Source: Bacteroidia bacterium
Lineage (GTDB): Bacteria > Bacteroidota > Bacteroidia > 2-12-FULL-35-15
Direction of reading: 5' to 3'
DNA length: 64,000 nucleotides
Assembly: GCA_030654175.1 (NCBI GenBank)
Contig: JAURXZ010000024.1
Coordinates: forward strand, 248,001 to 312,000
Shown: piece by piece, positions 1 to 64,000 of the stretch
Position numbering within the stretch: position 1 is the first letter of the stretch
Layout of the letters: the number at the start of each line of letters is the position of its first letter
Notes under the pieces: model-generated
Database searches by the model: none
Told to the model about the DNA's origin: nothing
The model's input: the letters and a program-made list of their open reading frames with translations, nothing else
Made by a program: the position numbers and the translations under genes

Positions 1-1121
1 ATTCAAATAATTTAACGCTTAGGTCGGAGAAGTTAAATGTGGAGGCTTATTCGAAATTAAAACGTGCAGGGTGGGATTTACCACAAACATCATTAACAGG
101 AGAATATGGGCAATTTAACAGCGCTTTTAAGGATACAAAATTGGGCATCTCTCAGGGCTTTAAATTTCCTACGGTTTATTCGAAACAAAAGTCTGTTTTA
201 ACAAGTGAATGGCAAAATGCTGAATTAACGTTGGAGGTAAGAAAAGCAGAATTAAAAAAAGAAGTGAGTTCTTCCTTTTATAGTTTGGTTTATACGCGTC
301 AATTGAAAACCATTTTGCTCGAAATGGATAGCATTTACAGCGTTTTTCTTAAAAATGCAGAACTGAAGTTTGATAAAGGCGAAAGCAATGTTTTGGAAAA
401 AAATACAGCCATATCGCAACGCGGACAAATACAACTCCAATTGCAAGAGGTAGAGCAGGAATACGCTAATTTAATATTGGAGTTTAATTTATTGTTGAAT
501 ACAAAAGTTATTTATGTTCCGATAAATACACTATTAAAAATGGATGCCCCCGCTGTTAGTGACGCAGGTATTATAAAGCAGCACCCGTTTTTGCAACAAC
601 TGGAACAACAACAACAGATCAGCAGATCAAAACTGAACTTAGAAAGGTCTATGTTGCTACCCGATCTGTTTGCCGGTTATAATAATATGAGTATAACCGG
701 ATTGGGCCCGGACAATATTTATTATAACCCATCCAGCAGGTTTCAATCTATCCACGCAGGTATAGGAATTCCATTGTTTTTTGGTTCTCAAAAAGCAAAG
801 ATCAGCACGCTAAAAATTAATCAGCAGATTGCTGAAAATAATGTAAATGCGGGTACTGCAATGCTTGAACTTAACTATAAAAAAGCGGTTCAGGAGTTTG
901 CAACCAACTCTAAAATGGTTAATTATTACGAAAGTCAGGCAATCAAAAATGCGGACGAAACCATGAAAGCAGCTGCCCTTCAATACAACAGCGGAAATAT
1001 CAATTACCTGGAATGGGTAATGCTTACAAACCAAATTGTTACCATTAAAGCAGAATATCTGACTGCTGTTAAAAAATTAAATTTCAGCATCATTGAGATC
1101 AACTATCTAACCAACAAATAA
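1..1121 (+). CDS. TolC-family outer membrane efflux protein, 5'-truncated by window edge
   Basis: Outer-membrane channel segment of a heavy-metal RND efflux pump. The reading frame is open to the first bases of the window (codons before the GTG at 39 read SNNLTLRSEKLN), so the GTG is probably not the start and the N-terminus lies outside. Long amphipathic helices with heptad-like Q/E/K-rich segments (about residues 60-140 and 180-345 counted from the GTG) fit the TolC helical barrel. In many Bacteroidota this type of sequence is the C-terminal part of a CzcA/CusA-TolC fusion, so the truncated gene may be the tail of such a fusion; that part is inference. The adaptor gene follows 11 bp downstream, consistent with one operon. 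Confidence 0.85.
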   Translation, partial: SNNLTLRSEKLNVEAYSKLKRAGWDLPQTSLTGEYGQFNSAFKDTKLGISQGFKFPTVYSKQKSVLTSEWQNAELTLEVRKAELKKEVSSSFYSLVYTRQLKTILLEMDSIYSVFLKNAELKFDKGESNVLEKNTAISQRGQIQLQLQEVEQEYANLILEFNLLLNTKVIYVPINTLLKMDAPAVSDAGIIKQHPFLQQLEQQQQISRSKLNLERSMLLPDLFAGYNNMSITGLGPDNIYYNPSSRFQSIHAGIGIPLFFGSQKAKISTLKINQQIAENNVNAGTAMLELNYKKAVQEFATNSKMVNYYESQAIKNADETMKAAALQYNSGNINYLEWVMLTNQIVTIKAEYLTAVKKLNFSIIEINYLTNK

Positions 1122-1132
1122 AAATTATCATT

Positions 1133-2272
1133 ATGAAAAAATATATCATCCTTTTGGTTTCATCAGCATTATTAATGTCGTGTGGATCTGAAACAAAAAC
1201 AGAGAATACAGCAACTGTTGCTCCTGAGGAAACAACAGTTCAGTTAACAGATGCACAATTAAAGAACATTTCATTAACCACGGGCAAATTGGAGTTAAAA
1301 TCCATTTCATCCATTCTTAAAGTAAATGGAACAATTGATGTACCGCCTCAAAATCTGGTATCCGTCAGTGTGCCTTTGGGCGGGTTCTTAAAATCAACAA
1401 AATTATTGCCCGGCATGCACATCTTTAAAGGAGATGTGATTGCTATAATGGAGGATCAGCAATACATTCAGCTGCAACAGGATTATTTAACCACTGCCGT
1501 TAATTTAAAATACACGGAAGCGGATTATAATCGCCAGAAAGATCTAAATCAGAGTAAAGCCACAAGCGACAAAGCTTTTCAGCAAGCAGAGGCGGATTAT
1601 ACCAATCAAAAAATAACCTTAAAATCATTGAATGAAAAGTTAAAACTAATTGGAATAAATCCTGAAAAATTAAATGAAAACACCATTTCCCGCAGTATTT
1701 CCATTACTTCCCCAATTGATGGATATGTATCAAAAGTGAATGTGAATATTGGAAAATATGTAAATTCTACGGATGTATTGTTTGAATTGGTAAACCCGCA
1801 AGACATCCATTTGGGCTTAACCGTATTTGAAAAAGATCTGGATAAATTATTCATTGGTCAAAAGGTATTTGCTTATACCAACAATAATCCCGGTAAAAAA
1901 TACCCTTGCGACATAATATTGATCGGTAAAGACCTTTCGGATGAGAGAAGTGTGGAAGTTCATTGCCATTTCGAGAAATATGATAAATCCTTAATTCCGG
2001 GGATGTTCATGAATGCTGAAGTAGAGGTTGAACCCCATAACGCCTTTGTGATCCCTAATGACGGACTTGTTCGTTTTGAAGGCAAAGAATATGTGTTTAC
2101 ACAACTTGAAAACAAAAAATATGAAATGCAGGAAGTGGAGACCAAAAACACGGAGAATGGTTTTACCCAAATAAGCTTTGCCGACAGCACCGATATACGC
2201 AGCAAGATCTTTGTTACCAAAGGGGCGTACACCTTGTTGATGAAAATGAAAAATACTGAGGAGGGGGAATAA
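1133..2272 (+). CDS. RND efflux periplasmic adaptor subunit (HlyD/CusB-like lipoprotein)
   Basis: Membrane-fusion protein linking the inner-membrane RND pump to the TolC channel. The N-terminus is a lipoprotein signal with lipobox LMSC, so Cys17 should be lipidated. Downstream are a barrel-sandwich half-motif (about residues 65-115, with PGMHIFKGDVI), a helical hairpin (about 115-180), the second lipoyl half (ITSPIDGYVSKVNVNIGKYV, about 190-210), then beta-barrel and membrane-proximal domains. Its 379 aa is normal for the CusB/CzcB group. It sits 11 bp after the TolC segment. The metal specificity cannot be read from the sequence; I see no His-rich metal-binding tail. Confidence 0.9.
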   Translation: MKKYIILLVSSALLMSCGSETKTENTATVAPEETTVQLTDAQLKNISLTTGKLELKSISSILKVNGTIDVPPQNLVSVSVPLGGFLKSTKLLPGMHIFKGDVIAIMEDQQYIQLQQDYLTTAVNLKYTEADYNRQKDLNQSKATSDKAFQQAEADYTNQKITLKSLNEKLKLIGINPEKLNENTISRSISITSPIDGYVSKVNVNIGKYVNSTDVLFELVNPQDIHLGLTVFEKDLDKLFIGQKVFAYTNNNPGKKYPCDIILIGKDLSDERSVEVHCHFEKYDKSLIPGMFMNAEVEVEPHNAFVIPNDGLVRFEGKEYVFTQLENKKYEMQEVETKNTENGFTQISFADSTDIRSKIFVTKGAYTLLMKMKNTEEGE

Positions 2273-2286
2273 AAACTTTATTGGCG

Positions 2287-2337
2287 GAGGCTTGGTTCTT
2301 TTGATTTATGATACCTTTTTTTTCATAACCAAGCCCT
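2287..2337. other. Inverted repeat between adaptor gene and hupE-like gene
   Basis: GAGGCTTGGTT at 2287-2297 is complementary to AACCAAGCC at 2327-2335, with a T-rich 29-nt loop. It could be a weak attenuator or an mRNA stabiliser between the two cistrons. No U-tract follows the second arm, so I do not call it a terminator. Confidence 0.4.
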
Positions 2338-2386
2338 CTCACCAAGCGCGGTAAAAGATATTTATGATGAAAAACGAAACAAAAAT

Positions 2387-3076
2387 ATGGATCATAAAAA
2401 AATAATATTAACAGGTCTTTTGATATTTCTGTCAGTCATTGTCAATTGTGTTTTTGCGCACGGGGTTGATGGAGCAACGAAAACATTTTTGATTGGAAAT
2501 GATGGAGTTGCCTTTATTCCTTTCCTTTATATTGGGGCAAAGCACATGCTTACGGGATATGATCACTTATTATTTTTGATTGGAGTACTCTTTTTTCTTT
2601 ACCGCCCCAAAGAGATTTTAATCTACGTGAGTTTTTTCACTCTGGGCCATAGTACTACATTATTATTAGGAGTATGGTGGGATATTAAAGTAAACGCTTA
2701 TTTGATTGATGCGATTATTGCCTTATCAATTGTGTATAAAGGCTTTGATAATTTGGGCGGATTTAAACGAATATTTGGATATCAGCCTAATACCAAAGTT
2801 GCTGTTTTAATTTTCGGGTTATTTCACGGTCTTGGTCTCGCTACTAAATTGCAAGAGTTTAAATTTGATAAAGAGGGCCTTTTTACAAATTTAATCGGTT
2901 TTAATATCGGAGTAGAAATCGGTCAGTTTATTGCATTGGCTTTTGTTCTCATCGTCTTTAGTTTTTGGCGACACAGCAATAGTTTCATTCGCTTTTCAAC
3001 ATTAACCAACACCCTGCTAATGGCAGCGGGATTTGTTCTGTTAGGCTTTCAGTTAACAGGTTATTTTTTATCTTAA
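2387..3076 (+). CDS. HupE/UreJ family membrane protein
   Basis: Polytopic inner-membrane protein of the HupE/UreJ family, members of which are associated with nickel or other transition-metal uptake. About seven hydrophobic segments follow an N-terminal signal-like helix ending in FAHG. The conserved motif GYDHLLFLIG (about residues 58-67), a His-containing LGHSTTLLLG and FGLFHGLGLAT match the family's histidine-bearing helices. The 229 aa length is close to usual. It lies 114 bp after the adaptor gene and 9 bp before the anchor-protein gene, so these two are likely co-transcribed. Substrate is not determinable; context suggests a metal-homeostasis role. Confidence 0.85.
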   Translation: MDHKKIILTGLLIFLSVIVNCVFAHGVDGATKTFLIGNDGVAFIPFLYIGAKHMLTGYDHLLFLIGVLFFLYRPKEILIYVSFFTLGHSTTLLLGVWWDIKVNAYLIDAIIALSIVYKGFDNLGGFKRIFGYQPNTKVAVLIFGLFHGLGLATKLQEFKFDKEGLFTNLIGFNIGVEIGQFIALAFVLIVFSFWRHSNSFIRFSTLTNTLLMAAGFVLLGFQLTGYFLS

Positions 3077-3085
3077 AAACATATC

Positions 3086-3724
3086 ATGGCAGAAATTAAT
3101 CATCCCGTATTAGAAACAAAAAAAATCATCAAGGCTGCTGTTGTAGCGTTAATTATTGGAATAGTGTTATTACTAACTGTTGTGTTACCCGCTGAATATG
3201 GACTAGACCCGACAGGTGCAGGTAAAGTTTTTGGTTTTACTAAACTTTACCAACCAATCGAATATGCAACAGAAATAACCGCAACAGAAAAACAAGCTCA
3301 ATCACCGCATCGCATACTTAAACTTGAAGATGGCGGCTCTGCGCCTGAAGTTAAAAAACCCGAAGAGGCTAACAATCCCGCTCCGGATAAACAATTTATA
3401 GAAAGAGAAGACAGTGTTCAGGTTGTTATTCCGGCAGGAGGGGCTATTGAATATAAAATTAACATACTTAAATACGGTAGGGTAAAATATGAATGGATCA
3501 CTAATGATGAATCTGTTTTTTTCGATTTTCATGGTGAGGTAAAACAGGCTAATCCAGCCGGCAATGTTTATTACGAGAGTTACGCGGTAGCTTATTCAAA
3601 CAACATGATTGGAAATTTTTTATCACCATTTGAAGGAAAGCATGGGTGGTATTTTAAAAATAGCAACGATACTACAGCTGTAATAAGTATCAGACTAAAA
3701 GGGCAGTATGAACTTATAAAGTAA
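3086..3724 (+). CDS. Single-pass transmembrane anchor protein of metal efflux locus
   Basis: Short cytoplasmic N-terminus, one transmembrane helix (about residues 14-35) and a soluble periplasmic domain (about 100-212) containing EWITNDESVFFDFHGE and ending in a beta-rich segment. Proteins of this type are annotated as 'transmembrane anchor protein' next to HupE-like genes in heavy-metal efflux islands, but their molecular function is unknown to me. The gene starts 9 bp after the HupE gene and is the last of the plus-strand operon. A Pro/Glu/Lys-rich linker at about residues 85-110 separates membrane and globular parts. Confidence 0.7.
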   Translation: MAEINHPVLETKKIIKAAVVALIIGIVLLLTVVLPAEYGLDPTGAGKVFGFTKLYQPIEYATEITATEKQAQSPHRILKLEDGGSAPEVKKPEEANNPAPDKQFIEREDSVQVVIPAGGAIEYKINILKYGRVKYEWITNDESVFFDFHGEVKQANPAGNVYYESYAVAYSNNMIGNFLSPFEGKHGWYFKNSNDTTAVISIRLKGQYELIK

Positions 3725-3834
3725 ATAATGTGATTAATTATTGCATCAATGTTTAACTGACTGAAAGAAAGCGGGTAATTTTTCTTAATTTCATTTTTCA
3801 ATCAAAAACAATCAAACGTAATTTTGTTGAAACC

Positions 3835-5439
3835 CTACTTCTTATTAGAATCAACCTTTATACGTTCAGTTCTATTAGCAAGTTCCCAGGTGGTGAAAAA
3901 AACAAGACGGGTTATTGTTTCCATTTTTTTGAAATCTATTTTTTCTACTTCATCCGTTTCTTTATGATAATCCGCATGAACACCGTTAAAATAGAATATT
4001 ACCGGCACCCCTTTTTTGGCAAAATTGTAATGGTCGGAACGATAATAAAAACGATTCTTATCTTTCTCATCATTAAAGGTATAATCCAGCTCTAAATTGG
4101 TGTACATTTTATTCGCATTTTCACTGATGGTATGTAAGCCGGAGCTCAACTTGTCGGAACCGATCAGATAGATGTAATTTGAATTATTTTCGTGTTTTAT
4201 ATCCAAACGGCCGATCATATCAATATTAAGATCACAAACTGTGTTTTCTAACGGATAAATTGGGTTTTTAACATAATAAGCCGAACCCAGCAACCCTTTT
4301 TCTTCTCCGGCAACCGTCATGAACAAAATGCTCCTTCTTGGGCCATGGCCTTCGTTTTTCGCTTTCGCAAATGTTTTTGCCAACTCTATAACTGCCACAG
4401 TTCCGGATCCATCATCATCGGCACCATTATATACTATTTTTCCATCCACCCCAAGATGGTCGTAATGTGCTGTAATAACGATCAGTTCCTCTTTAAGGTC
4501 ACTCCCTTCCACATAACCAAGCACATTTTCTGAACCCACCTTTTGCACTTTATTTTTTATATTGATCTCAAAATTTGTTTTAACTGCTAAGTGCAATGGT
4601 TTTTTAGTGTCGGCTATCTTTTGGATAAGCGTTTCAACCTTCTCTTTTTTTAATATATCATTTGCCATTTGCCTTGAAATATAAATAATAAACATCCCTT
4701 CATTATTTAACTCAAGTTTCATTGCCGGTGATTCTAAGCGATGCTTATTATCCAACAAATCTTTTGCAACATCGTCAACCACCATTAATAAAACTTTAAC
4801 ACCGCTTTCACGCGCTTTTTCCAACTTAACTTTAGCATAGGTCGACCATAATGATCTCGCTTTTTTTCCGGTGATCAGCGATATAGAATCCTTTAAAATA
4901 GGCTCACCTGCCAGCATCATCACCACCTTATCATTCACATCCATATTTTTATAATCATTATAGCCATCTTCCTGTATGCCATAACCTAAAAATAAAATAC
5001 TGTCTGTTTCAATAGAACGCTCTGTTTGTTCAGGATAATTGTAATAATCTTTATTGCCTGTATATTGTTTTCGTTCCACAAAAACTTCAGCAGGTTCGGG
5101 TAAAATTACATTCAGTGAAAACTCCTGATAATAGGTGTTTTCCATATAGGGAGGAATCCCTGCCAATTTAAATTGATCGGCAATATACGCGGCCGCCATT
5201 TTCTGGCCCTTTTTACCGGTTTCCCGGCCTTCATATTCATCGGAGGCCAATACATGAAGGTTTTTACTCATACTTTCTGCATTAATATACCCTGAATATG
5301 CTACCGCAACAATATCTTTTTCACCCGGGCGGGCTTTTTTATTCGTCAGTTCCGCCTGTTGGGAAAAAAGGGAAAGTGGGGTTAGTAAACAACAAAGTGA
5401 CAGACCCCTTAGTAAAGGAAAAAGTACGATATTTTTAAT
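3835..5439 (-). CDS. Secreted M28-family zinc peptidase; start codon uncertain
   Basis: Zinc aminopeptidase-like enzyme. The metal and catalytic residues of family M28 are present: HYDHLG, GADDDGSGT, GEEKG, NIDMIGR and a late SDHYNF. A PA-like insert lies between the N-terminal region and the catalytic domain. The first in-frame ATG is at 5271, but the frame stays open upstream to a stop at 5485-5487. The extra residues form a convincing signal peptide (NIVLFPLLRGLSLCCLL, then FSQQA), so the true start should be upstream. No ATG, GTG or TTG occurs there. I placed the start at ATT 5437-5439, just before the signal peptide; CTG at about 5401-5403 or the ATG at 5271 are alternatives. A start-codon mutation is also possible. 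Confidence 0.8.
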   Translation of the reverse strand: MKNIVLFPLLRGLSLCCLLTPLSLFSQQAELTNKKARPGEKDIVAVAYSGYINAESMSKNLHVLASDEYEGRETGKKGQKMAAAYIADQFKLAGIPPYMENTYYQEFSLNVILPEPAEVFVERKQYTGNKDYYNYPEQTERSIETDSILFLGYGIQEDGYNDYKNMDVNDKVVMMLAGEPILKDSISLITGKKARSLWSTYAKVKLEKARESGVKVLLMVVDDVAKDLLDNKHRLESPAMKLELNNEGMFIIYISRQMANDILKKEKVETLIQKIADTKKPLHLAVKTNFEINIKNKVQKVGSENVLGYVEGSDLKEELIVITAHYDHLGVDGKIVYNGADDDGSGTVAVIELAKTFAKAKNEGHGPRRSILFMTVAGEEKGLLGSAYYVKNPIYPLENTVCDLNIDMIGRLDIKHENNSNYIYLIGSDKLSSGLHTISENANKMYTNLELDYTFNDEKDKNRFYYRSDHYNFAKKGVPVIFYFNGVHADYHKETDEVEKIDFKKMETITRLVFFTTWELANRTERIKVDSNKK

Positions 5440-5557
5440 AGTTGTGTTTTTAGTTTTGATAATTTTTTGTGTTTTTTGGGAAAATTATAGTAAAATTGTT
5501 TTTAACCCAAATTTCGCTGATCTATACTGTATTTAAAGCTCATTCAGTATTAATTCC

Positions 5558-5660
5558 GCGTTAGGGATTGTAACGTAAATCCTTTCTTTCCGCCATTTTC
5601 GGAAAGAAAGATTGAAGTGTAAAGCCCGCCCTTTCTTGTTTAAGAAAGGGAACGCCCAAA
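5558..5660 (+). repeat. Structured dispersed repeat, family A, copy 1
   Basis: Begins GCGTTAGGGATTG and ends AACGCCCAAA. It contains two hairpins: TTTCTTTCCG / CGGAAAGAAA and CCCTTTCTT / AAGAAAGGG, joined by the conserved linker GATTGAAGTGTAAAGCCCGC. Three more copies occur at 47762-47852, 55675-55767 and (inverted) 18854-18970. It lies between the peptidase and rpiB, downstream of rpiB. Confidence 0.85.
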
Positions 5661-5669
5661 TAAATTTTA

Positions 5670-6104
5670 TTATGCAAAAATCGAAATTTTATTTACTCTT
5701 TCGGTATGACGGCCACCTTCAAAAGCGGTATTAAAAAACGCATCCACAATTTTAATTGCCTCTTCTTCAGTGATACAACGTGCCGGAAGTGTTAATACAT
5801 TAGCATCGTTGTGCTGACGGGCCAAAGCAGCTATTTCAGGGTTCCAGCACAAAGCGGCACGTATTCCAATATGTTTATTGGCAGCCATATTGATCCCGTT
5901 TCCAGTACCACACATAATTAAGCCAAAATCAACTTCTTTTGTTTCTACGCTTTTCGCCACAGGGTGAGCAAAATCAGGGTAATCGGCACGTTCTTCGGAA
6001 TATGCACCAAAATCTATTACTTTAAAACCTTTATCCTGTAAATAAGCTTTTAATTTTTCTTTTAATAAAAAACCTGCGTGATCAGAACCAATTGCTACCT
6101 TCAT
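5670..6104 (-). CDS. rpiB: Ribose 5-phosphate isomerase B
   Basis: Interconverts ribose 5-phosphate and ribulose 5-phosphate in the non-oxidative pentose phosphate pathway; cytosolic. The N-terminus has the family signature IGSDHAGF. The catalytic base Cys65 lies in IMCGTGNG, and His98 in RQHNDANVL matches the ring-opening histidine. The 144 aa length is typical for RpiB (LacA/RpiB family). It is a single gene on the minus strand. The sequence TACGTTTA upstream resembles a Bacteroidota -7 element with one mismatch. Repeat copy A1 follows directly after its stop. Confidence 0.96.
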   Translation of the reverse strand: MKVAIGSDHAGFLLKEKLKAYLQDKGFKVIDFGAYSEERADYPDFAHPVAKSVETKEVDFGLIMCGTGNGINMAANKHIGIRAALCWNPEIAALARQHNDANVLTLPARCITEEEAIKIVDAFFNTAFEGGRHTERVNKISIFA

Positions 6105-6656
6105 TTAAAATTTTGTTTTATTTAGTTTATTCGTAAAGCATAAACGTATCTGCTTCATTATTAGTATGAAATGACCGTAATTAACAGCTTTTTTCGTTTA
6201 TTAACAATTATGTAAAGTTCAAAAATAAAAGCTTGATAACTAACACTCTAATTTTATTTTTATCAACACAAAATTTGTTGATAAGAATAAGTTTGATTTA
6301 AAAGCTTTAAAAAGAATTTCTTGGATTATTAAAACATAGTATTGCATGTATTAATTTTTGAATATTCAAGCATAATCTTTTCATATTTTTATATTAAAAG
6401 TGAACAATTTGATAACATAAAAAAGCGTATTTTTACCGTGTAGTTATCAGACAAAAAACTTACCAGCTATTTGTTTATAAAGTCTTATATTTCTACTGTT
6501 CAGCACTTTAATTAATTAAAAGCTAACAAATAATGTTATTATTTTGTTAATATCACAACAATCAACCATTTTACAAAAAAGATTTACACGATACTAACAG
6601 ACCAATAACAACAACAATTTTCTTTAAATTTAAAATTAAAAATATATATTATTAAT
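6105..6656. other. AT-rich divergent intergenic region (rpiB / nadA), possible origin-like features
   Basis: This 552-bp gap without a gene carries the promoters of the two divergent genes. It is very A+T rich. It contains an inverted pair of DnaA-box-like nonamers, TTATCAACA at 6260-6268 and TGTTGATAA at 6276-6284, both fitting the relaxed consensus TTATC(C/A)A(C/A)A. Further TTATC cores lie near 6233-6239, 6410-6417 and 6443-6449. Origin function is only a hypothesis, prompted by parS-like sites and mnmG 3-4 kb away. Confidence 0.35.
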
Positions 6657-7643
6657 ATGGTTGCTGATTTATTGTCAAAAGGTTTTTTGGATGTTCCTAT
6701 CGATTTATCCCTAGATTTGTTCCAGGAAATAAACAAACTCAAAAAAGAAAAAAATGCAGTCATCCTTGCCCACTACTACCAGGAAGCCGATATTCAGGAT
6801 GTTGCCGATTTTATCGGGGATAGCCTCGCTTTATCGCAACAGGCAGCTAAAACGGATGCAAAGATCATTCTTTTTGCAGGGGTTCATTTCATGGCTGAAA
6901 CCGCTAAGATCCTTTGTCCGGATAAAAAAGTTTTATTGCCCGATCTGAAAGCCGGATGTTCATTGGCTGACTCCTGCCCTGCTGATAAATTTGCAGAATT
7001 TAAATCAAAACATCCTGATCATTTAGTGATTTCTTATATCAATTGTTCTGCTGAAATAAAAGCTTTAACGGATATTGTTTGTACCTCTTCCAATGCCGAA
7101 AAAATTGTTGAAAGTTTACCAAAAGATCAAAAAATAATATTTGCTCCCGATAAAAATTTAGGTGCGTACATCAAAAAACAAACGGGACGTGATATGGTTT
7201 TATGGGATGGAAGCTGCATGGTTCATGAGATATTTTCGCTGGAGAAAATTACAAAGCTAAAAAATCAATATCCGAACGCTAAATTGATCGCACATCCCGA
7301 ATGTGAAGCGGCAATACTCGAAATATCCGATTATATTGGAAGCACGAGTGGTTTGTTGAATTACACTGAAAAATCGACCGCTCAGGAATTTATTGTAGCG
7401 ACAGAAGCCGGCATTTTACATCAGATGATAAAAAATAGCCCAAAAAAGACCTTTATAGCCGCGCCACCGAATAATTCCTGCGCTTGTAATGATTGTCCTC
7501 ACATGAAGTTAAACACGCTTGAGAAGCTTTATAATTGCTTAAAATATGAACAGCCTGAAATTTTACTGTCAGCTGAGCTGATTGAAAAAGCTAAGAAGCC
7601 TATTATCAGGATGTTGGAACTTTCTGCTCAATTTGGATTGTAA
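6657..7643 (+). CDS. nadA: Quinolinate synthase (4Fe-4S)
   Basis: Condenses iminoaspartate with dihydroxyacetone phosphate to quinolinate in de novo NAD synthesis. The NadA pattern is clear: VILAHYYQ near residue 35, the Fe-S cysteine Cys101 in KAGCSLAD, Cys187 in DGSCMVHE, and the C-terminal cysteine group CACNDCPHM (275-280). The His of HPEC and the SGLLNY segment also match. The 328 aa length is normal. It is monocistronic here; nadB and nadC are not in the window. ATG at 6657 is the first start in frame and is preceded by an A/T-only leader, so no Shine-Dalgarno is used. Confidence 0.97.
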
Positions 7644-7820
7644 AAAGATCTCTCACGAAAAGCTCGTGACGACAGTAAGGTTTGTAATTTTAGGTTGGAA
7701 TTAGAGTGATTTTCCATTCCTAAATCTGGAAATTTGTTAAGTGTGATATCTAAATTATTATATAAGTAATTAATTATCAATAAGTTAAATAAAATTTTAG
7801 TTAAAAATAATAGAATTTAA

Positions 7821-7828
7821 TACTTTTG
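7821..7828 (+). promoter_or_regulatory. -7 element of mnmG promoter
   Basis: TACTTTTG matches the Bacteroidota sigma-A -7 consensus TAnnTTTG exactly and lies 27 bp before the mnmG ATG. I see no clean TTTG -33 box at the usual distance. Confidence 0.5.
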
Positions 7829-7854
7829 TAAAGTTTTTAATTACAAAAATAGAA

Positions 7855-9759
7855 ATGTTTAAAGAATACGATGTTATAGTTGTTGGTGCCGGTCATGCCG
7901 GATGTGAAGCTGCTGCTGCTGCTGCAAATATGGGTTCATCTACATTGTTAATAACAATGAACATGCAAACCATTGCGCAAATGAGCTGCAATCCGGCTAT
8001 GGGAGGAATTGCAAAAGGACAGATCGTTCGTGAGATAGATGCTTTAGGAGGTTATTCAGGAATTGTTACAGATAAAACTGCCGTTCAGTTCAGAATGTTA
8101 AATCGTTCGAAAGGCCCTGCTATGTGGAGCCCAAGGGCACAGAGTGATCGTTGGAAATTCGCTGAAGAGTGGCGTTTGATGTTGGAAGCAACGCCTAATC
8201 TTGATTTTTGGCAGGATATGGTTAAAGGATTGATCATTGAGGATGGAAAAGCGGTTGGAGTTATTACAGGAATGGATATTGAGATCCGTTCAAAATCCGT
8301 TGTTTTAACAAACGGTACTTTTTTAAATGGTTTGATCCATTTAGGTGAAAAGCAATATGGTGGCGGAAGAGCGGGCGAAAAGTCCTCTACCGGTATCACT
8401 GAGCAACTTGTTAAATTAGGTTTTGAAGCCGGAAGAATGAAAACAGGAACCCCTCCCCGGGTGGATGGCCGTTCACTTGATTATTCAAAAATGGAAGTTC
8501 AGCACGGTGATGAAAATCCAAATAAATTTTCATACTTAGAAGTTGATCAGTTTGGTTTTAAAGTAAAACGCAAGGATGCATTTGCAAATGGGCCTGAAGG
8601 TCAGATCCCTTGTTTTGTTACGTATACGAATGAAGAAGTGCACGCGATCCTTAAAACCGGGTTTGAAAAATCACCTATGTTCTCTGGTCGTATTCAAGGT
8701 TTAGGACCACGTTATTGTCCAAGTATTGAAGATAAAATTACACGCTTTGCTGAGCGTGATCGTCATCAAATTTTTGTTGAACCTGAAGGATGGAATACTG
8801 TTGAAATATACGTTAATGGTTTCTCTACTTCCCTACCCGAGGATGTTCAATACAAAGCATTGAAAAAAATACCCGGCTTTGAAAATGTGAAAATGTTCCG
8901 TCCTGGATATGCTATCGAATACGATTATTTTCCGCCTCAGCAATTGAACTTAACTTTGGAAACAAAGCTTGTTGAAAATTTATATTTTGCAGGACAGATC
9001 AATGGAACTACCGGGTATGAAGAAGCTGCTTGCCAGGGATTAATGGCCGGTATAAATGCTCACTTAAAAGTTAACAAAAGAGAACCATTTATACTTCAAA
9101 GATCAGAAGCATATATCGGAGTTTTGATTGACGACCTGGTTACAAAAGGTACGGAAGAACCATATCGTATGTTTACTTCACGTGCCGAATATCGTATTTT
9201 GTTACGTCAAGATAATGCAGATATTCGTTTAACACCAAAATCATTTGAGCTGGGATTAGCTAAAAAAGAGCGCCTTGATAGGGTACATTTAAAGCAAGCC
9301 CAAACCAATGAAATTATAAAATATTTCAAGACGGAAAGTATAGATCCTTCTGAAATTAATCCTGCATTAGAAGCTATCGGTTCTGCTCCGGTAAATCAAA
9401 AAGTGAAGATGTTTGGGGTGTTGGCAAGACCAACAATTACACTTTTAGACTTTGCTATTTACTCTCCAAAGGTGAAAGAATTTATTTCAAAATTTGATTT
9501 AGAGAGCATTGAGCAAGCCGAAATATTAATGAAATACGAAGGCTATATTTCAAGGGAACATGAGATGGCGGATAAACAAACCCGCCTTGAAGATTTAATA
9601 CTTCACGATGATTTTGATTACATCCGGTTAACTTCTTTATCAAAAGAAGCACGTGAAAAATTAACTAAGGTGAGACCAAGAACTATCGGACAAGCCTCAA
9701 GGATATCCGGGATCACACCTTCTGATATTTCTATATTGATGGTGTATTTAGGGAGATAA
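7855..9759 (+). CDS. mnmG: tRNA uridine-5-carboxymethylaminomethyl modification enzyme MnmG (GidA)
   Basis: FAD-dependent partner of MnmE that forms cmnm5U at wobble uridine 34 of several tRNAs. The FAD-binding dinucleotide fold is GAGHAGCEA at residues 11-19. Family signatures follow: [11 protein letters not shown], the catalytic-region segment [10 protein letters not shown], and [13 protein letters not shown] near residue 380-392. A helical C-terminal tRNA-binding domain ends with [17 protein letters not shown]. The 634 aa length is typical. The gene often lies near oriC in bacteria, and the parS-like sites just downstream agree with that setting. Confidence 0.97.
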
Positions 9760-9767
9760 TGATTAAG

Positions 9768-9783
9768 TGTTCCACGTGGAACA
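9768..9783. promoter_or_regulatory. parS-like site 1
   Basis: TGTTCCACGTGGAACA is a perfect 16-bp palindrome. It differs from the canonical ParB-binding site TGTTTCACGTGAAACA only at one symmetric base pair. It lies 8 bp after the mnmG stop. ParB itself is not encoded in this window. Confidence 0.7.
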
Positions 9784-9990
9784 TACAATGATCTTGGACA
9801 TGATTGTCAGGATTTTTGTTTATGATGGGTTGATTTGATTATGTTAGTTGCGGGTGGTTTTAAAGCGTGTATGAATTTGGTTTTAAATATTGAGGGTGAG
9901 TGCTAGGTTATATGGACGATGGAGTTTGAGGGTGAGCATATAGGTTTTTGTAAAGGTTAATTATTAGAAGAATATAATGTGAATTCAAAA

Positions 9991-10068
9991 GCGTCATTGC
10001 GAGACTTTTTAGTCGAAGCAATCTCAAACTATGAAGGTGTGAGATTGCTTCGCGCCTCGTAATGACGC
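9991..10068. repeat. Palindromic repeat, family B (GCGTCATTGCGAG...), copy 1
   Basis: The outer arms GCGTCATTGCGAG and CTCGTAATGACGC, and the inner arms GAAGCAATCTCA and TGAGATTGCTTC, give an extended hairpin of about 78 bp. A second copy is at 17424-17497. This repeat type is widespread in bacterial intergenic DNA. It lies between parS-like sites 1 and 2. Confidence 0.8.
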
Positions 10069-10094
10069 TTTAAAAAAGTAATTTTAAATTGATT

Positions 10095-10110
10095 TGTTCC
10101 ACGTGGAACC
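10095..10110. promoter_or_regulatory. parS-like site 2
   Basis: TGTTCCACGTGGAACC matches site 1 at 15 of 16 positions, with only the last base breaking the palindrome. It ends 12 bp before the methyltransferase ATG. Confidence 0.65.
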
Positions 10111-10122
10111 TTGGTTAGTTTT

Positions 10123-11004
10123 ATGGAAGTATTAAGTAATTGTCCGGTTTGTAATTCTGTAAACTTTAAGCCATTTTTGGTTTGTAAAGACAATACTGTT
10201 TCACGTGAAACATTCAATATTAATGAGTGTGTTTCTTGTGGATTTAGGTTCACAAACCCTCGCCCCGAAGAAGATAAATTAGGAGATTATTACAAGTCGG
10301 AGGAATATGTTTCCCATTCAAATACGAATAAAGGTTTGATCAATTCGGCTTACCAAATGGTAAGAAAATACACCCTATTAAAAAAGCTTCAGCTGATCTC
10401 TAAGTTTTATAAAACAGGAAAAATATTAGATATTGGATGTGGAACAGGTGAATTTTTAAAAACATTTAAAGATGCAAAATGGCAAACATTGGGAATAGAA
10501 CCAAGCCTGGATGTGAGAAAAATGGCCATTGAAAATTATGGTTTAGATGTGCGTGAAGAAGCAGAAATTAAAAATTTAGAAGAATCGAGTTTTGATGTTA
10601 TTACCATGTGGCATGTATTAGAACATGTGCCTAATTTAAATGATCGTATTGAGGATTTAAAAAGATTAATAAAACCCAATGGGGTAATTATAATTGCAGT
10701 TCCTAATTGTACTTCTTTGGATGCAAAGATCTATAAAGAAAATTGGGCAGCTTATGATGTGCCACGACATCTTTATCATTTCAGTCCGAAGGATATTGAA
10801 ACCGTTTTTAAAAATCACGAATTAAAAGTATTCAGGATATTGCCAATGATCTTTGATTCGTTCTATGTTTCTATGTTAAGTGAAAAATACCGTACCGGAA
10901 AGTCGAATACAATTAGGGCGGTTTGGAATGGATTCAGATCAAATTTTGCTGCTTTAAAAACCGGCAAAACTTATTCCAGCCAAATTTATTTGATAAGGAA
11001 ATAG
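10123..11004 (+). CDS. Class I SAM-dependent methyltransferase with N-terminal zinc-ribbon-like motif
   Basis: Probable methyltransferase of the UbiG-like / Methyltransf_23 group; the substrate is unknown. Two Cys pairs near the N-terminus (CPVC and CVSC, about 35 residues apart) form a likely zinc site. Motif I is ILDIGCGTGEF (about residues 107-117), followed by LGIEPS and the acidic motif SSFDVITMWHVLEHV. A TTG at 10111 would extend the protein by four residues, but ATG 10123 is the better start. The canonical parS-like site 3 lies inside codons 25-30. The operon context is unclear and no neighbour shares its strand closely. Confidence 0.85.
   Translation: MEVLSNCPVCNSVNFKPFLVCKDNTVSRETFNINECVSCGFRFTNPRPEEDKLGDYYKSEEYVSHSNTNKGLINSAYQMVRKYTLLKKLQLISKFYKTGKILDIGCGTGEFLKTFKDAKWQTLGIEPSLDVRKMAIENYGLDVREEAEIKNLEESSFDVITMWHVLEHVPNLNDRIEDLKRLIKPNGVIIIAVPNCTSLDAKIYKENWAAYDVPRHLYHFSPKDIETVFKNHELKVFRILPMIFDSFYVSMLSEKYRTGKSNTIRAVWNGFRSNFAALKTGKTYSSQIYLIRK
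10197..10212. promoter_or_regulatory. parS-like site 3 (intragenic)
   Basis: TGTTTCACGTGAAACA is a perfect palindrome identical to the canonical Spo0J/ParB site consensus. It lies inside the methyltransferase coding sequence, between the two cysteine pairs. Together with 9768-9783 and 10095-10110 it makes three sites in 445 bp. Confidence 0.8.
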
Positions 11005-12250
11005 AGATCAGGTTGGCCACGAATTTCAGGAATTGAAATAAAAAAAAGCTATAATTCTTGGTATTAATTTTCTGTTTTCATTTAGTAGAATCTATTGATA
11101 CGGTCTAAATAAATTCAATTTGATTTGGTAATCTAGAGCTGTTGAAGGATGAGCATTGGCTTTTTTCTCAACAAAGGACGAAATGAAATTTCCATCAATT
11201 TTTTCCAATACCCCGGGGTTTTCATAAAAACCTACCCCTTTTCCTCAAAAAACACCAACAATTGGTGCATTATACCCGATTTAAGCCCCTTTTTCTGATT
11301 TTATGCCTTCTGGGCTGTCGTGGTATTAAAATGCCGGGAAAGCCCCTTAGAAGCCGTATATTCATTAAGCCCCTGCAACTATTGATTTTATTACTACTTC
11401 ACGGTTTCCTTTCCTCTCAAAAATCTAAATTCTTCTCTTTTCTAAACAAACGAAGCGCTTTTTCCAATCTGCACAAAATAAAATTTGCATGTCCATTTCT
11501 TGATTTGAGAATTCAAATTTTGTAAAACGATCAAAAAATATATCTCAAAACTTAATTTGAGGAAATGATTTTCGTTTTTTAAAAGGCGATTTCTTAAAAC
11601 GAAGGAAATTAATTATAAATTTCTTAAAATGCCTAAGGTTGGATATCGGCTGAATTTTTACTAAAAACCTACGAAAAGGCTATAAAGTGCCGTTTTTTGG
11701 CGTTTTCCTGTGTTTTGCTGCGGTTTTGGGGTTATGGGCTGTTTTTTGCTTTTTTGGCGCTTAAATCATCGGTTTTGGCGCCATTTTCTATGTTATTTGG
11801 TCTGATTAACCCCCGGTTTTGATCCAAATTTGTCCAATCGATGGAAATATTCTGGGAATTTTATTTTCGAAGCCCATGAAGTGCCTGTTTTTATTGATAG
11901 TTCACCTATTCTTCAAAAGAAAAAAGTATCAATTTTTAGGCGTTTTTCAAAGGATCACTCGAGGTTTTTCATTTCGATTTATTTGAGTGATATTGTAAGT
12001 TGTTGATTGTTAGGTTGTTGTGTTTTTGTTGGAAAAATTTGGCCGGAATTAAGGCCCCACGGGTTAATTAAAAATCATCAAAATATACCTTGCCGAATTA
12101 TTGAAAGGCCGTTTTCTTTGATGTAGGAAATGATTAATTACTCATGGCTAAAGCTAATTACAGAACTACAGTTTGAATAACCCCGGCCTTAAAGCTGGAG
12201 TTCACTAAGAAGAAAGTTGATTTTATGTATGCAATGACGCTATATTCAGC
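11005..12250. other. 1.2-kb region with no convincing gene
   Basis: No open frame here looks like a protein. The longest (11262-11525) starts on TTG and has no recognisable domain. 11021-11040 resembles half of the GGCCACGAATTTC repeat. 11680-11800 is strikingly G/T-rich on the plus strand, with several TTTTGG and GGCG runs. 12141-12203 is a degenerate copy of the family C palindrome seen at 17193-17285. It may be decayed accessory DNA. Confidence 0.5.
12141..12203. repeat. Degenerate family C palindromic repeat
   Basis: ATGGCTAAAGC followed by AACCCCGGCCTTAAAGCTGGAGTT is the eroded version of the element at 17193-17285 (GGGCTAAAGCCC plus ACCCCAGCC/GGCTGGGGT). Confidence 0.55.
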
Positions 12251-13282
12251 CTAAGGGGTATTTTCAGTTTTATAACGCTTTATTTCTGCGATGTGGAGTT
12301 CACCTTGAATTTTTTCAGCATTGTCAGCATTGACGCTATAAAAGATCACCCCTTCAGCCAAATCTAAATTTAAATTTTGATTTAATATAATAGTTTTAAG
12401 TTTTGATTCAGTACCCGGAAGGATTGGGTCATAGCGTGAAGGCCAGTATTTTGGGTAGCTGACATCTAAAAAAGATGTTACTTCTTTGACTTCTCGAATC
12501 GTATTGTCGCAGTATATTTTTTTTAAGGGGATATTAAATCTTTCAAAACTTTTTTCATATTTATACTCTTCTGAATCAAGTAAATCTTTCGAAATTTCTA
12601 AATCACAATTTACATACATTGCATAAACACTGCCAATGTTTTTTGCAAATACTAATAATGTTTTCTTGGTTGCATATTCTTTTTTTTGTTTCGTTTGCTT
12701 TGGAATTTCTAGAAGACCACCACCAAATGTTTTCTGTTTAACTTCGTAGGTTCTTTCTTCAATTTGAAATACAATCTCCATTTTGGGAAATTTATTTCTA
12801 TTCATTATATCCCTTACTTCATAATCGTATAATGGAATACTTTCGAAATTGTTTCTTCGATAGTATCTTAAATCCACTGCTTGATGGGCGGTTGTACTTT
12901 TTACTATGTACACTACATAAATTACTTTATTAGAAACATTGTCAAAAGGTATCGGAATTATTTTAATATTGTCAGGCCTTAGTCTTGGATTGATATTGCT
13001 AAAAATCACTTGTTCTAACCATTCTTTACTAAAATTGTCTCGGTCAATTGGGTCAATTAATTCGGGTAAGTATTTCTTGTGCGGGTCAGCATATTCCTTA
13101 ATTCCGTATATAATAATACCTCCGTCAGAATTTGCAAACGCAGATACGTCTTTAGATATTTCCTTTTTTTTTCCCTCAGATTTCCCTAATGACTCAGCAG
13201 CTTTGTAGTCAAGATGAATACTTTCTTCAACTTGATTTGTAATTAAATTTTGAATGTCTTGTATGTTATTAATTTCTTGCAT
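12251..13282 (-). CDS. AlbA_2 (Schlafen-type) domain protein
   Basis: Putative nucleic-acid-binding protein with an N-terminal AlbA_2 domain (about residues 10-150). The family pattern is visible: ESIHLDYKAA, the KEISKDVSAFANSDGGIIIYGI core, and the strand YIVKSTTAHQAV. The C-terminal 190 residues are beta-rich (mature part from KMEIVFQIEERTYEV) and resemble nothing I recognise. AlbA_2 proteins occur as regulators, RNA-related nucleases and phage-defence effectors; which applies here is unknown. It is transcribed on the minus strand downstream of the DUF6602-like gene, in an accessory pocket between core genes. Confidence 0.75.
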   Translation of the reverse strand: MQEINNIQDIQNLITNQVEESIHLDYKAAESLGKSEGKKKEISKDVSAFANSDGGIIIYGIKEYADPHKKYLPELIDPIDRDNFSKEWLEQVIFSNINPRLRPDNIKIIPIPFDNVSNKVIYVVYIVKSTTAHQAVDLRYYRRNNFESIPLYDYEVRDIMNRNKFPKMEIVFQIEERTYEVKQKTFGGGLLEIPKQTKQKKEYATKKTLLVFAKNIGSVYAMYVNCDLEISKDLLDSEEYKYEKSFERFNIPLKKIYCDNTIREVKEVTSFLDVSYPKYWPSRYDPILPGTESKLKTIILNQNLNLDLAEGVIFYSVNADNAEKIQGELHIAEIKRYKTENTP

Positions 13283-13451
13283 AGCATTTGCTGGTGTTTA
13301 GTGATTGGGCGATCGAACCGATTTCGTAAAAAAGTAAAGAATCAAATTACAAAAACTAAAAAGTGAAAATTAATTTGTTTGTGAAAGATTTCCCCCCGCG
13401 CAGACTATAAAAGTCTAATTACAAAGCATTACGGAGAGGTCTTAAAGTGCA

Positions 13452-14213
13452 TTAAAACTTCCAGAAAATTTTTCTTTCCTCGAAATTCTTGTCAATTGGA
13501 AACCAAAGGAAGTTGTTAATTGCCACGGTCTCTGGCTGTAAATATGAAATTAGGTTTGAAATAAAAAAGGAAAAGGATAGTTCTGTTGTTTCATACAAAT
13601 AATTTCTTGTCTCTTCCGTTATCTCTCCCTTCCAAAATTTAAAGAACTTGTTCTCTCCATAAGCGATGTGGTCAACAATAAATTTATTGGTTGGCTCAAG
13701 CGCAGATTCTCTCAATTTGTCTTTGAATAAATATGTTTTAAGTTGAGCGTTTGTTTTCATGTCCAAATTGTAATAAAATATTCCGTTAAATAAGGGAAGT
13801 TTTTTATCGTGTTTCCCTTCAAAAATAAATTTTCCTTTAGCATTGGATTTTTTCAATGTCTTCGTGACACTTTCACTTTTGTCACTACTCTTAACTTCGA
13901 TGATTGCTCGAACTGAATCAGCAGTCACAACAACGAGTTCTTCCCGATGAAATAAAACAGGGTAGTTATTATCATATATAATAATATCAATTTGTGGGCT
14001 TACGTCATGCGTGCCTCTTTCTATAGTTTGTCGTACAACATATCCAGAAGCTATGTCATAATTTTTCGGCAAGAAGTTTTTAATAATGCTTCTTAATACT
14101 GCTTCTTTATACATCCCATCCTCAAGCCAATTTGGAACGAGATTCCTAATTCTATCTTGGATAGCTTTTAATTCTTTCGTAGTTGTTTTGTGAAATTCTA
14201 CCGTATTCATCAT
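13452..14213 (-). CDS. DUF6602-like protein, possible PD-(D/E)XK nuclease fold
   Basis: The first 110 residues match my recollection of DUF6602 proteins: a helical start, FLPKNYDIASGYVV, then SPQIDIIIYDNNYPVLF and the strand AIIEVKS. The D...(E)xK arrangement (Asp of QIDIIIYD and EVK) is the signature of PD-(D/E)XK nucleases, so endonuclease activity is plausible but unproven. A C-terminal region has FFISNLISYLQPETVAI. The start MMN offers two adjacent ATGs. TGGGCGAT octamers in inverted orientation flank the gene (13306-13313 and 14276-14283). A defence role is a guess from domain type and neighbours. Confidence 0.65.
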   Translation of the reverse strand: MMNTVEFHKTTTKELKAIQDRIRNLVPNWLEDGMYKEAVLRSIIKNFLPKNYDIASGYVVRQTIERGTHDVSPQIDIIIYDNNYPVLFHREELVVVTADSVRAIIEVKSSDKSESVTKTLKKSNAKGKFIFEGKHDKKLPLFNGIFYYNLDMKTNAQLKTYLFKDKLRESALEPTNKFIVDHIAYGENKFFKFWKGEITEETRNYLYETTELSFSFFISNLISYLQPETVAINNFLWFPIDKNFEERKIFWKF

Positions 14214-14310
14214 GTTATTAGAAAAAGTTTAAGAAAATTCAATTTGCTGAAGACAAGACCAATTTTTTTAATTGCATCGCCCACAACACGCCTATATGCT
14301 ATATACACCA

Positions 14311-15327
14311 CTACCCATTCTCAATTTTATCCCTCAATTTTTTCATTACCCCTTCAATCCGTTTAAAGTATTGATAGCGTTGCTTTTCAGCCACACCGCT
14401 TATAAGGTTAGATTTTCGGATAAGGTTTTTTAACCAAAGATCGGTTTCATTGGAATAATTTGCATTGGTGGTAAGCATTACATTGAAGGTGTGGTAGGAG
14501 AGGTAGGTGGCTTTTATTGCTCCCATATTTACTAAAATACAATTGTTGCCGATCATTACATCACTGTGATAAAGTGTATAATTATTTTCCGGGCTCACCG
14601 GTTTATTATCCCTATCCAGCTTAACATTTAATTCGGCCTGTTTCTTTATCCTGTCAAGCATTTGGGAAACCTGGTCACAAATTAATAAGGCATCTTCTTT
14701 ATTTAAAAAGAAGCCGGCATCCCAATAAAATTCAATTTGTTTTGCAGTGCTGTTTACGGTATCATCACTCCAGATCTCGATGGAAGGAATTTTTCAATAA
14801 CGGTCCAGTATTCCCTTTGCAATATCAATTAATTCAGGACTTACAAGGTTTCTATCAAATTTAATATCTTCAAATCCTTTTGAATTTAAAATGGATTTAT
14901 TCCAATAAAATATTTTAAAAGCAGTAAGTTCAGGATGAAAAAAATGATGGAAAACAGGGATGTCTTCCGCTGCATAGATGATCTGTTTGTCATCAAATTT
15001 CAGAAATTTATCCAGGTCATTGCTGATGTTTTGTAAATACTCCTTGTATGAATTAACATGGCTGTTTAACTGATGATACGAAAAGGTGACCAAACCATTG
15101 TCGTTACTGTTTAAAAAAGCATCAAACGACAGGTTGAAGTGTTTACAGATGGCCGCGATCTCTTCAATGCTTAGAGCGGTTTCCCCGCGCATTCTTCTGT
15201 AAGCGCTGTCGTTGCTTAATTTAAGCAGGTCGGCCAGTTCGTCAACTAAAGAAAGATTAGAGGGTAATGCATCTTTTAATCGCTGCATTAGTATGGTTTG
15301 GGCAGATTCTTCAACTTTTTTTGTCAT
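14311..15327 (-). pseudogene. XRE-type helix-turn-helix regulator interrupted by in-frame TGA
   Basis: One reading frame runs from ATG 15327 to the stop at 14311, broken only by TGA at 14794-14796. The upstream part encodes an N-terminal helix-turn-helix (about residues 20-75, with ELADLLKLSNDSAYRRMRGE and IEEIAAICKHFNLSFDAFL) and a helical region. Directly after the TGA the same frame continues KIPSIEIWSDDTVNST and on to the last ATG-initiated stretch (14311-14661). No frameshift is needed, so this is a single nonsense codon. The two halves together are of normal length for this Bacteroidota regulator type. It may be a pseudogene, a sequencing error or, less likely, readthrough. Confidence 0.75.
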
Positions 15328-15396
15328 AAAAATTTCGCATTTATTGAAAATCGTGTATTGAAATTTATGCAATTATCAATAAATGTACTAAACTTT

Positions 15397-15413
15397 TTTG
15401 CAAAAAATGCAAA
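15397..15413. promoter_or_regulatory. Inverted repeat, possible regulator operator
   Basis: TTTGCA and TGCAAA flank five A residues. The site lies upstream of the XRE-type gene and divergent from the small ORF at 15568, the usual place for an autoregulatory operator. There is no further support. Confidence 0.3.
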
Positions 15414-15516
15414 TTTTGGAATTCTACAGGTGCGGGCAACTGCCATTTTGCAGATTCTATTTCAAACCGTTAATTGACCGCAAATATCAATTTCTTCTGT
15501 CCTGTCAGGCGGTGTA

Positions 15517-15524
15517 GTTTTGCT
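15517..15524 (+). promoter_or_regulatory. -7 element upstream of small ORF
   Basis: TAGTTTTG fits TAnnTTTG and lies 43 bp before the ATG at 15568. Confidence 0.45.
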
Positions 15525-15567
15525 TCGTGATCATTAAATAATATTTATTCAAATAAAACTTAAAACG

Positions 15568-15720
15568 ATGGAAACTCAAACAATCACCACCACATCAAAT
15601 ACAAGAACGGTAATCAACTTATGCATTGTTGCATTTTTTGTTTCTTCTGCAATATGTATGATCGCTAAAGTTGGTATGAATGGTTTAATGATGAATATCC
15701 TTAACTGGCAATCTATGTAA
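15568..15720 (+). CDS. Small predicted membrane peptide, 50 aa
   Basis: ATG to TAA frame of 51 codons. The product starts METQTITTTSNTRTVINL and has one hydrophobic helix (about residues 15-33), followed by a Met-rich tail ending NILNWQSM. A matching -7 box upstream supports expression. It has no recognisable family. It precedes the CsgG-like gene by about 100 bp and could be co-transcribed with it. Confidence 0.5.
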   Translation: METQTITTTSNTRTVINLCIVAFFVSSAICMIAKVGMNGLMMNILNWQSM

Positions 15721-15822
15721 TAAAAAGAGTGGCCAATTTTCAAAGAGTTTTTTCCAACAAAGAGTAATGTTAAGTGTCTGACAAATTAAATTAATAGTTT
15801 AAACATAAAAAAAACAAAAAAC

Positions 15823-17094
15823 ATGAAAACAAATAATCAAAAAGAAGATCCGGATACAAAAGACGAATCATTTGTACCAGAAAAAATTTCAACAGAAAAC
15901 ATACTGTTATTTCTTAACTTAAATGTATTTGAAAAGTATAGTAAACAAGCCTTCGAATTCTATTCTGTAATGCTGGGAGTAAAAAAATGGACCTTACTTA
16001 TGTTGTTTATTTCATTGAGTTTACTGGGCACTGCTCAAATACAAGCAACAGGAAAGGCTGGCAGGGCAAGTATTTCCGTTTTAAATATTGATACAAAAGG
16101 GCTTGGCCTGGATCCTATACAAATGGGTAATATGGTTCGGATCGAATTGGAGAAACTCGATACCTTCCAGGTGATGGACCGTTATGACGTATCCTACGTG
16201 GTAGAAAAAAACAAATTGAACATCAGCAATTGTTATGGGAAAATTTGTTTGGTTGAGATCGGAAAAACTATTAATTCCGATAAAATGTTTACCGGGAGCA
16301 TTGAATTGATTGGTGAAAATATTATTGCAACATTTCGATTGATCGATGTAAAATCAGCAACGATTGAAAAAACGCAGGTGAATGAATTTTTGAATTTGCC
16401 AAAAGAATTACAATCCATGGTGCAGATCTCCATCAATCAGATGTTTGGAAAGTTAAACGAACAACCGCTTTTAGATTATGTTACTAAGAAAAATAATTTT
16501 GAAAGTTCGGTAAATAATCATAATAAAAGCACTGTAAACCTTTCTGGTCCACGTAGCGGATTTACTTATGTGATGGGTGAGGCAGGGGAGAGGTTGCAAG
16601 CTTCACGTAACGAAGGTGGTTATAATTCTTACCCTGTAATGTTTCAATTTGGATACCAGTTTGAGGTTCAATATTTGAATGAAGGGAATTACCAGGCTTT
16701 ATTTGAATTTTTACCTGCTATTTCAGGGTTTAACCAAAATGTGTTTCTTCCAAGCGTAACCATAATGAATGGTTTCAGAAATAATAAACATGGTTGGGAA
16801 ATTGCATTTGGCCCTACTTTCGGATTGATCAATAAAGCGAATGGTTATTATGATGCTGATCAAAACTGGCATTTAGAATCGGATTGGAATGATGATACGG
16901 TGGAAAACCCTTATAAAATAGAAAGTCGCATTGATAGCCGTGGTTATTTCGAATTGCAGGCCGGTTTCATTGTAGCAGCAGGAAAAACAATTAAATCAGG
17001 TAAACTGAATATTCCTATAAATATTTATGTTGTACCAAATAAAGACGGAATACGTATGGGGGCCTCTTTTGGTTTTAATGCAAAAAAGGTATAG
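15823..17094 (+). CDS. CsgG/LpoB-like secreted protein of unknown function
   Basis: 423 aa with an unusual 50-residue polar N-terminus before a hydrophobic segment (about residues 54-72, WTLLMLFISLSLLGTAQ) that looks like a signal peptide or anchor. The next region, about residues 78-210 (ASISVLNIDTKGLG, MVRIELEKLDTFQVMDRYDV, KMFTGSIELIGENIIATFRLIDV), resembles the CsgG/LpoB fold that senses or assembles in the periplasm. The C-terminal half is rich in aromatic, alternating strands and ends in FGFNAKKV, so it may form an outer-membrane barrel. Two functional modules are therefore inferred, neither proven. An internal in-frame ATG could be the real start close to the signal segment (codon 50). 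Confidence 0.6.
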   Translation: MKTNNQKEDPDTKDESFVPEKISTENILLFLNLNVFEKYSKQAFEFYSVMLGVKKWTLLMLFISLSLLGTAQIQATGKAGRASISVLNIDTKGLGLDPIQMGNMVRIELEKLDTFQVMDRYDVSYVVEKNKLNISNCYGKICLVEIGKTINSDKMFTGSIELIGENIIATFRLIDVKSATIEKTQVNEFLNLPKELQSMVQISINQMFGKLNEQPLLDYVTKKNNFESSVNNHNKSTVNLSGPRSGFTYVMGEAGERLQASRNEGGYNSYPVMFQFGYQFEVQYLNEGNYQALFEFLPAISGFNQNVFLPSVTIMNGFRNNKHGWEIAFGPTFGLINKANGYYDADQNWHLESDWNDDTVENPYKIESRIDSRGYFELQAGFIVAAGKTIKSGKLNIPINIYVVPNKDGIRMGASFGFNAKKV

Positions 17095-17192
17095 AATCTT
17101 TTTGCTGGGCTAATGACATAGGTATTCAGGCTTTCAGCTATAATGTATTCTGATTTTTATTTATCGATAGCTCTGTGTTTTTTATGTGTTCT

Positions 17193-17285
17193 GGGCTAAA
17201 GCCCTTTATTAGTGTGGGTTTTGTATTAACCCCAGCCTTAAGGCTGGGGTTAATACAATGATTGGTATTAATGGGCTTTAGCCAT
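17193..17285. repeat. Palindromic repeat, family C (nested hairpins)
   Basis: The outer arms are GGGCTAAAGCCC and GGGCTTTAGCC. The inner hairpin is GTATTAACCCCAGCC / GGCTGGGGTTAATAC at 17223-17256 (a 15-bp stem with a TTAA loop). A degenerate copy is at 12141-12203. Confidence 0.8.
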
Positions 17286-17423
17286 GAATACTAAAAAACT
17301 ACCGAACAATTGTTTAATAAAGTTTGAAAATAAGATACTACATAATCTTTTTTCAGACTTTATTGTTTCAGTTCGTTAGAACAAAACGATACACTTTCAG
17401 TTTCTACAAAACTCCACTTGTTG

Positions 17424-17497
17424 TCGTCATTGCGAGCGCAGCGAAGCAATCTCACACTATGCTTTGGTTGAGATTGCTTCGCTGCGCTCGCACAAAC
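17424..17497. repeat. Palindromic repeat, family B, copy 2
   Basis: CGTCATTGCGAGCGCAGCG pairs with CGCTGCGCTCGCA, and GAAGCAATCTCA pairs with TGAGATTGCTTC. It shares outer sequence and inner arms with 9991-10068. Spurious ORFs across it should not be annotated. 17498-17663 holds nothing else I recognise. Confidence 0.8.
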
Positions 17498-17663
17498 GTT
17501 TTAAATTAGCATCTGTTAAAAGAATTTCATTCTTTTTTTAGTATAAACCTCTGCAATTCAGTGCAAAGGGGTTTAGTTTTTTTTCATCCCAATAAAAATA
17601 AAAACAATCAAATCGTTTGAATTTTATTGATGATTGATACTTTTGGGGTTAAAACCAAAACAG

Positions 17664-18032
17664 ATGCGCGGACTTTCTACAATTATTTTACTGATCCTTT
17701 CCAACACCTTCATGACTTTCGCCTGGTATGGGCATTTAAAGTTTAAGGAAATGAAATGGTTCGAGAACCTTGGGATCATTGCAATTGTGCTACTTAGTTG
17801 GGGTATTGCCTTATTTGAATATGCTTTTCAGGTACCTGCCAACAGGCTTGGATTCAAAGGCAATGGCGGACCTTTTTCTTTGGTTGAATTAAAAGTTGTT
17901 CAGGAAGCCATCACACTTATTGTATTTTTGGTATTTACGCTTGTGTTTTTTAAGAATGAAGTATTACGCTGGAATCACTTTGTGGGCTTCATTTTTCTGG
18001 TGCTCGCAGTTTACTTTATTTTCAGGAAGTAA
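17664..18032 (+). CDS. DMT-family (DUF486) small membrane protein
   Basis: 122-aa integral membrane protein with four hydrophobic segments. The sequence matches the DUF486/DMT family pattern: LILSNTFMTFAWYGHLKF near the N-terminus, a central EYAFQVPANRLG and a C-terminal VLAVYFIF. Members are putative small transporters with no established substrate. ATG 17664 (MRGLSTIILL) is preferred over a TTG ten codons upstream, because the family starts directly at the first helix. It ends 73 bp before the LytTR regulator gene, which has its own -7 element. Confidence 0.85.
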   Translation: MRGLSTIILLILSNTFMTFAWYGHLKFKEMKWFENLGIIAIVLLSWGIALFEYAFQVPANRLGFKGNGGPFSLVELKVVQEAITLIVFLVFTLVFFKNEVLRWNHFVGFIFLVLAVYFIFRK

Positions 18033-18077
18033 ATTCAAAACAAAGAACTTAATACAATTTTCACAAAATTTTATGTT

Positions 18078-18085
18078 TATATTTG
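18078..18085 (+). promoter_or_regulatory. -7 element of LytTR regulator gene
   Basis: TATATTTG fits TAnnTTTG and lies 20 bp before the ATG at 18106. Confidence 0.45.
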
Positions 18086-18105
18086 TTTAAAATCACGGAT
18101 AAAAA

Positions 18106-18804
18106 ATGAACTGCATTGTTGTTGATGATAATAAAATGGCACGTACAGCCACAAAGCAATTAATTGCCCAGGTTGATTTTTTAAACCTGGTGCAGGAATG
18201 TTCCAACCCCATTGATGCTTTTAATTACCTGAAAACAGAAAAGGTTGACCTTGTTTTTTTAGACATTGAAATGCCTGAAATGTCAGGAATAGAATTAATA
18301 AAAAACCTGGATGTCCATCCAATTATTATCCTCATCACTGCAAAAAAAGAATATGCTGTAGAGGCCTTTGAGTTAAATGTTGCAGATTATATCATAAAAC
18401 CTGTTAATCTTTCCCGCTTTATGGTAGCTGTATCCAGGGCAAAAGAGCTTTTCGACAGCAAAGATCAAAAGGTGGAGATAAATGAAAAAGAAAAGGATTA
18501 TATTTTTGTTCGTACCGACTCTGTGCTGATAAAAATTAAAACCAATGAGATTCTTTATATACAGGCCATGGGCGATTATGTGAACATTTTCACGACCGGT
18601 AAACGCACCACGGTTCACATTACCCTGAAAGGCATTGAGGAAAAATTACCGAAAGATCTTTTTTACAGGTTGCACCGTTCCTATCTTATCGCAACTGATC
18701 ACATTGATAATGTGGAAGAAAACACTGCCTATATTGGTAAACATCCTATTCCTATTGGCGAACAATTCAAAAAAGAACTACTGAAAAGGATCAATCTTAT
18801 TTAA
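18106..18804 (+). CDS. LytTR-family response regulator
   Basis: Two-component transcriptional regulator. The receiver domain (residues 1-120) has the acidic pair VVDDN near residue 6-9, the phospho-acceptor Asp53 in FLDIEMPEMSG and the lysine of YIIKPVN. The LytTR DNA-binding domain (about residues 130-232) has FVRTDSVLIKIKTNEILYIQAMGDYVNI and FYRLHRSYLIATDHI. The 232 aa length is normal. Its partner kinase is likely a LytS-type protein or the nearby hybrid kinase at 19996; a dedicated pairing is not proven. Confidence 0.95.
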   Translation: MNCIVVDDNKMARTATKQLIAQVDFLNLVQECSNPIDAFNYLKTEKVDLVFLDIEMPEMSGIELIKNLDVHPIIILITAKKEYAVEAFELNVADYIIKPVNLSRFMVAVSRAKELFDSKDQKVEINEKEKDYIFVRTDSVLIKIKTNEILYIQAMGDYVNIFTTGKRTTVHITLKGIEEKLPKDLFYRLHRSYLIATDHIDNVEENTAYIGKHPIPIGEQFKKELLKRINLI

Positions 18805-18853
18805 TTTCTTTTGCCACAGATTACACAGATTTGAACCTGAGTTCGATTGTTAT

Positions 18854-18970
18854 TGGGGCGTTCCAATTCTTAAGGAAGAATTGGCGGGCTTTCCGCTTCA
18901 ATCTTTTTGTGAAGAACAAAAAGGATTTTCGCGGAATTTATCCTGAGCTTGCCGAAGGAATCCCTAACGC
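18854..18970 (-). repeat. Structured dispersed repeat, family A, copy 4 (inverted)
   Basis: Read on the minus strand it begins GCGTTAGGGATTCC and ends with an AACGCCCC motif. It has the same linker as copy 1 (GATTGAAGCGGAAAGCCCGCC) but different stems, CCTTTTTGTT / AACAAAAAGG-like and CCAATTCTT / AAGAATTGG. An extra CTTCGGCAAGCTCAGG segment sits near its start. ORFs across it are not genes. 18971-19265 holds nothing else I can identify. Confidence 0.8.
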
Positions 18971-19265
18971 AACATTAACAATCAAAGATCATCGTGCAGT
19001 TAATTTAAAGTCTTTTTTGCGTTTTGGTTAAATCTTGAGTGTTTATGGAATTTTTTCCATCAGTAAAACTGCGTAATATGTGGCAACCTACTTAAATAAG
19101 CCCAGTTTAGAGTTTTCATTTCAGCTATTAAATATCAAAAGTCAAATATAAGAATTCCCCTTTCGGCTATTTATTTTCCTTTTTTGCCGAATTCCACAAA
19201 AAAATCCCCCAATAACTATTGACCTTGTAATCAACATTTTTGAATTACAATTAATAATTTTTAAA

Positions 19266-19274
19266 AAAGGAGGT
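19266..19274 (+). promoter_or_regulatory. Strong Shine-Dalgarno sequence (unusual for this phylum)
   Basis: AAAGGAGGT ends 4 nt before the ATG at 19279. Other genes in this window lack such a site, so it fixes the start and suggests special translational control or foreign ancestry. Confidence 0.7.
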
Positions 19275-19278
19275 CAAA

Positions 19279-19770
19279 ATGGAAACGCAAGGATTAAATC
19301 TTTTTATTGTTGACGACAATAAATCAATGGTAGCAGTACTTAAGACATACTTGAGTAATAAGTTTGGGGTAAGTGTTAATATATCAACTTTCTATGATGG
19401 TGAGAGTTGTTTGGAGAAAGTAAATAAACAAACACATATTGTTATACTTGATTATTTTTTAAACGGCAGGAACGGATTAGAAATTCTCAAATCAATTAAA
19501 GCGCTCAATCCCAAAACAGAAGTAATAATGCTGTCCAGCAACGAAGATATTGCATTAGCAGTAGAAATCTTTAGGGAGGGTGCAACAGATTATGTTGTAA
19601 AGGGGCCGAGCTCATGGAAAAAAGTAACCAAATTGGTAAATAAAATTATCACAGAACCTATTCGGGCGATGGTGAGAGAATTTGGTATATCAAAATTTAT
19701 GGCCATCTTTTTCCTTACTTTTATTGCAATGGGAGCTGTTGTGTTTTATGCTTTACAGATGATTCCGTAA
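19279..19770 (+). CDS. Receiver-domain protein with C-terminal transmembrane helix
   Basis: CheY-like receiver domain (residues 1-125): the acidic pair VDDN (11-14), phospho-acceptor Asp58 in VILDYFLNGRNG, the conserved S/T region MLSSN, and a lysine at KGPSSW. A hydrophobic helix occupies residues 141-160 (FMAIFFLTFIAMGAVVFYAL), so the receiver appears to be tethered to the inner membrane and facing the cytoplasm. No output domain is present. It lies upstream of the hybrid kinase gene with which it may exchange phosphate. This architecture is unusual, and I do not recognise a named family for it. Confidence 0.85.
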   Translation: METQGLNLFIVDDNKSMVAVLKTYLSNKFGVSVNISTFYDGESCLEKVNKQTHIVILDYFLNGRNGLEILKSIKALNPKTEVIMLSSNEDIALAVEIFREGATDYVVKGPSSWKKVTKLVNKIITEPIRAMVREFGISKFMAIFFLTFIAMGAVVFYALQMIP

Positions 19771-19870
19771 GGACGAATGTAATTTTTGGGTCGAAATACC
19801 GTTTTACTTACCTTGGGGCTAATGTCATTAGTTAAGGACCTTTCTGACAAAAAGATCTAACCCAAAATTC

Positions 19871-19920
19871 TTCGACAGGCTCACACTGACCATGCGCAGG
19901 GTTATATTGAGCCTGTCGAA
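19871..19920. repeat. Palindromic repeat TTCGACAGGCTCA / TGAGCCTGTCGAA
   Basis: Two 13-bp exact inverse arms (19871-19883 and 19908-19920) with a 24-nt loop. The family is common in bacterial intergenic DNA. A half copy is at 29117-29130. It lies between the receiver gene and the hybrid kinase gene. Confidence 0.8.
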
Positions 19921-19995
19921 ATATATATTTGATGGCTCTTGACTTAATGACATTGCCTGTAGGGGAATTTTAAAACTAAGGTTGTATCAATAAGT

Positions 19996-21801
19996 ATGAA
20001 AAAAATCTGGAATATAAGTATTAAGTTAAAAATAGGTATAGGTTTCGGGTTTCTGTTAATTGTTTTAATTGGAATTCAATATGCCCTTAATAAGGGTATT
20101 GCCAACGTAATAGCATCTCAGCAAGAACTGCTTAAAAGCACAACGCTGTCCACTGAAGTAGAATCAATAAAATCTTCTGTAAGCTTTTTTGAAAGTAAAA
20201 TGACCGGCTATGTTCTTACCGGAAACGATACTTTATTAGAAAATAACGAAAAATATCTTACAGATATCGTTTCGAAATTTAAAGAGCTCAAAAAATTATC
20301 TCCCGACAAAGATCAGGTTGCTTCAATAGACAGGTTGGTGTCATTATTAAACAATGAAATACAATTTTCAGATGAAGTGATTTTTCAGTACGATCTGAAT
20401 CCGGAAAACGCTGTAACCCTTTTGAAAAAAGGAAGAGGGCGGTATTTAATGACAGAGATAATAAAGGAATTTGGAAAGATAAACGACATTGAAAAAAAGA
20501 AATTTGAAGAGATCATTATAAGAAATAAGCGCGCCAGTGAGTTAGTGGTTCGTATGGACACATCGGCATATGTATTTGCCGTTTTACTTGTTTCGCTTTG
20601 TATCTGGTTTTTATTCCGGGATATAAATAAAAGGGAAAAACTGGAAAAAGAGTTGGTCGAAACTAAAAAAAGGGTAGAGGAGGCCTCTGTGATCAAAGAG
20701 CAGTTTATGGCAAATATGAGTCACGAAATCAGAACTCCTATGAATGCAATAATAGGATTTAACGATCGGTTGATTAAAACAAAATTAAATGATGAGCAGC
20801 AGGAATACGTTGCAGCTGTGCAAAGTTCGGGCGAAAATTTATTAACGATCATAAATGATATTCTCGACTTTTCAAAAATTGAAGCCGGCATGGTAACAAT
20901 AGAGCATATCCGTTTTAACCTTCACGAATTGCTCCAGACTGTTTACAATATGTTTTTTTTAAAAGCAAAGGAAAAAAACATAAGCCTTCGCCTTCATCAT
21001 CCGAAAGATATTCCGGAATTTTTAATGGGCGACCCAACCCGTTTAACTCAAATACTGATAAACCTTGTTGGGAATGCCCTGAAATTTACTGGTCAGGGAA
21101 ATATAGACATTACTGTAGAAGTTATAAAAGACGATAAACAAAATGCCACTGTTCAATTTAAGGTAAAAGACACGGGGATAGGGATTTTAGAGGAAAAGAT
21201 CACTGAAGTTTTTGACCGTTTTACGCAGGCAGAATCCGATACTTCCAGAATATTCGGAGGAACAGGTCTTGGCTTATCCATTGTAAAAAAGCTGGTGGAG
21301 TTGCAGTCCGGCACAATAACAGTAGAAAGTAAAAAAGAGGAAGGCTCATTATTTAAATTTACAATACCCTACAAAAAAGCACCCGTATTGGTTGCCACCT
21401 TAAAAACAAGCCCTGAGAAGATCCACCATGCAGTTGCAAATGATAAAATTAAAATATTGATTGTAGAAGATAATTTGCTCAACCAAAAATTAGCGGCTTT
21501 TATGATAGCAGATTTTGGTTATGCATTTGATATTTGTGGCAACGGAAAACTTGCAGTTGACAAATTAGAAAAGAATGTTTATGACCTTGTTTTAATGGAC
21601 ATCCAGATGCCTGAAATGGATGGGTACGAAGCGACAGGTGTTATCAGGAAAAAATTAATGTTAAACATCCCGATCATTGCAATGACAGCCCATGCAATGC
21701 CAGGCGAAAAGGATAAATGTTTAGGATTTGGAATGACGGACTATATTTCAAAACCGATAAAAGAGACAGATCTGCATAATTTAATTATTAAATATATTTA
21801 A
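19996..21801 (+). CDS. Hybrid sensor histidine kinase (CHASE3-like sensor, HisKA, HATPase, REC)
   Basis: Membrane-bound kinase. TM1 is at about residues 11-29, and an extracytoplasmic helical CHASE3-like domain follows to about residue 190, with TGYVLTGNDTLLEN typical of that fold. TM2 is at about 193-208. The dimerisation box FMANMSHEIRTPMNAIIGF (about 236-254) carries the phospho-His. The ATP-binding domain has the N-box LVNLVGNALKF-type segment, VKDTGIGI and GGTGLGLSI. The C-terminal receiver has LVLMDIQMPEMDG with the acceptor Asp. The Hpt gene at 21978 follows and would complete a phosphorelay. Confidence 0.95.
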   Translation: MKKIWNISIKLKIGIGFGFLLIVLIGIQYALNKGIANVIASQQELLKSTTLSTEVESIKSSVSFFESKMTGYVLTGNDTLLENNEKYLTDIVSKFKELKKLSPDKDQVASIDRLVSLLNNEIQFSDEVIFQYDLNPENAVTLLKKGRGRYLMTEIIKEFGKINDIEKKKFEEIIIRNKRASELVVRMDTSAYVFAVLLVSLCIWFLFRDINKREKLEKELVETKKRVEEASVIKEQFMANMSHEIRTPMNAIIGFNDRLIKTKLNDEQQEYVAAVQSSGENLLTIINDILDFSKIEAGMVTIEHIRFNLHELLQTVYNMFFLKAKEKNISLRLHHPKDIPEFLMGDPTRLTQILINLVGNALKFTGQGNIDITVEVIKDDKQNATVQFKVKDTGIGILEEKITEVFDRFTQAESDTSRIFGGTGLGLSIVKKLVELQSGTITVESKKEEGSLFKFTIPYKKAPVLVATLKTSPEKIHHAVANDKIKILIVEDNLLNQKLAAFMIADFGYAFDICGNGKLAVDKLEKNVYDLVLMDIQMPEMDGYEATGVIRKKLMLNIPIIAMTAHAMPGEKDKCLGFGMTDYISKPIKETDLHNLIIKYI

Positions 21802-21977
21802 TTTCATTGGGCTAAAGAAGTAATGTGTTTTAAAGCAGCGCCTATACTTCCACTCGCGCTCTGTTAAAACGCACGAATGTCATTCGGAGCTTGCCGAAGT
21901 CCTTGTTCCGTTGTTTTATTTCATACAAATCGAAATTATAATTGGTAATTTAACACTCAATAAAAAAATAAAAAACA

Positions 21978-22325
21978 ATGACAACTGATTCAAATAAAGT
22001 GACCAATTTAGATTACCTGACAGAACTGTCGAAAGGGAGCATTCAATTTATAAATGAAATGATAGAGATCTTTCTTGTTGAAAGCCCCCTGGAAATAGGT
22101 ATGTTAGAAAAAGGGATCAATGAAAAGAATTTTGATTTGATCAGGTCTTCTGCTCATAAAATGAGATCAACAATTCCTTTTGTTGGAATAGATAAAATTA
22201 TAATGGCTGAAATGGTTGAAATTGAAAGGCTGGCGGCCACACAATCTGATTTTCCAAAAATTGAAACCCTCTTTTCAAAAGTAAAAGAGGTTTATCAAAA
22301 AGCCATCGAAGAGTTAAAGCAATGA
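21978..22325 (+). CDS. Stand-alone Hpt phosphotransfer protein
   Basis: 115-aa all-helical protein with the Hpt phospho-acceptor motif SSAHKMRSTIPFVG, His60 being the likely phosphorylated residue. It is separated from the hybrid kinase by 176 bp holding a partial palindromic tract (21870-21905 resembles the CCCGAGCTT-type repeat). It likely accepts phosphate from the kinase's receiver and passes it to the tethered receiver or the LytTR regulator; that routing is inferred. Confidence 0.9.
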   Translation: MTTDSNKVTNLDYLTELSKGSIQFINEMIEIFLVESPLEIGMLEKGINEKNFDLIRSSAHKMRSTIPFVGIDKIIMAEMVEIERLAATQSDFPKIETLFSKVKEVYQKAIEELKQ

Positions 22326-22356
22326 TCCCCGGCTAGTTTTAGCGAGAATTCAAAAT

Positions 22357-25300
22357 TTAAAAATAAGCCCTCACTTGCGCACCACCTGTATGAATTGTTC
22401 TGGTGCCCTCAGATTTACGACCATCATAGGATAAGCTCAATTGTAAATTATTTGTCAGGTTTCGTTGATATATGAGGCCCCAGGTAATGTTTTTTCCATT
22501 CTGCAAAGCATCCATCATTTCAAAGGCAAGGGATGTGTTTTGGGTGCCGTTAAAATTTATCTGAATGAAATTTGCTTTAACATTTAAACTCCCTTTTTGC
22601 AATATATTGTATTTTACTTCCATTCCATAATCCTGCAAAGTAGCCTGCTGGGCGCCAAACTCAACATGATTTTTTTTATCGGTGTACTTGAAGGATGCTG
22701 TTATACGAAAGGCTGTGTTTGGCTGATAGTTTAGTTTTGGCGCTGCTTCATAATATAAAATGGAAAAATCCCTTGTTCCAAAATATTGCGATCTGCTGAT
22801 TTTTTTTCCGTCTTTGTAGGAAAGGTCCCACCAGAATTGTTGAGAGATGTTCCAGCGCAAACGTGCCTCTTTATAACTATTTTGGCGGGTATCAAAACCG
22901 TTTACAAGTAAAATTTTATTACGTACATCCTGGTAGGTCAGGTCCAGGCCAAAAACAGAATTTAGTTGATTAATAAATAAGGTATTCCTGAATGAGGAGT
23001 TAAGTGTGATCAGGCTGGAGTCGTTTGTTTCAGCCAGGAATGGATTGTAGGCTTTTGCAAGGCCGGTAGTGAGTTGAGCCGCGCCATCGTTCCAGGTTGA
23101 TTTTCTATCAATGCGATATGCGGATTGATTTGCAAAACGTGAAATAAATTTACGGACGCCTGTTTTGCTTGCCCACAAGGCCGCTGGTTTCAGCATTAAC
23201 ATTTCGCTGAACTGATTGCTGTACACTTTAATATAATCAAGACTTGGGGTGAAAATTTTTATATACGTTGCTGTGTTGGAAAAAGCCGCTACCTCAAATT
23301 CATTCAATTCTTTTATGCCATTGCTGTTGTAATCTATCCAGGTGTAAACGCCCTGTCCGGCAGCAACTTCAATATACGAAAATTGTTTTTTTACTTCTAA
23401 GCCCGAACCAATTTCGTAAAATGAGTTGGAGTATAACAAACCTTTCCATAAGCGGAAGCTGTACTCAATACGCGAAACCAACGAATTATCGGGCTTTTGA
23501 AGGGTAAGTGATGAGTCAACAATTTGTAATTTCCGGTAAGCCACATTTACTTTTAATTGACTATTTGGATTTTGCATAGCTTCGAAAAATCCACCATAGC
23601 TTTCTGCAAAGGCTGATCTGTTGAGGCTTGTAGTGCCAAATATGTTTTTTACAGCATGATCACTTCGCTGCTTATAATAGAGCCCGTATCGGTTTTTTGT
23701 GGTATCAGAATTTTGAATATAGCCTTGCCATTCCCAGAATTGATAGCTGTTTGAAAGCAATGAATCTTTTTTCAATAATGTGAATTTATTCTTTTCAAAC
23801 TCATCTTTAAACCCAACCCTTACCCATTTTATTTTTTGTGACACACCGCTCTTGTGCCTGTAAAAGTCAGTATTGGTGGTACTCGCGGAGCCAAGCAGGC
23901 TTCCATCATAGTTTGCATTAAATCCTTTTTGTTGCAGATCAAGATGAGCAGATTGTCTGTTTGCATTGTAATTATTGCCTTCTAAAAGCGCATTGAATTT
24001 ATATCCAACGCTTCCTGTCCCTTTTTTTGCTAACATTACAGCTGCACCTAAAATATGCTGATCGTCTACAAGTGCTAAATTTAAACGGTTCCAGTCACGC
24101 TCAAACTCAATGCTACGGTACCGCTCGATAGGAGAAAAATATTTCTGAACATATTCATAATTCAAATTTGTAAGTAATGTTAATGGCCCGGAAGTGGTAT
24201 CAACTATAGTTATTAGTTGTTGGTTGTTAGTTGTTGGCTCTTGCTTGCTGTCCAATTGCCTTTTGCCCAATTGTTTTGTATTGTCAAAATTGATCTTCAA
24301 CCCATAACCAATATCGTCTTTGCTATCTTTAGATGAAAAAGTGTTGATATCATTGTTGTTTCCGGCAGCTTCTATGGATAGTTTGGTGTTTTTCGAAAAA
24401 GCATAATCAACACCTGCTGTTATCATTTGTTTTTGTTTGGGTGTTATCAATAGTATCACTGCATCATAATTTCCTTGTTTTATTCCGGCAACAGGAGCAT
24501 TCCATTGAAACACTTTTCCGTTTGCGCTCGATGCGATTTGTTTGTAATCGCCTCTCCCTTGCCCTACATTACTGAAAGCGACACGATAATAAGCGCTGTC
24601 GCTGTTGGTGCTGTAAATAAAAATAGTATAGGATTGTGCTCCAATAGTAGTATCCTTTTTTTGATATAAAACTTCGTTATTTGAAAAAGCAACACTATCA
24701 AAACTTGGAGTAACAGCGAGAGACAAGGTATCACCAATATCAGATAATAATTTTTTTTGTTCGGGCGTTAGATCCTGCTGTAGTGGCTGGTTTTTGCTAT
24801 CTTGTTCTGAATAAATATTCAGGTGAAGTTTTAGTTTATCTTTTTCGAAATCATTTCCAAAATGAACCAATGAACGCGCATAATTTTTATCGGAATATTG
24901 AAATTCCACAACTATCCGTTTGTCTTTTGTAATAAGCTGTTTGGCGGTGAATGTAATTTCGGAGGTATTATAATCGATCACATAATCATTCTCTTGCCCT
25001 CTATCCATGAGCCTTCCATCAATATATACTTTTTCTGTTCCGGATAAAACAATAATAAAAGGCTCGTTTTCCGCCCCGCGCAGCCGGTATGGCCCCTGGT
25101 TGCTTTCTACACCCTGAATTTGATTTCTTGCAAACTTTCCCCGTGAAACAGCCGCACTTAACGATGTTTTATAAACACCTTGCTCGTTTATACTTTTATT
25201 AGACTCCCCCTTATTAAGGGGGTTAAGGGGATTGGTTTTTAATACTGTAGAAAAACTAAGCCCCTGCGCTTTTTTATGGAAATTCATAAAATAGCTGTTC

Positions 25301-25983
25301 GGCCGTGTCAGCTGAAAGTCGCCCGCAATAAGCTTAGACTGTGCATTGGAGAGTTGAATAAATACTTTATCAAACTCCTGCAGTTGTTGTGTGTTTCCTT
25401 CGGGTTGAATAGGGATGTTATTATCAGTTGCAGCTAATAATATATCAATGTTGTTACTTAAATGTCCGGATAGCTGAAGATTTAAATTAGAATTTACAAC
25501 CATATCCTGGTTGTTACCGAACGAAATTCCGCGGGAAATACTTCCGCTTTTGTTCAAACCTTCCATTTTAAAAATATCATCACTTTTCGATTCAATGGTA
25601 TAGCTGAAAGGGTTTATGTTACCAAATAGATCAGGCTTTATCCTGCTAAGGTCTTTGTGTTTTACTTCAGCAGAAAACAAATACGGAAATGTTTTGTAGG
25701 AAACTGTTATGCTATCGGCAACTATATTGTTTTTAACAAAATTGCTACGATTTAAGATCAGGAAACCTTCAGCATAATTTATTTTGTAGAAAGAGGTATC
25801 CAGGTCCGTTGCATTATTTGTAGTTATTTTAATAGAACCCGGAACAAGGCTAAGCGTGTCCAGTTGGCTGGTATCGCCAATAATTGTTAATTGTTTTGTG
25901 TGGCTATTGCTTAAGTATTGTGCATGCAGGTTTGCACAGAAAAACAGCAAAATGAATAACAGTATTATTTTCCGAACCATCAC
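22357..25983 (-). CDS. Giant secreted outer-membrane beta-barrel-like protein, function unknown
   Basis: 1208 aa with a signal peptide ending LHAQ and a C-terminal aromatic terminus (RAYF) typical of outer-membrane barrels. Residues 150-215 (SGSISRGISFGNNQDMVVNSNLNLQLSG onward, then PIQPEGNTQQLQEFDKVFIQL) resemble the equivalent stretch of the T9SS channel protein SprA, which is about twice as long; full homology is not established. The rest is alternating-strand barrel sequence. Two intergenic-type repeat tracts are read in frame (25201-25235 and 24208-24240). Likely an outer-membrane assembly or surface protein. Confidence 0.8.
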   Translation of the reverse strand: MMVRKIILLFILLFFCANLHAQYLSNSHTKQLTIIGDTSQLDTLSLVPGSIKITTNNATDLDTSFYKINYAEGFLILNRSNFVKNNIVADSITVSYKTFPYLFSAEVKHKDLSRIKPDLFGNINPFSYTIESKSDDIFKMEGLNKSGSISRGISFGNNQDMVVNSNLNLQLSGHLSNNIDILLAATDNNIPIQPEGNTQQLQEFDKVFIQLSNAQSKLIAGDFQLTRPNSYFMNFHKKAQGLSFSTVLKTNPLNPLNKGESNKSINEQGVYKTSLSAAVSRGKFARNQIQGVESNQGPYRLRGAENEPFIIVLSGTEKVYIDGRLMDRGQENDYVIDYNTSEITFTAKQLITKDKRIVVEFQYSDKNYARSLVHFGNDFEKDKLKLHLNIYSEQDSKNQPLQQDLTPEQKKLLSDIGDTLSLAVTPSFDSVAFSNNEVLYQKKDTTIGAQSYTIFIYSTNSDSAYYRVAFSNVGQGRGDYKQIASSANGKVFQWNAPVAGIKQGNYDAVILLITPKQKQMITAGVDYAFSKNTKLSIEAAGNNNDINTFSSKDSKDDIGYGLKINFDNTKQLGKRQLDSKQEPTTNNQQLITIVDTTSGPLTLLTNLNYEYVQKYFSPIERYRSIEFERDWNRLNLALVDDQHILGAAVMLAKKGTGSVGYKFNALLEGNNYNANRQSAHLDLQQKGFNANYDGSLLGSASTTNTDFYRHKSGVSQKIKWVRVGFKDEFEKNKFTLLKKDSLLSNSYQFWEWQGYIQNSDTTKNRYGLYYKQRSDHAVKNIFGTTSLNRSAFAESYGGFFEAMQNPNSQLKVNVAYRKLQIVDSSLTLQKPDNSLVSRIEYSFRLWKGLLYSNSFYEIGSGLEVKKQFSYIEVAAGQGVYTWIDYNSNGIKELNEFEVAAFSNTATYIKIFTPSLDYIKVYSNQFSEMLMLKPAALWASKTGVRKFISRFANQSAYRIDRKSTWNDGAAQLTTGLAKAYNPFLAETNDSSLITLNSSFRNTLFINQLNSVFGLDLTYQDVRNKILLVNGFDTRQNSYKEARLRWNISQQFWWDLSYKDGKKISRSQYFGTRDFSILYYEAAPKLNYQPNTAFRITASFKYTDKKNHVEFGAQQATLQDYGMEVKYNILQKGSLNVKANFIQINFNGTQNTSLAFEMMDALQNGKNITWGLIYQRNLTNNLQLSLSYDGRKSEGTRTIHTGGAQVRAYF
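24208..24240. repeat. In-frame TTGTTGGTTGTTAG-type repeat inside giant OMP gene
   Basis: Direct-repeat-rich tract of TTAGTTGTTGG units coding NNQQL-type residues. Such tracts usually occur between genes in Bacteroidota. Here it adds a low-complexity loop to the protein. Confidence 0.5.
25202..25235. repeat. In-frame CCCCCTTATTAAGGGGG palindrome inside giant OMP gene
   Basis: The palindrome CCCCCTTATTAAGGGGG plus a TTAAGGGG extension encodes NPLNPLNKGE. The motif is a common intergenic repeat; here it is translated as a likely surface loop. Confidence 0.55.
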
Positions 25984-26033
25984 AGAATTTAAAAGTACTA
26001 TTTAAAATAAAGTTAAAAGAGAGAAAAATCAAA

Positions 26034-26300
26034 ATTCAAAAAGGTTAGAGAACAAAGTACGGATTTTGACTTTTGACTTTAAAACTTTTTCATGTTATGC
26101 AAAAAATAATTAACCGCAGAGTCCCACTTAGAAAAAAATATTCAGAGAACCGCAGAGAAACACATTGAATATTAACTCTGCGGCACTCTGCGTAAAATCT
26201 CTGCGAACTCTGCGGTAAAAAAGAACTATGTAGCATCAGTTATCTCATTCAAAAGGTTAGAGCACAAAGTACTGATTTTGACTTTTGACTTTAAAATTTT
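26034..26300. repeat. Palindrome flanked by ~54-bp direct repeats
   Basis: The direct repeats at 26034-26090 and 26247-26300 share ATTCAAAAGGTTAGAG, ACAAAGTAC and GATTTTGACTTTTGACTTTAAAA with few mismatches. Between them, 26113-26218 forms a palindrome from ACCGCAGAG ... CTCTGCGGT arms. The arrangement resembles an inserted repeat with duplicated flanks. Confidence 0.6.
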
Positions 26301-26331
26301 TGACTTACCTTTACATATAATACGTAAATTA

Positions 26332-27099
26332 ATGACAAAAATTATAAGTTATAACTTAAATGGTATCCGTTCGGCAATAAGCAAGGGGCTTATGGACTGG
26401 ATAAAAGCGGCCGATCCGGATATTTTGTGTTTTCAGGAATTAAAGGCTGAACCAGGGCAGCTTGATCTTACTTTGTTCGATAAAGCGGGGTATCATCATT
26501 ACTGGCATCCTGCACAAAAAAAGGGATACAGCGGTGTTGCTATTTTCAGCAAACAAAAGCCCGATCACATCGAGTATGGATGCGGAATACCTCATTACGA
26601 TTTCGAAGGCCGCGTTATTCGTGCCGATTTTGGTGATGTATCTGTTATAAGTGTTTACCACCCGAGTGGGAGCAGCGGAGATGAAAGGCAGACATTTAAA
26701 ATTAAATGGCTAGCGGATTTTCAAAATTACATTGATACATTAAAAAAAGAACGTCCAAAACTTATTATTTGTGGAGATTATAACATTTGCCACCAGGCCA
26801 TTGATATTCATAACCCCAAAAGCAATGCCAATAACAGCGGCTTTTTGCCGGAGGAGCGAGATTGGATCGATCAATTTATGAAATCGGGTTTTATTGATAG
26901 TTTCCGCCATTATAATAAAGAACCACACCATTACTCTTGGTGGACGTTCAGGGCTAATTCCAGGTCCAAAAATCTTGGGTGGCGTATTGATTACAATCTT
27001 GTGAGTAGCAATTTGGAGGCGCAAATGAAACGTGCTGCTATATTAGCCGAAGCGAAACATTCTGATCATTGCCCGGTATTGCTGGAGATCGATCTTTAA
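26332..27099 (+). CDS. xth: Exodeoxyribonuclease III (AP endonuclease family)
   Basis: Hydrolytic AP endonuclease / 3'-5' exonuclease of base-excision repair. Endonuclease/exonuclease/phosphatase signatures are present: MTKIISYNLNGIRSA, CFQELKAE, GYSGVAIFSK, SVYHPSG, GDYNICH, LGWRIDYNL and the terminal catalytic SDHCPVLLEI. ATG 26332 (MTKIISYN) begins exactly where the family does; an upstream in-frame start at 26278 would only add residues from repeat DNA. 255 aa is typical. TACCTTTA upstream resembles a -7 box with one mismatch. Confidence 0.95.
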   Translation: MTKIISYNLNGIRSAISKGLMDWIKAADPDILCFQELKAEPGQLDLTLFDKAGYHHYWHPAQKKGYSGVAIFSKQKPDHIEYGCGIPHYDFEGRVIRADFGDVSVISVYHPSGSSGDERQTFKIKWLADFQNYIDTLKKERPKLIICGDYNICHQAIDIHNPKSNANNSGFLPEERDWIDQFMKSGFIDSFRHYNKEPHHYSWWTFRANSRSKNLGWRIDYNLVSSNLEAQMKRAAILAEAKHSDHCPVLLEIDL

Positions 27100-27171
27100 A
27101 AGACCTCACAAATCAAAGGTTTTTCGGGATCATAAATTACAGAAAGGGTATTCGTAATTCGCTGGTGTTTT

Positions 27172-27205
27172 TTTGCGAAACTTTCAGATAATCTTAATAT
27201 ATTTG
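27172..27205 (+). promoter_or_regulatory. Promoter of peptide-binding lipoprotein gene
   Basis: TTTG at 27172-27175 as -33 box and TATATTTG at 27198-27205 as -7 box, 22 bp apart. Both fit Bacteroidota consensus. The -7 box lies 36 bp before the ATG at 27242. Confidence 0.6.
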
Positions 27206-27241
27206 TTCCTTTAGAATTAATAAGTGTACCTATAAATTAAT

Positions 27242-28984
27242 ATGAAAAAAGCAGTTTATTTATTGTTGATGGCTGGCCTTTTGGCATCCTGCGGTGGTGA
27301 GAACCAATCTACCGGAGAATCAAGAAAAGCCAAGGGGGGCGTGTATTACGGTGGCGTATTTAGGATGAACGAAACAGAAGATTTCAGAAACCTGTTTCCT
27401 ATCAATGTTACAGAAGTTGTTTCGCAACGCATTACCAGTCAGGTGTATGAAGGCCTTGTTAAGCTTTCTCAGGCCGACTTAACGGTGTTGCCTTCTTTGG
27501 CTGAAAAATGGGAAAGAAACGCAGACGCAACCAAATGGACATTCACGCTTCGTAAAGGTGTTAAGTTTCATGATGATCCTTGTTTTTCAGAAGGAAAAGG
27601 CCGCGAGTTAACAATAAATGATTTTGTATACTGCTTCGAAAACCTTTGTACTGCCAGTCCGGAAAACCAGCAGTTTGGTAATACTTTTAAGGACAAGGTT
27701 GTTGGTGCAAATGAATTTTATCAGTCTACGGTTGATAAAAAACCTTTGGCAGGTGGTGTTTCTGGAATAAAAGTAATTGATGACCAAACATTAGAGATTG
27801 ATCTAATGTATCCGTTTGTTGGTTTCCTGAACGTGTTAAGCACCCCCGGTTGTTGGGTCTACCCAAAAGAAGCATTTGAAAAATATGGTGTTGAAATGCG
27901 TGCAAAATGTGTTGGCACAGGAGCTTTTCAGGTTAAAAGTGTTAAAGAGGGCGAAGTGGTGATTTTGGAGAGAAATCCTAACTATTGGGGTGTAGATGAA
28001 TTTGGTAATCAGTTGCCTTACCTGGACGCTGTTAAATTTAGTTTTATAAAAGAAAAAAAATCAGAGTTGCTTGAGTTTAAGAGAGGCAACCTGGATATGG
28101 TTTTTCAGATACCTGTAGAATCCATATCTGATATTTTAGGTGAACTTGACCATGCAAAAGAAGCAAATGCTCCATTTAACCTGCAGGTTATTCCGGCCAT
28201 GACCGTTTTCTATTTTGGTTTCCAGATACAAAGTGACATTTTTGATAAAAAAGACGTTCGTTTGGCATTTAATTATGCCATTGATCGTGAAAAGATTGTT
28301 ACCTATACACTTCAGGGAGAGGGCACCCCGGGTATTTATGGAATTGTTCCACCATCATTTCCTGAATACGATTCAAAAAGCTTAAAGGGTTTTTATTTTG
28401 ATCCCGATAAAGCACGTAAACATTTAGCAACAGCCGGTTATCCTGAAGGAAAAGGGTTTCCCAAATTAACGCTTCAAATAAATAGTGGAGGAGGGGGCAG
28501 AAATATTCAGATTGCCGAAGTAATTCAAAAAATGTTAAAAGAAAATTTAAACATCGAAATTGAATTAAATGTACTTCCTCAGGCTGAGCACCTTGAGCGT
28601 GTAGAAACCGGTAAAACAATGTTTTGGAGAACCGGTTGGGTTGCGGATTATCCAGACCCAGAAACGTTTTTAACCCTTTTGTACAGCAAACATATTCCTA
28701 AAAACCTAAATGATAAAGCCTATTTAAACGCTATGCGTTATAAGAGCGCTAAATTTGATTCACTGTTTTCCGCTGCGTTACAGGAAGTGGATATCCCTAA
28801 ACGCATGAAATTATACCTTCAGGCCGATCAGGTGGCTATTGACGATGCCGCTATCATGCCTATTTTTTATGATGAAAATTATCGTTTGGTTCAAACCTAC
28901 ATTAAGAGCTTCCCGGCAAACGCAATGGAATATCGCGATCTGACACGTGTTTATTTTGAGCCCAAAACGGAGAAAAAGAAATAA
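27242..28984 (+). CDS. ABC transporter substrate-binding lipoprotein, peptide/oligopeptide type (SBP_bac_5)
   Basis: 580 aa. The lipobox LASC predicts Cys17 lipidation. The family core runs LTVLPSLAEKWERNADATKWTFTLRKGVKFHDD, then NDFVYCFE, GTGAFQVKS, ILERNPNYWG, DVRLAFNYAIDREKI and a late MPIFYDENYRLV. These are hallmark segments of DppA/OppA-type binding proteins. No permease or ATPase genes lie beside it, so its transporter is encoded elsewhere or it acts alone. A terminator follows 15 bp after the stop. Confidence 0.95.
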   Translation: MKKAVYLLLMAGLLASCGGENQSTGESRKAKGGVYYGGVFRMNETEDFRNLFPINVTEVVSQRITSQVYEGLVKLSQADLTVLPSLAEKWERNADATKWTFTLRKGVKFHDDPCFSEGKGRELTINDFVYCFENLCTASPENQQFGNTFKDKVVGANEFYQSTVDKKPLAGGVSGIKVIDDQTLEIDLMYPFVGFLNVLSTPGCWVYPKEAFEKYGVEMRAKCVGTGAFQVKSVKEGEVVILERNPNYWGVDEFGNQLPYLDAVKFSFIKEKKSELLEFKRGNLDMVFQIPVESISDILGELDHAKEANAPFNLQVIPAMTVFYFGFQIQSDIFDKKDVRLAFNYAIDREKIVTYTLQGEGTPGIYGIVPPSFPEYDSKSLKGFYFDPDKARKHLATAGYPEGKGFPKLTLQINSGGGGRNIQIAEVIQKMLKENLNIEIELNVLPQAEHLERVETGKTMFWRTGWVADYPDPETFLTLLYSKHIPKNLNDKAYLNAMRYKSAKFDSLFSAALQEVDIPKRMKLYLQADQVAIDDAAIMPIFYDENYRLVQTYIKSFPANAMEYRDLTRVYFEPKTEKKK

Positions 28985-28998
28985 AGTTCTAATTTTTA

Positions 28999-29040
28999 AA
29001 AAAAGCCATCGCTCCAGATAGGGGACGATGGCTTTTTTTT
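28999..29040 (+). terminator. Rho-independent terminator after peptide-binding lipoprotein gene
   Basis: AAAGCCATCG pairs with CGATGGCTTT around a 14-nt loop, followed by an eight-T run. The rest of the gap to 29371 contains a half copy of the TTCGACAGGCTCA repeat at 29117-29130 and G/C-rich debris, but no gene. Confidence 0.9.
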
Positions 29041-29371
29041 GTCTTTTTTCTGGCCCCCGCCCTTTTCCAAAACCCGCCCAAACAATGTCGTTTAGTTAAG
29101 AAGCCATTGCACCTATTTCGACAGGCTCAATATGACCAGCGGGCGGGCAGTCTGAACGTATAAAAGACTTAGGGCAGGCTTCCTTTGTTAAGTGACACCG
29201 CCTGACCGAAATGGGCGCAGGCGCTGCCATTTCAAGCTGAGGAGAGAAAACGGAAGCGCCTAAAACTTAGGCTTTCAACAATGTTAAGTGTATAACCTTT
29301 AGTGTATAACCTAACAAATCACTTACTTTATTAATAATATTGTATCCTCGATAACCTTAAATAATTTACAA

Positions 29372-30379
29372 ATGAAAAAAGTCTATAACGCTGTTGCGGT
29401 AATATTGATGGTAAGTGTAATGATCTCTTGTGTGCCTCAGCGCAAACTAGAGGAAGAGCAAGCAAAAAGAAAAACCTGCGATACTGATCTGGCTGCATTA
29501 AAAATAGCAAATCAGAGCTGTGAAACAAAACTTACCGAAGCCACAAAAAGCCTGGCGGATGATATAAAAATAATTTCGAATCTTCAAAAAGACACTGCTA
29601 TGTGTGGAAGTAACTACCGTACCTTCCTTGCGAAATACGATAAACTAAACCAGGTAAACGAACAATTACTGGACAAATACAATCGTTTATTGAGCGGCAA
29701 TATTGCAGATACAAAAAAGCTTTCAAGCGAGTTACAACTTACACAGGACCAGCTATTAAAGAAGCAGGATGAGTTAAAACTATTGGAGGGCCAACTAAAT
29801 GATCAAAAGAAAAATTTGGATGCACTTACGGCTGAATTAACAAAACGTGAAGCACGTGTTGCTGAATTAGAGGGGGTTTTGAAAAAGAAAGACGATGCGG
29901 TTAACGATTTGAAGAAAAAGCTTTCCGATGCCTTATTTGGCTTTGAAGGTAAAGGTTTAACGATCACTCAAAAAAACGGTAAAGTATACGTTTCAATGGA
30001 AGAGAATCTTTTGTTTGCTTCAGGTAGCACAACAGTTGAAACTAAAGGTGTTGAGGCATTGAAAAAAGTTGCGAAAGTGCTGGAGCAAAATTCTGAAATA
30101 AATATTTTAATTGAAGGGCATACAGATGATGTGCCAATGGCTGGTAAAGGTGAGATTAAGGACAACTGGGATCTAAGTGTTATGCGTGCTACTTCTATCG
30201 TAAAAATTATTACCAAAAACAGCTCAGTAGATTCAAGACGTTTAACCGCTGCCGGACGTGGGGAGTATTTCCCTATCGACACCGCAAAAACATCAGAGGC
30301 GCGCAAAAAGAACCGTAGAACGGAAATTATTCTAACACCTAAATTAGACGAGCTTTTTAAAGTGCTTGAAACTAATTAA
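29372..30379 (+). CDS. OmpA-family lipoprotein with coiled coil
   Basis: 335 aa. Lipobox ISC at about residue 20, then a long coiled coil (about residues 25-185, rich in K/E/L heptads), then a C-terminal OmpA peptidoglycan-binding domain (about 200-335). The domain signature is ENLLFASGSTTVETKGVEAL, ILIEGHTDDVP, NWDLSVMRATSIV and RRLTAAGRGEY..ARKKNRRTEIIL. It should tether the outer membrane to peptidoglycan. It stands alone with no operon partner visible. Confidence 0.93.
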   Translation: MKKVYNAVAVILMVSVMISCVPQRKLEEEQAKRKTCDTDLAALKIANQSCETKLTEATKSLADDIKIISNLQKDTAMCGSNYRTFLAKYDKLNQVNEQLLDKYNRLLSGNIADTKKLSSELQLTQDQLLKKQDELKLLEGQLNDQKKNLDALTAELTKREARVAELEGVLKKKDDAVNDLKKKLSDALFGFEGKGLTITQKNGKVYVSMEENLLFASGSTTVETKGVEALKKVAKVLEQNSEINILIEGHTDDVPMAGKGEIKDNWDLSVMRATSIVKIITKNSSVDSRRLTAAGRGEYFPIDTAKTSEARKKNRRTEIILTPKLDELFKVLETN

Positions 30380-30403
30380 TAGCTGCCGATATTGTAAGAG
30401 AAT

Positions 30404-30460
30404 GGCCACGAATTTCACGAATTTTAAGTTTAAAGGCCTTTAATCCTTAAAATTCGTGGC
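30404..30460. repeat. Palindromic repeat GCCACGAATTT / AAATTCGTGGC
   Basis: The arms GGCCACGAATTTC and AAATTCGTGGC lie about 35 nt apart. A half copy begins at about 11021. It is a common Bacteroidota intergenic motif. Confidence 0.7.
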
Positions 30461-30598
30461 AAGTATCATTTTTACTTTTTCATTTAGTCGACACCATTGC
30501 CAACCACGAATTAATGCAAATTAATGGTTAAAGAGATCGCCCCGATGTTCGCCCCCCGTGGGATCGGATGTATATAGCCCAACGAATGTCCATAAATA

Positions 30599-30619
30599 TA
30601 GGACTCCGAAGGAGTCCTA
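30599..30619. repeat. Palindrome TAGGACTCCGAAGGAGTCCTA
   Basis: A near-perfect 21-bp palindrome with a central GA, of the GGACTCC...GGAGTCC type frequent between Bacteroidota genes. Confidence 0.7.
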
Positions 30620-30674
30620 CCAATACAAACACTAGTTACAAATTAATCTGATAATTTTCTTTTAATAGGCAGTT

Positions 30675-30706
30675 AAACCTAACAGGTTTTGAAAACCTGT
30701 CAAGTT
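30675..30706. repeat. Palindromic repeat, family D (ACAGGTTTTGAAAACCTGT)
   Basis: AACAGGTTTTGAAAACCTGT with imperfect outer arms. It is the same element as the in-frame copy in ileS (34771-34801) and the copy at 58767-58797. The rest of 30380-30840 shows only degenerate repeats. Confidence 0.75.
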
Positions 30707-30840
30707 GCTTATTCATTAACCTGTTGGAATAATATATATTAGAGTAATGGTATTGATCGAACTGTATATTATTGCCCCTGCTCAACGGCAAAAAAGCCCA
30801 AATCCATTGGGGTATACAGCCTTTATTTGCCCCTAAAAAC

Positions 30841-30870
30841 AAAAAGCTGCTTATTTCTAAGCAGCTTTTT
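30841..30870 (-). terminator. Terminator of the DksA-like gene
   Basis: AAAAAGCTGCTTA and TAAGCAGCTTTTT flank a 4-nt loop. It can act in both directions; the minus-strand gene stop is 23 bp away. Confidence 0.85.
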
Positions 30871-30892
30871 GTACGTATAAACAAGGGGTAGA

Positions 30893-31906
30893 TTATGCGT
30901 TTTGTCCTAATTTAGCTTCAATAACCAAAGTGGCGTGTGGTACACTTCTCAAACGTTCTTTTGAGATTAATTTACCAGTAACACGGCATATTCCGTAAGT
31001 TTTGTTTTCAATACGAATTAAAGCGTTTTGCAGGTTCTGAATAAACTTCTCCTGACGACCGGCTAAATGTGATGTTTCTTCTTTAGATAAAACATCAGAA
31101 CCATCTTCCAATAACTTGAATGTAGGGGAAGTGTCGTCTGTTCCGTGATCATCTTTGTGAGACAGCGTGCTTTTTAATAATTCATAATCTTTTTGAGCTT
31201 CAGCAAGTTTTTTCAAGATCAATTCTTTGAATTCTTTTAATTCAGCATCAGTATAACGTGTTCTCTTATCAGTATTAATATGTGGCTTTGGTATAGGCCC
31301 CATTGGTCTTCTGATAGACGGAACCTTGTATTCAACCACTAATGAATCCTGATCTCTGTTATCATCATCCATATCCATATCACGTTCAACCTTTTTCTTT
31401 AAAACAGGTTCTGGTTTCTTTGCAACAGGTGTTATTGGTTTTGCAACAACTATTGGTTTTGCAGGAATTATTTTTTTTGCTTCCACTTTAGCAACGGGTT
31501 TAAGAACAACTTTTTGAATTGGTTTTGCAGGTGCTTTTTTAGCAACTACTTTTTTTACTTCTTTTTTAGCAACCACTTTTTTGGCAACTTTCACAGCCTT
31601 TTTAGCAATCACCTTTTTCACAGGTTTTTTAGCAACCGCTTTTTTTACAGGCTTAGCAACTATTTTTTTTACGGGTTTTTTAGCAACCGCTTTTTTAGCA
31701 ACAACTTTTTTCACAGGCTTTTTAGCAACTGCTTTTTTTACTGCTTTAGCAACTTTTTTAGGAGCCGCTTTTTTCACAGGTTTTTTAGCAACGGCCTTTT
31801 TTGCAGGTTTAGCGGCTTTCTTAGGAGCAGCTTTTTTTGCTACTACTTTTTTTGCAGGTTTAGCAGCTTTTTTTGCCGGTTTTCCTTTTTGCGCTTTTTT
31901 TGCCAT
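30893..31906 (-). CDS. TraR/DksA-family protein with histone-H1-like Lys/Ala tail
   Basis: 337 aa. Residues 1-175 are almost entirely K, A, V and P in KKAVAKKPVKK-type repeats, like eukaryotic H1 tails and bacterial H1-like DNA-binding proteins. Residues 215-337 form a TraR/DksA domain: a coiled-coil (YTDAELKEFKELILKKLAEAQ), then YGICRVTGKLISKERLRSVPHATLVIEAKLG. Only one cysteine remains of the usual four-Cys zinc finger, so zinc binding is probably lost. The fusion may bind DNA non-specifically through the tail while the C-terminal part acts on RNA polymerase; that is inference. The ORF ends with the terminator at 30841. Confidence 0.85.
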   Translation of the reverse strand: MAKKAQKGKPAKKAAKPAKKVVAKKAAPKKAAKPAKKAVAKKPVKKAAPKKVAKAVKKAVAKKPVKKVVAKKAVAKKPVKKIVAKPVKKAVAKKPVKKVIAKKAVKVAKKVVAKKEVKKVVAKKAPAKPIQKVVLKPVAKVEAKKIIPAKPIVVAKPITPVAKKPEPVLKKKVERDMDMDDDNRDQDSLVVEYKVPSIRRPMGPIPKPHINTDKRTRYTDAELKEFKELILKKLAEAQKDYELLKSTLSHKDDHGTDDTSPTFKLLEDGSDVLSKEETSHLAGRQEKFIQNLQNALIRIENKTYGICRVTGKLISKERLRSVPHATLVIEAKLGQNA

Positions 31907-31918
31907 TTTTTATAGGTG

Positions 31919-34900
31919 TTAGTTTAATTTAGTAATAGTGATTAGGGTTTTTATTTCTTCGTCTAATTCAATTTCAGAGCCTATTTTATGCTCTAAAGTA
32001 TCGACAAGTTCCAGTGACGAGGCCAGAATTTCGGTGCAAATATAGTTCAAATTATTGTTGATAGCTGCATTTATAGCAGAATTTCTCTGAATTTTTACAT
32101 CAATTCTATCCGTTACATCCAAATTACTTTCTTTTCTCAGGTTCTGGATTCTGTTTACCAGCTCCCGTGCAAGGCCTTCTTCTCTTAGTTCAGGAGTAAT
32201 GGTAACGTCCAGGGCCACAGTTAGTTGTCCCGAGTTTGCGACCTTCCATCCGGGAATATCAACAGGGATAATTTCTACGTCATCGTTTTCTAATTCAATC
32301 ACTTCCGAGTCAATTTTGATCTCAAATTTTCCTGTTTTTTCAATTCCTGAAATGATCGCCTGAGCGTTTTCGGCAGCAAAAGTTTGCACTGCCTTCATGT
32401 TTTTACCGCATTTTTTACCCAAAGTTTTAAAATTTAACTTTAAATTTTTGGTAATTGATGTAGTGGATTCATCCACAAAGTCTAAACTTTTTACATTTAC
32501 TTCCGACAATATCAGATCTTTAACCGCTTCAATTTTATCTTTGAAGGAATCGTCCAATACCGGAATTTGAATTTTATTTAATGGCTGACGAACACGTATG
32601 TTTTCTTTTTTACGGATCGACAAGATCATAGAAGAAATTTTTTGCGCCAGCTCCATGCGCTCTTCCAGATCTTTATCGATCAGGAAGGTATCGGAAACAG
32701 GGAAATCGCTTAAGTGTATTGATTCTGCTCTGTCGCGGCCTGTTACTGAATTGAGATCGGAATACAACCGATCCATAAAAAACGGAGCTATTGGTGCTGC
32801 AAGTTGCGCCACTACTTCCATACAACGATATAGTGTTTGGTAAGCAGCTATTTTATCTTGTGAATAATCACCTTTCCAGAAGCGTCTTCTGCACAAGCGT
32901 ACATACCAGTTGCTGAGGTGTTCATCCACAAAATTTTCGATATATCGCCCGGCACGGTGTGGTTCATAATCCGAATACGCTTCATCTACTTTTTTGATCA
33001 GTGTATTTAGTTCAGATAAGATCCAGCGGTCAATTTCGGTACGTTCAGTCATAGGGATCTCTGCTTCTGAATAGCGGAATCCATCAACGTTTGCATACAA
33101 TGTGAAGAAAGAATAGGTATTGTGAAGTGTTCCAAAGAACCTGCGTTGCACTTCGCTAATGCCTTCAAGGTCAAACTTTAAATTGTCCCAGGGAGCTGCG
33201 TTGGTGATCATATACCAGCGTGTAGCATCCGGACCATATTTTTCAATTGTTTGGAAGGGGTCAACAGCATTGCCTAAGCGCTTGCTCATTTTTTGTCCGT
33301 TCTTATCCAGCACCAAACCATTGCTCACCACATTTTTGAAAGCAACAGAATCAAAGCACATCGTCCCTATCGCATGAAGCGTGAAAAACCAGCCACGTGT
33401 TTGATCAACACCTTCAGCAATAAAATCGGCAGGGAAATACTTTTTCTGATCGATCAACTCCTTGTTCTCAAATGGGTAATGCAACTGTGCATAGGGCATT
33501 GCACCGGAATCGAACCAAACGTCAATTAGATCGGGTTCACGGAAAAGCTTTTTGCCATTGCGTTCCAGAAAAATTGAATCGGCATAAGGTTTGTGAAGAT
33601 CAAAGCTGTTGTAGTTTTCAGCACTGTTATCGCCCGGTGTAAATGCACCAAGCGGGTTATTTTGCATCATTCCTTTTGCAATGGCATTGTCAATTTCGTT
33701 TTTTAATTCTTCAGCTGAGCTAATGCAGATCTGTTCGGTTTTATCTTCACTTGTCCAGATAGGAATAGGGATACCCCAAAAGCGGGAGCGGGATAAATTC
33801 CAGTCGTTCAGATTTTCCAACCAATTACCAAAACGGCCCGTACCGGTAGATTCCGGCTTCCAGTTGATTGTTTTGTTTAGTTCGATCATGCGCTCTTTAT
33901 AGTCGGTAGTTTTGATGAACCAGCTATCTAAAGGATAATATAAAACAGGTTTATCTGTTCTCCAGCAATGCGGGTAACTGTGATCGTAAGATTCTTTTTT
34001 GAAAAGTTTTCCTTCTTCCTGAAGCTTTAAAACGATACGTTCATCAACACTCAGATAAGCTTTTAGCTCTTTTATTTTGCCGCTTGCTTCTAGTATTTTC
34101 TTTTGAATTTTGAATTCTTTCTCTTTTTCCTCTTCTGTGAGATAGGCTTCTTTTACATATTCTTCACCATATAAAAACACACCGTCTTTTATTTCCGGTA
34201 AAAACTTACCTCGTCTGTCAACCAATGTTAATGAGCCAATGCCGTTTTGTTTGGCAACCCTAAAATCGTCTGCACCAAAACTTGGTGCGATGTGAACAAT
34301 ACCTGTTCCATCCGAAGTTGTAACAAAATCGCCAATGATCACGCGGAATGCATCGCCATCGGTTGGTTGGGTGAAGGGCATTAGTTGTTCGTATTTTATT
34401 CCTTCTAAATCGGAGCCTTTGAATGTTTGTAATACTCTACAAGGAGGCTTTTTTTTGTAAAATGTTTTGAAAAAATATTCTAAATCGTTCTTTAAATTTT
34501 CTGGTTTTCCTACGTAATTATCTGATAAATCAAATAGTCCATTATACTTATGTTTATTATCAGGACTTGTAAATTCTACCTCAATATCATCTATAAAATG
34601 TTCATCTATTAAATCATTAGCAAGAATGACATTAATTCTATTCAATGAAAATGGATTAAACGTTTCAACTAAAACATATTCAATATTTTTCCCAACAGCC
34701 AAAGCAGTATTAGAAGGCAAAGTCCAAGGGGTAGTTGTCCAGGCCAGGAAATAAGTATTGTCGTTCAATAGACCTGACAGGTTTTTAAAACCTGTCAGGT
34801 CTTGATCTTTAGCAACTTTAAACATTGCAACAGCAGTTCTGTCCTTCACATCCCTATAACACCCCGGTTGATTCAATTCATGTGTTGAAAGCCCTGTTCC

Positions 34901-35455
34901 TGCAGCAGGAGAATAAGGCTGAATAGTAAACCCTTTGTATATAGATCCTTTCGCATATAGGTTATTTAACAACCACCAAACAGATTCAATGTATTTATTT
35001 TCGTAGGTGATGTATGGATGCTCCATATCCACCCAATAGCCCATTTTTTCGGTTACATCAGCCCACACATCGGTGTATTTCATTACATCTTTGCGGCATT
35101 CGATATTGTATTGTTCAACAGTAATTTTTGTCCCGATATCTTCTTTTGTAATTCCTAAAGCCTTCTCAACACTTAATTCTATTGGTAATCCGTGAGTATC
35201 CCAACCTGCTTTACGTTTTACCTGAAACCCTTTTTGTGTTTTGAAACGACAAAAAATATCTTTGATAGAACGGGCCATCACATGGTGAATACCCGGCAGA
35301 CCGTTGGCACTTGGCGGTCCCTCATAAAAAACAAAAGGTGTTTTTCCTTCACGTGATGTGATGGATTTTTCAAATGTATTATTCTCGTCCCAGATTTTTT
35401 GTACGTCTTTCGCTGTTTGCGAAAGGTTAAGGCCGGTGTATGTTTTGTAGTTCAT
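31919..35455 (-). CDS. ileS: Isoleucyl-tRNA synthetase
   Basis: Charges tRNA-Ile. The catalytic motifs are the HIGH-equivalent GLPGIHH (about residues 53-59), KMSKRLGNAVDP, and the editing-domain signature WTTTPWTLPSNTALAVG. The C-terminal anticodon-binding and helical domains follow normally. 1178 aa is slightly long for the family. One reason is a palindromic repeat read in frame at 34771-34801, adding DLTGFKNLSG just before the editing domain. The stop codon overlaps none of the DksA-like gene (12 bp gap), so they may be co-transcribed. Confidence 0.97.
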   Translation of the reverse strand: MNYKTYTGLNLSQTAKDVQKIWDENNTFEKSITSREGKTPFVFYEGPPSANGLPGIHHVMARSIKDIFCRFKTQKGFQVKRKAGWDTHGLPIELSVEKALGITKEDIGTKITVEQYNIECRKDVMKYTDVWADVTEKMGYWVDMEHPYITYENKYIESVWWLLNNLYAKGSIYKGFTIQPYSPAAGTGLSTHELNQPGCYRDVKDRTAVAMFKVAKDQDLTGFKNLSGLLNDNTYFLAWTTTPWTLPSNTALAVGKNIEYVLVETFNPFSLNRINVILANDLIDEHFIDDIEVEFTSPDNKHKYNGLFDLSDNYVGKPENLKNDLEYFFKTFYKKKPPCRVLQTFKGSDLEGIKYEQLMPFTQPTDGDAFRVIIGDFVTTSDGTGIVHIAPSFGADDFRVAKQNGIGSLTLVDRRGKFLPEIKDGVFLYGEEYVKEAYLTEEEKEKEFKIQKKILEASGKIKELKAYLSVDERIVLKLQEEGKLFKKESYDHSYPHCWRTDKPVLYYPLDSWFIKTTDYKERMIELNKTINWKPESTGTGRFGNWLENLNDWNLSRSRFWGIPIPIWTSEDKTEQICISSAEELKNEIDNAIAKGMMQNNPLGAFTPGDNSAENYNSFDLHKPYADSIFLERNGKKLFREPDLIDVWFDSGAMPYAQLHYPFENKELIDQKKYFPADFIAEGVDQTRGWFFTLHAIGTMCFDSVAFKNVVSNGLVLDKNGQKMSKRLGNAVDPFQTIEKYGPDATRWYMITNAAPWDNLKFDLEGISEVQRRFFGTLHNTYSFFTLYANVDGFRYSEAEIPMTERTEIDRWILSELNTLIKKVDEAYSDYEPHRAGRYIENFVDEHLSNWYVRLCRRRFWKGDYSQDKIAAYQTLYRCMEVVAQLAAPIAPFFMDRLYSDLNSVTGRDRAESIHLSDFPVSDTFLIDKDLEERMELAQKISSMILSIRKKENIRVRQPLNKIQIPVLDDSFKDKIEAVKDLILSEVNVKSLDFVDESTTSITKNLKLNFKTLGKKCGKNMKAVQTFAAENAQAIISGIEKTGKFEIKIDSEVIELENDDVEIIPVDIPGWKVANSGQLTVALDVTITPELREEGLARELVNRIQNLRKESNLDVTDRIDVKIQRNSAINAAINNNLNYICTEILASSLELVDTLEHKIGSEIELDEEIKTLITITKLN
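34771..34801. repeat. Family D palindromic repeat, in-frame copy inside ileS
   Basis: GACCTGACAGG, then a T5/A4 centre, then CCTGTCAGGTC: a 31-bp near-perfect palindrome identical in type to the intergenic copies at 30675-30706 and 58767-58797. It encodes DLTGFKNLSG in the synthetase. Confidence 0.9.
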
Positions 35456-35535
35456 AATAAGTTCATAATAAGTTCAAAGTTTAAAGTTTGAAAGTGTAAA
35501 GTTGTTGCTATAACTTTTGACTTTATAACTTTAAA

Positions 35536-35952
35536 CTAAATAGTTGCGATCACTTTTAATTCAATAGCAATAGGTGTTGGTAAACAGTTGATCTCAATGG
35601 TGGTTCTACAGGGCTGGTTATCTTTGAACCATTCGGCATACACACGATTATAAGTTGCAAAATCATCTTTCATATTGGTAAGAAAAACCTGCACATCCAC
35701 AATGTTATCCCAGCTGCTTCCTGCATCTTCCAAAATGTATTTAACATTCTGAAACACGCTTTTGCACTGCGTTTCGATATCATAAGAAATAATATTTCCT
35801 TTTTCATCGAGGTCAACTCCCGGAATTTTTTTGTTGCCACGCTCACGAGGACCAACACCGGAAAGAAACAGCAAATTGCCAACCTTTCGCGCATGTGGAT
35901 ATGACCCTACCGGCTCGGGTGCTTTGCTTGAATTTATTTTTGAATCACTCAT
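35536..35952 (-). CDS. RidA-family protein (YjgF/2-aminomuconate deaminase-like)
   Basis: 138-aa protein of the RidA superfamily of imine/enamine deaminases. Signatures are LLFLSGVGPRERGNKKIPGV near the N-terminus and a C-terminal CRTTIEINCLPTPIAIELKVIA with the conserved Arg. The 'GVGPRERG' form resembles the aminomuconate-deaminase subgroup rather than canonical RidA, so the substrate may differ. ATG 35952 (MSDSK) is preferred to an upstream in-frame ATG at 35988 because the family starts there. The short gap to ileS contains AAAGTTTAAAG-type palindromic sequence. Confidence 0.9.
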   Translation of the reverse strand: MSDSKINSSKAPEPVGSYPHARKVGNLLFLSGVGPRERGNKKIPGVDLDEKGNIISYDIETQCKSVFQNVKYILEDAGSSWDNIVDVQVFLTNMKDDFATYNRVYAEWFKDNQPCRTTIEINCLPTPIAIELKVIATI

Positions 35953-36065
35953 TGCTTTGATTTTTATAAAAGAGTGCAAATATACCATGTTCAGCGCATA
36001 AAAGCAACATGAAGAAAATAGCTTTCAGTACATTAAATTTTGAAATTTTTATTCGAAGTTCAATA

Positions 36066-37661
36066 TCAAACCTCAAATGAGATGTAAAAAGCAGTACCTT
36101 CATTAAACGTTGTTTTGATATCCCCGTTGATCTGGCCAACCAATGCTTTTACCAACGTAAGTCCTAAAGACCTTGGTTCAATCAACGCTTTTTCCATATC
36201 AAAGCCAACTCCATCATCACTAACCATTAAGGTAAAATTTTTATCTGTACTTGAACAAACAATTTTGATCTTCCCCTTTTCTTTGCCCTTAAAAGCATGT
36301 TTATGAGCGTTAGAGATCAGCTCGTTCAAAATAAGGCCGCAAGGAACTGCAAGCGCAATGTCAAGAAAGGTTTCATGACACATCACGCTGAATTCAATTT
36401 CTGAAACGGTTGGATTGTATGAGTTTTTTATATGTCGAACCAGATCATTAATATATTCACAAAAATCTATCTTCGACAGTGTTTCATTTTGATAAAGCTT
36501 GTCGTGTATCAATGCCATGGTATGAATACGATTCCGGCACTCTTCAAATGCTTTTTTTGCATCTGCATTTTCAATGTATGTTGATTGTAACCCCAACAAG
36601 CCGCTGATCACCGCAAGGTTGTTTTTCACTCTGTGGTGAATTTCCGCCAAAAGAATCTCTTTTTCACGTAAGGAGGATTTTATTTTGGCATTAAATTCTT
36701 GCCTGGCAGTGATATCAGTTATACGAACGGCAAAGTAATTTTTTGAATTAATATTAATAGTTTTGATGGCTGTGGAACCCCAAAATTCATTTCCTTTTCC
36801 TGTTTTATACAATACTTCGCCATGATAACTTCCTGAATCATTCAGGACGGATCTTATTCGATTTATTTCATTTTCGGATGGTTTGTTTTTGTGCAGATCC
36901 AAACCTGTTTTACCAATCAGGTCCTGCTCAGAATCTACTTCAAATAGTTCCTGTGCACGATAATTCACTTTTACGATTTCATTTACATCACTTTCCGATA
37001 AAAAAATAGCATCGTGGGAATTATCAAAAATTGCTTTCATCTGATATTGCAAAAATAAATTAGAGTCGTCCAAAACCTTTTCCGTTTCTGTAGCAACAAT
37101 TATGCTTGAAAATAAGATAACAAAACACCCTATAACAGTTGTTATTTTATATAAAATATCCATTGTTTCCTTTGCAGAATAAGGGATTGTGGGGTCAAGG
37201 AGAAGAGAGAACTGTGTAAAATATAAAACCAAAGTGGCAAAAATTGTAATTATAATACAGAATAAGATCAAGCCAATTTGTTTTTTAATATCAAAAAGCA
37301 CTATTGGTAAGAGAATGAGAGCTATATACATATAATGTATTCCTGCGCTTTCACCAAAGGTGGAGGCCAAAACAAATTGGTGGACAAGAACCCCGAGGTA
37401 TAGAACCAGTTTGGAGGTTGTGTATAAATAAAATTTGTTGTAAAAAGGGATAGAAAAATAAACGATACAACAAAGTCCGGAAAAGAGGGCCACATTGTTA
37501 TAGCCGGAATAAAGAAACCCGAGAAGATAAGGAAAAGTGAAAAACACAGCAATAATTCCGAAACGATTTGTCAGGATCAGCCGTTTAGTATCTGAAGCAC
37601 TTAATTCCTTTGCGGTTCCGGTGTGGGAGATTATTTCCCATAAATTTAATATGGCCTTCAT
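36066..37661 (-). CDS. Sensor histidine kinase: multi-TM, PAS, HisKA_2/HATPase
   Basis: 531 aa. Six hydrophobic segments (about residues 34-190) form an integral membrane sensor. A PAS domain follows (about 205-315), then the HisKA_2-type dimerisation box LLAEIHHRVKNNLAVISGLLGLQ with phospho-acceptor His342, and an ATPase domain with LILNELISNAHKHAF and VSDDGVGFDM. The HisKA_2 class often pairs with stress or light/metabolite response regulators; no receiver gene lies adjacent. The protein ends in GTAFYISFEV. Confidence 0.93.
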   Translation of the reverse strand: MKAILNLWEIISHTGTAKELSASDTKRLILTNRFGIIAVFFTFPYLLGFLYSGYNNVALFSGLCCIVYFSIPFYNKFYLYTTSKLVLYLGVLVHQFVLASTFGESAGIHYMYIALILLPIVLFDIKKQIGLILFCIIITIFATLVLYFTQFSLLLDPTIPYSAKETMDILYKITTVIGCFVILFSSIIVATETEKVLDDSNLFLQYQMKAIFDNSHDAIFLSESDVNEIVKVNYRAQELFEVDSEQDLIGKTGLDLHKNKPSENEINRIRSVLNDSGSYHGEVLYKTGKGNEFWGSTAIKTININSKNYFAVRITDITARQEFNAKIKSSLREKEILLAEIHHRVKNNLAVISGLLGLQSTYIENADAKKAFEECRNRIHTMALIHDKLYQNETLSKIDFCEYINDLVRHIKNSYNPTVSEIEFSVMCHETFLDIALAVPCGLILNELISNAHKHAFKGKEKGKIKIVCSSTDKNFTLMVSDDGVGFDMEKALIEPRSLGLTLVKALVGQINGDIKTTFNEGTAFYISFEV

Positions 37662-37861
37662 ACGTTACAAGTTTACTACAAACTGAAGGATAAAGCAAAG
37701 TTTTATTTGTTTGCTTTAGTATTTCATTTAGTTTTCAACTCTTTAACAGGAATTGAATGGTTCAAAAACATTTCAAATCAAAATTTAGATTTTAATTGTT
37801 AGATTTGCACCGGTAAAGTATTGGAGGATACGTCAAAGATGTGTAATTCATATTAAAAACC

Positions 37862-37934
37862 GGGGAATTAGCTCATTTGGCTAGAGCGTCCCGCAATGCT
37901 GCGGGAAGATGGTCGATTCATCATAATAAAAACC
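37862..37934 (+). pseudogene. Defective tRNA-like copy A (73-bp tandem unit)
   Basis: The first 27 nt equal the tRNA-Ala acceptor strand and D-arm (GGGGAATTAGCTCATTTGGC, then TAGAGCG). The anticodon arm is replaced by the hairpin TCCCGCA/TGCGGGA with an ATGC loop. The T-arm is lost after GGTCGATTC and replaced by ATCATAAT. Not expected to be a functional tRNA. Confidence 0.75.
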
Positions 37935-38007
37935 GGGGAATTAGTTCATTTGGCTAGAGCGTCCCGCAATGCTGCGGGAAGATGGTCGGTTCATCATAAT
38001 AAAAACC
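37935..38007 (+). pseudogene. Defective tRNA-like copy B (73-bp tandem unit)
   Basis: It differs from copy A at only two positions (GTTCAT for GCTCAT in the D-arm and GGTCGGTTC for GGTCGATTC), with the same replaced anticodon hairpin and truncated T-arm. Its 73-bp period leads exactly into the intact tRNA at 38008. Confidence 0.75.
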
Positions 38008-38081
38008 GGGGAATTAGCTCATTTGGCTAGAGCGCTTCGCTGGCAGTGAAGAGGTGGTCGGTTCGAATCCGATATTCTCCA
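38008..38081 (+). tRNA. tRNA-Ala (anticodon GGC)
   Basis: Cloverleaf read by eye. The acceptor GGGGAAT/ATTCTCC has one G-T pair. The D-arm is GCTC...GAGC. The anticodon stem CTTCG/TGAAG carries the loop CTGGCAG (anticodon GGC, alanine). The T-arm is TCGG TTCGAAT CCGA, and the discriminator is A at 38081. CCA is not encoded. It is the third unit of a 73-bp tandem array whose first two units are defective. Confidence 0.92.
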
Positions 38082-38083
38082 CA

Positions 38084-38110
38084 AAAACCCCACATTTAGT
38101 GGGGTTTTCT
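38084..38110 (+). terminator. Terminator directly after tRNA-Ala
   Basis: AAAACCCCAC pairs with GTGGGGTTTT, loop ATTTA, then a T-run. It starts 3 nt after the tRNA and ends 6 nt before the GIY-YIG ORF. Confidence 0.85.
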
Positions 38111-38115
38111 GTTAT

Positions 38116-38358
38116 ATGGAGTTTTGTGTTTATATAATTTATTCTCCCTCAATTGATAAATACTATGTTGGGCATACCGAAAATTTAAATAAACGAATGG
38201 AAGAGCATCGTTTAAAAAAAAATCTCGGAGCAAATGATTGGTTATTGAAATATTCGGAAACCTTTTTTACGCGAAGTGAAGCGATGATTAGAGAAATTGA
38301 AATTAAAAAGAAAAAAAGAAGAACATATTTGGAATGGCTTATTAACACGCCTATCTAG
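38116..38358 (+). CDS. GIY-YIG family nuclease ORF in tRNA locus
   Basis: 80 aa. The GIY-like motif is VYIIYS and the YIG-like motif YYVGHT. The helix has NKRMEEH with the catalytic Arg27 area, and the metal-binding Glu is in EAMIREIEIKKKKRR. It is the UPF0213/YhbQ-like minimal type. It starts 35 bp after the tRNA-Ala and ends 29 bp before a degenerate tRNA-like unit carrying an exact copy of the tRNA 3' end. In Bacteroidota such ORFs are often found beside tRNA genes. A mobile, tRNA-targeting element is a reasonable inference. Confidence 0.85.
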   Translation: MEFCVYIIYSPSIDKYYVGHTENLNKRMEEHRLKKNLGANDWLLKYSETFFTRSEAMIREIEIKKKKRRTYLEWLINTPI

Positions 38359-38387
38359 CCTTAATCAATAACATTTTTTTCAAAACT

Positions 38388-38456
38388 AGAATAGTTAAGG
38401 CTTGAGCGTCCCGCAGTAATGCGGGAAGGTGGTCGGTTCGAATCCGATATTCTCCA
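38388..38456 (+). pseudogene. Degenerate tRNA-like unit D with intact 3' half
   Basis: The 3' 30 nt (AGGTGGTCGG through TTCTCCA) are identical to the tRNA-Ala 3' end. The 5' part AGAATAGTTAAGGCTTGAGCG is degenerate, and the anticodon arm is TCCCGCA/TGCGGGA with a GTAA loop. AGAATA can still pair with TATTCT, so the cloverleaf is partly kept. Confidence 0.75.
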
Positions 38457-38464
38457 CAAAAACA

Positions 38465-38506
38465 AAAGCCGTAAATGCTTAAATTTTAAGCGTTTACGGT
38501 TTTTTG
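38465..38506 (+). terminator. Terminator after tRNA-like unit D
   Basis: GCCGTAAATGCTTAAA and TTTAAGCGTTTACGGT pair with one mismatch and are followed by TTTTTTG. It mirrors the terminator after the intact tRNA. 38507-38605 contains nothing further. Confidence 0.8.
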
Positions 38507-38605
38507 TTTTTGGTTAATTTAGCCTGTATTTGAATCAAAAAGAGGCTTGTTTAACCAAACCATGAATATTTTAACCCTGAAGATTATGGCCTCATTTTAG
38601 TAAAA

Positions 38606-39070
38606 TCACCACTCAATCAAACTCAGGAGTTCTATATTAAACATCTTTTTTATTTGCTCAACCTGCCCGGTACTCATATTAAATTCAAGCACAAAGAATA
38701 CTGCCTTTAAAGCATTTACAACCGACTCCCGATCAGGGAAGTCCTTTTCAGCTGTTAGTCCATCTTTACCACGCACAAATTCAATAAACTCTTCTTTGTT
38801 ACGAATAGTAATTGGAGTTTTAGAAATATCATACTGGTCAATAAAAATGCCTTTTAAGGCCATTGGCAGCCCCTGGGCGAACTGTATTGCATCATCTGGC
38901 GGAATACGGTCACGAATGGCATGCAATACAGCGCGGGTTATTCGTGCAGCCCTGTTGTGATCTGTTTCTAATTCAAGTGCAACTTCATTAATAAAGCGAT
39001 TGCCATCACTCGCATATTGTTCGAAGTTCATTGTTCTGTGCTTGTTTTTATGCTGATTGTTGGTTTCCAT
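38606..39070 (-). CDS. DUF2267 domain-containing protein
   Basis: Small soluble alpha-helical protein. Family signatures are MNFEQYASDGNRFINEVA, AARITRAVLHAIRDRIPPDDAIQFAQGLPMALKGIFIDQYD and a C-terminal VVNALKAVFFVLE. The function of DUF2267 is unknown. An internal ATG at 39031 (MNFEQY) is where the family usually begins, so the first 13 residues may not be translated. It is the last gene of a likely pair with DoxX (30-bp gap). Confidence 0.85.
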   Translation of the reverse strand: METNNQHKNKHRTMNFEQYASDGNRFINEVALELETDHNRAARITRAVLHAIRDRIPPDDAIQFAQGLPMALKGIFIDQYDISKTPITIRNKEEFIEFVRGKDGLTAEKDFPDRESVVNALKAVFFVLEFNMSTGQVEQIKKMFNIELLSLIEW

Positions 39071-39100
39071 AGGATGTAATTGAATTAAATGAATTTAAAC

Positions 39101-39493
39101 TTAAGTTTTCTTTTTTGCATCGATACTTAAAGGGCCGGCCCCGAAATAGCTAATAATTAATGCAGCACCAAGCATGGAAGTGTTTTTCATAAAGTCCGCC
39201 ATTTGCCTTTGCATCCGCATCGGATCGGTTTCGCTCCAGAAGGCATGCATATATAAAGTTATTGGAACAAGAAATGCTACTATTAATAAAGCCCCCCATT
39301 TTGTTTTATAACCAAGCATTATACTTACGGCACCGATTATTGCAAAAACACCTAAAAGCGGCACCGGTACAGAAGGGACTGGAACACCACTGAAAACAGC
39401 ATACACTACTGCCTCTGCTGTGAAATGGTTCATTATAGTTTTGAGAAAAATAATGGAATAAAGAATTCTACCAATTAACTCAATGTATTTCAT
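39101..39493 (-). CDS. DoxX-family membrane protein
   Basis: 130 aa with four hydrophobic helices. DoxX pattern: IGRILYSIIFLKTI, then FAIIGAVSIMLGYKTKWGALLIVAFLVPITLYMHAFW, then MQRQMADFMKNTSMLGAALIISYFG with the conserved helix-capping FMKN. Roles differ between members. It lies about 150 bp downstream of a TPP riboswitch terminator (39647-39669) on the same strand, the only visible target of that switch. DUF2267 follows. Confidence 0.85.
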   Translation of the reverse strand: MKYIELIGRILYSIIFLKTIMNHFTAEAVVYAVFSGVPVPSVPVPLLGVFAIIGAVSIMLGYKTKWGALLIVAFLVPITLYMHAFWSETDPMRMQRQMADFMKNTSMLGAALIISYFGAGPLSIDAKKKT

Positions 39494-39646
39494 AGCAATT
39501 AAGTGTTTTGTTCAACGAATTTGAGGTTTTAAACACCTTTACATTTAATGTCAAAACCCTCAAAAAACGGAAGCCTTCAAACTGTTTTTTTGAAACAATC
39601 TGAGTCGATCAAAATCTTTTCTTTTTTCAATATTATTTTAAAAAAA

Positions 39647-39669
39647 TACCCCCCGCCTAAGCGAGGGGA
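39647..39669 (-). terminator. Expression-platform terminator of the TPP riboswitch
   Basis: On the minus strand CCCCTCGC TTAG GCGGGG (one bulged T) is followed by TATTTTTTT. It sits about 10 nt after the aptamer. Confidence 0.75.
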
Positions 39670-39678
39670 TCAATTATT

Positions 39679-39762
39679 ATGCTTTCCTTTCGCCAGCATT
39701 ACCTGGGTCAAGTTATGAGGATTTATTTCTCAGATTTCTCTTTTGGAATCTCTCCTAAGTAA
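39679..39762 (-). ncRNA. TPP riboswitch (THI element)
   Basis: Read on the minus strand: ACTTAGGAGAGATTCC, AAAAGAGAAAT, CTGAGA, AATAAATCCTCATAACTTGA, CCCAGGTAATGCTGG, CGAAAGGAAAGC. These match the conserved parts of the thiamine pyrophosphate aptamer, including CTGAGA, the P4/P5 GG-TAATGC-TGG core and the closing P2 (TCCT/AGGA, the covarying form of CCCT/AGGG). A terminator follows. No thiamine gene is nearby; the downstream genes are DoxX and DUF2267. Confidence 0.85.
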
Positions 39763-39892
39763 ATAATTACTGTAAAATTAACTTCAAAAAAAGGTGCAGG
39801 ATCGAATATTAGTTGAAATGCAAAAAAGGGTAGACATTTTTGACTTTTTATAAGCCCGGAGGGTGGAAGGTTCAGGAGGTTCTTATAAATTA

Positions 39893-39937
39893 AAACCGCA
39901 AACGCCTGTTATTTAGGTGTTTGCGGTTTTTGTTTTT
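39893..39937 (+). terminator. Orphan rho-independent terminator
   Basis: AACCGCAAACGCC pairs with GGTGTTTGCGGTT, followed by TTTGTTTTT. No plus-strand gene precedes it; 39820-39890 might hold a small RNA or a decayed tRNA, but I can show neither. Confidence 0.75.
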
Positions 39938-39994
39938 GTAACAAAATTAATTAGGCAATTTATTTAGGGTTCACTCAAAAAGTGGGTTGCTTAA

Positions 39995-40145
39995 ATTAAC
40001 CACATAGATACATAGTAAAGCGGGTTAAAGACCTAAACAAGAAATAGAATAAGATAGTTTTTTCTTCGCCAAAAGGCGAAGAAAGCTATGAGACGCTATA
40101 ATTTTTTCTCGAAATTTTTATTTCTATGTTTCTATGTGGTTAATT
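39995..40145. repeat. Nested palindromic repeat AATTAACCACATAG / CTATGTGGTTAATT
   Basis: The outer arms AATTAACCACATAGATACATAG and CTATGTTTCTATGTGGTTAATT lie at 39995-40015 and 40124-40145. Inside is the hairpin TTTCTTCGCC AAAA GGCGAAGAAA. It fills the gap before the giant BNR gene; no gene is present. Confidence 0.75.
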
Positions 40146-40250
40146 TTGATGCAAGGTTTTTTAGCCACTTTACAAATTAGTTTGCATTTATTTCATGTCT
40201 TGTATTCCATTTCCTTTTAATAATAATAGTTTTATATTATTGAGGAAACC

Positions 40251-43200
40251 CTATTTGATCAGTTTTTTACTGCGATTCAATATTTTGATAATGTAAACTC
40301 CGGAGGCTAATTCATTTACACGAACAATTGATTTTTCGCTTGTAAGTTTCCCTGTTAATACCAACTTCCCTGCACCATCAGTAATAAAATAACTTTTTCC
40401 GATAAGGTTTGGATTTACAGTGATGGTGATCACATCAGTTGCCGGTGACGGATACACGATAAATTCAGAACTGTTTTTTATCTCATCAATTCCAATTGTG
40501 GAAACTAAACTACAGGCGCTTGTATCCGAACACCCGCTTATAGTTAAAATAACTGCATAATTCCCATTTGCTGTTGGGGAATAGCTTTGGCTGTTAGCCC
40601 CTGCAATTGGTGCGTTTGCATTTCCACAGTTGATCCATTGGTAGGCAGTTGCTGTTTGGTTAGCAGTTAAAACATTGGTGTTTGAATTTAATGTGATTGT
40701 TGGTGTTGGCACCACAGTAACCGTTATTACATTTGAATAAACCTGTGAAAACCCCGACTGTGATACTTCGGCACGATAATAAATTGTTGAAGACAAATTA
40801 CCTGTTGTGTAAATTGCCGAATTTGCTCCTGTTCCACCTGAAACATTGGTCCAGTTTGTAGAGCCATTAGCAGATTGTTGCCATTGGATATTACCTGTAT
40901 AGCCGGTTAAAGTCATTGAGGTAAGGTCTTGAAAACAGATCACCGAACTTGAAGTAGCTGTACCGGCAACAGGCGGAATTGATGTAAATGCGGTCACATT
41001 TATTGAATATTCCTCCACCTCTCCCCAAGCGGTGTTTCCGCAAGGAGAGGTCGTTTCATCGTTATAATGAACCCTTGCTCTGAGTCTTTTTAAGCCTAAA
41101 GAAGCATTTATTGGACAATTGATAGTTGCCGAATAGGGCCCCACTCCCGGACTCCCGGTAACGGTTACTACCTGATCGTCTGAAAAGTCTCCATTGCTGT
41201 TCCAGTCTACCCAAATACCACACTGGTCACCTGCATAAGTAGGGGGGCCATTCGTGACTGTAATGACAAGAGAAGACCCCTGGGCAATATTTGTGGAAAG
41301 GGAAGTATAACTTGCATATCCGCCTATTGAACAAATGGAAGTATTGTTGATGGTGCCAAATGTTACATTCGAAATGTGTTCGTCACACTGAAGGCCCGAA
41401 GCAGCGCATGAGCTGGTATCAATTTTCCTGTTTCCGGAAGGGTTTTGAACAACAGGTGTTTGAACCGAACTCACAGTAAATGATGTACATTGAGCATCTA
41501 AAACATTATTTATTGTGGCAGTTAAGGGGACATCATACGTGAGCCAAAAATAATTTGTTCCGCTGCTTAGCGATTGAGTTCCTGAAATAGTAAAAATTCC
41601 GTTTGGAGCGATTGAAGTTGTTCCGAATTGGGCTGTGGTTGCAATGGCATTGGTTGTGCCGGTATAAAAAAGTTTTGCATTTGTAATATCTGTTGTAGGA
41701 TTTGTAGACCCTGTGGTGTTAAAGGTAAATGAAGTAGCACTTAGAGGAGCCAGGTTTCCATTTGTAACAATTTCAATACCAATTATCCCCTGATTTATTT
41801 GGTTTGGAGCTACGTTGGAAGTATCGTTTTGAGTAGTGGTGCTTGAAGCGAAAACCATTGGTACGGAAGAATAATAAACAGACGATTCCCAAAGCCCACG
41901 TCCATAGGTAGCAGCCCTTAACTTACTATCCTGAGGGTTTAGGTCATAGTAAATTTCAATTTCACCAATTTTCACATTTGGCAAATTGGTGTTATATGCA
42001 ATCCAATTATTAGCACCCTGTTTGAAATAAATTCCAAGTTCAGTACCTGCATATAAATGTACTTCGGTTGTTGTTTGTTTATTTTGAACTATTGAATAAA
42101 CGGGGATCTGGGGCAAGCCCGCTGAAATATCGGTCCAGGAAATTCCACCATCAGCACTCTGGTAAACTTTATTGGCATTATACCCGCTCAACGTGACCCA
42201 AAGAGTGTTAGGATCATCATTTTTAACCGCTATAGAGGTAATAATTCCGAAGCTCACAGGTAAGGTTCCGGTGATATCACTCCATGAAGTTCCTCCATCA
42301 GCTGTTTTCCAGATAATATAATAATCTGCAACATATAAAACCTGGTTATTTGAAGGGGCAATAGCCATGGAACGAATCAGATCTGTTGAGTTCATGGTGG
42401 AGATGTTCGTCCAGTTTGCCCCCCTGTCAGTGGTTTTCCAGACATCAGCATATCCTGCATACAATGTTTGCGGGTCAACAGGGTCAATAATATATGGAGT
42501 AACCCATGCTCCCTCGCCAGCACCTGTCGGTTCAATATCTGTATAATCGCTTGCCCAGCGGTCGGTTGTTCTTGTTATTTGGCCATTTACATACGTAGCA
42601 TATTGAACATTCACATCGGTATAATCGATCAAACATTCCATTCCATCACCACCCTTTACATCATACCATGCACCGGCCGAAAGAAGTTTAGATCCATTAT
42701 CCTGCAAGCCTGTTATCGTTTCTGTTGAAACCGTTTTCGAAACACCAAGCTTATACATTTGACTGATTACCAACCCGTTGGTTTTGTCGATCCAGGAAAC
42801 ACCATTATCAGTTGAGGTGTAGATACCTCCATCGTTACATTCGAATAAAACCCCGTTGCTCTGGTATTTAAAATTGTGTTTATCGGCATGTACGGAAGGA
42901 ACACCTCCATCTCCCCACCAGTGATTAACAAGGGTCCAGGAAGTTCCTCCATTTACAGAACCCCAGGTATTTACACCGCCAACAAACAAATTGTTGGCAT
43001 CAGATGGAGAAACCACAAGGCTTAAGGTGTACCAGCCCTGTCCGCCAGTACCGGTTCCATCGGCCTCATAAGATAGCAAGTTGGATGTTACACCATCAAA
43101 AACCTGCACAAATGCTCCACCGCTGTTTACGGATTTATAAACACCATAAAGGGCGCTGGTTGCAGCAAGGGCGTAAACCCAGTCGGGCTGATTAGCAGAA

Positions 43201-44183
43201 ACCGCCAGTTCTATTCTTTGAGCATTCGGATCGATAAAAGAATTGGTCCACACTGCTCCTCCGTTTGTTGTAACAAAAATTTCACCGTATTGAGTTGAGC
43301 CGTAAAGCGTATTAAAATCCCCGGGTTTATACTCCATGTCAATAAACGAATTTGTGGCCAACTGATTACTCCAGCTGGTACCGCCATTTGTAGTTTTATA
43401 AACACCATTTGTGGTAGCGGCAATAATGGTTTGATTATCAGCTGGATCTAATAAAAGGCGGTTGACCATTTTTCCGGCAGATATAGCAAAGCTTAATCCT
43501 GTAACATTCCAGGTAAGGCCGCCATTTATTGACTTTAGCACTCCAATACTGTTATTATCCCAGGAATCCTTATCTCCTGTGGCGATATAAATTGTATTTG
43601 ATGTAGCATAGTCGGTAGGAATAATGATATCACTTACAGCAAGAACCCCATTATTATCGGTTAAACAAGTCCAGCTTGTGCCGTTATCGCTTGTAACCCA
43701 TAATCCTCCGGCAGCAGCACCAACCCAATAGGTATTAACATCTGTAGGGTGAAAAGCGATGCAATTAACGCGACCAATTCCTGCATAACCTCCATCCGAG
43801 CTGTTTGTTCCTAAATTTAGCCAGTTGGCTGATTGGAGAGAAGGTGGTTGAGGATTATCTATTAAAAATTCTTCATAAACTTCTTGAGCTGTTTTGTTGG
43901 GAAATTTACCTGTTGCTGGATCTATCCGGCTTTCCATAGCGTATTCCCAGCGTTTAAATTGTTTCCATCCGGCAGCTTTTGTCTTTACTCCATTTTCATA
44001 ATAATAACCTTTGTTAACCTTAAAAGGGGCCCAATACTCATTAAAAGCATTTTTGTAATCAAACAGCGTTAATTCTCCTTTTGGTTTGTTTGCGGGTAAG
44101 TTTTTTAGCCAGGCCTGGGAATTTGCAACGCTGCTAAAAAATAACATTGCGATCGTAAATTTTATAAATAGCTGTTTTTTCAT
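40251..44183 (-). CDS. Giant T9SS-secreted BNR-repeat / GEVED protein
   Basis: 1310 aa with a signal peptide (IAMLFFSSVANSQA). Residues 110-790 are a string of photosynthesis-HCF136/BNR/sialidase-like blades, each with SxDxGxxW motifs such as VTSDNGTSWT, SINGGLTWN and TTDRGANW. Then come extracellular Ig-like strands, a GEVED-type module (QCGIWVDWNSNGDFSDDQVV, with CGNTAWGEVEEYSINV) at about 1000-1060, another Ig-like domain, and a type A sorting tail ending YIIKILNRSKKLIK. Expected to be exported through T9SS and attached to the cell surface. Enzymatic activity is not evident; adhesion or a surface-glycan role is possible. Confidence 0.88.
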   Translation of the reverse strand: MKKQLFIKFTIAMLFFSSVANSQAWLKNLPANKPKGELTLFDYKNAFNEYWAPFKVNKGYYYENGVKTKAAGWKQFKRWEYAMESRIDPATGKFPNKTAQEVYEEFLIDNPQPPSLQSANWLNLGTNSSDGGYAGIGRVNCIAFHPTDVNTYWVGAAAGGLWVTSDNGTSWTCLTDNNGVLAVSDIIIPTDYATSNTIYIATGDKDSWDNNSIGVLKSINGGLTWNVTGLSFAISAGKMVNRLLLDPADNQTIIAATTNGVYKTTNGGTSWSNQLATNSFIDMEYKPGDFNTLYGSTQYGEIFVTTNGGAVWTNSFIDPNAQRIELAVSANQPDWVYALAATSALYGVYKSVNSGGAFVQVFDGVTSNLLSYEADGTGTGGQGWYTLSLVVSPSDANNLFVGGVNTWGSVNGGTSWTLVNHWWGDGGVPSVHADKHNFKYQSNGVLFECNDGGIYTSTDNGVSWIDKTNGLVISQMYKLGVSKTVSTETITGLQDNGSKLLSAGAWYDVKGGDGMECLIDYTDVNVQYATYVNGQITRTTDRWASDYTDIEPTGAGEGAWVTPYIIDPVDPQTLYAGYADVWKTTDRGANWTNISTMNSTDLIRSMAIAPSNNQVLYVADYYIIWKTADGGTSWSDITGTLPVSFGIITSIAVKNDDPNTLWVTLSGYNANKVYQSADGGISWTDISAGLPQIPVYSIVQNKQTTTEVHLYAGTELGIYFKQGANNWIAYNTNLPNVKIGEIEIYYDLNPQDSKLRAATYGRGLWESSVYYSSVPMVFASSTTTQNDTSNVAPNQINQGIIGIEIVTNGNLAPLSATSFTFNTTGSTNPTTDITNAKLFYTGTTNAIATTAQFGTTSIAPNGIFTISGTQSLSSGTNYFWLTYDVPLTATINNVLDAQCTSFTVSSVQTPVVQNPSGNRKIDTSSCAASGLQCDEHISNVTFGTINNTSICSIGGYASYTSLSTNIAQGSSLVITVTNGPPTYAGDQCGIWVDWNSNGDFSDDQVVTVTGSPGVGPYSATINCPINASLGLKRLRARVHYNDETTSPCGNTAWGEVEEYSINVTAFTSIPPVAGTATSSSVICFQDLTSMTLTGYTGNIQWQQSANGSTNWTNVSGGTGANSAIYTTGNLSSTIYYRAEVSQSGFSQVYSNVITVTVVPTPTITLNSNTNVLTANQTATAYQWINCGNANAPIAGANSQSYSPTANGNYAVILTISGCSDTSACSLVSTIGIDEIKNSSEFIVYPSPATDVITITVNPNLIGKSYFITDGAGKLVLTGKLTSEKSIVRVNELASGVYIIKILNRSKKLIK

Positions 44184-44627
44184 AATGCGTTATGGTTAAA
44201 AATTATTTTATCATTAAATAGTATTTCGTAATATTTAAATAACTTGTTATGAAAAAAACTTTTTTGTGAATTCAAATAACGTTGGCCCCAGGAAGCTTTA
44301 ATAGCCCATTAATAGGGCATTTGTGTTCTATGGACAAAAAAAAGAAAATTCAATCATTGCCTTGCTTATGAATGAATTATTGGATTGCAGTTCTCCTAAA
44401 AAAGTAATGAATTAAAAGCAAGCTTTACTTTACGCTGCTAACAAAGATAAAAGAATACTTTATTAAAAAAAATTCGAAAAGGTAAAAGAACTGTCAACTC
44501 AAAATTAAATATACTGCCGCATTATTTTTTTAGAACTGTTAGATTTATTTGACCCATCAGACTAAGAAATAGTCGTTATCTTTGTAGCCTTAAATTTTTT
44601 TACATTTCTTACCCACTTTATAATAAC
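44184..44627. other. AT-rich gap between BNR giant and S9 peptidase
   Basis: 444 bp with divergent promoters. Besides the -7 box at 44577 I see no repeat family, RNA or ORF that I can support. Confidence 0.4.
44577..44584 (+). promoter_or_regulatory. -7 element of S9 peptidase gene
   Basis: TATCTTTG fits TAnnTTTG. TTTG at 44548-44551 could be the -33 box, but the 25-bp spacing is slightly long. The ATG is 44 bp downstream. Confidence 0.5.
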
Positions 44628-46532
44628 ATGAGAATAATCACAACATTATCGTTCGGAATATTTCTATTATCCGCAAATGCACAAACAATGACCCCCGAAA
44701 TGCTACTGCAATTGGGAAAACTGAGCACAAATGGTATAACAAAAGATGGCAAGTCCATTGTTTACAGTGTTCGGAAATACAGTGTAGCAGAAGATAAGGC
44801 ATCAACCAAAAAATACATCATGCCGGTTTCAGGAGGCGATGCAACTGAAATAGAGAATACAGATGCCCTTTTTGTGAACGACCGCATTTCATCTGATGGA
44901 AAATATAGCATTTGCAGCAACGAAGTGAAGGTGAAAAATATATATGGAAAAGATGTATACCCTCAGCTCAAAAATTCGGATGTAATGATCTATGATAATC
45001 TTAATTACCGTCACTGGGACACTTGGGAGGATGGCTCTTTCGGACACGTATTTTTAAATACACTAAAAGATAAAAAAATTATAGACAGCATTGATATCAT
45101 GCCGAATGAAGCATTTGATTGTCCTCAAAAACCATTTGGTGGTGACGAAGACCTTATCTGGAGCCCCGATGGCAAACAAATACTGTATGTTACAAAAAAG
45201 AAATTCGGAAAGGATTATGCCTTGAGTACCAATACTGATATCTATTCCTATTCTGTGGAAACCGGTAAAACGGTTAATTTAACAGCAGGTATGGAAGGGT
45301 ACGATATGAAACCTGCGTATTCGTCAAAAGGGGATCTGGGTTTTTTAAGTATGAAAACCGATGGTTATGAATCAGATAAGAATGATATAGTTGTTGACAA
45401 CGGAACAGCTAAATTAAACCTTACAAAGGGGTGGGATGGAACTGTTGATGATTTCAAATGGAGTGCTGATGGAACAAAAGTATTCTTTACAGCTGCAACG
45501 GATGGTACTGTTCAGCTTTTTGTTGTTGACTATCCGGGTAATACAAAAAAATTGCCGGTTGTTAAACAGATCACCAAAGGCGATTTTGATGTTCGCGGAA
45601 TGGTTGGACAGGCAGGTAATACAATGATAGTAGAGATAACAGATATGAATCATGCTGCTGAAATTTATGCTGCCGATATAACTACAGGTCAAACCAAACA
45701 ACTGACCCATATTAATGATGCCGCCTATAAATCGATCAAACTTGGTAAAATTGAAAAACGTTATTTAACGGCTACTGACGGGCTTCCATTGTTGGTGTGG
45801 GTTATTTACCCTCCGAATTTTGATCCGACAAAAAAATATCCGACCTTACTGTATTGCCAGGGCGGACCGCAATCTCCTTTAACACAGTTTTATTCTTACC
45901 GTTGGAATTTCCAGCTGATGGCGGCAAACGGATACATCGTTGTAGCGCCCAACCGAAGAGGAATGCCGGGGCATGGTGTAAAATGGAATGAGCAGATCAG
46001 CCGCGATTACGGTGGGCAGAACATGAAAGATTATTTAATTTCCATTGATGAGTTATCAAAAGAGTCCTATGTTGATAAAACAAGATTAGGCTGTGTTGGC
46101 GCCAGTTTTGGTGGTTATTCTGTTTATTTTTTAGCCGGAATACACGAAAATCGTTTCAAAACATTTATTGCACACGATGGTATTTTTGATTGGAAAAGTA
46201 TGTATGGAACCACCGAAGAGATCTTTTTTGTAAACCAGGATCTTGGCGGACCATATTGGGAAAAAGATAATGTTGCAGCACAAAAGAGTTGCAACGAATT
46301 TAACCCGATCAATTTTGTAAAAAAATGGAACACACCCATGTTGATCATACAGGGAGGAAAAGATTACAGGGTGCCTATTGAGCAGGGGTTGGGGGCATTT
46401 CAGGCAGCACAGCTGTTAGGTATAAAAAGTAAATTGCTTTATTTCCCGAATGAAAATCATTGGGTGTTGAAAGATCATAATGGACTTGTTTGGCAGCATG
46501 AATTTTATAAATGGCTGAAAGAAACGATGTAG
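44628..46532 (+). CDS. S9-family serine peptidase (prolyl oligopeptidase / acylaminoacyl peptidase type)
   Basis: 634 aa, exported (signal ending SANAQ). The N-terminal part is a WD-like propeller with SPDGKQILYVT-type blades. The C-terminal alpha/beta-hydrolase carries Ser493 in GASFGGY, Asp579 in GGKDYRVP and His611 in NENHW, the complete triad, plus the oxyanion segment YCQGGPQS. Probably degrades peptides in the periplasm. The closely following gene (46595) starts 62 bp after the stop and could be co-transcribed. Confidence 0.95.
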   Translation: MRIITTLSFGIFLLSANAQTMTPEMLLQLGKLSTNGITKDGKSIVYSVRKYSVAEDKASTKKYIMPVSGGDATEIENTDALFVNDRISSDGKYSICSNEVKVKNIYGKDVYPQLKNSDVMIYDNLNYRHWDTWEDGSFGHVFLNTLKDKKIIDSIDIMPNEAFDCPQKPFGGDEDLIWSPDGKQILYVTKKKFGKDYALSTNTDIYSYSVETGKTVNLTAGMEGYDMKPAYSSKGDLGFLSMKTDGYESDKNDIVVDNGTAKLNLTKGWDGTVDDFKWSADGTKVFFTAATDGTVQLFVVDYPGNTKKLPVVKQITKGDFDVRGMVGQAGNTMIVEITDMNHAAEIYAADITTGQTKQLTHINDAAYKSIKLGKIEKRYLTATDGLPLLVWVIYPPNFDPTKKYPTLLYCQGGPQSPLTQFYSYRWNFQLMAANGYIVVAPNRRGMPGHGVKWNEQISRDYGGQNMKDYLISIDELSKESYVDKTRLGCVGASFGGYSVYFLAGIHENRFKTFIAHDGIFDWKSMYGTTEEIFFVNQDLGGPYWEKDNVAAQKSCNEFNPINFVKKWNTPMLIIQGGKDYRVPIEQGLGAFQAAQLLGIKSKLLYFPNENHWVLKDHNGLVWQHEFYKWLKETM

Positions 46533-46594
46533 TGTTTTTTTGTAAGGTGAGTTTTTCTGATTTCAATATTCTATAATTTTAAAACTTTGTAATA

Positions 46595-47590
46595 ATGAAA
46601 CAAGGAAAATTTATACCCTTAATTGTATTGGTTTTTTCAAGTGTTTTATTTTTTAATGCATGCAAGAAAGAGAAGGATGAAGTACCCGTAGTTACAACAC
46701 CGGCAGTCGCAGCCTGCGCTCCCGATACAGTGTTTAACCCCGGAACCACAACAGGCCCTCGTTTGATCTTTAAATTTAAATTTGACAGCACCCAGGTAAG
46801 GCTTAACAATGTGGGAGCTTCTTCTGCAATTCCGGCAGGCAATGCAGGCCAATCGCCAAAATTTAATTTAATGAGTCAACATTACATTGAATTGGCAGGT
46901 GATCTGGATTCTCTTGGACATGGCCAGGTGTTATATATTGGTGCCTCAACCACCACAGGCGGTGCAAATGCTATTAATTATTGTTCGTCAACAGTTACAA
47001 AAGAAGGAGATGTATTTTTCTCAAAACCTTTAAGTGAAATTACTCCCGGAAGTTATAAATGGCTGAGGGTTTCGCTTGCTTATCAAAATTATGATATTGA
47101 ATATAAAGCAAATGCAATTCCCGGAAATCATATCGGAACCGGAACAATAGCATCATTCATTGGTTATAAAACCTATATATCAAGTTATAAGATCAATGGT
47201 AATGCTTATGCACCATCAAACGCTGCAGGTGGTGTTGGCAATCACATACAAGGTTATTGGGGTTTTGAAACCAGTGTATTGGGCACCAATTATTTTGTTG
47301 ACGGACAGGCGCCTGCAGGCGCAACCACTGTTCCTAACCCTTTATTTGCTTCTTCACCCATACCTACAGGAAGCTGTGTGGTTACAGGGCAATTTGTGAA
47401 CAATACACAAACCAATACACCTCTTTTAATTTCAGGTACCGAAACACAGGATATTGTTATCACTGTTTCTTTATCTACAAATAAAAGTTTTGAGTGGCAC
47501 GAAATAACTGCCGATGGCTATTACCAACCCGAACTTGGTGAATATGTTGTGGATATGGGTATTCGCGGGCTTATTCCAATTGTACAGTAA
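46595..47590 (+). CDS. Lipoprotein of unknown function
   Basis: 331 aa. The lipobox NAC predicts lipidation at Cys23. The mature part is Gly/Asn/Thr-rich and beta-like (LIFKFKFDSTQVRLNN, then GTGTIASFIGYKTYISSYKING) with no domain I recognise. A Cys-rich start (PAVAACAPDTVFNPGTTTGP) is unusual. It is probably a surface or outer-membrane-attached protein transcribed with or after the S9 peptidase. No operon partner is visible downstream. Confidence 0.75.
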   Translation: MKQGKFIPLIVLVFSSVLFFNACKKEKDEVPVVTTPAVAACAPDTVFNPGTTTGPRLIFKFKFDSTQVRLNNVGASSAIPAGNAGQSPKFNLMSQHYIELAGDLDSLGHGQVLYIGASTTTGGANAINYCSSTVTKEGDVFFSKPLSEITPGSYKWLRVSLAYQNYDIEYKANAIPGNHIGTGTIASFIGYKTYISSYKINGNAYAPSNAAGGVGNHIQGYWGFETSVLGTNYFVDGQAPAGATTVPNPLFASSPIPTGSCVVTGQFVNNTQTNTPLLISGTETQDIVITVSLSTNKSFEWHEITADGYYQPELGEYVVDMGIRGLIPIVQ

Positions 47591-47626
47591 AAATATAAAC
47601 GCAGGAGTGATGCTTAACGTTCCGCT

Positions 47627-47664
47627 CGAAACGGTCATGTGCGCTGTCGTTTCGAGCGGAGTCG
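47627..47664. repeat. Palindrome CCGCTCGAAACG / CGTTTCGAGCGG
   Basis: Two 12-bp inverse arms with a short loop, followed by GTCGAGAA. It is a common intergenic motif type, downstream of the lipoprotein gene. Confidence 0.7.
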
Positions 47665-47761
47665 AGAAATTGTGGGAAGGTTAGAAGCTGTTTGAATAAA
47701 AATTAAACAAGCTCTTAAAGCCCAATAAAAGCTGCAAAATCCCCTTTCATTTGAGAATGCT

Positions 47762-47852
47762 GCGTTAGGGATTGCAGCGAAAATCCTTTTCTTTTTAGAA
47801 AAGATTGTAGCGGAAAGCCCGCCCTTTCTTTTTTAAGAAAGGAACGCCCAAA
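47762..47852 (+). repeat. Structured dispersed repeat, family A, copy 2
   Basis: Same order as copy 1: GCGTTAGGGATTG, stem CCTTTTCTTT / AGAAAAG, linker GATTGTAGCGGAAAGCCCGC, stem CCTTTCTT / AAGAAAGG, end AACGCCCAAA. It lies in the gap between the lipoprotein gene and the typA terminator. Confidence 0.85.
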
Positions 47853-47929
47853 TCAAAAAATTTCAGACAAATTATTTTTTTACTATCGATAAATTATGCA
47901 AACAGGTCACTTCCAGGGAATTACCAATA

Positions 47930-47964
47930 AAAAAGGCTATCTCAAAATTCTGAGATAGCCTTTT
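47930..47964 (-). terminator. typA terminator
   Basis: AAAAGGCTATCTCA and TGAGATAGCCTTTT form a 14-bp stem around AAATTC; A/T-runs on both sides. It is 20 bp after the typA stop. Confidence 0.85.
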
Positions 47965-47983
47965 AAAAATCTACTTATTCTAA

Positions 47984-49792
47984 CTACGAAACAAGTTTTT
48001 TCTCATTACGCTTGCGCTCAGTTTCATCTAAATACACCTTACGTAAACGGATAGATTTCGGAGTGATTTCAACATACTCATCACCTTGAATATACTCCAT
48101 TGCCTCTTCTAATGAAAAAGTAATTTTTGGAGCGATACGCATTTTATCATCTGTGCCGGAAGCACGCATGTTGGATAATTTCTTTTCTTTTGTGATGTTT
48201 ACCACAATATCATCCTGACGGTTGTTTTCACCGATCACCTGTCCGCAATAGATAGGGTCTCCTGCTTCAACAAAAAACTTGCCGCGGTCCTGTAATTTAT
48301 CAATTGAATAAGCAATAGAGGTGCCTTGTTCACCTGAAATTAAAACACCACTTCCACGGTTAGGAATAGTACCTCTCCATGGTTCGAATGCTTTAAAACG
48401 GTGCGCCATAATAGCCTCACCAGCAGTTGCAGTTAAAATATTGTTACGTAAACCAATGATACCACGTGATGGAATTTCAAATTCGATGTGGATCAAATCA
48501 CCTTTTGGCTCCATGATCTTTAGATCGCCTTTGCGTTGAGTAACATATTCAATTACTTTACCAGAAACCGGTTCAGGAACATCAACTGTTAAATATTCGA
48601 TCGGCTCACATTTTTTGCCATCAATTTCTTTGATAATAACCTGAGGTTGACCAACTTGAAGCTCATATCCTTCGCGTCTCATTGTTTCAATTAAAACAGA
48701 TAAGTGAAGAATACCACGTCCAAAAACAAGGTATGAATCAGCTGAATTGGTTTCTTCCACTTTTAGTGCAAGATTTTTTTCCAATTCTTTAAATAAACGG
48801 TCACGTAAGTGGCGGGAAGTAACAAATTTACCTTCTTTACCATAAAAAGGAGAGTTGTTGATGGTAAACAACATGTTCATTGTTGGCTCATCAATTGCAA
48901 TTGGAGTAAGTCCTTCCGGATTTTCAAAATCTGCGATAGTATCACCAATTTCGAATCCTTCAATACCTGTAATAGCAACAATTTCACCTGAATTAACTTC
49001 AGTTGCTTTTTGTTTACCCAATCCTTCAAATGTATATAATTCCTTAATGCGGGATTTAATAACAGTGCCATCACGTTTTACCAACGATACCGGCATGTTT
49101 TCTTTTATTGTTCCTCTTGAAACACGTCCTACTGCGATACGTCCAACGAAAGTTGAATAATCCAGAGAAGTGATCTGCATTTGCAATGTACCTTGTGCAC
49201 TTGGAACATTAGGGAAAAAATCAACGATCTGATCCAATAAATAAGTAATATCTGTAGTTGGATTTTTCCAATCAGCGCCCATCCAGCCTTGTTTTGATGA
49301 ACCGTAAACGGTTCTGAAATTCAATTGCTCTTCGGTAGCATCCAAATTGTAGAACAAGTCAAATACCTGGTCATGAACTTCATCCGGACGGCAGTTTGGT
49401 TTATCTACTTTATTAATAATAAGAATAACTGTTTTGCCTTGTGCCAACGCTTTTTGAGTCACAAAACGTGTTTGAGGCATAGGGCCTTCAAAAGCATCTA
49501 CCAATAGAACTACTCCATCAGCCATGTTTAAAACGCGCTCTACTTCACCTCCAAAGTCACTGTGGCCGGGAGTATCAATGATGTTGATCTTTGTTCCTTT
49601 GTAACGTACCGAAACGTTTTTAGCAAGAATCGTAATTCCACGTTCACGTTCAAGGTCATTGTTATCTAATATCAATTCGCCAGACTCTTCGTTTTCACGA
49701 AATAGTTTTCCGGTGTGTAAAATTTTGTCAACTAATGTTGTTTTGCCGTGGTCAACGTGGGCAATAATGGCAATGTTTCTAATGTTTTGCAT
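47984..49792 (-). CDS. typA: Ribosome-associated GTPase TypA/BipA
   Basis: 602-aa translational GTPase. The G motifs are [12 protein letters not shown] (G1), an RGITI switch I, DTPGHSDF (G3) and INKVDKP (G4). The EF-Tu-like domain II and the C-terminal EF-G-like domains follow ([25 protein letters not shown] and [16 protein letters not shown]). BipA assists late 50S assembly and stress adaptation. It is monocistronic with its own -7 box and terminator. Confidence 0.97.
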
Positions 49793-49837
49793 TTAAGTTT
49801 TTTATATAAAATTGTTAATTCCCCTTTTGGGGGATTG

Positions 49838-49845
49838 CAAAAGTA
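49838..49845 (-). promoter_or_regulatory. -7 element of typA
   Basis: Read on the minus strand: TACTTTTG, fitting TAnnTTTG, 46 bp before the typA ATG. The intervening leader can form a CCCCC/GGGG hairpin. Confidence 0.55.
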
Positions 49846-49975
49846 GTCATTTTTATTGACTTTTTAGGCATATTTCGCTATATATAATAACTGATATAAA
49901 ATATAAATGTGAATTCCGTTGCTAAGAACAGGTCAGGAATTGAAATATGCTTGTGTTTCGGAGGTGTAATTCATA

Positions 49976-50125
49976 TGTGATCCGGAGCCTTTTGTGAGGG
50001 ATCTTGTTTGGCAATGAGAACAGAGGCTTTAATAACAACAAGATCCTTGCAAAGGCTCGGGGTAATAGAAAGTGTGGAAGTGCTAAAAAAATAGAAAACT
50101 CCCATGCAATTGGGATTACCTAAAC
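49976..50125. repeat. Direct-repeat flank 1 around the S74 gene
   Basis: This tract and 52427-52582 share GGCAATGAGA, GGCTTTAATAACA, CAAGATCC and AAAACTC blocks in the same order, with end arms of GTCATCCCGAGC type. Similarity is clear but incomplete. The rest of 50126-50402 has no gene or other feature I recognise. Confidence 0.55.
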
Positions 50126-50402
50126 TCGATATGTATTTTAAACTATCTTATTATACTGTATTTTTTTATCCTCATATGTCATTTCAATAAACCATAATAC
50201 AAAATCAAAAAAATACTATTTGCGGTTAGTCTTATAAAAACAACCAAATATCGACATTTTTATTACATTTGCCTGCATATAAAAAAATGAAAGGAGAAGG
50301 CCATATGAAATAAAAAATTTTGATACAGGTAATTCACAATACCTTTTAAAAAAATTGTGATAAAACAATTTAATTTTTACTTTAATCACTAAAAAATAAA
50401 TT

Positions 50403-52418
50403 ATGAAACAAAAATTCAAATTAATTTCAGCCATAATCATTGCTGGTATTGCAATGACTTCTAATACCATCGCACAAACAAACATTACTGGTAGTGGCAC
50501 AAATAACTACGTTCTAAAATTTACTTCTACAGGTAGTACTGCCGGCAACTCCTCCATTTTTGACAATGGCAATGTCGGTATTGGAACGTTAGCGCCTGGA
50601 AAAAAAATCGATGTGAATGGGGATGCTCTTATTGGGGCAAGTGGCAGGGCGGCAGGCCATGCGTTTTTGTTTCTTGATGCGGGAAATGGTGCGGGAAATG
50701 AACCCCATTTTAGATTCTCCCAGAACACGGTATTAAAGGCACAAATCAAGTGGTCAGCAGACGCTGCTGGCGGCATTGATTTTTATACAGTTGGGACAGG
50801 GTCTTTTGTGAGATTTACAAATGCCGGCAACGTAGGAATAGGAATAATGGCACCTGCTCACAAACTCGATGTAAGCGGTAATATAAATGTAATTGGTGGC
50901 AGTGAATACAAGATTGGAGGCTCCACAGTAGTAAGGAATGATGGAACAGCCAATATTTTTTTAGGAGAGAATTCAGGAACACCTAATACAGGGTCTTACA
51001 ATACTTTTGTAGGCGTTTCAAGCGGGTGGACAAAAACAACAGGAGACAACAATACTTTGGTTGGTTTTTGCGCAGGTGCTAATACTACTGTTGTGAATTC
51101 TGCGGGCCAGAATACTTTTATCGGATCTAGTGCAGGCGGTTATAATACTACAGGAACAGAGAATGTTTATGTTGGTGTCACGACTGGTGCTTATAACAAC
51201 CAAGGAACATTTAATACTGTTGTGGGAAATAGGGCGGGATTGGGTGTCTGGACTGTTAGTAATTACAGTAATAACTCTTTTTTCGGATACCAATCTGGAG
51301 CTTTGACAACTAGCGGTAGTAACAATGTTTTTATGGGTTACCATGCAGGTCTCACTAATTCAACAGGGTCAGAGAATACTGCTAATGGAAAAGATGCGCT
51401 TTATTCTAACACCACCGGAAGCTCCAATACCGCTTTGGGTTTTCAAGCGGGTTATAATGGGGCAACTCATAGTCAATGCACGTTTATTGGCTCAGCTGCA
51501 ACGCTTACAACGAACCGCACCAATGTAACACTACTTGGATACGGTATAGTGGACGCTCAGTCTACGGGCAATGACCAAGTCTGTATAGGTAATACAGCCA
51601 TTACACAAGTCAGAGCACCAGCTGCAGTTACAGGATTTACTTCTTATTCTGATGCACGAGTTAAGACGAATATAAAAGAAAATGTTGTTGGTTTGGATTT
51701 TATTTTAAAACTAAAACCTAAAACATACAATGTGAGACCTCGTGAACTTCACAAGATATGGGGAACAGCCGATTCAGTGGTTAACAAAATGAATTTCAGC
51801 GAAACAGAAAAAACGGCTTGCATTGGATTTATAGCCCAGGAAGTGGAAAGGGCCGCTAAAGAAAGTGGTTTCAATTTCCCAGGAATAGATGTACCAAGAA
51901 ATAATAAAGAGGTTTATACGTTGCGTTATGTTGATTTTATAATGCCCATGATAAAAGGAATGCAGGAGCAACAAACAATGATAGATAGCTTAAAAACAAC
52001 TACTGCCTCATTGAAAAAGGACAAGGATCAACAGGATTCTGTTATCAGCGCTTTGAAAAAACAAATGGATCAATTCGCATCATTTGTTAATGCTCGTAAT
52101 CCTAATCAATTGCAGTCATTAGGAAACCTTACCGATGTTGAGCTGAGCGATAAGAATGTGGTGGTGCTTGACCAAAATGTTCCGAATCCATTTGCGGAAC
52201 AAACTACCATCTCTTATTATTTACCTGATAATGTTACCCGCGCCCAGATTATTTTCTTGGATCAATCAGGTAAGATCATCAAAGCTGTTGATTTAACAGA
52301 AAAAGGGAAAGGAACGTTGAATATATTTGCTAATGACCTATCAAACGGTATTTACACCTTTTCATTAATTATAGATGGACAAACCATTGAAACAAAGAAA
52401 ATGGTAAAGGCAAAATAA
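50403..52418 (+). CDS. T9SS-secreted protein with S74 intramolecular chaperone
   Basis: 671 aa with a signal peptide ending NTIAQ. The N-terminal third is Gly/Asn/Thr-rich with head-domain-like repeats (GNVGIGTLAPGKKIDVNG, then AGNVGIGIMAPAHKLDVSG). 190-390 is a low-complexity GN(T/N)-rich trimeric-like stalk. Residues 415-520 are a phage-type S74 intramolecular chaperone with SDARVKTNIKENVVGLDFILKLKPKTYN. A coiled-coil and a type A sorting tail (ending IYTFSLIIDGQTIETKKMVKAK) follow. The S74 domain self-cleaves in viral fibres. Here it may trimerise a surface fibre; whether it still cleaves is unknown. Confidence 0.85.
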   Translation: MKQKFKLISAIIIAGIAMTSNTIAQTNITGSGTNNYVLKFTSTGSTAGNSSIFDNGNVGIGTLAPGKKIDVNGDALIGASGRAAGHAFLFLDAGNGAGNEPHFRFSQNTVLKAQIKWSADAAGGIDFYTVGTGSFVRFTNAGNVGIGIMAPAHKLDVSGNINVIGGSEYKIGGSTVVRNDGTANIFLGENSGTPNTGSYNTFVGVSSGWTKTTGDNNTLVGFCAGANTTVVNSAGQNTFIGSSAGGYNTTGTENVYVGVTTGAYNNQGTFNTVVGNRAGLGVWTVSNYSNNSFFGYQSGALTTSGSNNVFMGYHAGLTNSTGSENTANGKDALYSNTTGSSNTALGFQAGYNGATHSQCTFIGSAATLTTNRTNVTLLGYGIVDAQSTGNDQVCIGNTAITQVRAPAAVTGFTSYSDARVKTNIKENVVGLDFILKLKPKTYNVRPRELHKIWGTADSVVNKMNFSETEKTACIGFIAQEVERAAKESGFNFPGIDVPRNNKEVYTLRYVDFIMPMIKGMQEQQTMIDSLKTTTASLKKDKDQQDSVISALKKQMDQFASFVNARNPNQLQSLGNLTDVELSDKNVVVLDQNVPNPFAEQTTISYYLPDNVTRAQIIFLDQSGKIIKAVDLTEKGKGTLNIFANDLSNGIYTFSLIIDGQTIETKKMVKAK

Positions 52419-52426
52419 TGGCCAAT

Positions 52427-52517
52427 GTCATCCCGAGCTTTTGCGAGTGGACCTTGCTTAGGCAATGAGATTACGGCTTTAATAACACCAAGATCCCTCG
52501 CAAAAGCTCGGGATGAC
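52427..52517. repeat. Direct-repeat flank 2 with hairpin arms, after S74 gene
   Basis: GTCATCCCGAGCTTTTGCGAG pairs with CTCGCAAAAGCTCGGGATGAC across an internal GGCAATGAGA...CAAGATCC segment. It is more intact than flank 1 at 49976-50125. Confidence 0.7.
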
Positions 52518-52547
52518 AGAATGATTAAGAAAAAGCCAAAAAACAGA

Positions 52548-52583
52548 AAACTCTCGTGCCAAATTGCATGGGAGTTTCCTGTT
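52548..52583 (+). terminator. Possible terminator of the S74 gene
   Basis: AAACTCTCGTGC and GCATGGGAGTTT (two wobble pairs) enclose CAAATT, followed by CCTGTTTT. The position, 130 bp after the stop and beyond the repeat, is acceptable for a terminator. Confidence 0.6.
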
Positions 52584-52773
52584 TTAACCTACTAATTCTT
52601 GCCTTTTTTATTTTCAATTAAGCTCTTACAAAACAAAAACTGCAACAAATAACAATTTCACACGTATTATAGTAATTATACCTTGGCATTTAGGTTGTTT
52701 GTCTATAAAAAAATCCATTTTTTTTATATATTTTCGCACTTGAATTTAAAAACTGCAATAAAATTAAATTATA

Positions 52774-54153
52774 ATGAAGTCTTTTCAAAAGCTTTTGCTT
52801 TTTCTTATTGTCTGTTTTGGTGTATTTAAAGCGAATGCTCAATCAGTTGGAGGAACGACATCCGGAGCAGCCATATACTGTGCGAATGCTAATTCCGGCT
52901 TTATAAATTTAGATACAAGTACCAGTAATGGTACAATTATACGTTGGGAAGCCTCCACAGACGGAGGTACCAATTGGCTTCCAATTTTTAATATTTCTAA
53001 CTCGCATAGTTATACTAACATTCCACAATCCACATGTTACAGGGCCGTTGTTAAAGACGGAGCTTTCCCTGAGGCAGTATCCTCTATGTCATGCATTGAT
53101 ATTTATCCACCAAGCGCAGGGGGCACCATTACAGGAGGGGGTGTCTTTTGTATAGTACCCGGAACCGGAGCAGGAACGCTAACATTATCAGGCTATACAG
53201 GGAGTATACTTTACTGGCAGGATTCAATTGCTGGCGACCCCTCTTGGGATTCTATACCTGGTACAACAAATTTTACACTAAGCTATTCCAATTTCACAGC
53301 AAATACATATTACCGGGTTGTGGTGAAAAACGGACCGACTCAATGTGCTTCAGATACCTCTTCAATAGCATCCTTCACTTTTGATTCACTTTCTGTTGCC
53401 GGAACCATAACAAGCAGCGATACGCTATGCCCCGGTATCGATATTGGCACCCTTTCATTAACAGGCAATGTTGGAGGGGTTTTAAACTGGTTATCTTCAA
53501 CAGACAACATTAACTGGACACCAATTTCAAACACCACCGCCTTACAAGCATACGATAGTTTACTTCAAACAACCTGGTACAAAGCGGTTACTCAAAACGG
53601 AAATTGCCCTACCGATACCTCTGCTTCTGTGGAATTAACCATTGTTCCCAACCTGGTAAGTGCAGGTAATGATACCACTATTTTTCTGGGGCAATCCATA
53701 CAATTAAATGGAACAGGAAACGGAACAGCCCTTTGGTCACCTATTGATGGCCTGGATAGCATCAACATTTTTAATCCTACTGCAACACCTACCGTTACAA
53801 CAACATACCTGCTTACCGTAACTGATAATAACTCCTGCATCAGTAAGGATAGTGTTTTAATTACCATAGACCTCCTGGAGTTTGATGGCACAATTACTAA
53901 TTTATTCACTCCAAACGGAGATGGAATAAACGATACCTGGCATATAAAGGACATTGAAAAATATCCTGAAAGCGAGGTTTTTGTCTATAATATTTATGGT
54001 AAACTGATTTATACAAAAAAGGGTTATACCAACGATTGGCAAGGAACTTATAATGGTGCTGAGGTACCTGACGGAACGTATTATTATGTGCTTCGTTTTG
54101 AGGATAATGATAAGATCTCAAAAGGCTCGTTGGATATATTGAGGAGCAAATAA
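52774..54153 (+). CDS. T9SS type B secreted protein with gliding-motility C-terminal domain
   Basis: 459 aa with signal peptide (KANAQS). Several SprB/Ig-like 'GxxxWxxSxxG' extracellular repeats cover about residues 35-330. The C-terminal type B signal (about 370-459) is TNLFTPNGDGINDTWHI, FVYNIYGKLIY, W..GTYNGAEVPDGTYYYVLRFED and KGSLDILR. Type B signals are recognised by T9SS for export. A PorP/SprF-type partner follows 110 bp downstream, the typical pairing of SprB-like and SprF-like proteins. Confidence 0.93.
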   Translation: MKSFQKLLLFLIVCFGVFKANAQSVGGTTSGAAIYCANANSGFINLDTSTSNGTIIRWEASTDGGTNWLPIFNISNSHSYTNIPQSTCYRAVVKDGAFPEAVSSMSCIDIYPPSAGGTITGGGVFCIVPGTGAGTLTLSGYTGSILYWQDSIAGDPSWDSIPGTTNFTLSYSNFTANTYYRVVVKNGPTQCASDTSSIASFTFDSLSVAGTITSSDTLCPGIDIGTLSLTGNVGGVLNWLSSTDNINWTPISNTTALQAYDSLLQTTWYKAVTQNGNCPTDTSASVELTIVPNLVSAGNDTTIFLGQSIQLNGTGNGTALWSPIDGLDSINIFNPTATPTVTTTYLLTVTDNNSCISKDSVLITIDLLEFDGTITNLFTPNGDGINDTWHIKDIEKYPESEVFVYNIYGKLIYTKKGYTNDWQGTYNGAEVPDGTYYYVLRFEDNDKISKGSLDILRSK

Positions 54154-54155
54154 TT

Positions 54156-54236
54156 TTGAGATATGAGTATTGAGATGTGAGTAATGAGAAGACTGAAGAG
54201 GTTTTTATCTCACCTCTCAATACTCATATCTCATTT
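54156..54236. repeat. Palindrome of GAGATATGAGTATTGAGATGT type
   Basis: Arms of TTGAGATATGAGTATTGAGATG type pair with CACCTCTCAATACTCATATCTCA with one or two mismatches. It occupies the spacer between the type B protein and the first PorP gene. Confidence 0.8.
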
Positions 54237-54262
54237 CTATTTAAAAATAAAGTATCGGTACA

Positions 54263-55654
54263 ATGAAAAAAGGTTTTACAATAGCGTTATTTGTTCTTAT
54301 TTGCAGTTTTGCAGGTGCTCAGCAAATAGGTATGTATAGCCACTATTTTTATAAACCATTGGTTTATAACCCCGCTTTTACCGGTTCCAGCGATGATCCC
54401 AATGCAACAATAATCAGCCGCTCCCAGTGGACAGATTTTACAAACGCCCCCCAACTCACTGTTTTTACTGTAGATGGTAATTTAATGGATAAAAAAGTTG
54501 GTGTAGGCTTGGGCTTGATCAGCGACAGGAAGGGTATTACCAATAGGATGGGAGGGCATTTATATTATTCGTACAGATTAAAATTAAATGATGATACCCG
54601 ATTGATGTTTGGCTTATCAGCGGGTATTATAGATCATACGGTGGATTTTTCCAAAGCTCTTGTTGAAAACTCTCTTGACCCGGCTTTATATAATAACTCC
54701 CAGCATAAAACCTCATTTGACGCCAGTTTAGGGCTTGCTTTTACCTGGAAAGCCTTAGAAGTAGGAGCTGCAGTTCCTCAGATCATTGGAAATAAAATAA
54801 ATTATGTTGATAGCACCAATGTAAGGGCCTACTATACGCAAGCACGGCATTATATGGCTTCTGTTAAATACAGCTTTTTAATATCCGAAGACAAGGGTAT
54901 TTCAGTTGCCCCTCAGGCATTGGTTCGTTTTGTACCTCAATCACCGTTTCAGTTTGATGGCAATATTAATTTGGAGTGGAAGGATAAATTCTGGATAGGT
55001 GCTACCTATAAAAGCGATTATGCAGTGGCTGCTAATGTGGGCTTTTGCCTGCATAAACAATTATGCGTTGGGTATTCGTATGATTTCATAATAGGGCCTA
55101 TTGGTAAGTATTCCGGCATGACTCACGAAATAATGGTCAATTTTAAGTTTGGTAAAAGTAAAACCTCAGAACCGGCTGTTACAGAAGCAAATGCAGATAC
55201 AGCAGCAGTTGCAGTTGAAAACCCTGAATATGAAGATAAGCTCGATGACCTTGAGATCCAGCTTAAAAAGAATGAGGCTAAGCTTAAAGCGTTGAATGAT
55301 AAGCTAGCTAAAAAGCAATTAGCAGCATCCCGAAGTGCAAAACCCGGAATTCAGGATAGCGATGGAATATTTGTAACCAAAAGAAATGACTTTAAGGATA
55401 GCAAAAACCAGATGGCTGAAAAGGGGTATTATGTGATGGTAGGAATTTTCTTTTATCGCGATTTTGCAAACGAGGAGGTGAAGAATTTTGCTAAGCTTGG
55501 TTTTGCAAATACGAGCTGGCTTTTCTCTGAATCCAAGCAGAACAACTATGTTTTTACACATAAATTAGATACGAAAGAAGAGGCGTTTCAAAAAGTAAAA
55601 GAAGTGACCGCTGCAGGAGGCAGTAATGTGTGGATTCTAAAATTGGTGGATTAG
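54263..55654 (+). CDS. PorP/SprF-family protein 1 with SPOR-like C-terminus
   Basis: 463 aa. Signal peptide ending GAQ, then the family core QQIGMYSHYFYKPLVYNPAFTGS, VGVGLGLISDRKGI and repeated strand-loop-strand barrel elements ending VNFKFGKSK (about residue 300). These proteins are outer-membrane partners of SprB-like adhesins. After a coiled linker (about 325-350) the C-terminal 95 residues are SPOR-like (YYVMVGIFFYRDFANEEVKNFAKLGFANT... NVWILKLVD), possibly peptidoglycan-binding. Its secretion cargo is probably the type B protein just upstream. Confidence 0.9.
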   Translation: MKKGFTIALFVLICSFAGAQQIGMYSHYFYKPLVYNPAFTGSSDDPNATIISRSQWTDFTNAPQLTVFTVDGNLMDKKVGVGLGLISDRKGITNRMGGHLYYSYRLKLNDDTRLMFGLSAGIIDHTVDFSKALVENSLDPALYNNSQHKTSFDASLGLAFTWKALEVGAAVPQIIGNKINYVDSTNVRAYYTQARHYMASVKYSFLISEDKGISVAPQALVRFVPQSPFQFDGNINLEWKDKFWIGATYKSDYAVAANVGFCLHKQLCVGYSYDFIIGPIGKYSGMTHEIMVNFKFGKSKTSEPAVTEANADTAAVAVENPEYEDKLDDLEIQLKKNEAKLKALNDKLAKKQLAASRSAKPGIQDSDGIFVTKRNDFKDSKNQMAEKGYYVMVGIFFYRDFANEEVKNFAKLGFANTSWLFSESKQNNYVFTHKLDTKEEAFQKVKEVTAAGGSNVWILKLVD

Positions 55655-55674
55655 TGTTGATGGCTATAATGTTT

Positions 55675-55767
55675 GCGTTAGGGATTGCAGCGTAAATCCT
55701 TTTCTGTTTAGAAAAGATTGAAGCGTAAAGCCCGGCCCTTTCTTTTTCAGAAAGGGAAACGCCCAAA
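55675..55767 (+). repeat. Structured dispersed repeat, family A, copy 3
   Basis: It begins GCGTTAGGGATTGCAGCG. Stem 1 is CTTTTCT/AGAAAAG and stem 2 CCCTTTCTT / AGAAAGGG. The linker is GATTGAAGCGTAAAGCCCGG and the end AACGCCCAAA. It sits inside the PorP-DUF3307 spacer of an apparent operon. Confidence 0.85.
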
Positions 55768-55807
55768 GAAATTAAATTTTTAAAAGGAAAAATAAAATTC
55801 AATATTA

Positions 55808-56176
55808 GTGGTACTTACATTATTAATATTAAACGTTTGTCATTGGGCTGGTGATTTTTCACATTTAAGCACTGCCTGGATGCTGGACGCAAAGCGGTTT
55901 GGTAAACCATTATTACCAATACTTGCACACGCAGGAGTGCATACGTCATTGTTTTTTATTGCCATATTTGCTTTGCATGATTTTGATAATGCAGTTATTG
56001 CTGCCGCGATACAGTTGCCTACACACTTTACCATTGATGTACTAAAAGGTAAAATGAATGTTTGGTTTCCGAAATTGTTAAGTATGGAGAATAAGTTTCA
56101 TTGGTGGGTTTTTGGAGCAGATCAAATGCTTCATCAAACTGTAATAATAGGAACGGCTTCTTTGGTGTGCCGATAA
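55808..56176 (+). CDS. DUF3307-like small membrane protein
   Basis: 122 aa beginning on GTG. Hydrophobic helices match the DUF3307 pattern: LLILNVCHWAGDFSHLSTAWML, a His-rich LAHAGVHTSLFFIA, then HFTIDVLKGKMNVW and HWWVFGADQMLHQTVI. Such proteins are predicted membrane-associated enzymes of unknown function. It ends 8 bp before the second PorP gene, so co-transcription is likely. An ATG 24 codons later would skip the first helix, so I prefer GTG. Confidence 0.65.
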   Translation: MVLTLLILNVCHWAGDFSHLSTAWMLDAKRFGKPLLPILAHAGVHTSLFFIAIFALHDFDNAVIAAAIQLPTHFTIDVLKGKMNVWFPKLLSMENKFHWWVFGADQMLHQTVIIGTASLVCR

Positions 56177-56184
56177 AAAATAAA

Positions 56185-57747
56185 ATGAAAAAAGGGTTAA
56201 TAATATTTGTAATGGTTTTTATTTGCGGCATTTTAAATGCTCAGCAAATAGGCATGTATAGCCATTACTTTTATGATCCAATGGTTTATAACCCTGCTTT
56301 TGCCGGTTCCGGTGATGCGACCAACGCTACGTTGATCAGTCGAAGTCAGTGGACAGGCTTTAAAGGTGGCCCAAAACTTACACTTTTCACATTAGATGGA
56401 AGTTTGATAGCTAAAAAAGTGGGTGCGGGATTAACATTGATAAGCGATAGAAAAGGAATATCGAACAGAACGGGAGGTAATTTATCTTATTCGTACAGAC
56501 TGAATATAAATGATGATGCGCATTTACGGTTTGGTTTATCCTTAGGTATTATGAATCATACACTTGATTTCTCCGGTGTGCTTGTTGAAACTACAATTGA
56601 CCCGATCTTATTTACTGACATACAGCGTAAAACCACCTTTGACGGGAACGCAGGAATGGTGCTTGTTTGGAAAGAATTGGAAATAAGTGCAGCTGTCCCT
56701 CAACTTATCGGGAATAAAGTAAATTATATAGATGAGGATAATATTCGCCTGTATTACACGCAGTCGCGCCACATCATGACTTCTCTGAAATATAAATTTT
56801 TTATTGTAAAAGACAAAGGCATTTCAATAGCTCCGCAAGGTTTGGTTCGTTTTGTACCTAACACACCGTTTCAATTTGATGGTAATATTAACCTGGACTG
56901 GAAAGATAAATTCTGGATCGGTGGTACTTACAAGAGTGATTATGCAGTGTCTGCCAATGTGGGGTTTTGTTTGTATAAACGATTTTGCCTTGGATATTCC
57001 TATGATATTATAATCGGGAATATTGGTAAATATTCAGGTATGGCCCATGAAATAATGATCAATTTTAAATTTAATGAGCGTAAAAAGGTTGAGGTTGTTG
57101 AAGAGGTAGTGAAAGATACCGAACCAATAAGCACAGAAAATGCGGAGTACGAAGAGCTTATAGCGAAGATGCAGGCGCAGGTGGATGAAAGTGAGAAAAA
57201 AATAAAAGAACTGGATGCTAAGCTAAAAGAACAAAATACAACAACCGGAACAAAGAAAAAACCGGATCTGAGCAGTGTACTTTATGAGCAGCTTCTTGAT
57301 AGGGTAGAAGCCATGTTCGAAAACCCGAAAGATGCAACTCCTGCCAGGGTCCAGGAGCTCCGAAATGAGATAGCCGCTTTCCTTGATAGTGAATTTGCAG
57401 ATCCGGAAGCACAAAAAACATTAAAAAAACAATATGATCAGTTGAACAAATCGCAAGATGCACCGAGCGTTTTGGTAAAAGGAGGTATTGTTTTGGAGAG
57501 GATTGTATCGCAGGGTGATTATTCTACTGTAAGTATTACAGTTACGGATAAGGAAACGAATGGGATCATTGCTACATACACCCCTAACTCAAAAACAGGA
57601 AAATATTTGTTTATCCTAAGTCCCGGTAAAAAGTATGTAATAACTGTTACCAATAAAGGTTTCAAAACATATTCAGAAGATTTTTCTCCTGCCGATAGTG
57701 AGGAGTCTTATGAAATGAATAAGGACATCCGAATGAAGGAAAAGTAG
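56185..57747 (+). CDS. PorP/SprF-family protein 2 with carboxypeptidase-like C-terminal domain
   Basis: 520 aa. Signal peptide ending LNAQ and the same core as protein 1 (QQIGMYSHYFYDPMVYNPAFAGS, VGAGLTLISDRKGI). After a coiled coil (about residues 325-360) it has a helical region and a CarboxypepD_reg-like domain (about 435-515: VSITVTDKETNGIIATYTPNSKTGKY... KTYSEDF). The core is clearly homologous to 54263-55654 through a local duplication, while the two C-termini differ entirely. An in-frame start upstream at 56101 would overlap the preceding gene and add no signal peptide; ATG 56185 is better. Confidence 0.9.
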   Translation: MKKGLIIFVMVFICGILNAQQIGMYSHYFYDPMVYNPAFAGSGDATNATLISRSQWTGFKGGPKLTLFTLDGSLIAKKVGAGLTLISDRKGISNRTGGNLSYSYRLNINDDAHLRFGLSLGIMNHTLDFSGVLVETTIDPILFTDIQRKTTFDGNAGMVLVWKELEISAAVPQLIGNKVNYIDEDNIRLYYTQSRHIMTSLKYKFFIVKDKGISIAPQGLVRFVPNTPFQFDGNINLDWKDKFWIGGTYKSDYAVSANVGFCLYKRFCLGYSYDIIIGNIGKYSGMAHEIMINFKFNERKKVEVVEEVVKDTEPISTENAEYEELIAKMQAQVDESEKKIKELDAKLKEQNTTTGTKKKPDLSSVLYEQLLDRVEAMFENPKDATPARVQELRNEIAAFLDSEFADPEAQKTLKKQYDQLNKSQDAPSVLVKGGIVLERIVSQGDYSTVSITVTDKETNGIIATYTPNSKTGKYLFILSPGKKYVITVTNKGFKTYSEDFSPADSEESYEMNKDIRMKEK

Positions 57748-57793
57748 TTGATCGAACAAACTTTATAAATTAGATCGACTCATAATCATTGCA

Positions 57794-58711
57794 TCAAATC
57801 ATTCTCACACCCTCATTGCTGATCGTGGTTACATGCGTATGAAAATCAATATCAATATTCTTATAAACTGCTATAATTGCCATTTCTACTGCTTTTGCAG
57901 TTGCTTCATCTTTACTTAGCATAAACATGGATGGCCCGGAACCGGAGATACCACCACCTAATGCACCTGCTTCCAAACTTTTCTTTTTTACTTCTTCAAA
58001 ACCGGGAATCAAAATACTTCGTATCGGTTCAACAATAACATCCACAAGAGAGCGGCTGATAAGATCGTAATCATTTTTCATAAAACCAGCGATCAGGCCG
58101 GCTACGTTGCCCCATTGAGTAATTGCATCTTTCAGCGACACTTGTTTTTTTAAAATACCTCGTGCATCGGAAGTTTTTACTTCTATTTGCGGATGTAAAA
58201 TGGTGACGTATAAAGGCGGTGCAGGAATAGAAATAATATCTAAGGGGTCAGATGAACGGATAAGTGTGACCCCACCATAGATGCAAGGGGCGATATTATC
58301 AGCATGTTTAGAGCCGGAAGCAACCTCTTCGCCACACATTGCAAAACGGATCAGTTCCTCTTTTGAAAACCGATCGTTTAATAAATGATTTGCACCCACT
58401 ACAGCACCCGCAGCACTTGCCGCACTGGATCCAATACCGCTGCCGGGTTTAATTATTTTTGTGCTTTCCACCACAAAGCCAATGTCCTCAGGAACGGCTT
58501 CCAATAAAGCAAGTAAAGCCCCCCCGATCACATTTTTTGCCGGCTCAGTAGGTAAATTGTAATCGTCTTTGTTAATTATAGTTACACCTTTACCTGATAC
58601 CTTTCGGATCAGCATTTTATCAAATGGTCCATCCAGGGCAAAACCAAGTATATCAAAACCGCAAACCACATTTGCAACGGTAGCGGGGGAGAGGATGGTT
58701 ATTTCTGTCAT
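57794..58711 (-). CDS. thrB: Homoserine kinase
   Basis: GHMP-family kinase phosphorylating homoserine in threonine synthesis. 305 aa. The N-terminus ATVANVVCGFDILGFAL and the ATP-binding PGSGIGSSAASAAGAV (about residue 90) are diagnostic; a GGGISGSGPSMFML segment is the third GHMP motif. It lies 158 bp after thrA on the same strand, with repeat D copy 3 and TAnnTTTG-poor DNA between. thrC, usually next in Bacteroidota, is missing here; the following gene is convergent. Confidence 0.96.
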   Translation of the reverse strand: MTEITILSPATVANVVCGFDILGFALDGPFDKMLIRKVSGKGVTIINKDDYNLPTEPAKNVIGGALLALLEAVPEDIGFVVESTKIIKPGSGIGSSAASAAGAVVGANHLLNDRFSKEELIRFAMCGEEVASGSKHADNIAPCIYGGVTLIRSSDPLDIISIPAPPLYVTILHPQIEVKTSDARGILKKQVSLKDAITQWGNVAGLIAGFMKNDYDLISRSLVDVIVEPIRSILIPGFEEVKKKSLEAGALGGGISGSGPSMFMLSKDEATAKAVEMAIIAVYKNIDIDFHTHVTTISNEGVRMI

Positions 58712-58766
58712 GGGTTGTTGGGTTATTACCTACGTCCTAAATTTTAATGATGAAAATCAAATTTAC

Positions 58767-58797
58767 CCCTAACAGGGGTTCAAACCCTGTCAGGGGG
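58767..58797. repeat. Family D palindromic repeat between thrA and thrB
   Basis: CCCCTAACAGGGGTTC AAACCCTGTCAGGGG (read in two arms). It is the same CCTGACAGG architecture as the ileS in-frame copy, with G/C-substituted pairs that keep the stems. Confidence 0.75.
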
Positions 58798-58869
58798 CTA
58801 ATTGTAATTTGTTAAGTTTCTTATTTTTTATTGCCTACTGCTTAATTGCCCCAATTGAGCCAATTGCCT

Positions 58870-61314
58870 TTACACCCTTGCAGCCCTTACAATATCTGCA
58901 AATATTCCGGACGCTGTTACATCTGCACCTGCGCCCGCACCTTTAATTACCAAAGGTTGTTGTACATAACGATTGGTATAAAACAATACCACATTGTCTT
59001 TACCATACAGATGAAACAAGTCCTGCTCTTTGTTAATGTGCTGTAAGCCTACAGAAGCATTTCCATTTTCTAATTTAGCAACAAATTTTAATTTGCAATC
59101 TTCTTTAGCAGCACTTTCATAGAGAGCTTTGAAATGTGCTTCGTGTTTTTTTAATTCAATGTAAAAGTCATCAACACTGCCCAACATGCAGGATGCGGGA
59201 AGAAAGCAATTGTTTTTTATGTCATCCATTTCCATTTTATAACCGGCCTCACGGGCCAATATTAAAATTTTTCGCATTACATCTTTTCCACTAAGATCCA
59301 GTCGGGGATCCGGTTCTGTGTAACCTTCATCCTGTGCTTGTTTTACTATCTCAGCAAAAGAAACGGTTCCGTTGTAATTATTAAATACATAATTAAGTGT
59401 GCCCGAAAGCACGGCTTCAATAATATTTACTTTATCACCACTGCGCATAAGATCGTTAAGCGTTCCTATGATCGGTAAACTGGCACCAACATTTGTTTCA
59501 TATAAAAAGGATGCATTAAATTCCTGTGCAAGACCCTTTAAAAGCGTATAGTTATTGTAATCTGAGGAGCAGGCAATTTTATTGCAAGCCACCACCGAAA
59601 TACTTTTTTCTAATAATGTTGCATAACATGCCGCAGTTTCTGCATTTGCGGTGACATCAACAAAAACGGAATTGCGCAGGTTTTTGTTGATTATAAAATC
59701 AGTAAAACCGGTTAAGGTCATTGTAGCAGAATCTTGTAATTTTTGTTTCCAGTCTTGCAGATCAATTCCCTCCTCGTTCAACAACATTTTTTTACTACTT
59801 GCAATTCCTATAACCCGTATATTTAAATGTAGCTGATCATCAATGTTTTTAATTTGCTGTTTTAGCTGTTCTATCAGCTTTCCACCAACATTGCCACAAC
59901 CCACTAAAAACAGGTTAACCTGCTTATGTACCGTTTCAAAAAAGTCTTCGTGCAATACGTTCACCGCCTTTTTTACATCAGCGGTTTTTATTACTGTTGA
60001 AATGTTTTTTTCGGAAGAGCCCTGCGCAATTGCACGTATGTTTATTCCATTACGGCCTAATGCACCAAACATTTTACCGCTAATTCCGGTATGGTTTTTC
60101 ATGTTTTCACCAACCAGAGCTATTATAGAAAGATCTTTTTCTATATAAACAGGATCTACTTTTTTGAAAGCAATTTCATTGAAAAATTCTGCATCCACAG
60201 CCTCTTTTGCTTTTGCAGCAAAGGGTTCATCCACTCCAACACAAATAGAATATTCAGATGAAGCCTGAGTAATAAGAATAACATTTATTTTTTCGCCCGA
60301 CAACGCTTCAAACAAACGTTTTGAAATACCAGGAACTCCAACCATCCCGGTTCCTTCGAGGCTTAACAAAGCTATTTTGCCGATGCTTGAAATACCACTT
60401 ACACTGTTTTTGTTTTCAGTTGCTTTACGTTCAATCAGTGTCCCGTAATCATCAGGCGAAAATGTGTTTTTGATCCTGATCGGGATGCCTTTATTCATTA
60501 CCGGCTGGATGGTTGGCGGATAAATAACCTTAGCGCCAAAATGCGATAGCTCCATCGCTTCCTGATAAGAAATGTTAGGAATTATTTTTGCATTGCTTAC
60601 CAACCGCGGATCGGCAGTCATCATACCGCTTACATCGGTCCAGATCTCCAGCAACTCTGCATCCATTGCTGCTGCTATAATTGCAGCCGTGAAGTCAGAA
60701 CCGCCCCTGCCCAATGTTGTAGTAATTCCATTGGGGTCAGCAGCGATAAATCCAGGGATAATACAAAGCTGTTGAGGATTTTTAATAAGATAATTTTGGA
60801 TGGCAGAAGTGCTCTTGTCCATATCAACTATAGCATTTCCGAAATTAGAATTTGTCCGGATAATTTCCCGGGAGTCTACCCAATGATGAGGCATTTCCAG
60901 GCTACCGAACTTTGCTGAAATTATTAAAGAGGAAAGAAGTTCCCCGTAACTCATAATATTGTCGAGCGTTCGTGGTGATAATTCTGCCAGTAAAAATACA
61001 CCCTCACAGATACTTTCTAATTCATTGCATTTTTTCTTAACCAAACTAAGTGTTTCACTTTGGCGCTCTATTGGAATTAATTCCCTCACAGCTTGTAAGT
61101 GTTTGGTTTCAATTGTTTTCAGGCTTTCTTTATACGTTTCGTTTCGTAAAGAGGCTGTTTTTCCGGCAGCAATCAAAAGGTCAGTAATCCCACTTAATGC
61201 GGATACCACCACTATTGTTTTGTTTTTTAAAAGCGATTGTTTTACAATAGCAACAACTTTATTTATGTTCTCAGAATTTGCTACCGATGTCCCACCGAAT
61301 TTTAATACGTGCAT
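58870..61314 (-). CDS. thrA: Bifunctional aspartate kinase / homoserine dehydrogenase I
   Basis: 814 aa. The aspartokinase domain (1-460) starts MHVLKFGGTSVANS and has GRGGSDFTAAI and regulatory ACT regions, including LSIIALVGENMKNHTGISGKMFGALGRNGINIRAIAQGSSE. The homoserine dehydrogenase domain (about 460-814) has the NAD fold VNLFLVGCGNVGG and AVLSGTLNYVFN. It catalyses the first and third steps of threonine and methionine branches. It heads a minus-strand unit with thrB. Confidence 0.97.
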   Translation of the reverse strand: MHVLKFGGTSVANSENINKVVAIVKQSLLKNKTIVVVSALSGITDLLIAAGKTASLRNETYKESLKTIETKHLQAVRELIPIERQSETLSLVKKKCNELESICEGVFLLAELSPRTLDNIMSYGELLSSLIISAKFGSLEMPHHWVDSREIIRTNSNFGNAIVDMDKSTSAIQNYLIKNPQQLCIIPGFIAADPNGITTTLGRGGSDFTAAIIAAAMDAELLEIWTDVSGMMTADPRLVSNAKIIPNISYQEAMELSHFGAKVIYPPTIQPVMNKGIPIRIKNTFSPDDYGTLIERKATENKNSVSGISSIGKIALLSLEGTGMVGVPGISKRLFEALSGEKINVILITQASSEYSICVGVDEPFAAKAKEAVDAEFFNEIAFKKVDPVYIEKDLSIIALVGENMKNHTGISGKMFGALGRNGINIRAIAQGSSEKNISTVIKTADVKKAVNVLHEDFFETVHKQVNLFLVGCGNVGGKLIEQLKQQIKNIDDQLHLNIRVIGIASSKKMLLNEEGIDLQDWKQKLQDSATMTLTGFTDFIINKNLRNSVFVDVTANAETAACYATLLEKSISVVACNKIACSSDYNNYTLLKGLAQEFNASFLYETNVGASLPIIGTLNDLMRSGDKVNIIEAVLSGTLNYVFNNYNGTVSFAEIVKQAQDEGYTEPDPRLDLSGKDVMRKILILAREAGYKMEMDDIKNNCFLPASCMLGSVDDFYIELKKHEAHFKALYESAAKEDCKLKFVAKLENGNASVGLQHINKEQDLFHLYGKDNVVLFYTNRYVQQPLVIKGAGAGADVTASGIFADIVRAARV

Positions 61315-61382
61315 AATTATAATTTAGCTAAGGATGAGTTTTTAGAAAATAAGCGTGCGTGGCATTTCTGTGCAAAAAATAA

Positions 61383-62012
61383 TCAAAGATTCCATTTTTT
61401 TTCTTCAAACAAATGAGGATAGTGTTTTATCAATTCACTGATAAATAGATCGTATGGAACATCATCGAAGTTGCCGTAATCATGCAGGTATTCCATAAAC
61501 TGGCTTCCTTCCTCGTTATACGATTGAAAGATAGAATCTTCTTTTCCGTTAAATTCCAACGATTCAACTTTCAATTTTTCGCAAAGTGTTTTATTGAATG
61601 CAGGAGTGGCTTTTACCCATTTCCCTTCAAGAAAAAGCTCGGTAAACCCGTGAAAAACAAGAACATTTGTTTTTAAAACTTCCTCTAATTTTTCAGTGGC
61701 GATATGATTACGAACTTTCGCAAAACCGAGCCGGCTTGGTATTCCGGCCACCCGCGCACAGGCAGCAAGTAAGCAAGCTTTCTCAACGCAATATCCATAA
61801 TTTCTCTCAAGTAAGGAACTTGCTTTCATCGCCTCAGGGCTTAAATCAAGATCATAAGGATTGTATTGGAATCCGTCTCTTACAGCATAATATATTTTTA
61901 CTGCCTTCTCAATAGGATCTGTTGTGCTTCCAATAATTTTATTGGTAAATTGTATTACTTCTTCTGAGTCGCTGTTGACGAACTTTGCAGGTTGAAGATA
62001 AATTTCGTTCAT
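61383..62012 (-). CDS. Transglutaminase-like domain protein
   Basis: 209 aa, cytosolic by sequence. The catalytic Cys is in NYGYCVEKACLLAACARVAGIPSRLGF and the His in LVFHGFTELFLEGKWV; the third position is in ATPAFNK (Asn in place of the usual Asp). It is probably a cysteine hydrolase or amidase rather than a cross-linker. It lies 68 bp before thrA and 130 bp after the acyl-CoA dehydrogenase on the same strand, so they may form one unit, but no functional link is clear. Confidence 0.88.
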   Translation of the reverse strand: MNEIYLQPAKFVNSDSEEVIQFTNKIIGSTTDPIEKAVKIYYAVRDGFQYNPYDLDLSPEAMKASSLLERNYGYCVEKACLLAACARVAGIPSRLGFAKVRNHIATEKLEEVLKTNVLVFHGFTELFLEGKWVKATPAFNKTLCEKLKVESLEFNGKEDSIFQSYNEEGSQFMEYLHDYGNFDDVPYDLFISELIKHYPHLFEEKKWNL

Positions 62013-62142
62013 GTGAAAATGATTACACTGATTAAAAAAAATTGAAAGTAATAAAGTTGAAATTCAAAAGTTTAAAGTGATTTTTCTTTTAAATTTTGAT
62101 CGTTTTTTTGAATTCTGACTTATTTCTCTTTTGACTTATCTG

Positions 62143-63858
62143 TTAAAACTCCCAGGCGATCAAACCTTTAACCTCATCACTTGAAAGTGGCATTACTTCT
62201 GATAATTCAGAAGGGGTGTATCGTTCTTTCAGATAATTTAATGCAGGGAGCACCCAGGGCTTACTTTCTTCGTTCAGATTGTCGATGAGTAAAGATATCT
62301 GGTACAGTGAGGTTAGTTTTTCAAAAAATGGTTTTGCTGATGCTTCCATTTTATCTGAAGCAAACGTTTTTATTTTATCTGAAAAAAGTATTAATTTATT
62401 TAATTCTTCTTTTACCCATTTACCATAAGCAGTGCTTTTATCTGCACTCTTGTTTACTTCATCACATAGAACTTCAAAGCCTTTTGATTTTGACATGGCC
62501 CTTAGCATATCCAGGATAATAATATTACCGGATCCTTCCCAGATAGGCAATACCATCATATCCCGCATTAACTTTGGCATTACCGTATCTTCGATATAAC
62601 CCAGGCCGCCCATCAACTCCATGCTTTCACGGTTAATGTAAACACCTGTTTCTGCCGACCATTTTTTTGTCATCGGATTTATCAAACGAAGTAATTGTGT
62701 TTCCCTTTCATCTCCAGCATCTGCAAGTTCAAGTGACTTAACTGTTCTCCACACAAGATAAAAATTAGCAACGTGCAGGGAGCCTAGTTCAGTGAGTTTG
62801 GTCCGGATCAACGCATTTTCAGTAGCTGTTTTCCCAAATGTATCCCTGAAGCATAAAAACTGGTAAGCCTCTATTAAAGCCCTGCGAGAACAAGCAAGTG
62901 CGGCTACGGAATTATAAAGCCGCGACAGGGTAACCATTTGCATCATTACTTTAAACCCATCAAACTCCTTGCCTACAAGTTTTCCAACGGTATTGGTAAG
63001 CATACATTCTGCGCTTGCCATGGAACGCACTCCAAGCTTATCTTTTAACCGGATAACATCCATCGGGTTCCGTTCTCCGGAAGGAAGTGTTTTTTCAATT
63101 AAAAATATGGAAAGTCCTTTTGTCCCTTTAACGCTTGAATCGGTGCGTGCAAGAGCAAAAATAAGATCGGCATTTGCATTACTGCAAAACCATTTTTCTC
63201 CGTTCAAAAAATAATTTTTTCCTTCTTTATGAGTAGCAACAACTAAGTTGGCGCCTACATCCGAACCACCGGTTTTTTCGGTAAGAAACATAGCTCCGCT
63301 GTATAGTTCTTCTGCATTATCAGTATAAATATGTGGTAATAATCTTGCTTTATCTTCATCATCACAAAACAGGTCAATAAGCCGCGCAACACCATCTGTC
63401 ATGCATAAAGGGCAAAATTGGCCACACTCGCTTAAACCATAAATATATCCTGAAGCAAAACCAAGAAGTTGTTTTTCATTATTAAATTTTTCACGTAAAG
63501 AAGGCTCCCATTTTACGCGAAACATTTCCGATTTTACAGCGATTTTCATCAGGTCCCAATAGGCAGGATGAAAACGTATTTCATTAATTGTTTCACCAAA
63601 AGAATTTCTTTTTACAAGTTCAGGCCCTAATTTATCAGCAAGCAGAGAAAGTTCGTTCATTTTTCCGGCAGCCTCTTTACCAATGAAATCCAGTTTATCG
63701 GCCATGTAAGCAAATCCGTTTGGAGTGCTGTTCTTTTTAAAGTAATGTCCGAAAATTTTATCGCTGTGATAAAAATTAGTACTTGTCCGGGAATTTTTAT
63801 TTAAAACATTATTTTTTTCCTGTGGGTACTGAGGAGTTGTGGCTACGGTAGTTTTCAT
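62143..63858 (-). CDS. Acyl-CoA dehydrogenase family protein
   Basis: 571-572 aa FAD enzyme of the large AidB/ACAD10-like type. Signatures: MFLTEKTGGSDVG, YFLNGEKWFCSNA, the gating segment TVMPKLMRDMMVLPIWEGSGNI near the catalytic region, and LMGGLGYIED. It oxidises acyl-CoA or a related substrate to its enoyl form; the physiological acyl chain is unknown. ATG 63858 (MKTTVATT) is preferred; an upstream ATG at 63921 would add 21 non-conserved residues. It is the first gene of the minus-strand run at the window's right end. Confidence 0.93.
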   Translation of the reverse strand: MKTTVATTPQYPQEKNNVLNKNSRTSTNFYHSDKIFGHYFKKNSTPNGFAYMADKLDFIGKEAAGKMNELSLLADKLGPELVKRNSFGETINEIRFHPAYWDLMKIAVKSEMFRVKWEPSLREKFNNEKQLLGFASGYIYGLSECGQFCPLCMTDGVARLIDLFCDDEDKARLLPHIYTDNAEELYSGAMFLTEKTGGSDVGANLVVATHKEGKNYFLNGEKWFCSNANADLIFALARTDSSVKGTKGLSIFLIEKTLPSGERNPMDVIRLKDKLGVRSMASAECMLTNTVGKLVGKEFDGFKVMMQMVTLSRLYNSVAALACSRRALIEAYQFLCFRDTFGKTATENALIRTKLTELGSLHVANFYLVWRTVKSLELADAGDERETQLLRLINPMTKKWSAETGVYINRESMELMGGLGYIEDTVMPKLMRDMMVLPIWEGSGNIIILDMLRAMSKSKGFEVLCDEVNKSADKSTAYGKWVKEELNKLILFSDKIKTFASDKMEASAKPFFEKLTSLYQISLLIDNLNEESKPWVLPALNYLKERYTPSELSEVMPLSSDEVKGLIAWEF

Positions 63859-64000
63859 AGTTTGATAAATTATTAATTTGTCAAAGCGATTAGATGTTAA
63901 TTTGTTTAATACTTTTAACACCTGTTCGAATTATCAAATTTACACATTATCAAATTGATTTATTAATTCTTTTTCTTGGAAAATGAAGGTGTTTGTTAAT

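Follow-up and report, generated by a model that had tools for sequence, protein, structure and literature searches.

The closest described kinds of system are a phage homing endonuclease and a group of fungal mitochondrial insertions. The latter, termed mORFs, are known from atp6, atp9, cox2 and nad3 of Glomus and from atp6 of Allomyces (PMC3630166). The endonuclease ORF there brings with it a 3′ end of the gene, replacing the native one, which remains displaced downstream; in atp9 the endonuclease is of the GIY-YIG type (PMC3630166). SegB of phages T4 and T6 is a free-standing GIY-YIG homing endonuclease of tRNA clusters, and is described as cutting in tRNA genes at the motif RAWTSGAAC (PMC13096335). 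It drives tandem amplification of tRNA-Tyr together with segB, aided by microhomology that the segB 3′ end shares with the tRNA 5′ end, and its authors pose the donor's sparing from cleavage as an open question (PMC13096335).

The locus described here lies in a 64-kb window, by which we mean the whole stretch of DNA that was analysed. It resembles mORFs in having an intact gene with an apparently carried-in 3′ end and a native 3′ end displaced beyond the ORF, a parallel drawn from a flank test and from six of eight loci (below). mORFs, however, are larger inserts in mitochondrial protein genes, whereas the targets here are tRNA genes in bacterial chromosomes, and the present element differs from mORFs as described there in its junction hairpin, tandem arrays and mirror-image 5′ forms. 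SegB is likewise a GIY-YIG nuclease adjoining tRNA genes, but it is phage-borne, and the part of its description available to us contains no unit with a displaced tRNA 3′ end.

Small GIY-YIG proteins of the UPF0213 type (structure 1zg2), a kind that presumably corresponds to COG2827, have the same single-domain fold as the window's ORF, and we know of no tie between them and tRNA genes. REPINs and RAYTs combine short palindromes at element ends with tandem non-autonomous units, RAYTs being HUH tyrosine transposases. The element here is similar in its terminal palindromes and tandem non-autonomous units, but Pfam gives GIY-YIG only, with no Y1/HUH transposase, and the palindrome lies inside tRNA copies. 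Among the matches listed in a literature search of titles and abstract beginnings, with preprints and most subscription papers outside its scope, there was no earlier description, nor any instance in which a tRNA target in bacterial chromosomes was combined with hairpin-marked tRNA halves, mirror forms and arrays.

A nuclease gene at a tRNA-Ala gene

A single tRNA, tRNA-Ala(GGC), is called in the window by ARAGORN, and fragments of the same tRNA lie on both sides of it. The features, all on the forward strand, are as follows.

37862-37888, +: displaced tRNA-Ala 5′ half (positions 1-27), upstream unit 1; 27/27 identical to the intact tRNA
37889-37906, +: junction hairpin TCCCGCAATGCTGCGGGA in the anticodon arm's place, upstream unit 1
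37907-37934, +: shortened, diverged tRNA 3′ part and spacer, unit 1 (repeat family D1, 73-nt unit)
37935-37961, +: tRNA-Ala 5′ half, upstream unit 2; 26/27 identical
37962-37979, +: junction hairpin, upstream unit 2 (palindrome search of the window)
37980-38007, +: shortened 3′ part and spacer, upstream unit 2 (repeat comparison)
38008-38082, +: intact tRNA-Ala(GGC) (ARAGORN; Rfam tRNA, 58.1 bits; sole full-length match in the genome)
38088-38108, +: terminator-like stem CCCCAC/GTGGGG plus TTTT, between tRNA and ORF (read directly)
38116-38358, +: GIY-YIG nuclease ORF, 80 aa (PF01541, E 3.1e-13)
38399-38408, +: D-arm stub GGCTTGAGCG of the displaced tRNA copy (repeat family D2)
38409-38426, +: junction hairpin TCCCGCAGTAATGCGGGA, right end of the element; replaces the anticodon arm in the displaced copy
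38427-38463, +: displaced tRNA 3′ half (positions 45-75) plus 6 nt of trailer (37-nt exact repeat of 38052-38088)
38469-38505, +: terminator-like stem after the displaced 3′ end (read directly)

The preliminary description of this DNA had reported an exact 37-bp repeat at an offset of 375, a GIY-YIG ORF behind a tRNA-Ala gene and a terminator for each copy, and all three were borne out: 38052-38088 and 38427-38463 are identical over 37 nt and 375 nt apart, the ORF and the tRNA are recognised by Pfam and ARAGORN, and a terminator-like stem and T run come after each copy. By analogy with a second genus, discussed below, the outer stem would be the tRNA gene's original terminator. That description did not mention the hairpin at the junction, the units upstream or the mirror-image elements 5′ of tRNAs. 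In the window there are two upstream units of 73 nt each (37862-37934 and 37935-38007); in each, the hairpin TCCCGCAATGCTGCGGGA joins a tRNA 5′ half to a shortened 3′ part. The palindrome TCCCGCN6GCGGGA, allowing one mismatch, occurs at three sites in the 64 kb, all at this locus, against 0.04 expected. The stop codon of the ORF lies 40 nt before the stub, in neither the D arm nor the hairpin.

Several familiar explanations were rejected. A tRNA-integrating island with a tyrosine integrase does not fit a 375-nt unit whose only ORFs of at least 50 aa are the GIY-YIG ORF and one 61-aa antisense ORF, neither of them integrase-sized. A group I intron is ruled out by a continuous tRNA and by a search of 37500-38900 that gave no match to such introns at E up to 1; in the same region the Rfam scan gave nothing but the tRNA above gathering score. 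An ordinary tandem tRNA-Ala array, raised at the outset as a competing account, is excluded as well: at E ≤ 1e-5 the source genome holds one full-length match to tRNA-Ala(GGC) and the three fragments seen here, which are halves with hairpins.

The predicted protein belongs to the GIY-YIG superfamily by its PF01541 match, conserved residues and fold matches. Y6, S10, Y17, H31, W42, E60, K64 and K67 are invariant in 45 sequences and R27 is found in at least 90%; the roles of the Arg and Glu residues of this domain are taken from I-TevI. With the AlphaFold model (mean pLDDT 90.3), the sole PDB match from Foldseek at E ≤ 0.001 is UPF0213 protein BH0048 (8e-4), followed by Slx1 chains at E 0.025 and up and I-TevI at 0.29, while NCBIfam and PHROGs give weak endonuclease matches only. 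The protein is a bare catalytic domain, which is a poor fit to target specificity and counts against a homing interpretation. No tblastn match to the ORF at E ≤ 1e-3 was obtained in 50,697 phage records or in 72,556 plasmid records that might have pointed to a phage or plasmid origin. Judged by pN/pS of 0.06-0.35 (16 pairs, with pS near saturation in several), the ORF is under purifying selection. In L139/L154 the GIY-YIG ORF is normal apart from a duplication of five codons in its interior (QIKKMKIKKMK).

Occupied and empty tRNA sites

Relatives of the ORF came from three sources: 36 genomes of the family (E ≤ 1e-6), which gave 13 places in 10 genomes; genome contigs searched with patterns from the window's ORF, which gave 49 loci; and a phylum sample, in which 96 of 392 genomes had a relative at E ≤ 1e-8 and from which 30 loci were taken, 29 of them new. 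After leaving out two distant GIY-YIG ORFs of the source genome (L002, L003), neither of which has a tRNA nearby, 91 loci were counted. A search for such ORFs near tRNA 3′ ends had been suggested, and 73 of the 91 indeed lie downstream of a same-strand tRNA within 700 nt (66 within 200 nt; median gap 47 nt). Five others have a same-strand tRNA at the ORF 3′ end (overlap to 60 nt), and 13 have neither, five of these at locus ends and with L044 and L056 placed in this class since their odd ARAGORN calls were not accepted. An opposite-strand tRNA within 700 nt upstream was found for one ORF of the 91. By itself, the phylum sample has the tRNA upstream in 24 of 29 and downstream in two.

The labelled ORFs adjoin 13 tRNA types, chiefly Val TAC, Ala GGC, Asp GTC, Arg TCT and Met CAT, and record titles name Bacteroidota, Ignavibacteriota, Cloacimonadota, Chlorobiota and Fibrobacterota. 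On an ORF tree built from few columns (85 ORFs, 76 labelled, the unlabelled taken as one group; 28 of 80 inner branches open), tRNA identity requires 31 changes against 58.1 in shuffles, with none of 200 shuffles as low and with near-copies adding to the signal. Val, Ala, Asp, Met and Asn cluster; Pro(TGG) and Arg(CCT) do not. Clustering of the tRNA target is shown on this tree of predicted proteins. Three ORFs on MAG contigs labelled Paraglaciecola, Streptomyces and Thioalkalivibrio (L037, L038, L053) group with those of Bacteroidota, and these contigs are perhaps misbinned rather than transfers.

The tRNA-Ala site was followed in a second genus, where 161 of 199 genomes searched had a match, and 70 loci were examined (the best 30, ten picked for split matches and 30 others). 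Empty sites, whose existence the preliminary description had made a check on its proposal, are plentiful: the ORF is present in 16 loci, broken in two of these (L171, L180), and was not found in 54, a figure that includes L162, where just 81 nt are visible after the tRNA and which is not truly judgeable. Upstream units are also missing from 47 of the 54. Twelve occupied loci, six from the 70 and six from the ORF searches, were compared with 23 empty-site flanks. DNA beyond the displaced 3′ end matches between 2 and 11 of these flanks in nine of the ten loci where that end is recognisable, the exception being L180, with no match among the 23. DNA beyond the intact tRNA has no empty-site match in ten of the 12, and L125 and L136 have pieces of at most 42 nt only. 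For example, L136 aligns with the empty locus L168 at 84.9% over 899 nt, starting at the first base past the displaced tRNA end. Since it is the DNA beyond the displaced copy, and not that beyond the intact tRNA, that matches empty sites, insertion at the tRNA, with occupancy varying between relatives, is shown by this comparison of aligned loci.

Within the window's own genus, eight relatives (L110, L111, L112, L114-L117 and L119) have no GIY-YIG hit at ridA/tRNA-Ala. In all eight ridA stands beside a plain tRNA-Ala in the window's orientation, and in six, not L114 or L119, ileS also adjoins inside the locus. The window differs from them by an extra gene between ridA and the tRNA, which looks like a histidine kinase. 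In L096 and L109 ridA is on the opposite side.

Which of the two 3′ halves arrived with the ORF can be approached through the T stem. Eight of 22 occupied loci, counting L191 and L020 once as probably one genome, differ in T-stem class between the intact and the displaced copy. The displaced stem has the class of the nearest empty relative in six of the eight and the intact stem in two, where L125 is judged on one strand only and L129 and L193 are near copies. The evidence from these six loci leans towards the inner 3′ half having been carried in. The suggestion of a minimal mobile unit that rebuilds the tRNA end gains support both from an architecture that recurs at many loci and several tRNA types and from the match between the DNA past the displaced end and what follows the tRNA in empty sites.

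Comparisons between occupied loci point the same way. L136 and L196 are 96-98% identical per 100 nt over most of the tRNA and element, against 74-90% in the flanks (a range that omits the first 100-nt interval, where L196 begins), and L129 and L193 are 97.2% identical over 534 nt against 85-89% beyond. Element similarity so far above flank similarity indicates recent transfer. ORF and flank identity are moderately correlated (Spearman 0.40; 153 pairs, 18 loci, with L171, L180 and L185 dropped because no open ORF was found). Further, matches spaced 303-416 nt apart mark tandem arrays in at least 19 genomes of the phylum sample; G329 has five matches 315 nt apart, and L131 two near-identical units. 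Arrays of this kind would be expected if a host GIY-YIG gene had been captured by tandem duplication of a tRNA region, with no mobility of its own. This passive outcome, already disfavoured, is very improbable in our judgement: the same gene family occurs beside 13 tRNA types in several phyla, near-identical elements sit in diverged flanks, and the empty sites are precise.

Displaced tRNA copies and the junction hairpin

Across loci, the 3′ part of the adjoining tRNA is repeated after the ORF, often together with trailer and terminator. A hairpin replaces one segment of this displaced copy, and the segment depends on the tRNA type. As a rule it is the anticodon arm in Ala, Val, Arg(TCT), Pro and three of five Met loci, the T arm in Asp, Gly and Leu, and the 5′ side of the anticodon stem in Asn and Lys. 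The Met loci L014 and L015 have a different palindrome just past the anticodon; in L033, L035 and L059 no hairpin is clearly recognisable. The ORF stop codon often comes from the tRNA D arm (GGATAG|AGC), and in several Asp loci it lies inside the hairpin (TCCCGACTAGTCGGGA). Mirror elements occur at L010, L012, L138 and L145, where a displaced 5′ half, a hairpin and an ORF precede an intact tRNA, the hairpin of L145 being a variant form.

The hairpin count was confined to loci where a tRNA lies upstream and the sequence continues for 60 nt or more past the ORF. A TCCCG or TTCCG hairpin lies between -48 and +75 nt from the ORF end in 55 of these 70, the locus described here included, against 9 of 721 control windows; the canonical form is absent from the other 15, several of which have variants. 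The hairpin is not unique to the element, an idea that was rejected, as the source genome has 52 TCCCGN{2,12}CGGGA palindromes against 12 in a reversed-pattern control. When 31 of these outside the window were read in 45-50 nt of context, many had A and T runs as in terminators, several lay in dispersed repeats and some were unclear; none resembled a tRNA copy. Despite such palindromes across the genome, the hairpin's position at the ORF end is specific. L080, L082, L087, L089 and L092 are example palindrome sites, some resembling bidirectional terminators and others inside apparent dispersed repeats.

These palindromes raise the question of whether structure itself is what the enzyme recognises. 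An Slx1-like GIY-YIG enzyme might act on hairpins or cruciforms in replicating DNA, formed by tRNA arms and by the TCCCG..CGGGA palindrome, with template switching at breaks inserting and amplifying the unit and the palindrome serving as a terminal recognition site. REP palindromes, the recognition sites of RAYT transposases, offer a parallel. In keeping with this, the first five pairs are alike in the 55 hairpins across tRNA types (pair 2 differs in four), although the search pattern itself all but fixes these five pairs, and positions further along entered the count only if they paired. Slx1 chains rank high among the fold matches, at the E values of 0.025 and up given above; second palindromes occur in T loops; and similar palindromes are over-represented in the source genome. 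A generic hairpin cutter would not, however, predict that tRNA target clusters on the protein tree, a pattern that homology arms alone could also produce, and none of the 31 other palindromes, many of them terminator-like, resembled a tRNA copy. We therefore consider recognition of structure unlikely, and prefer homing at tRNA genes.

The second palindromes lie in or near the T loop of displaced copies, for instance GGGTCCCGATAGCTATCGCGGACGAATCCC, and were noted in L048 (2700-2755), L047, L055, L021, L046 and L051. The tRNA-Arg upstream units of L033 (1497-1849) and L035 (1-100) have an apparent second anticodon-arm-like piece at the T-arm position (CTGATTGCCTTTCAAGGGCA in L033).

ARAGORN makes odd tRNA calls on some hairpin copies: Phe(aaa) in L020, no type in L044, SeC in L054 and L056, Ile in L050 and Gln in L058. 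Some copies may thus still fold in a tRNA-like manner, and the copies mimic the tRNA that adjoins the ORF, which would suit a toxin or anticodon-nuclease module whose ORF attacks the tRNA while the hairpin-bearing copies act as decoys or as an RNA antitoxin. Such a module is hard to reconcile with loci whose tRNA is intact although the ORF is missing, as in 54 of 70, or disrupted, as in L171 and L180. Moreover, most copies in the loci compared are lost or diverged in one half, and the recognisable fold matches are DNA nucleases. It seems to us quite improbable.

Upstream units accompany the ORF. They occur at 11 of 16 ORF-bearing and 7 of 54 ORF-less loci of the second genus (p 3.5e-5), and at 5 of 10 against 3 of 50 (p 0.002) without the ten loci picked for them, in tests that ignore relatedness and with the best 30 loci ranked by a flank and tRNA match that disfavours upstream units.

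A possible homing cycle

We think it likely that the locus holds a mobile element of the homing type, some 375 bp long, with a tRNA gene as its target. The nuclease would cut that gene, which would receive a copy of the element along with the element's own tRNA 3′ end. As in other free-standing homing elements, the ORF lies outside introns and inteins and is present or absent at its cognate site. The proposed unit comprises a tRNA 3′ half, trailer, terminator, GIY-YIG ORF, stub and hairpin, so that an empty site would read [tRNA 1-44][45-75]T0 and an occupied one [1-44]([45-75]-T1-ORF-stub-hairpin)n[45-75]T0. We infer that the nuclease breaks an ORF-less tRNA gene, probably near the segment replaced by the hairpin (the anticodon arm in the window's family). 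Repair would then draw on an element-bearing copy through homologous recombination, the homology arms being the tRNA 5′ half and the displaced 3′ half. The insert would complete the tRNA and shift the native 3′ end downstream. With repeated rounds, tandem arrays could build up 3′ of the tRNA, and short units, most of them lacking an ORF, 5′ of it; the 3′ insertion scheme alone does not explain the upstream units. In the displaced copy the hairpin would occupy the would-be cut site, its simplest role being to remove that site, and the terminator-like stem before the ORF may keep expression low.

How an element that rebuilds its own target escapes self-cutting is a question that this cycle raises and that counts against it. 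A protected, recoded rescue tRNA was rejected as a general rule, since the window's anticodon arm is common in element-free relatives. Four anticodon-arm types are common to ORF-bearing and ORF-less loci of the second genus, and because the intact tRNAs of element-bearing loci have the arm types of ORF-less ones, no protected allele was seen.

Whether widespread, minimal, intron-free homing elements, with a nuclease of 80 aa and a length of about 375 bp, colonise tRNA genes of Bacteroidota and neighbouring phyla by such cut-and-rescue is in our estimation an evenly balanced proposition. If so, they would break a tRNA gene, provide a replacement tRNA end and leave a near-universal hairpin as a mark on the displaced one. 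To our knowledge they would rank among the smallest self-mobile DNA elements. They would be a source of tRNA-gene fragments in these genomes, including those that ARAGORN sometimes calls as odd tRNAs, and would offer an explanation for small GIY-YIG genes beside tRNA genes. Homing elements that carry gene ends would be extended from fungal mitochondria to bacterial tRNA genes, in a very small natural system whose selfish nuclease compensates for inserting by restoring the target gene.

At 37800-37807 of the window, ahead of the displaced 5′ half, lies TAGATTTG, which resembles TAnnTTTG, a motif we take to be the Bacteroidota -7 box consensus. Given this position, the old promoter may still drive the rebuilt tRNA.
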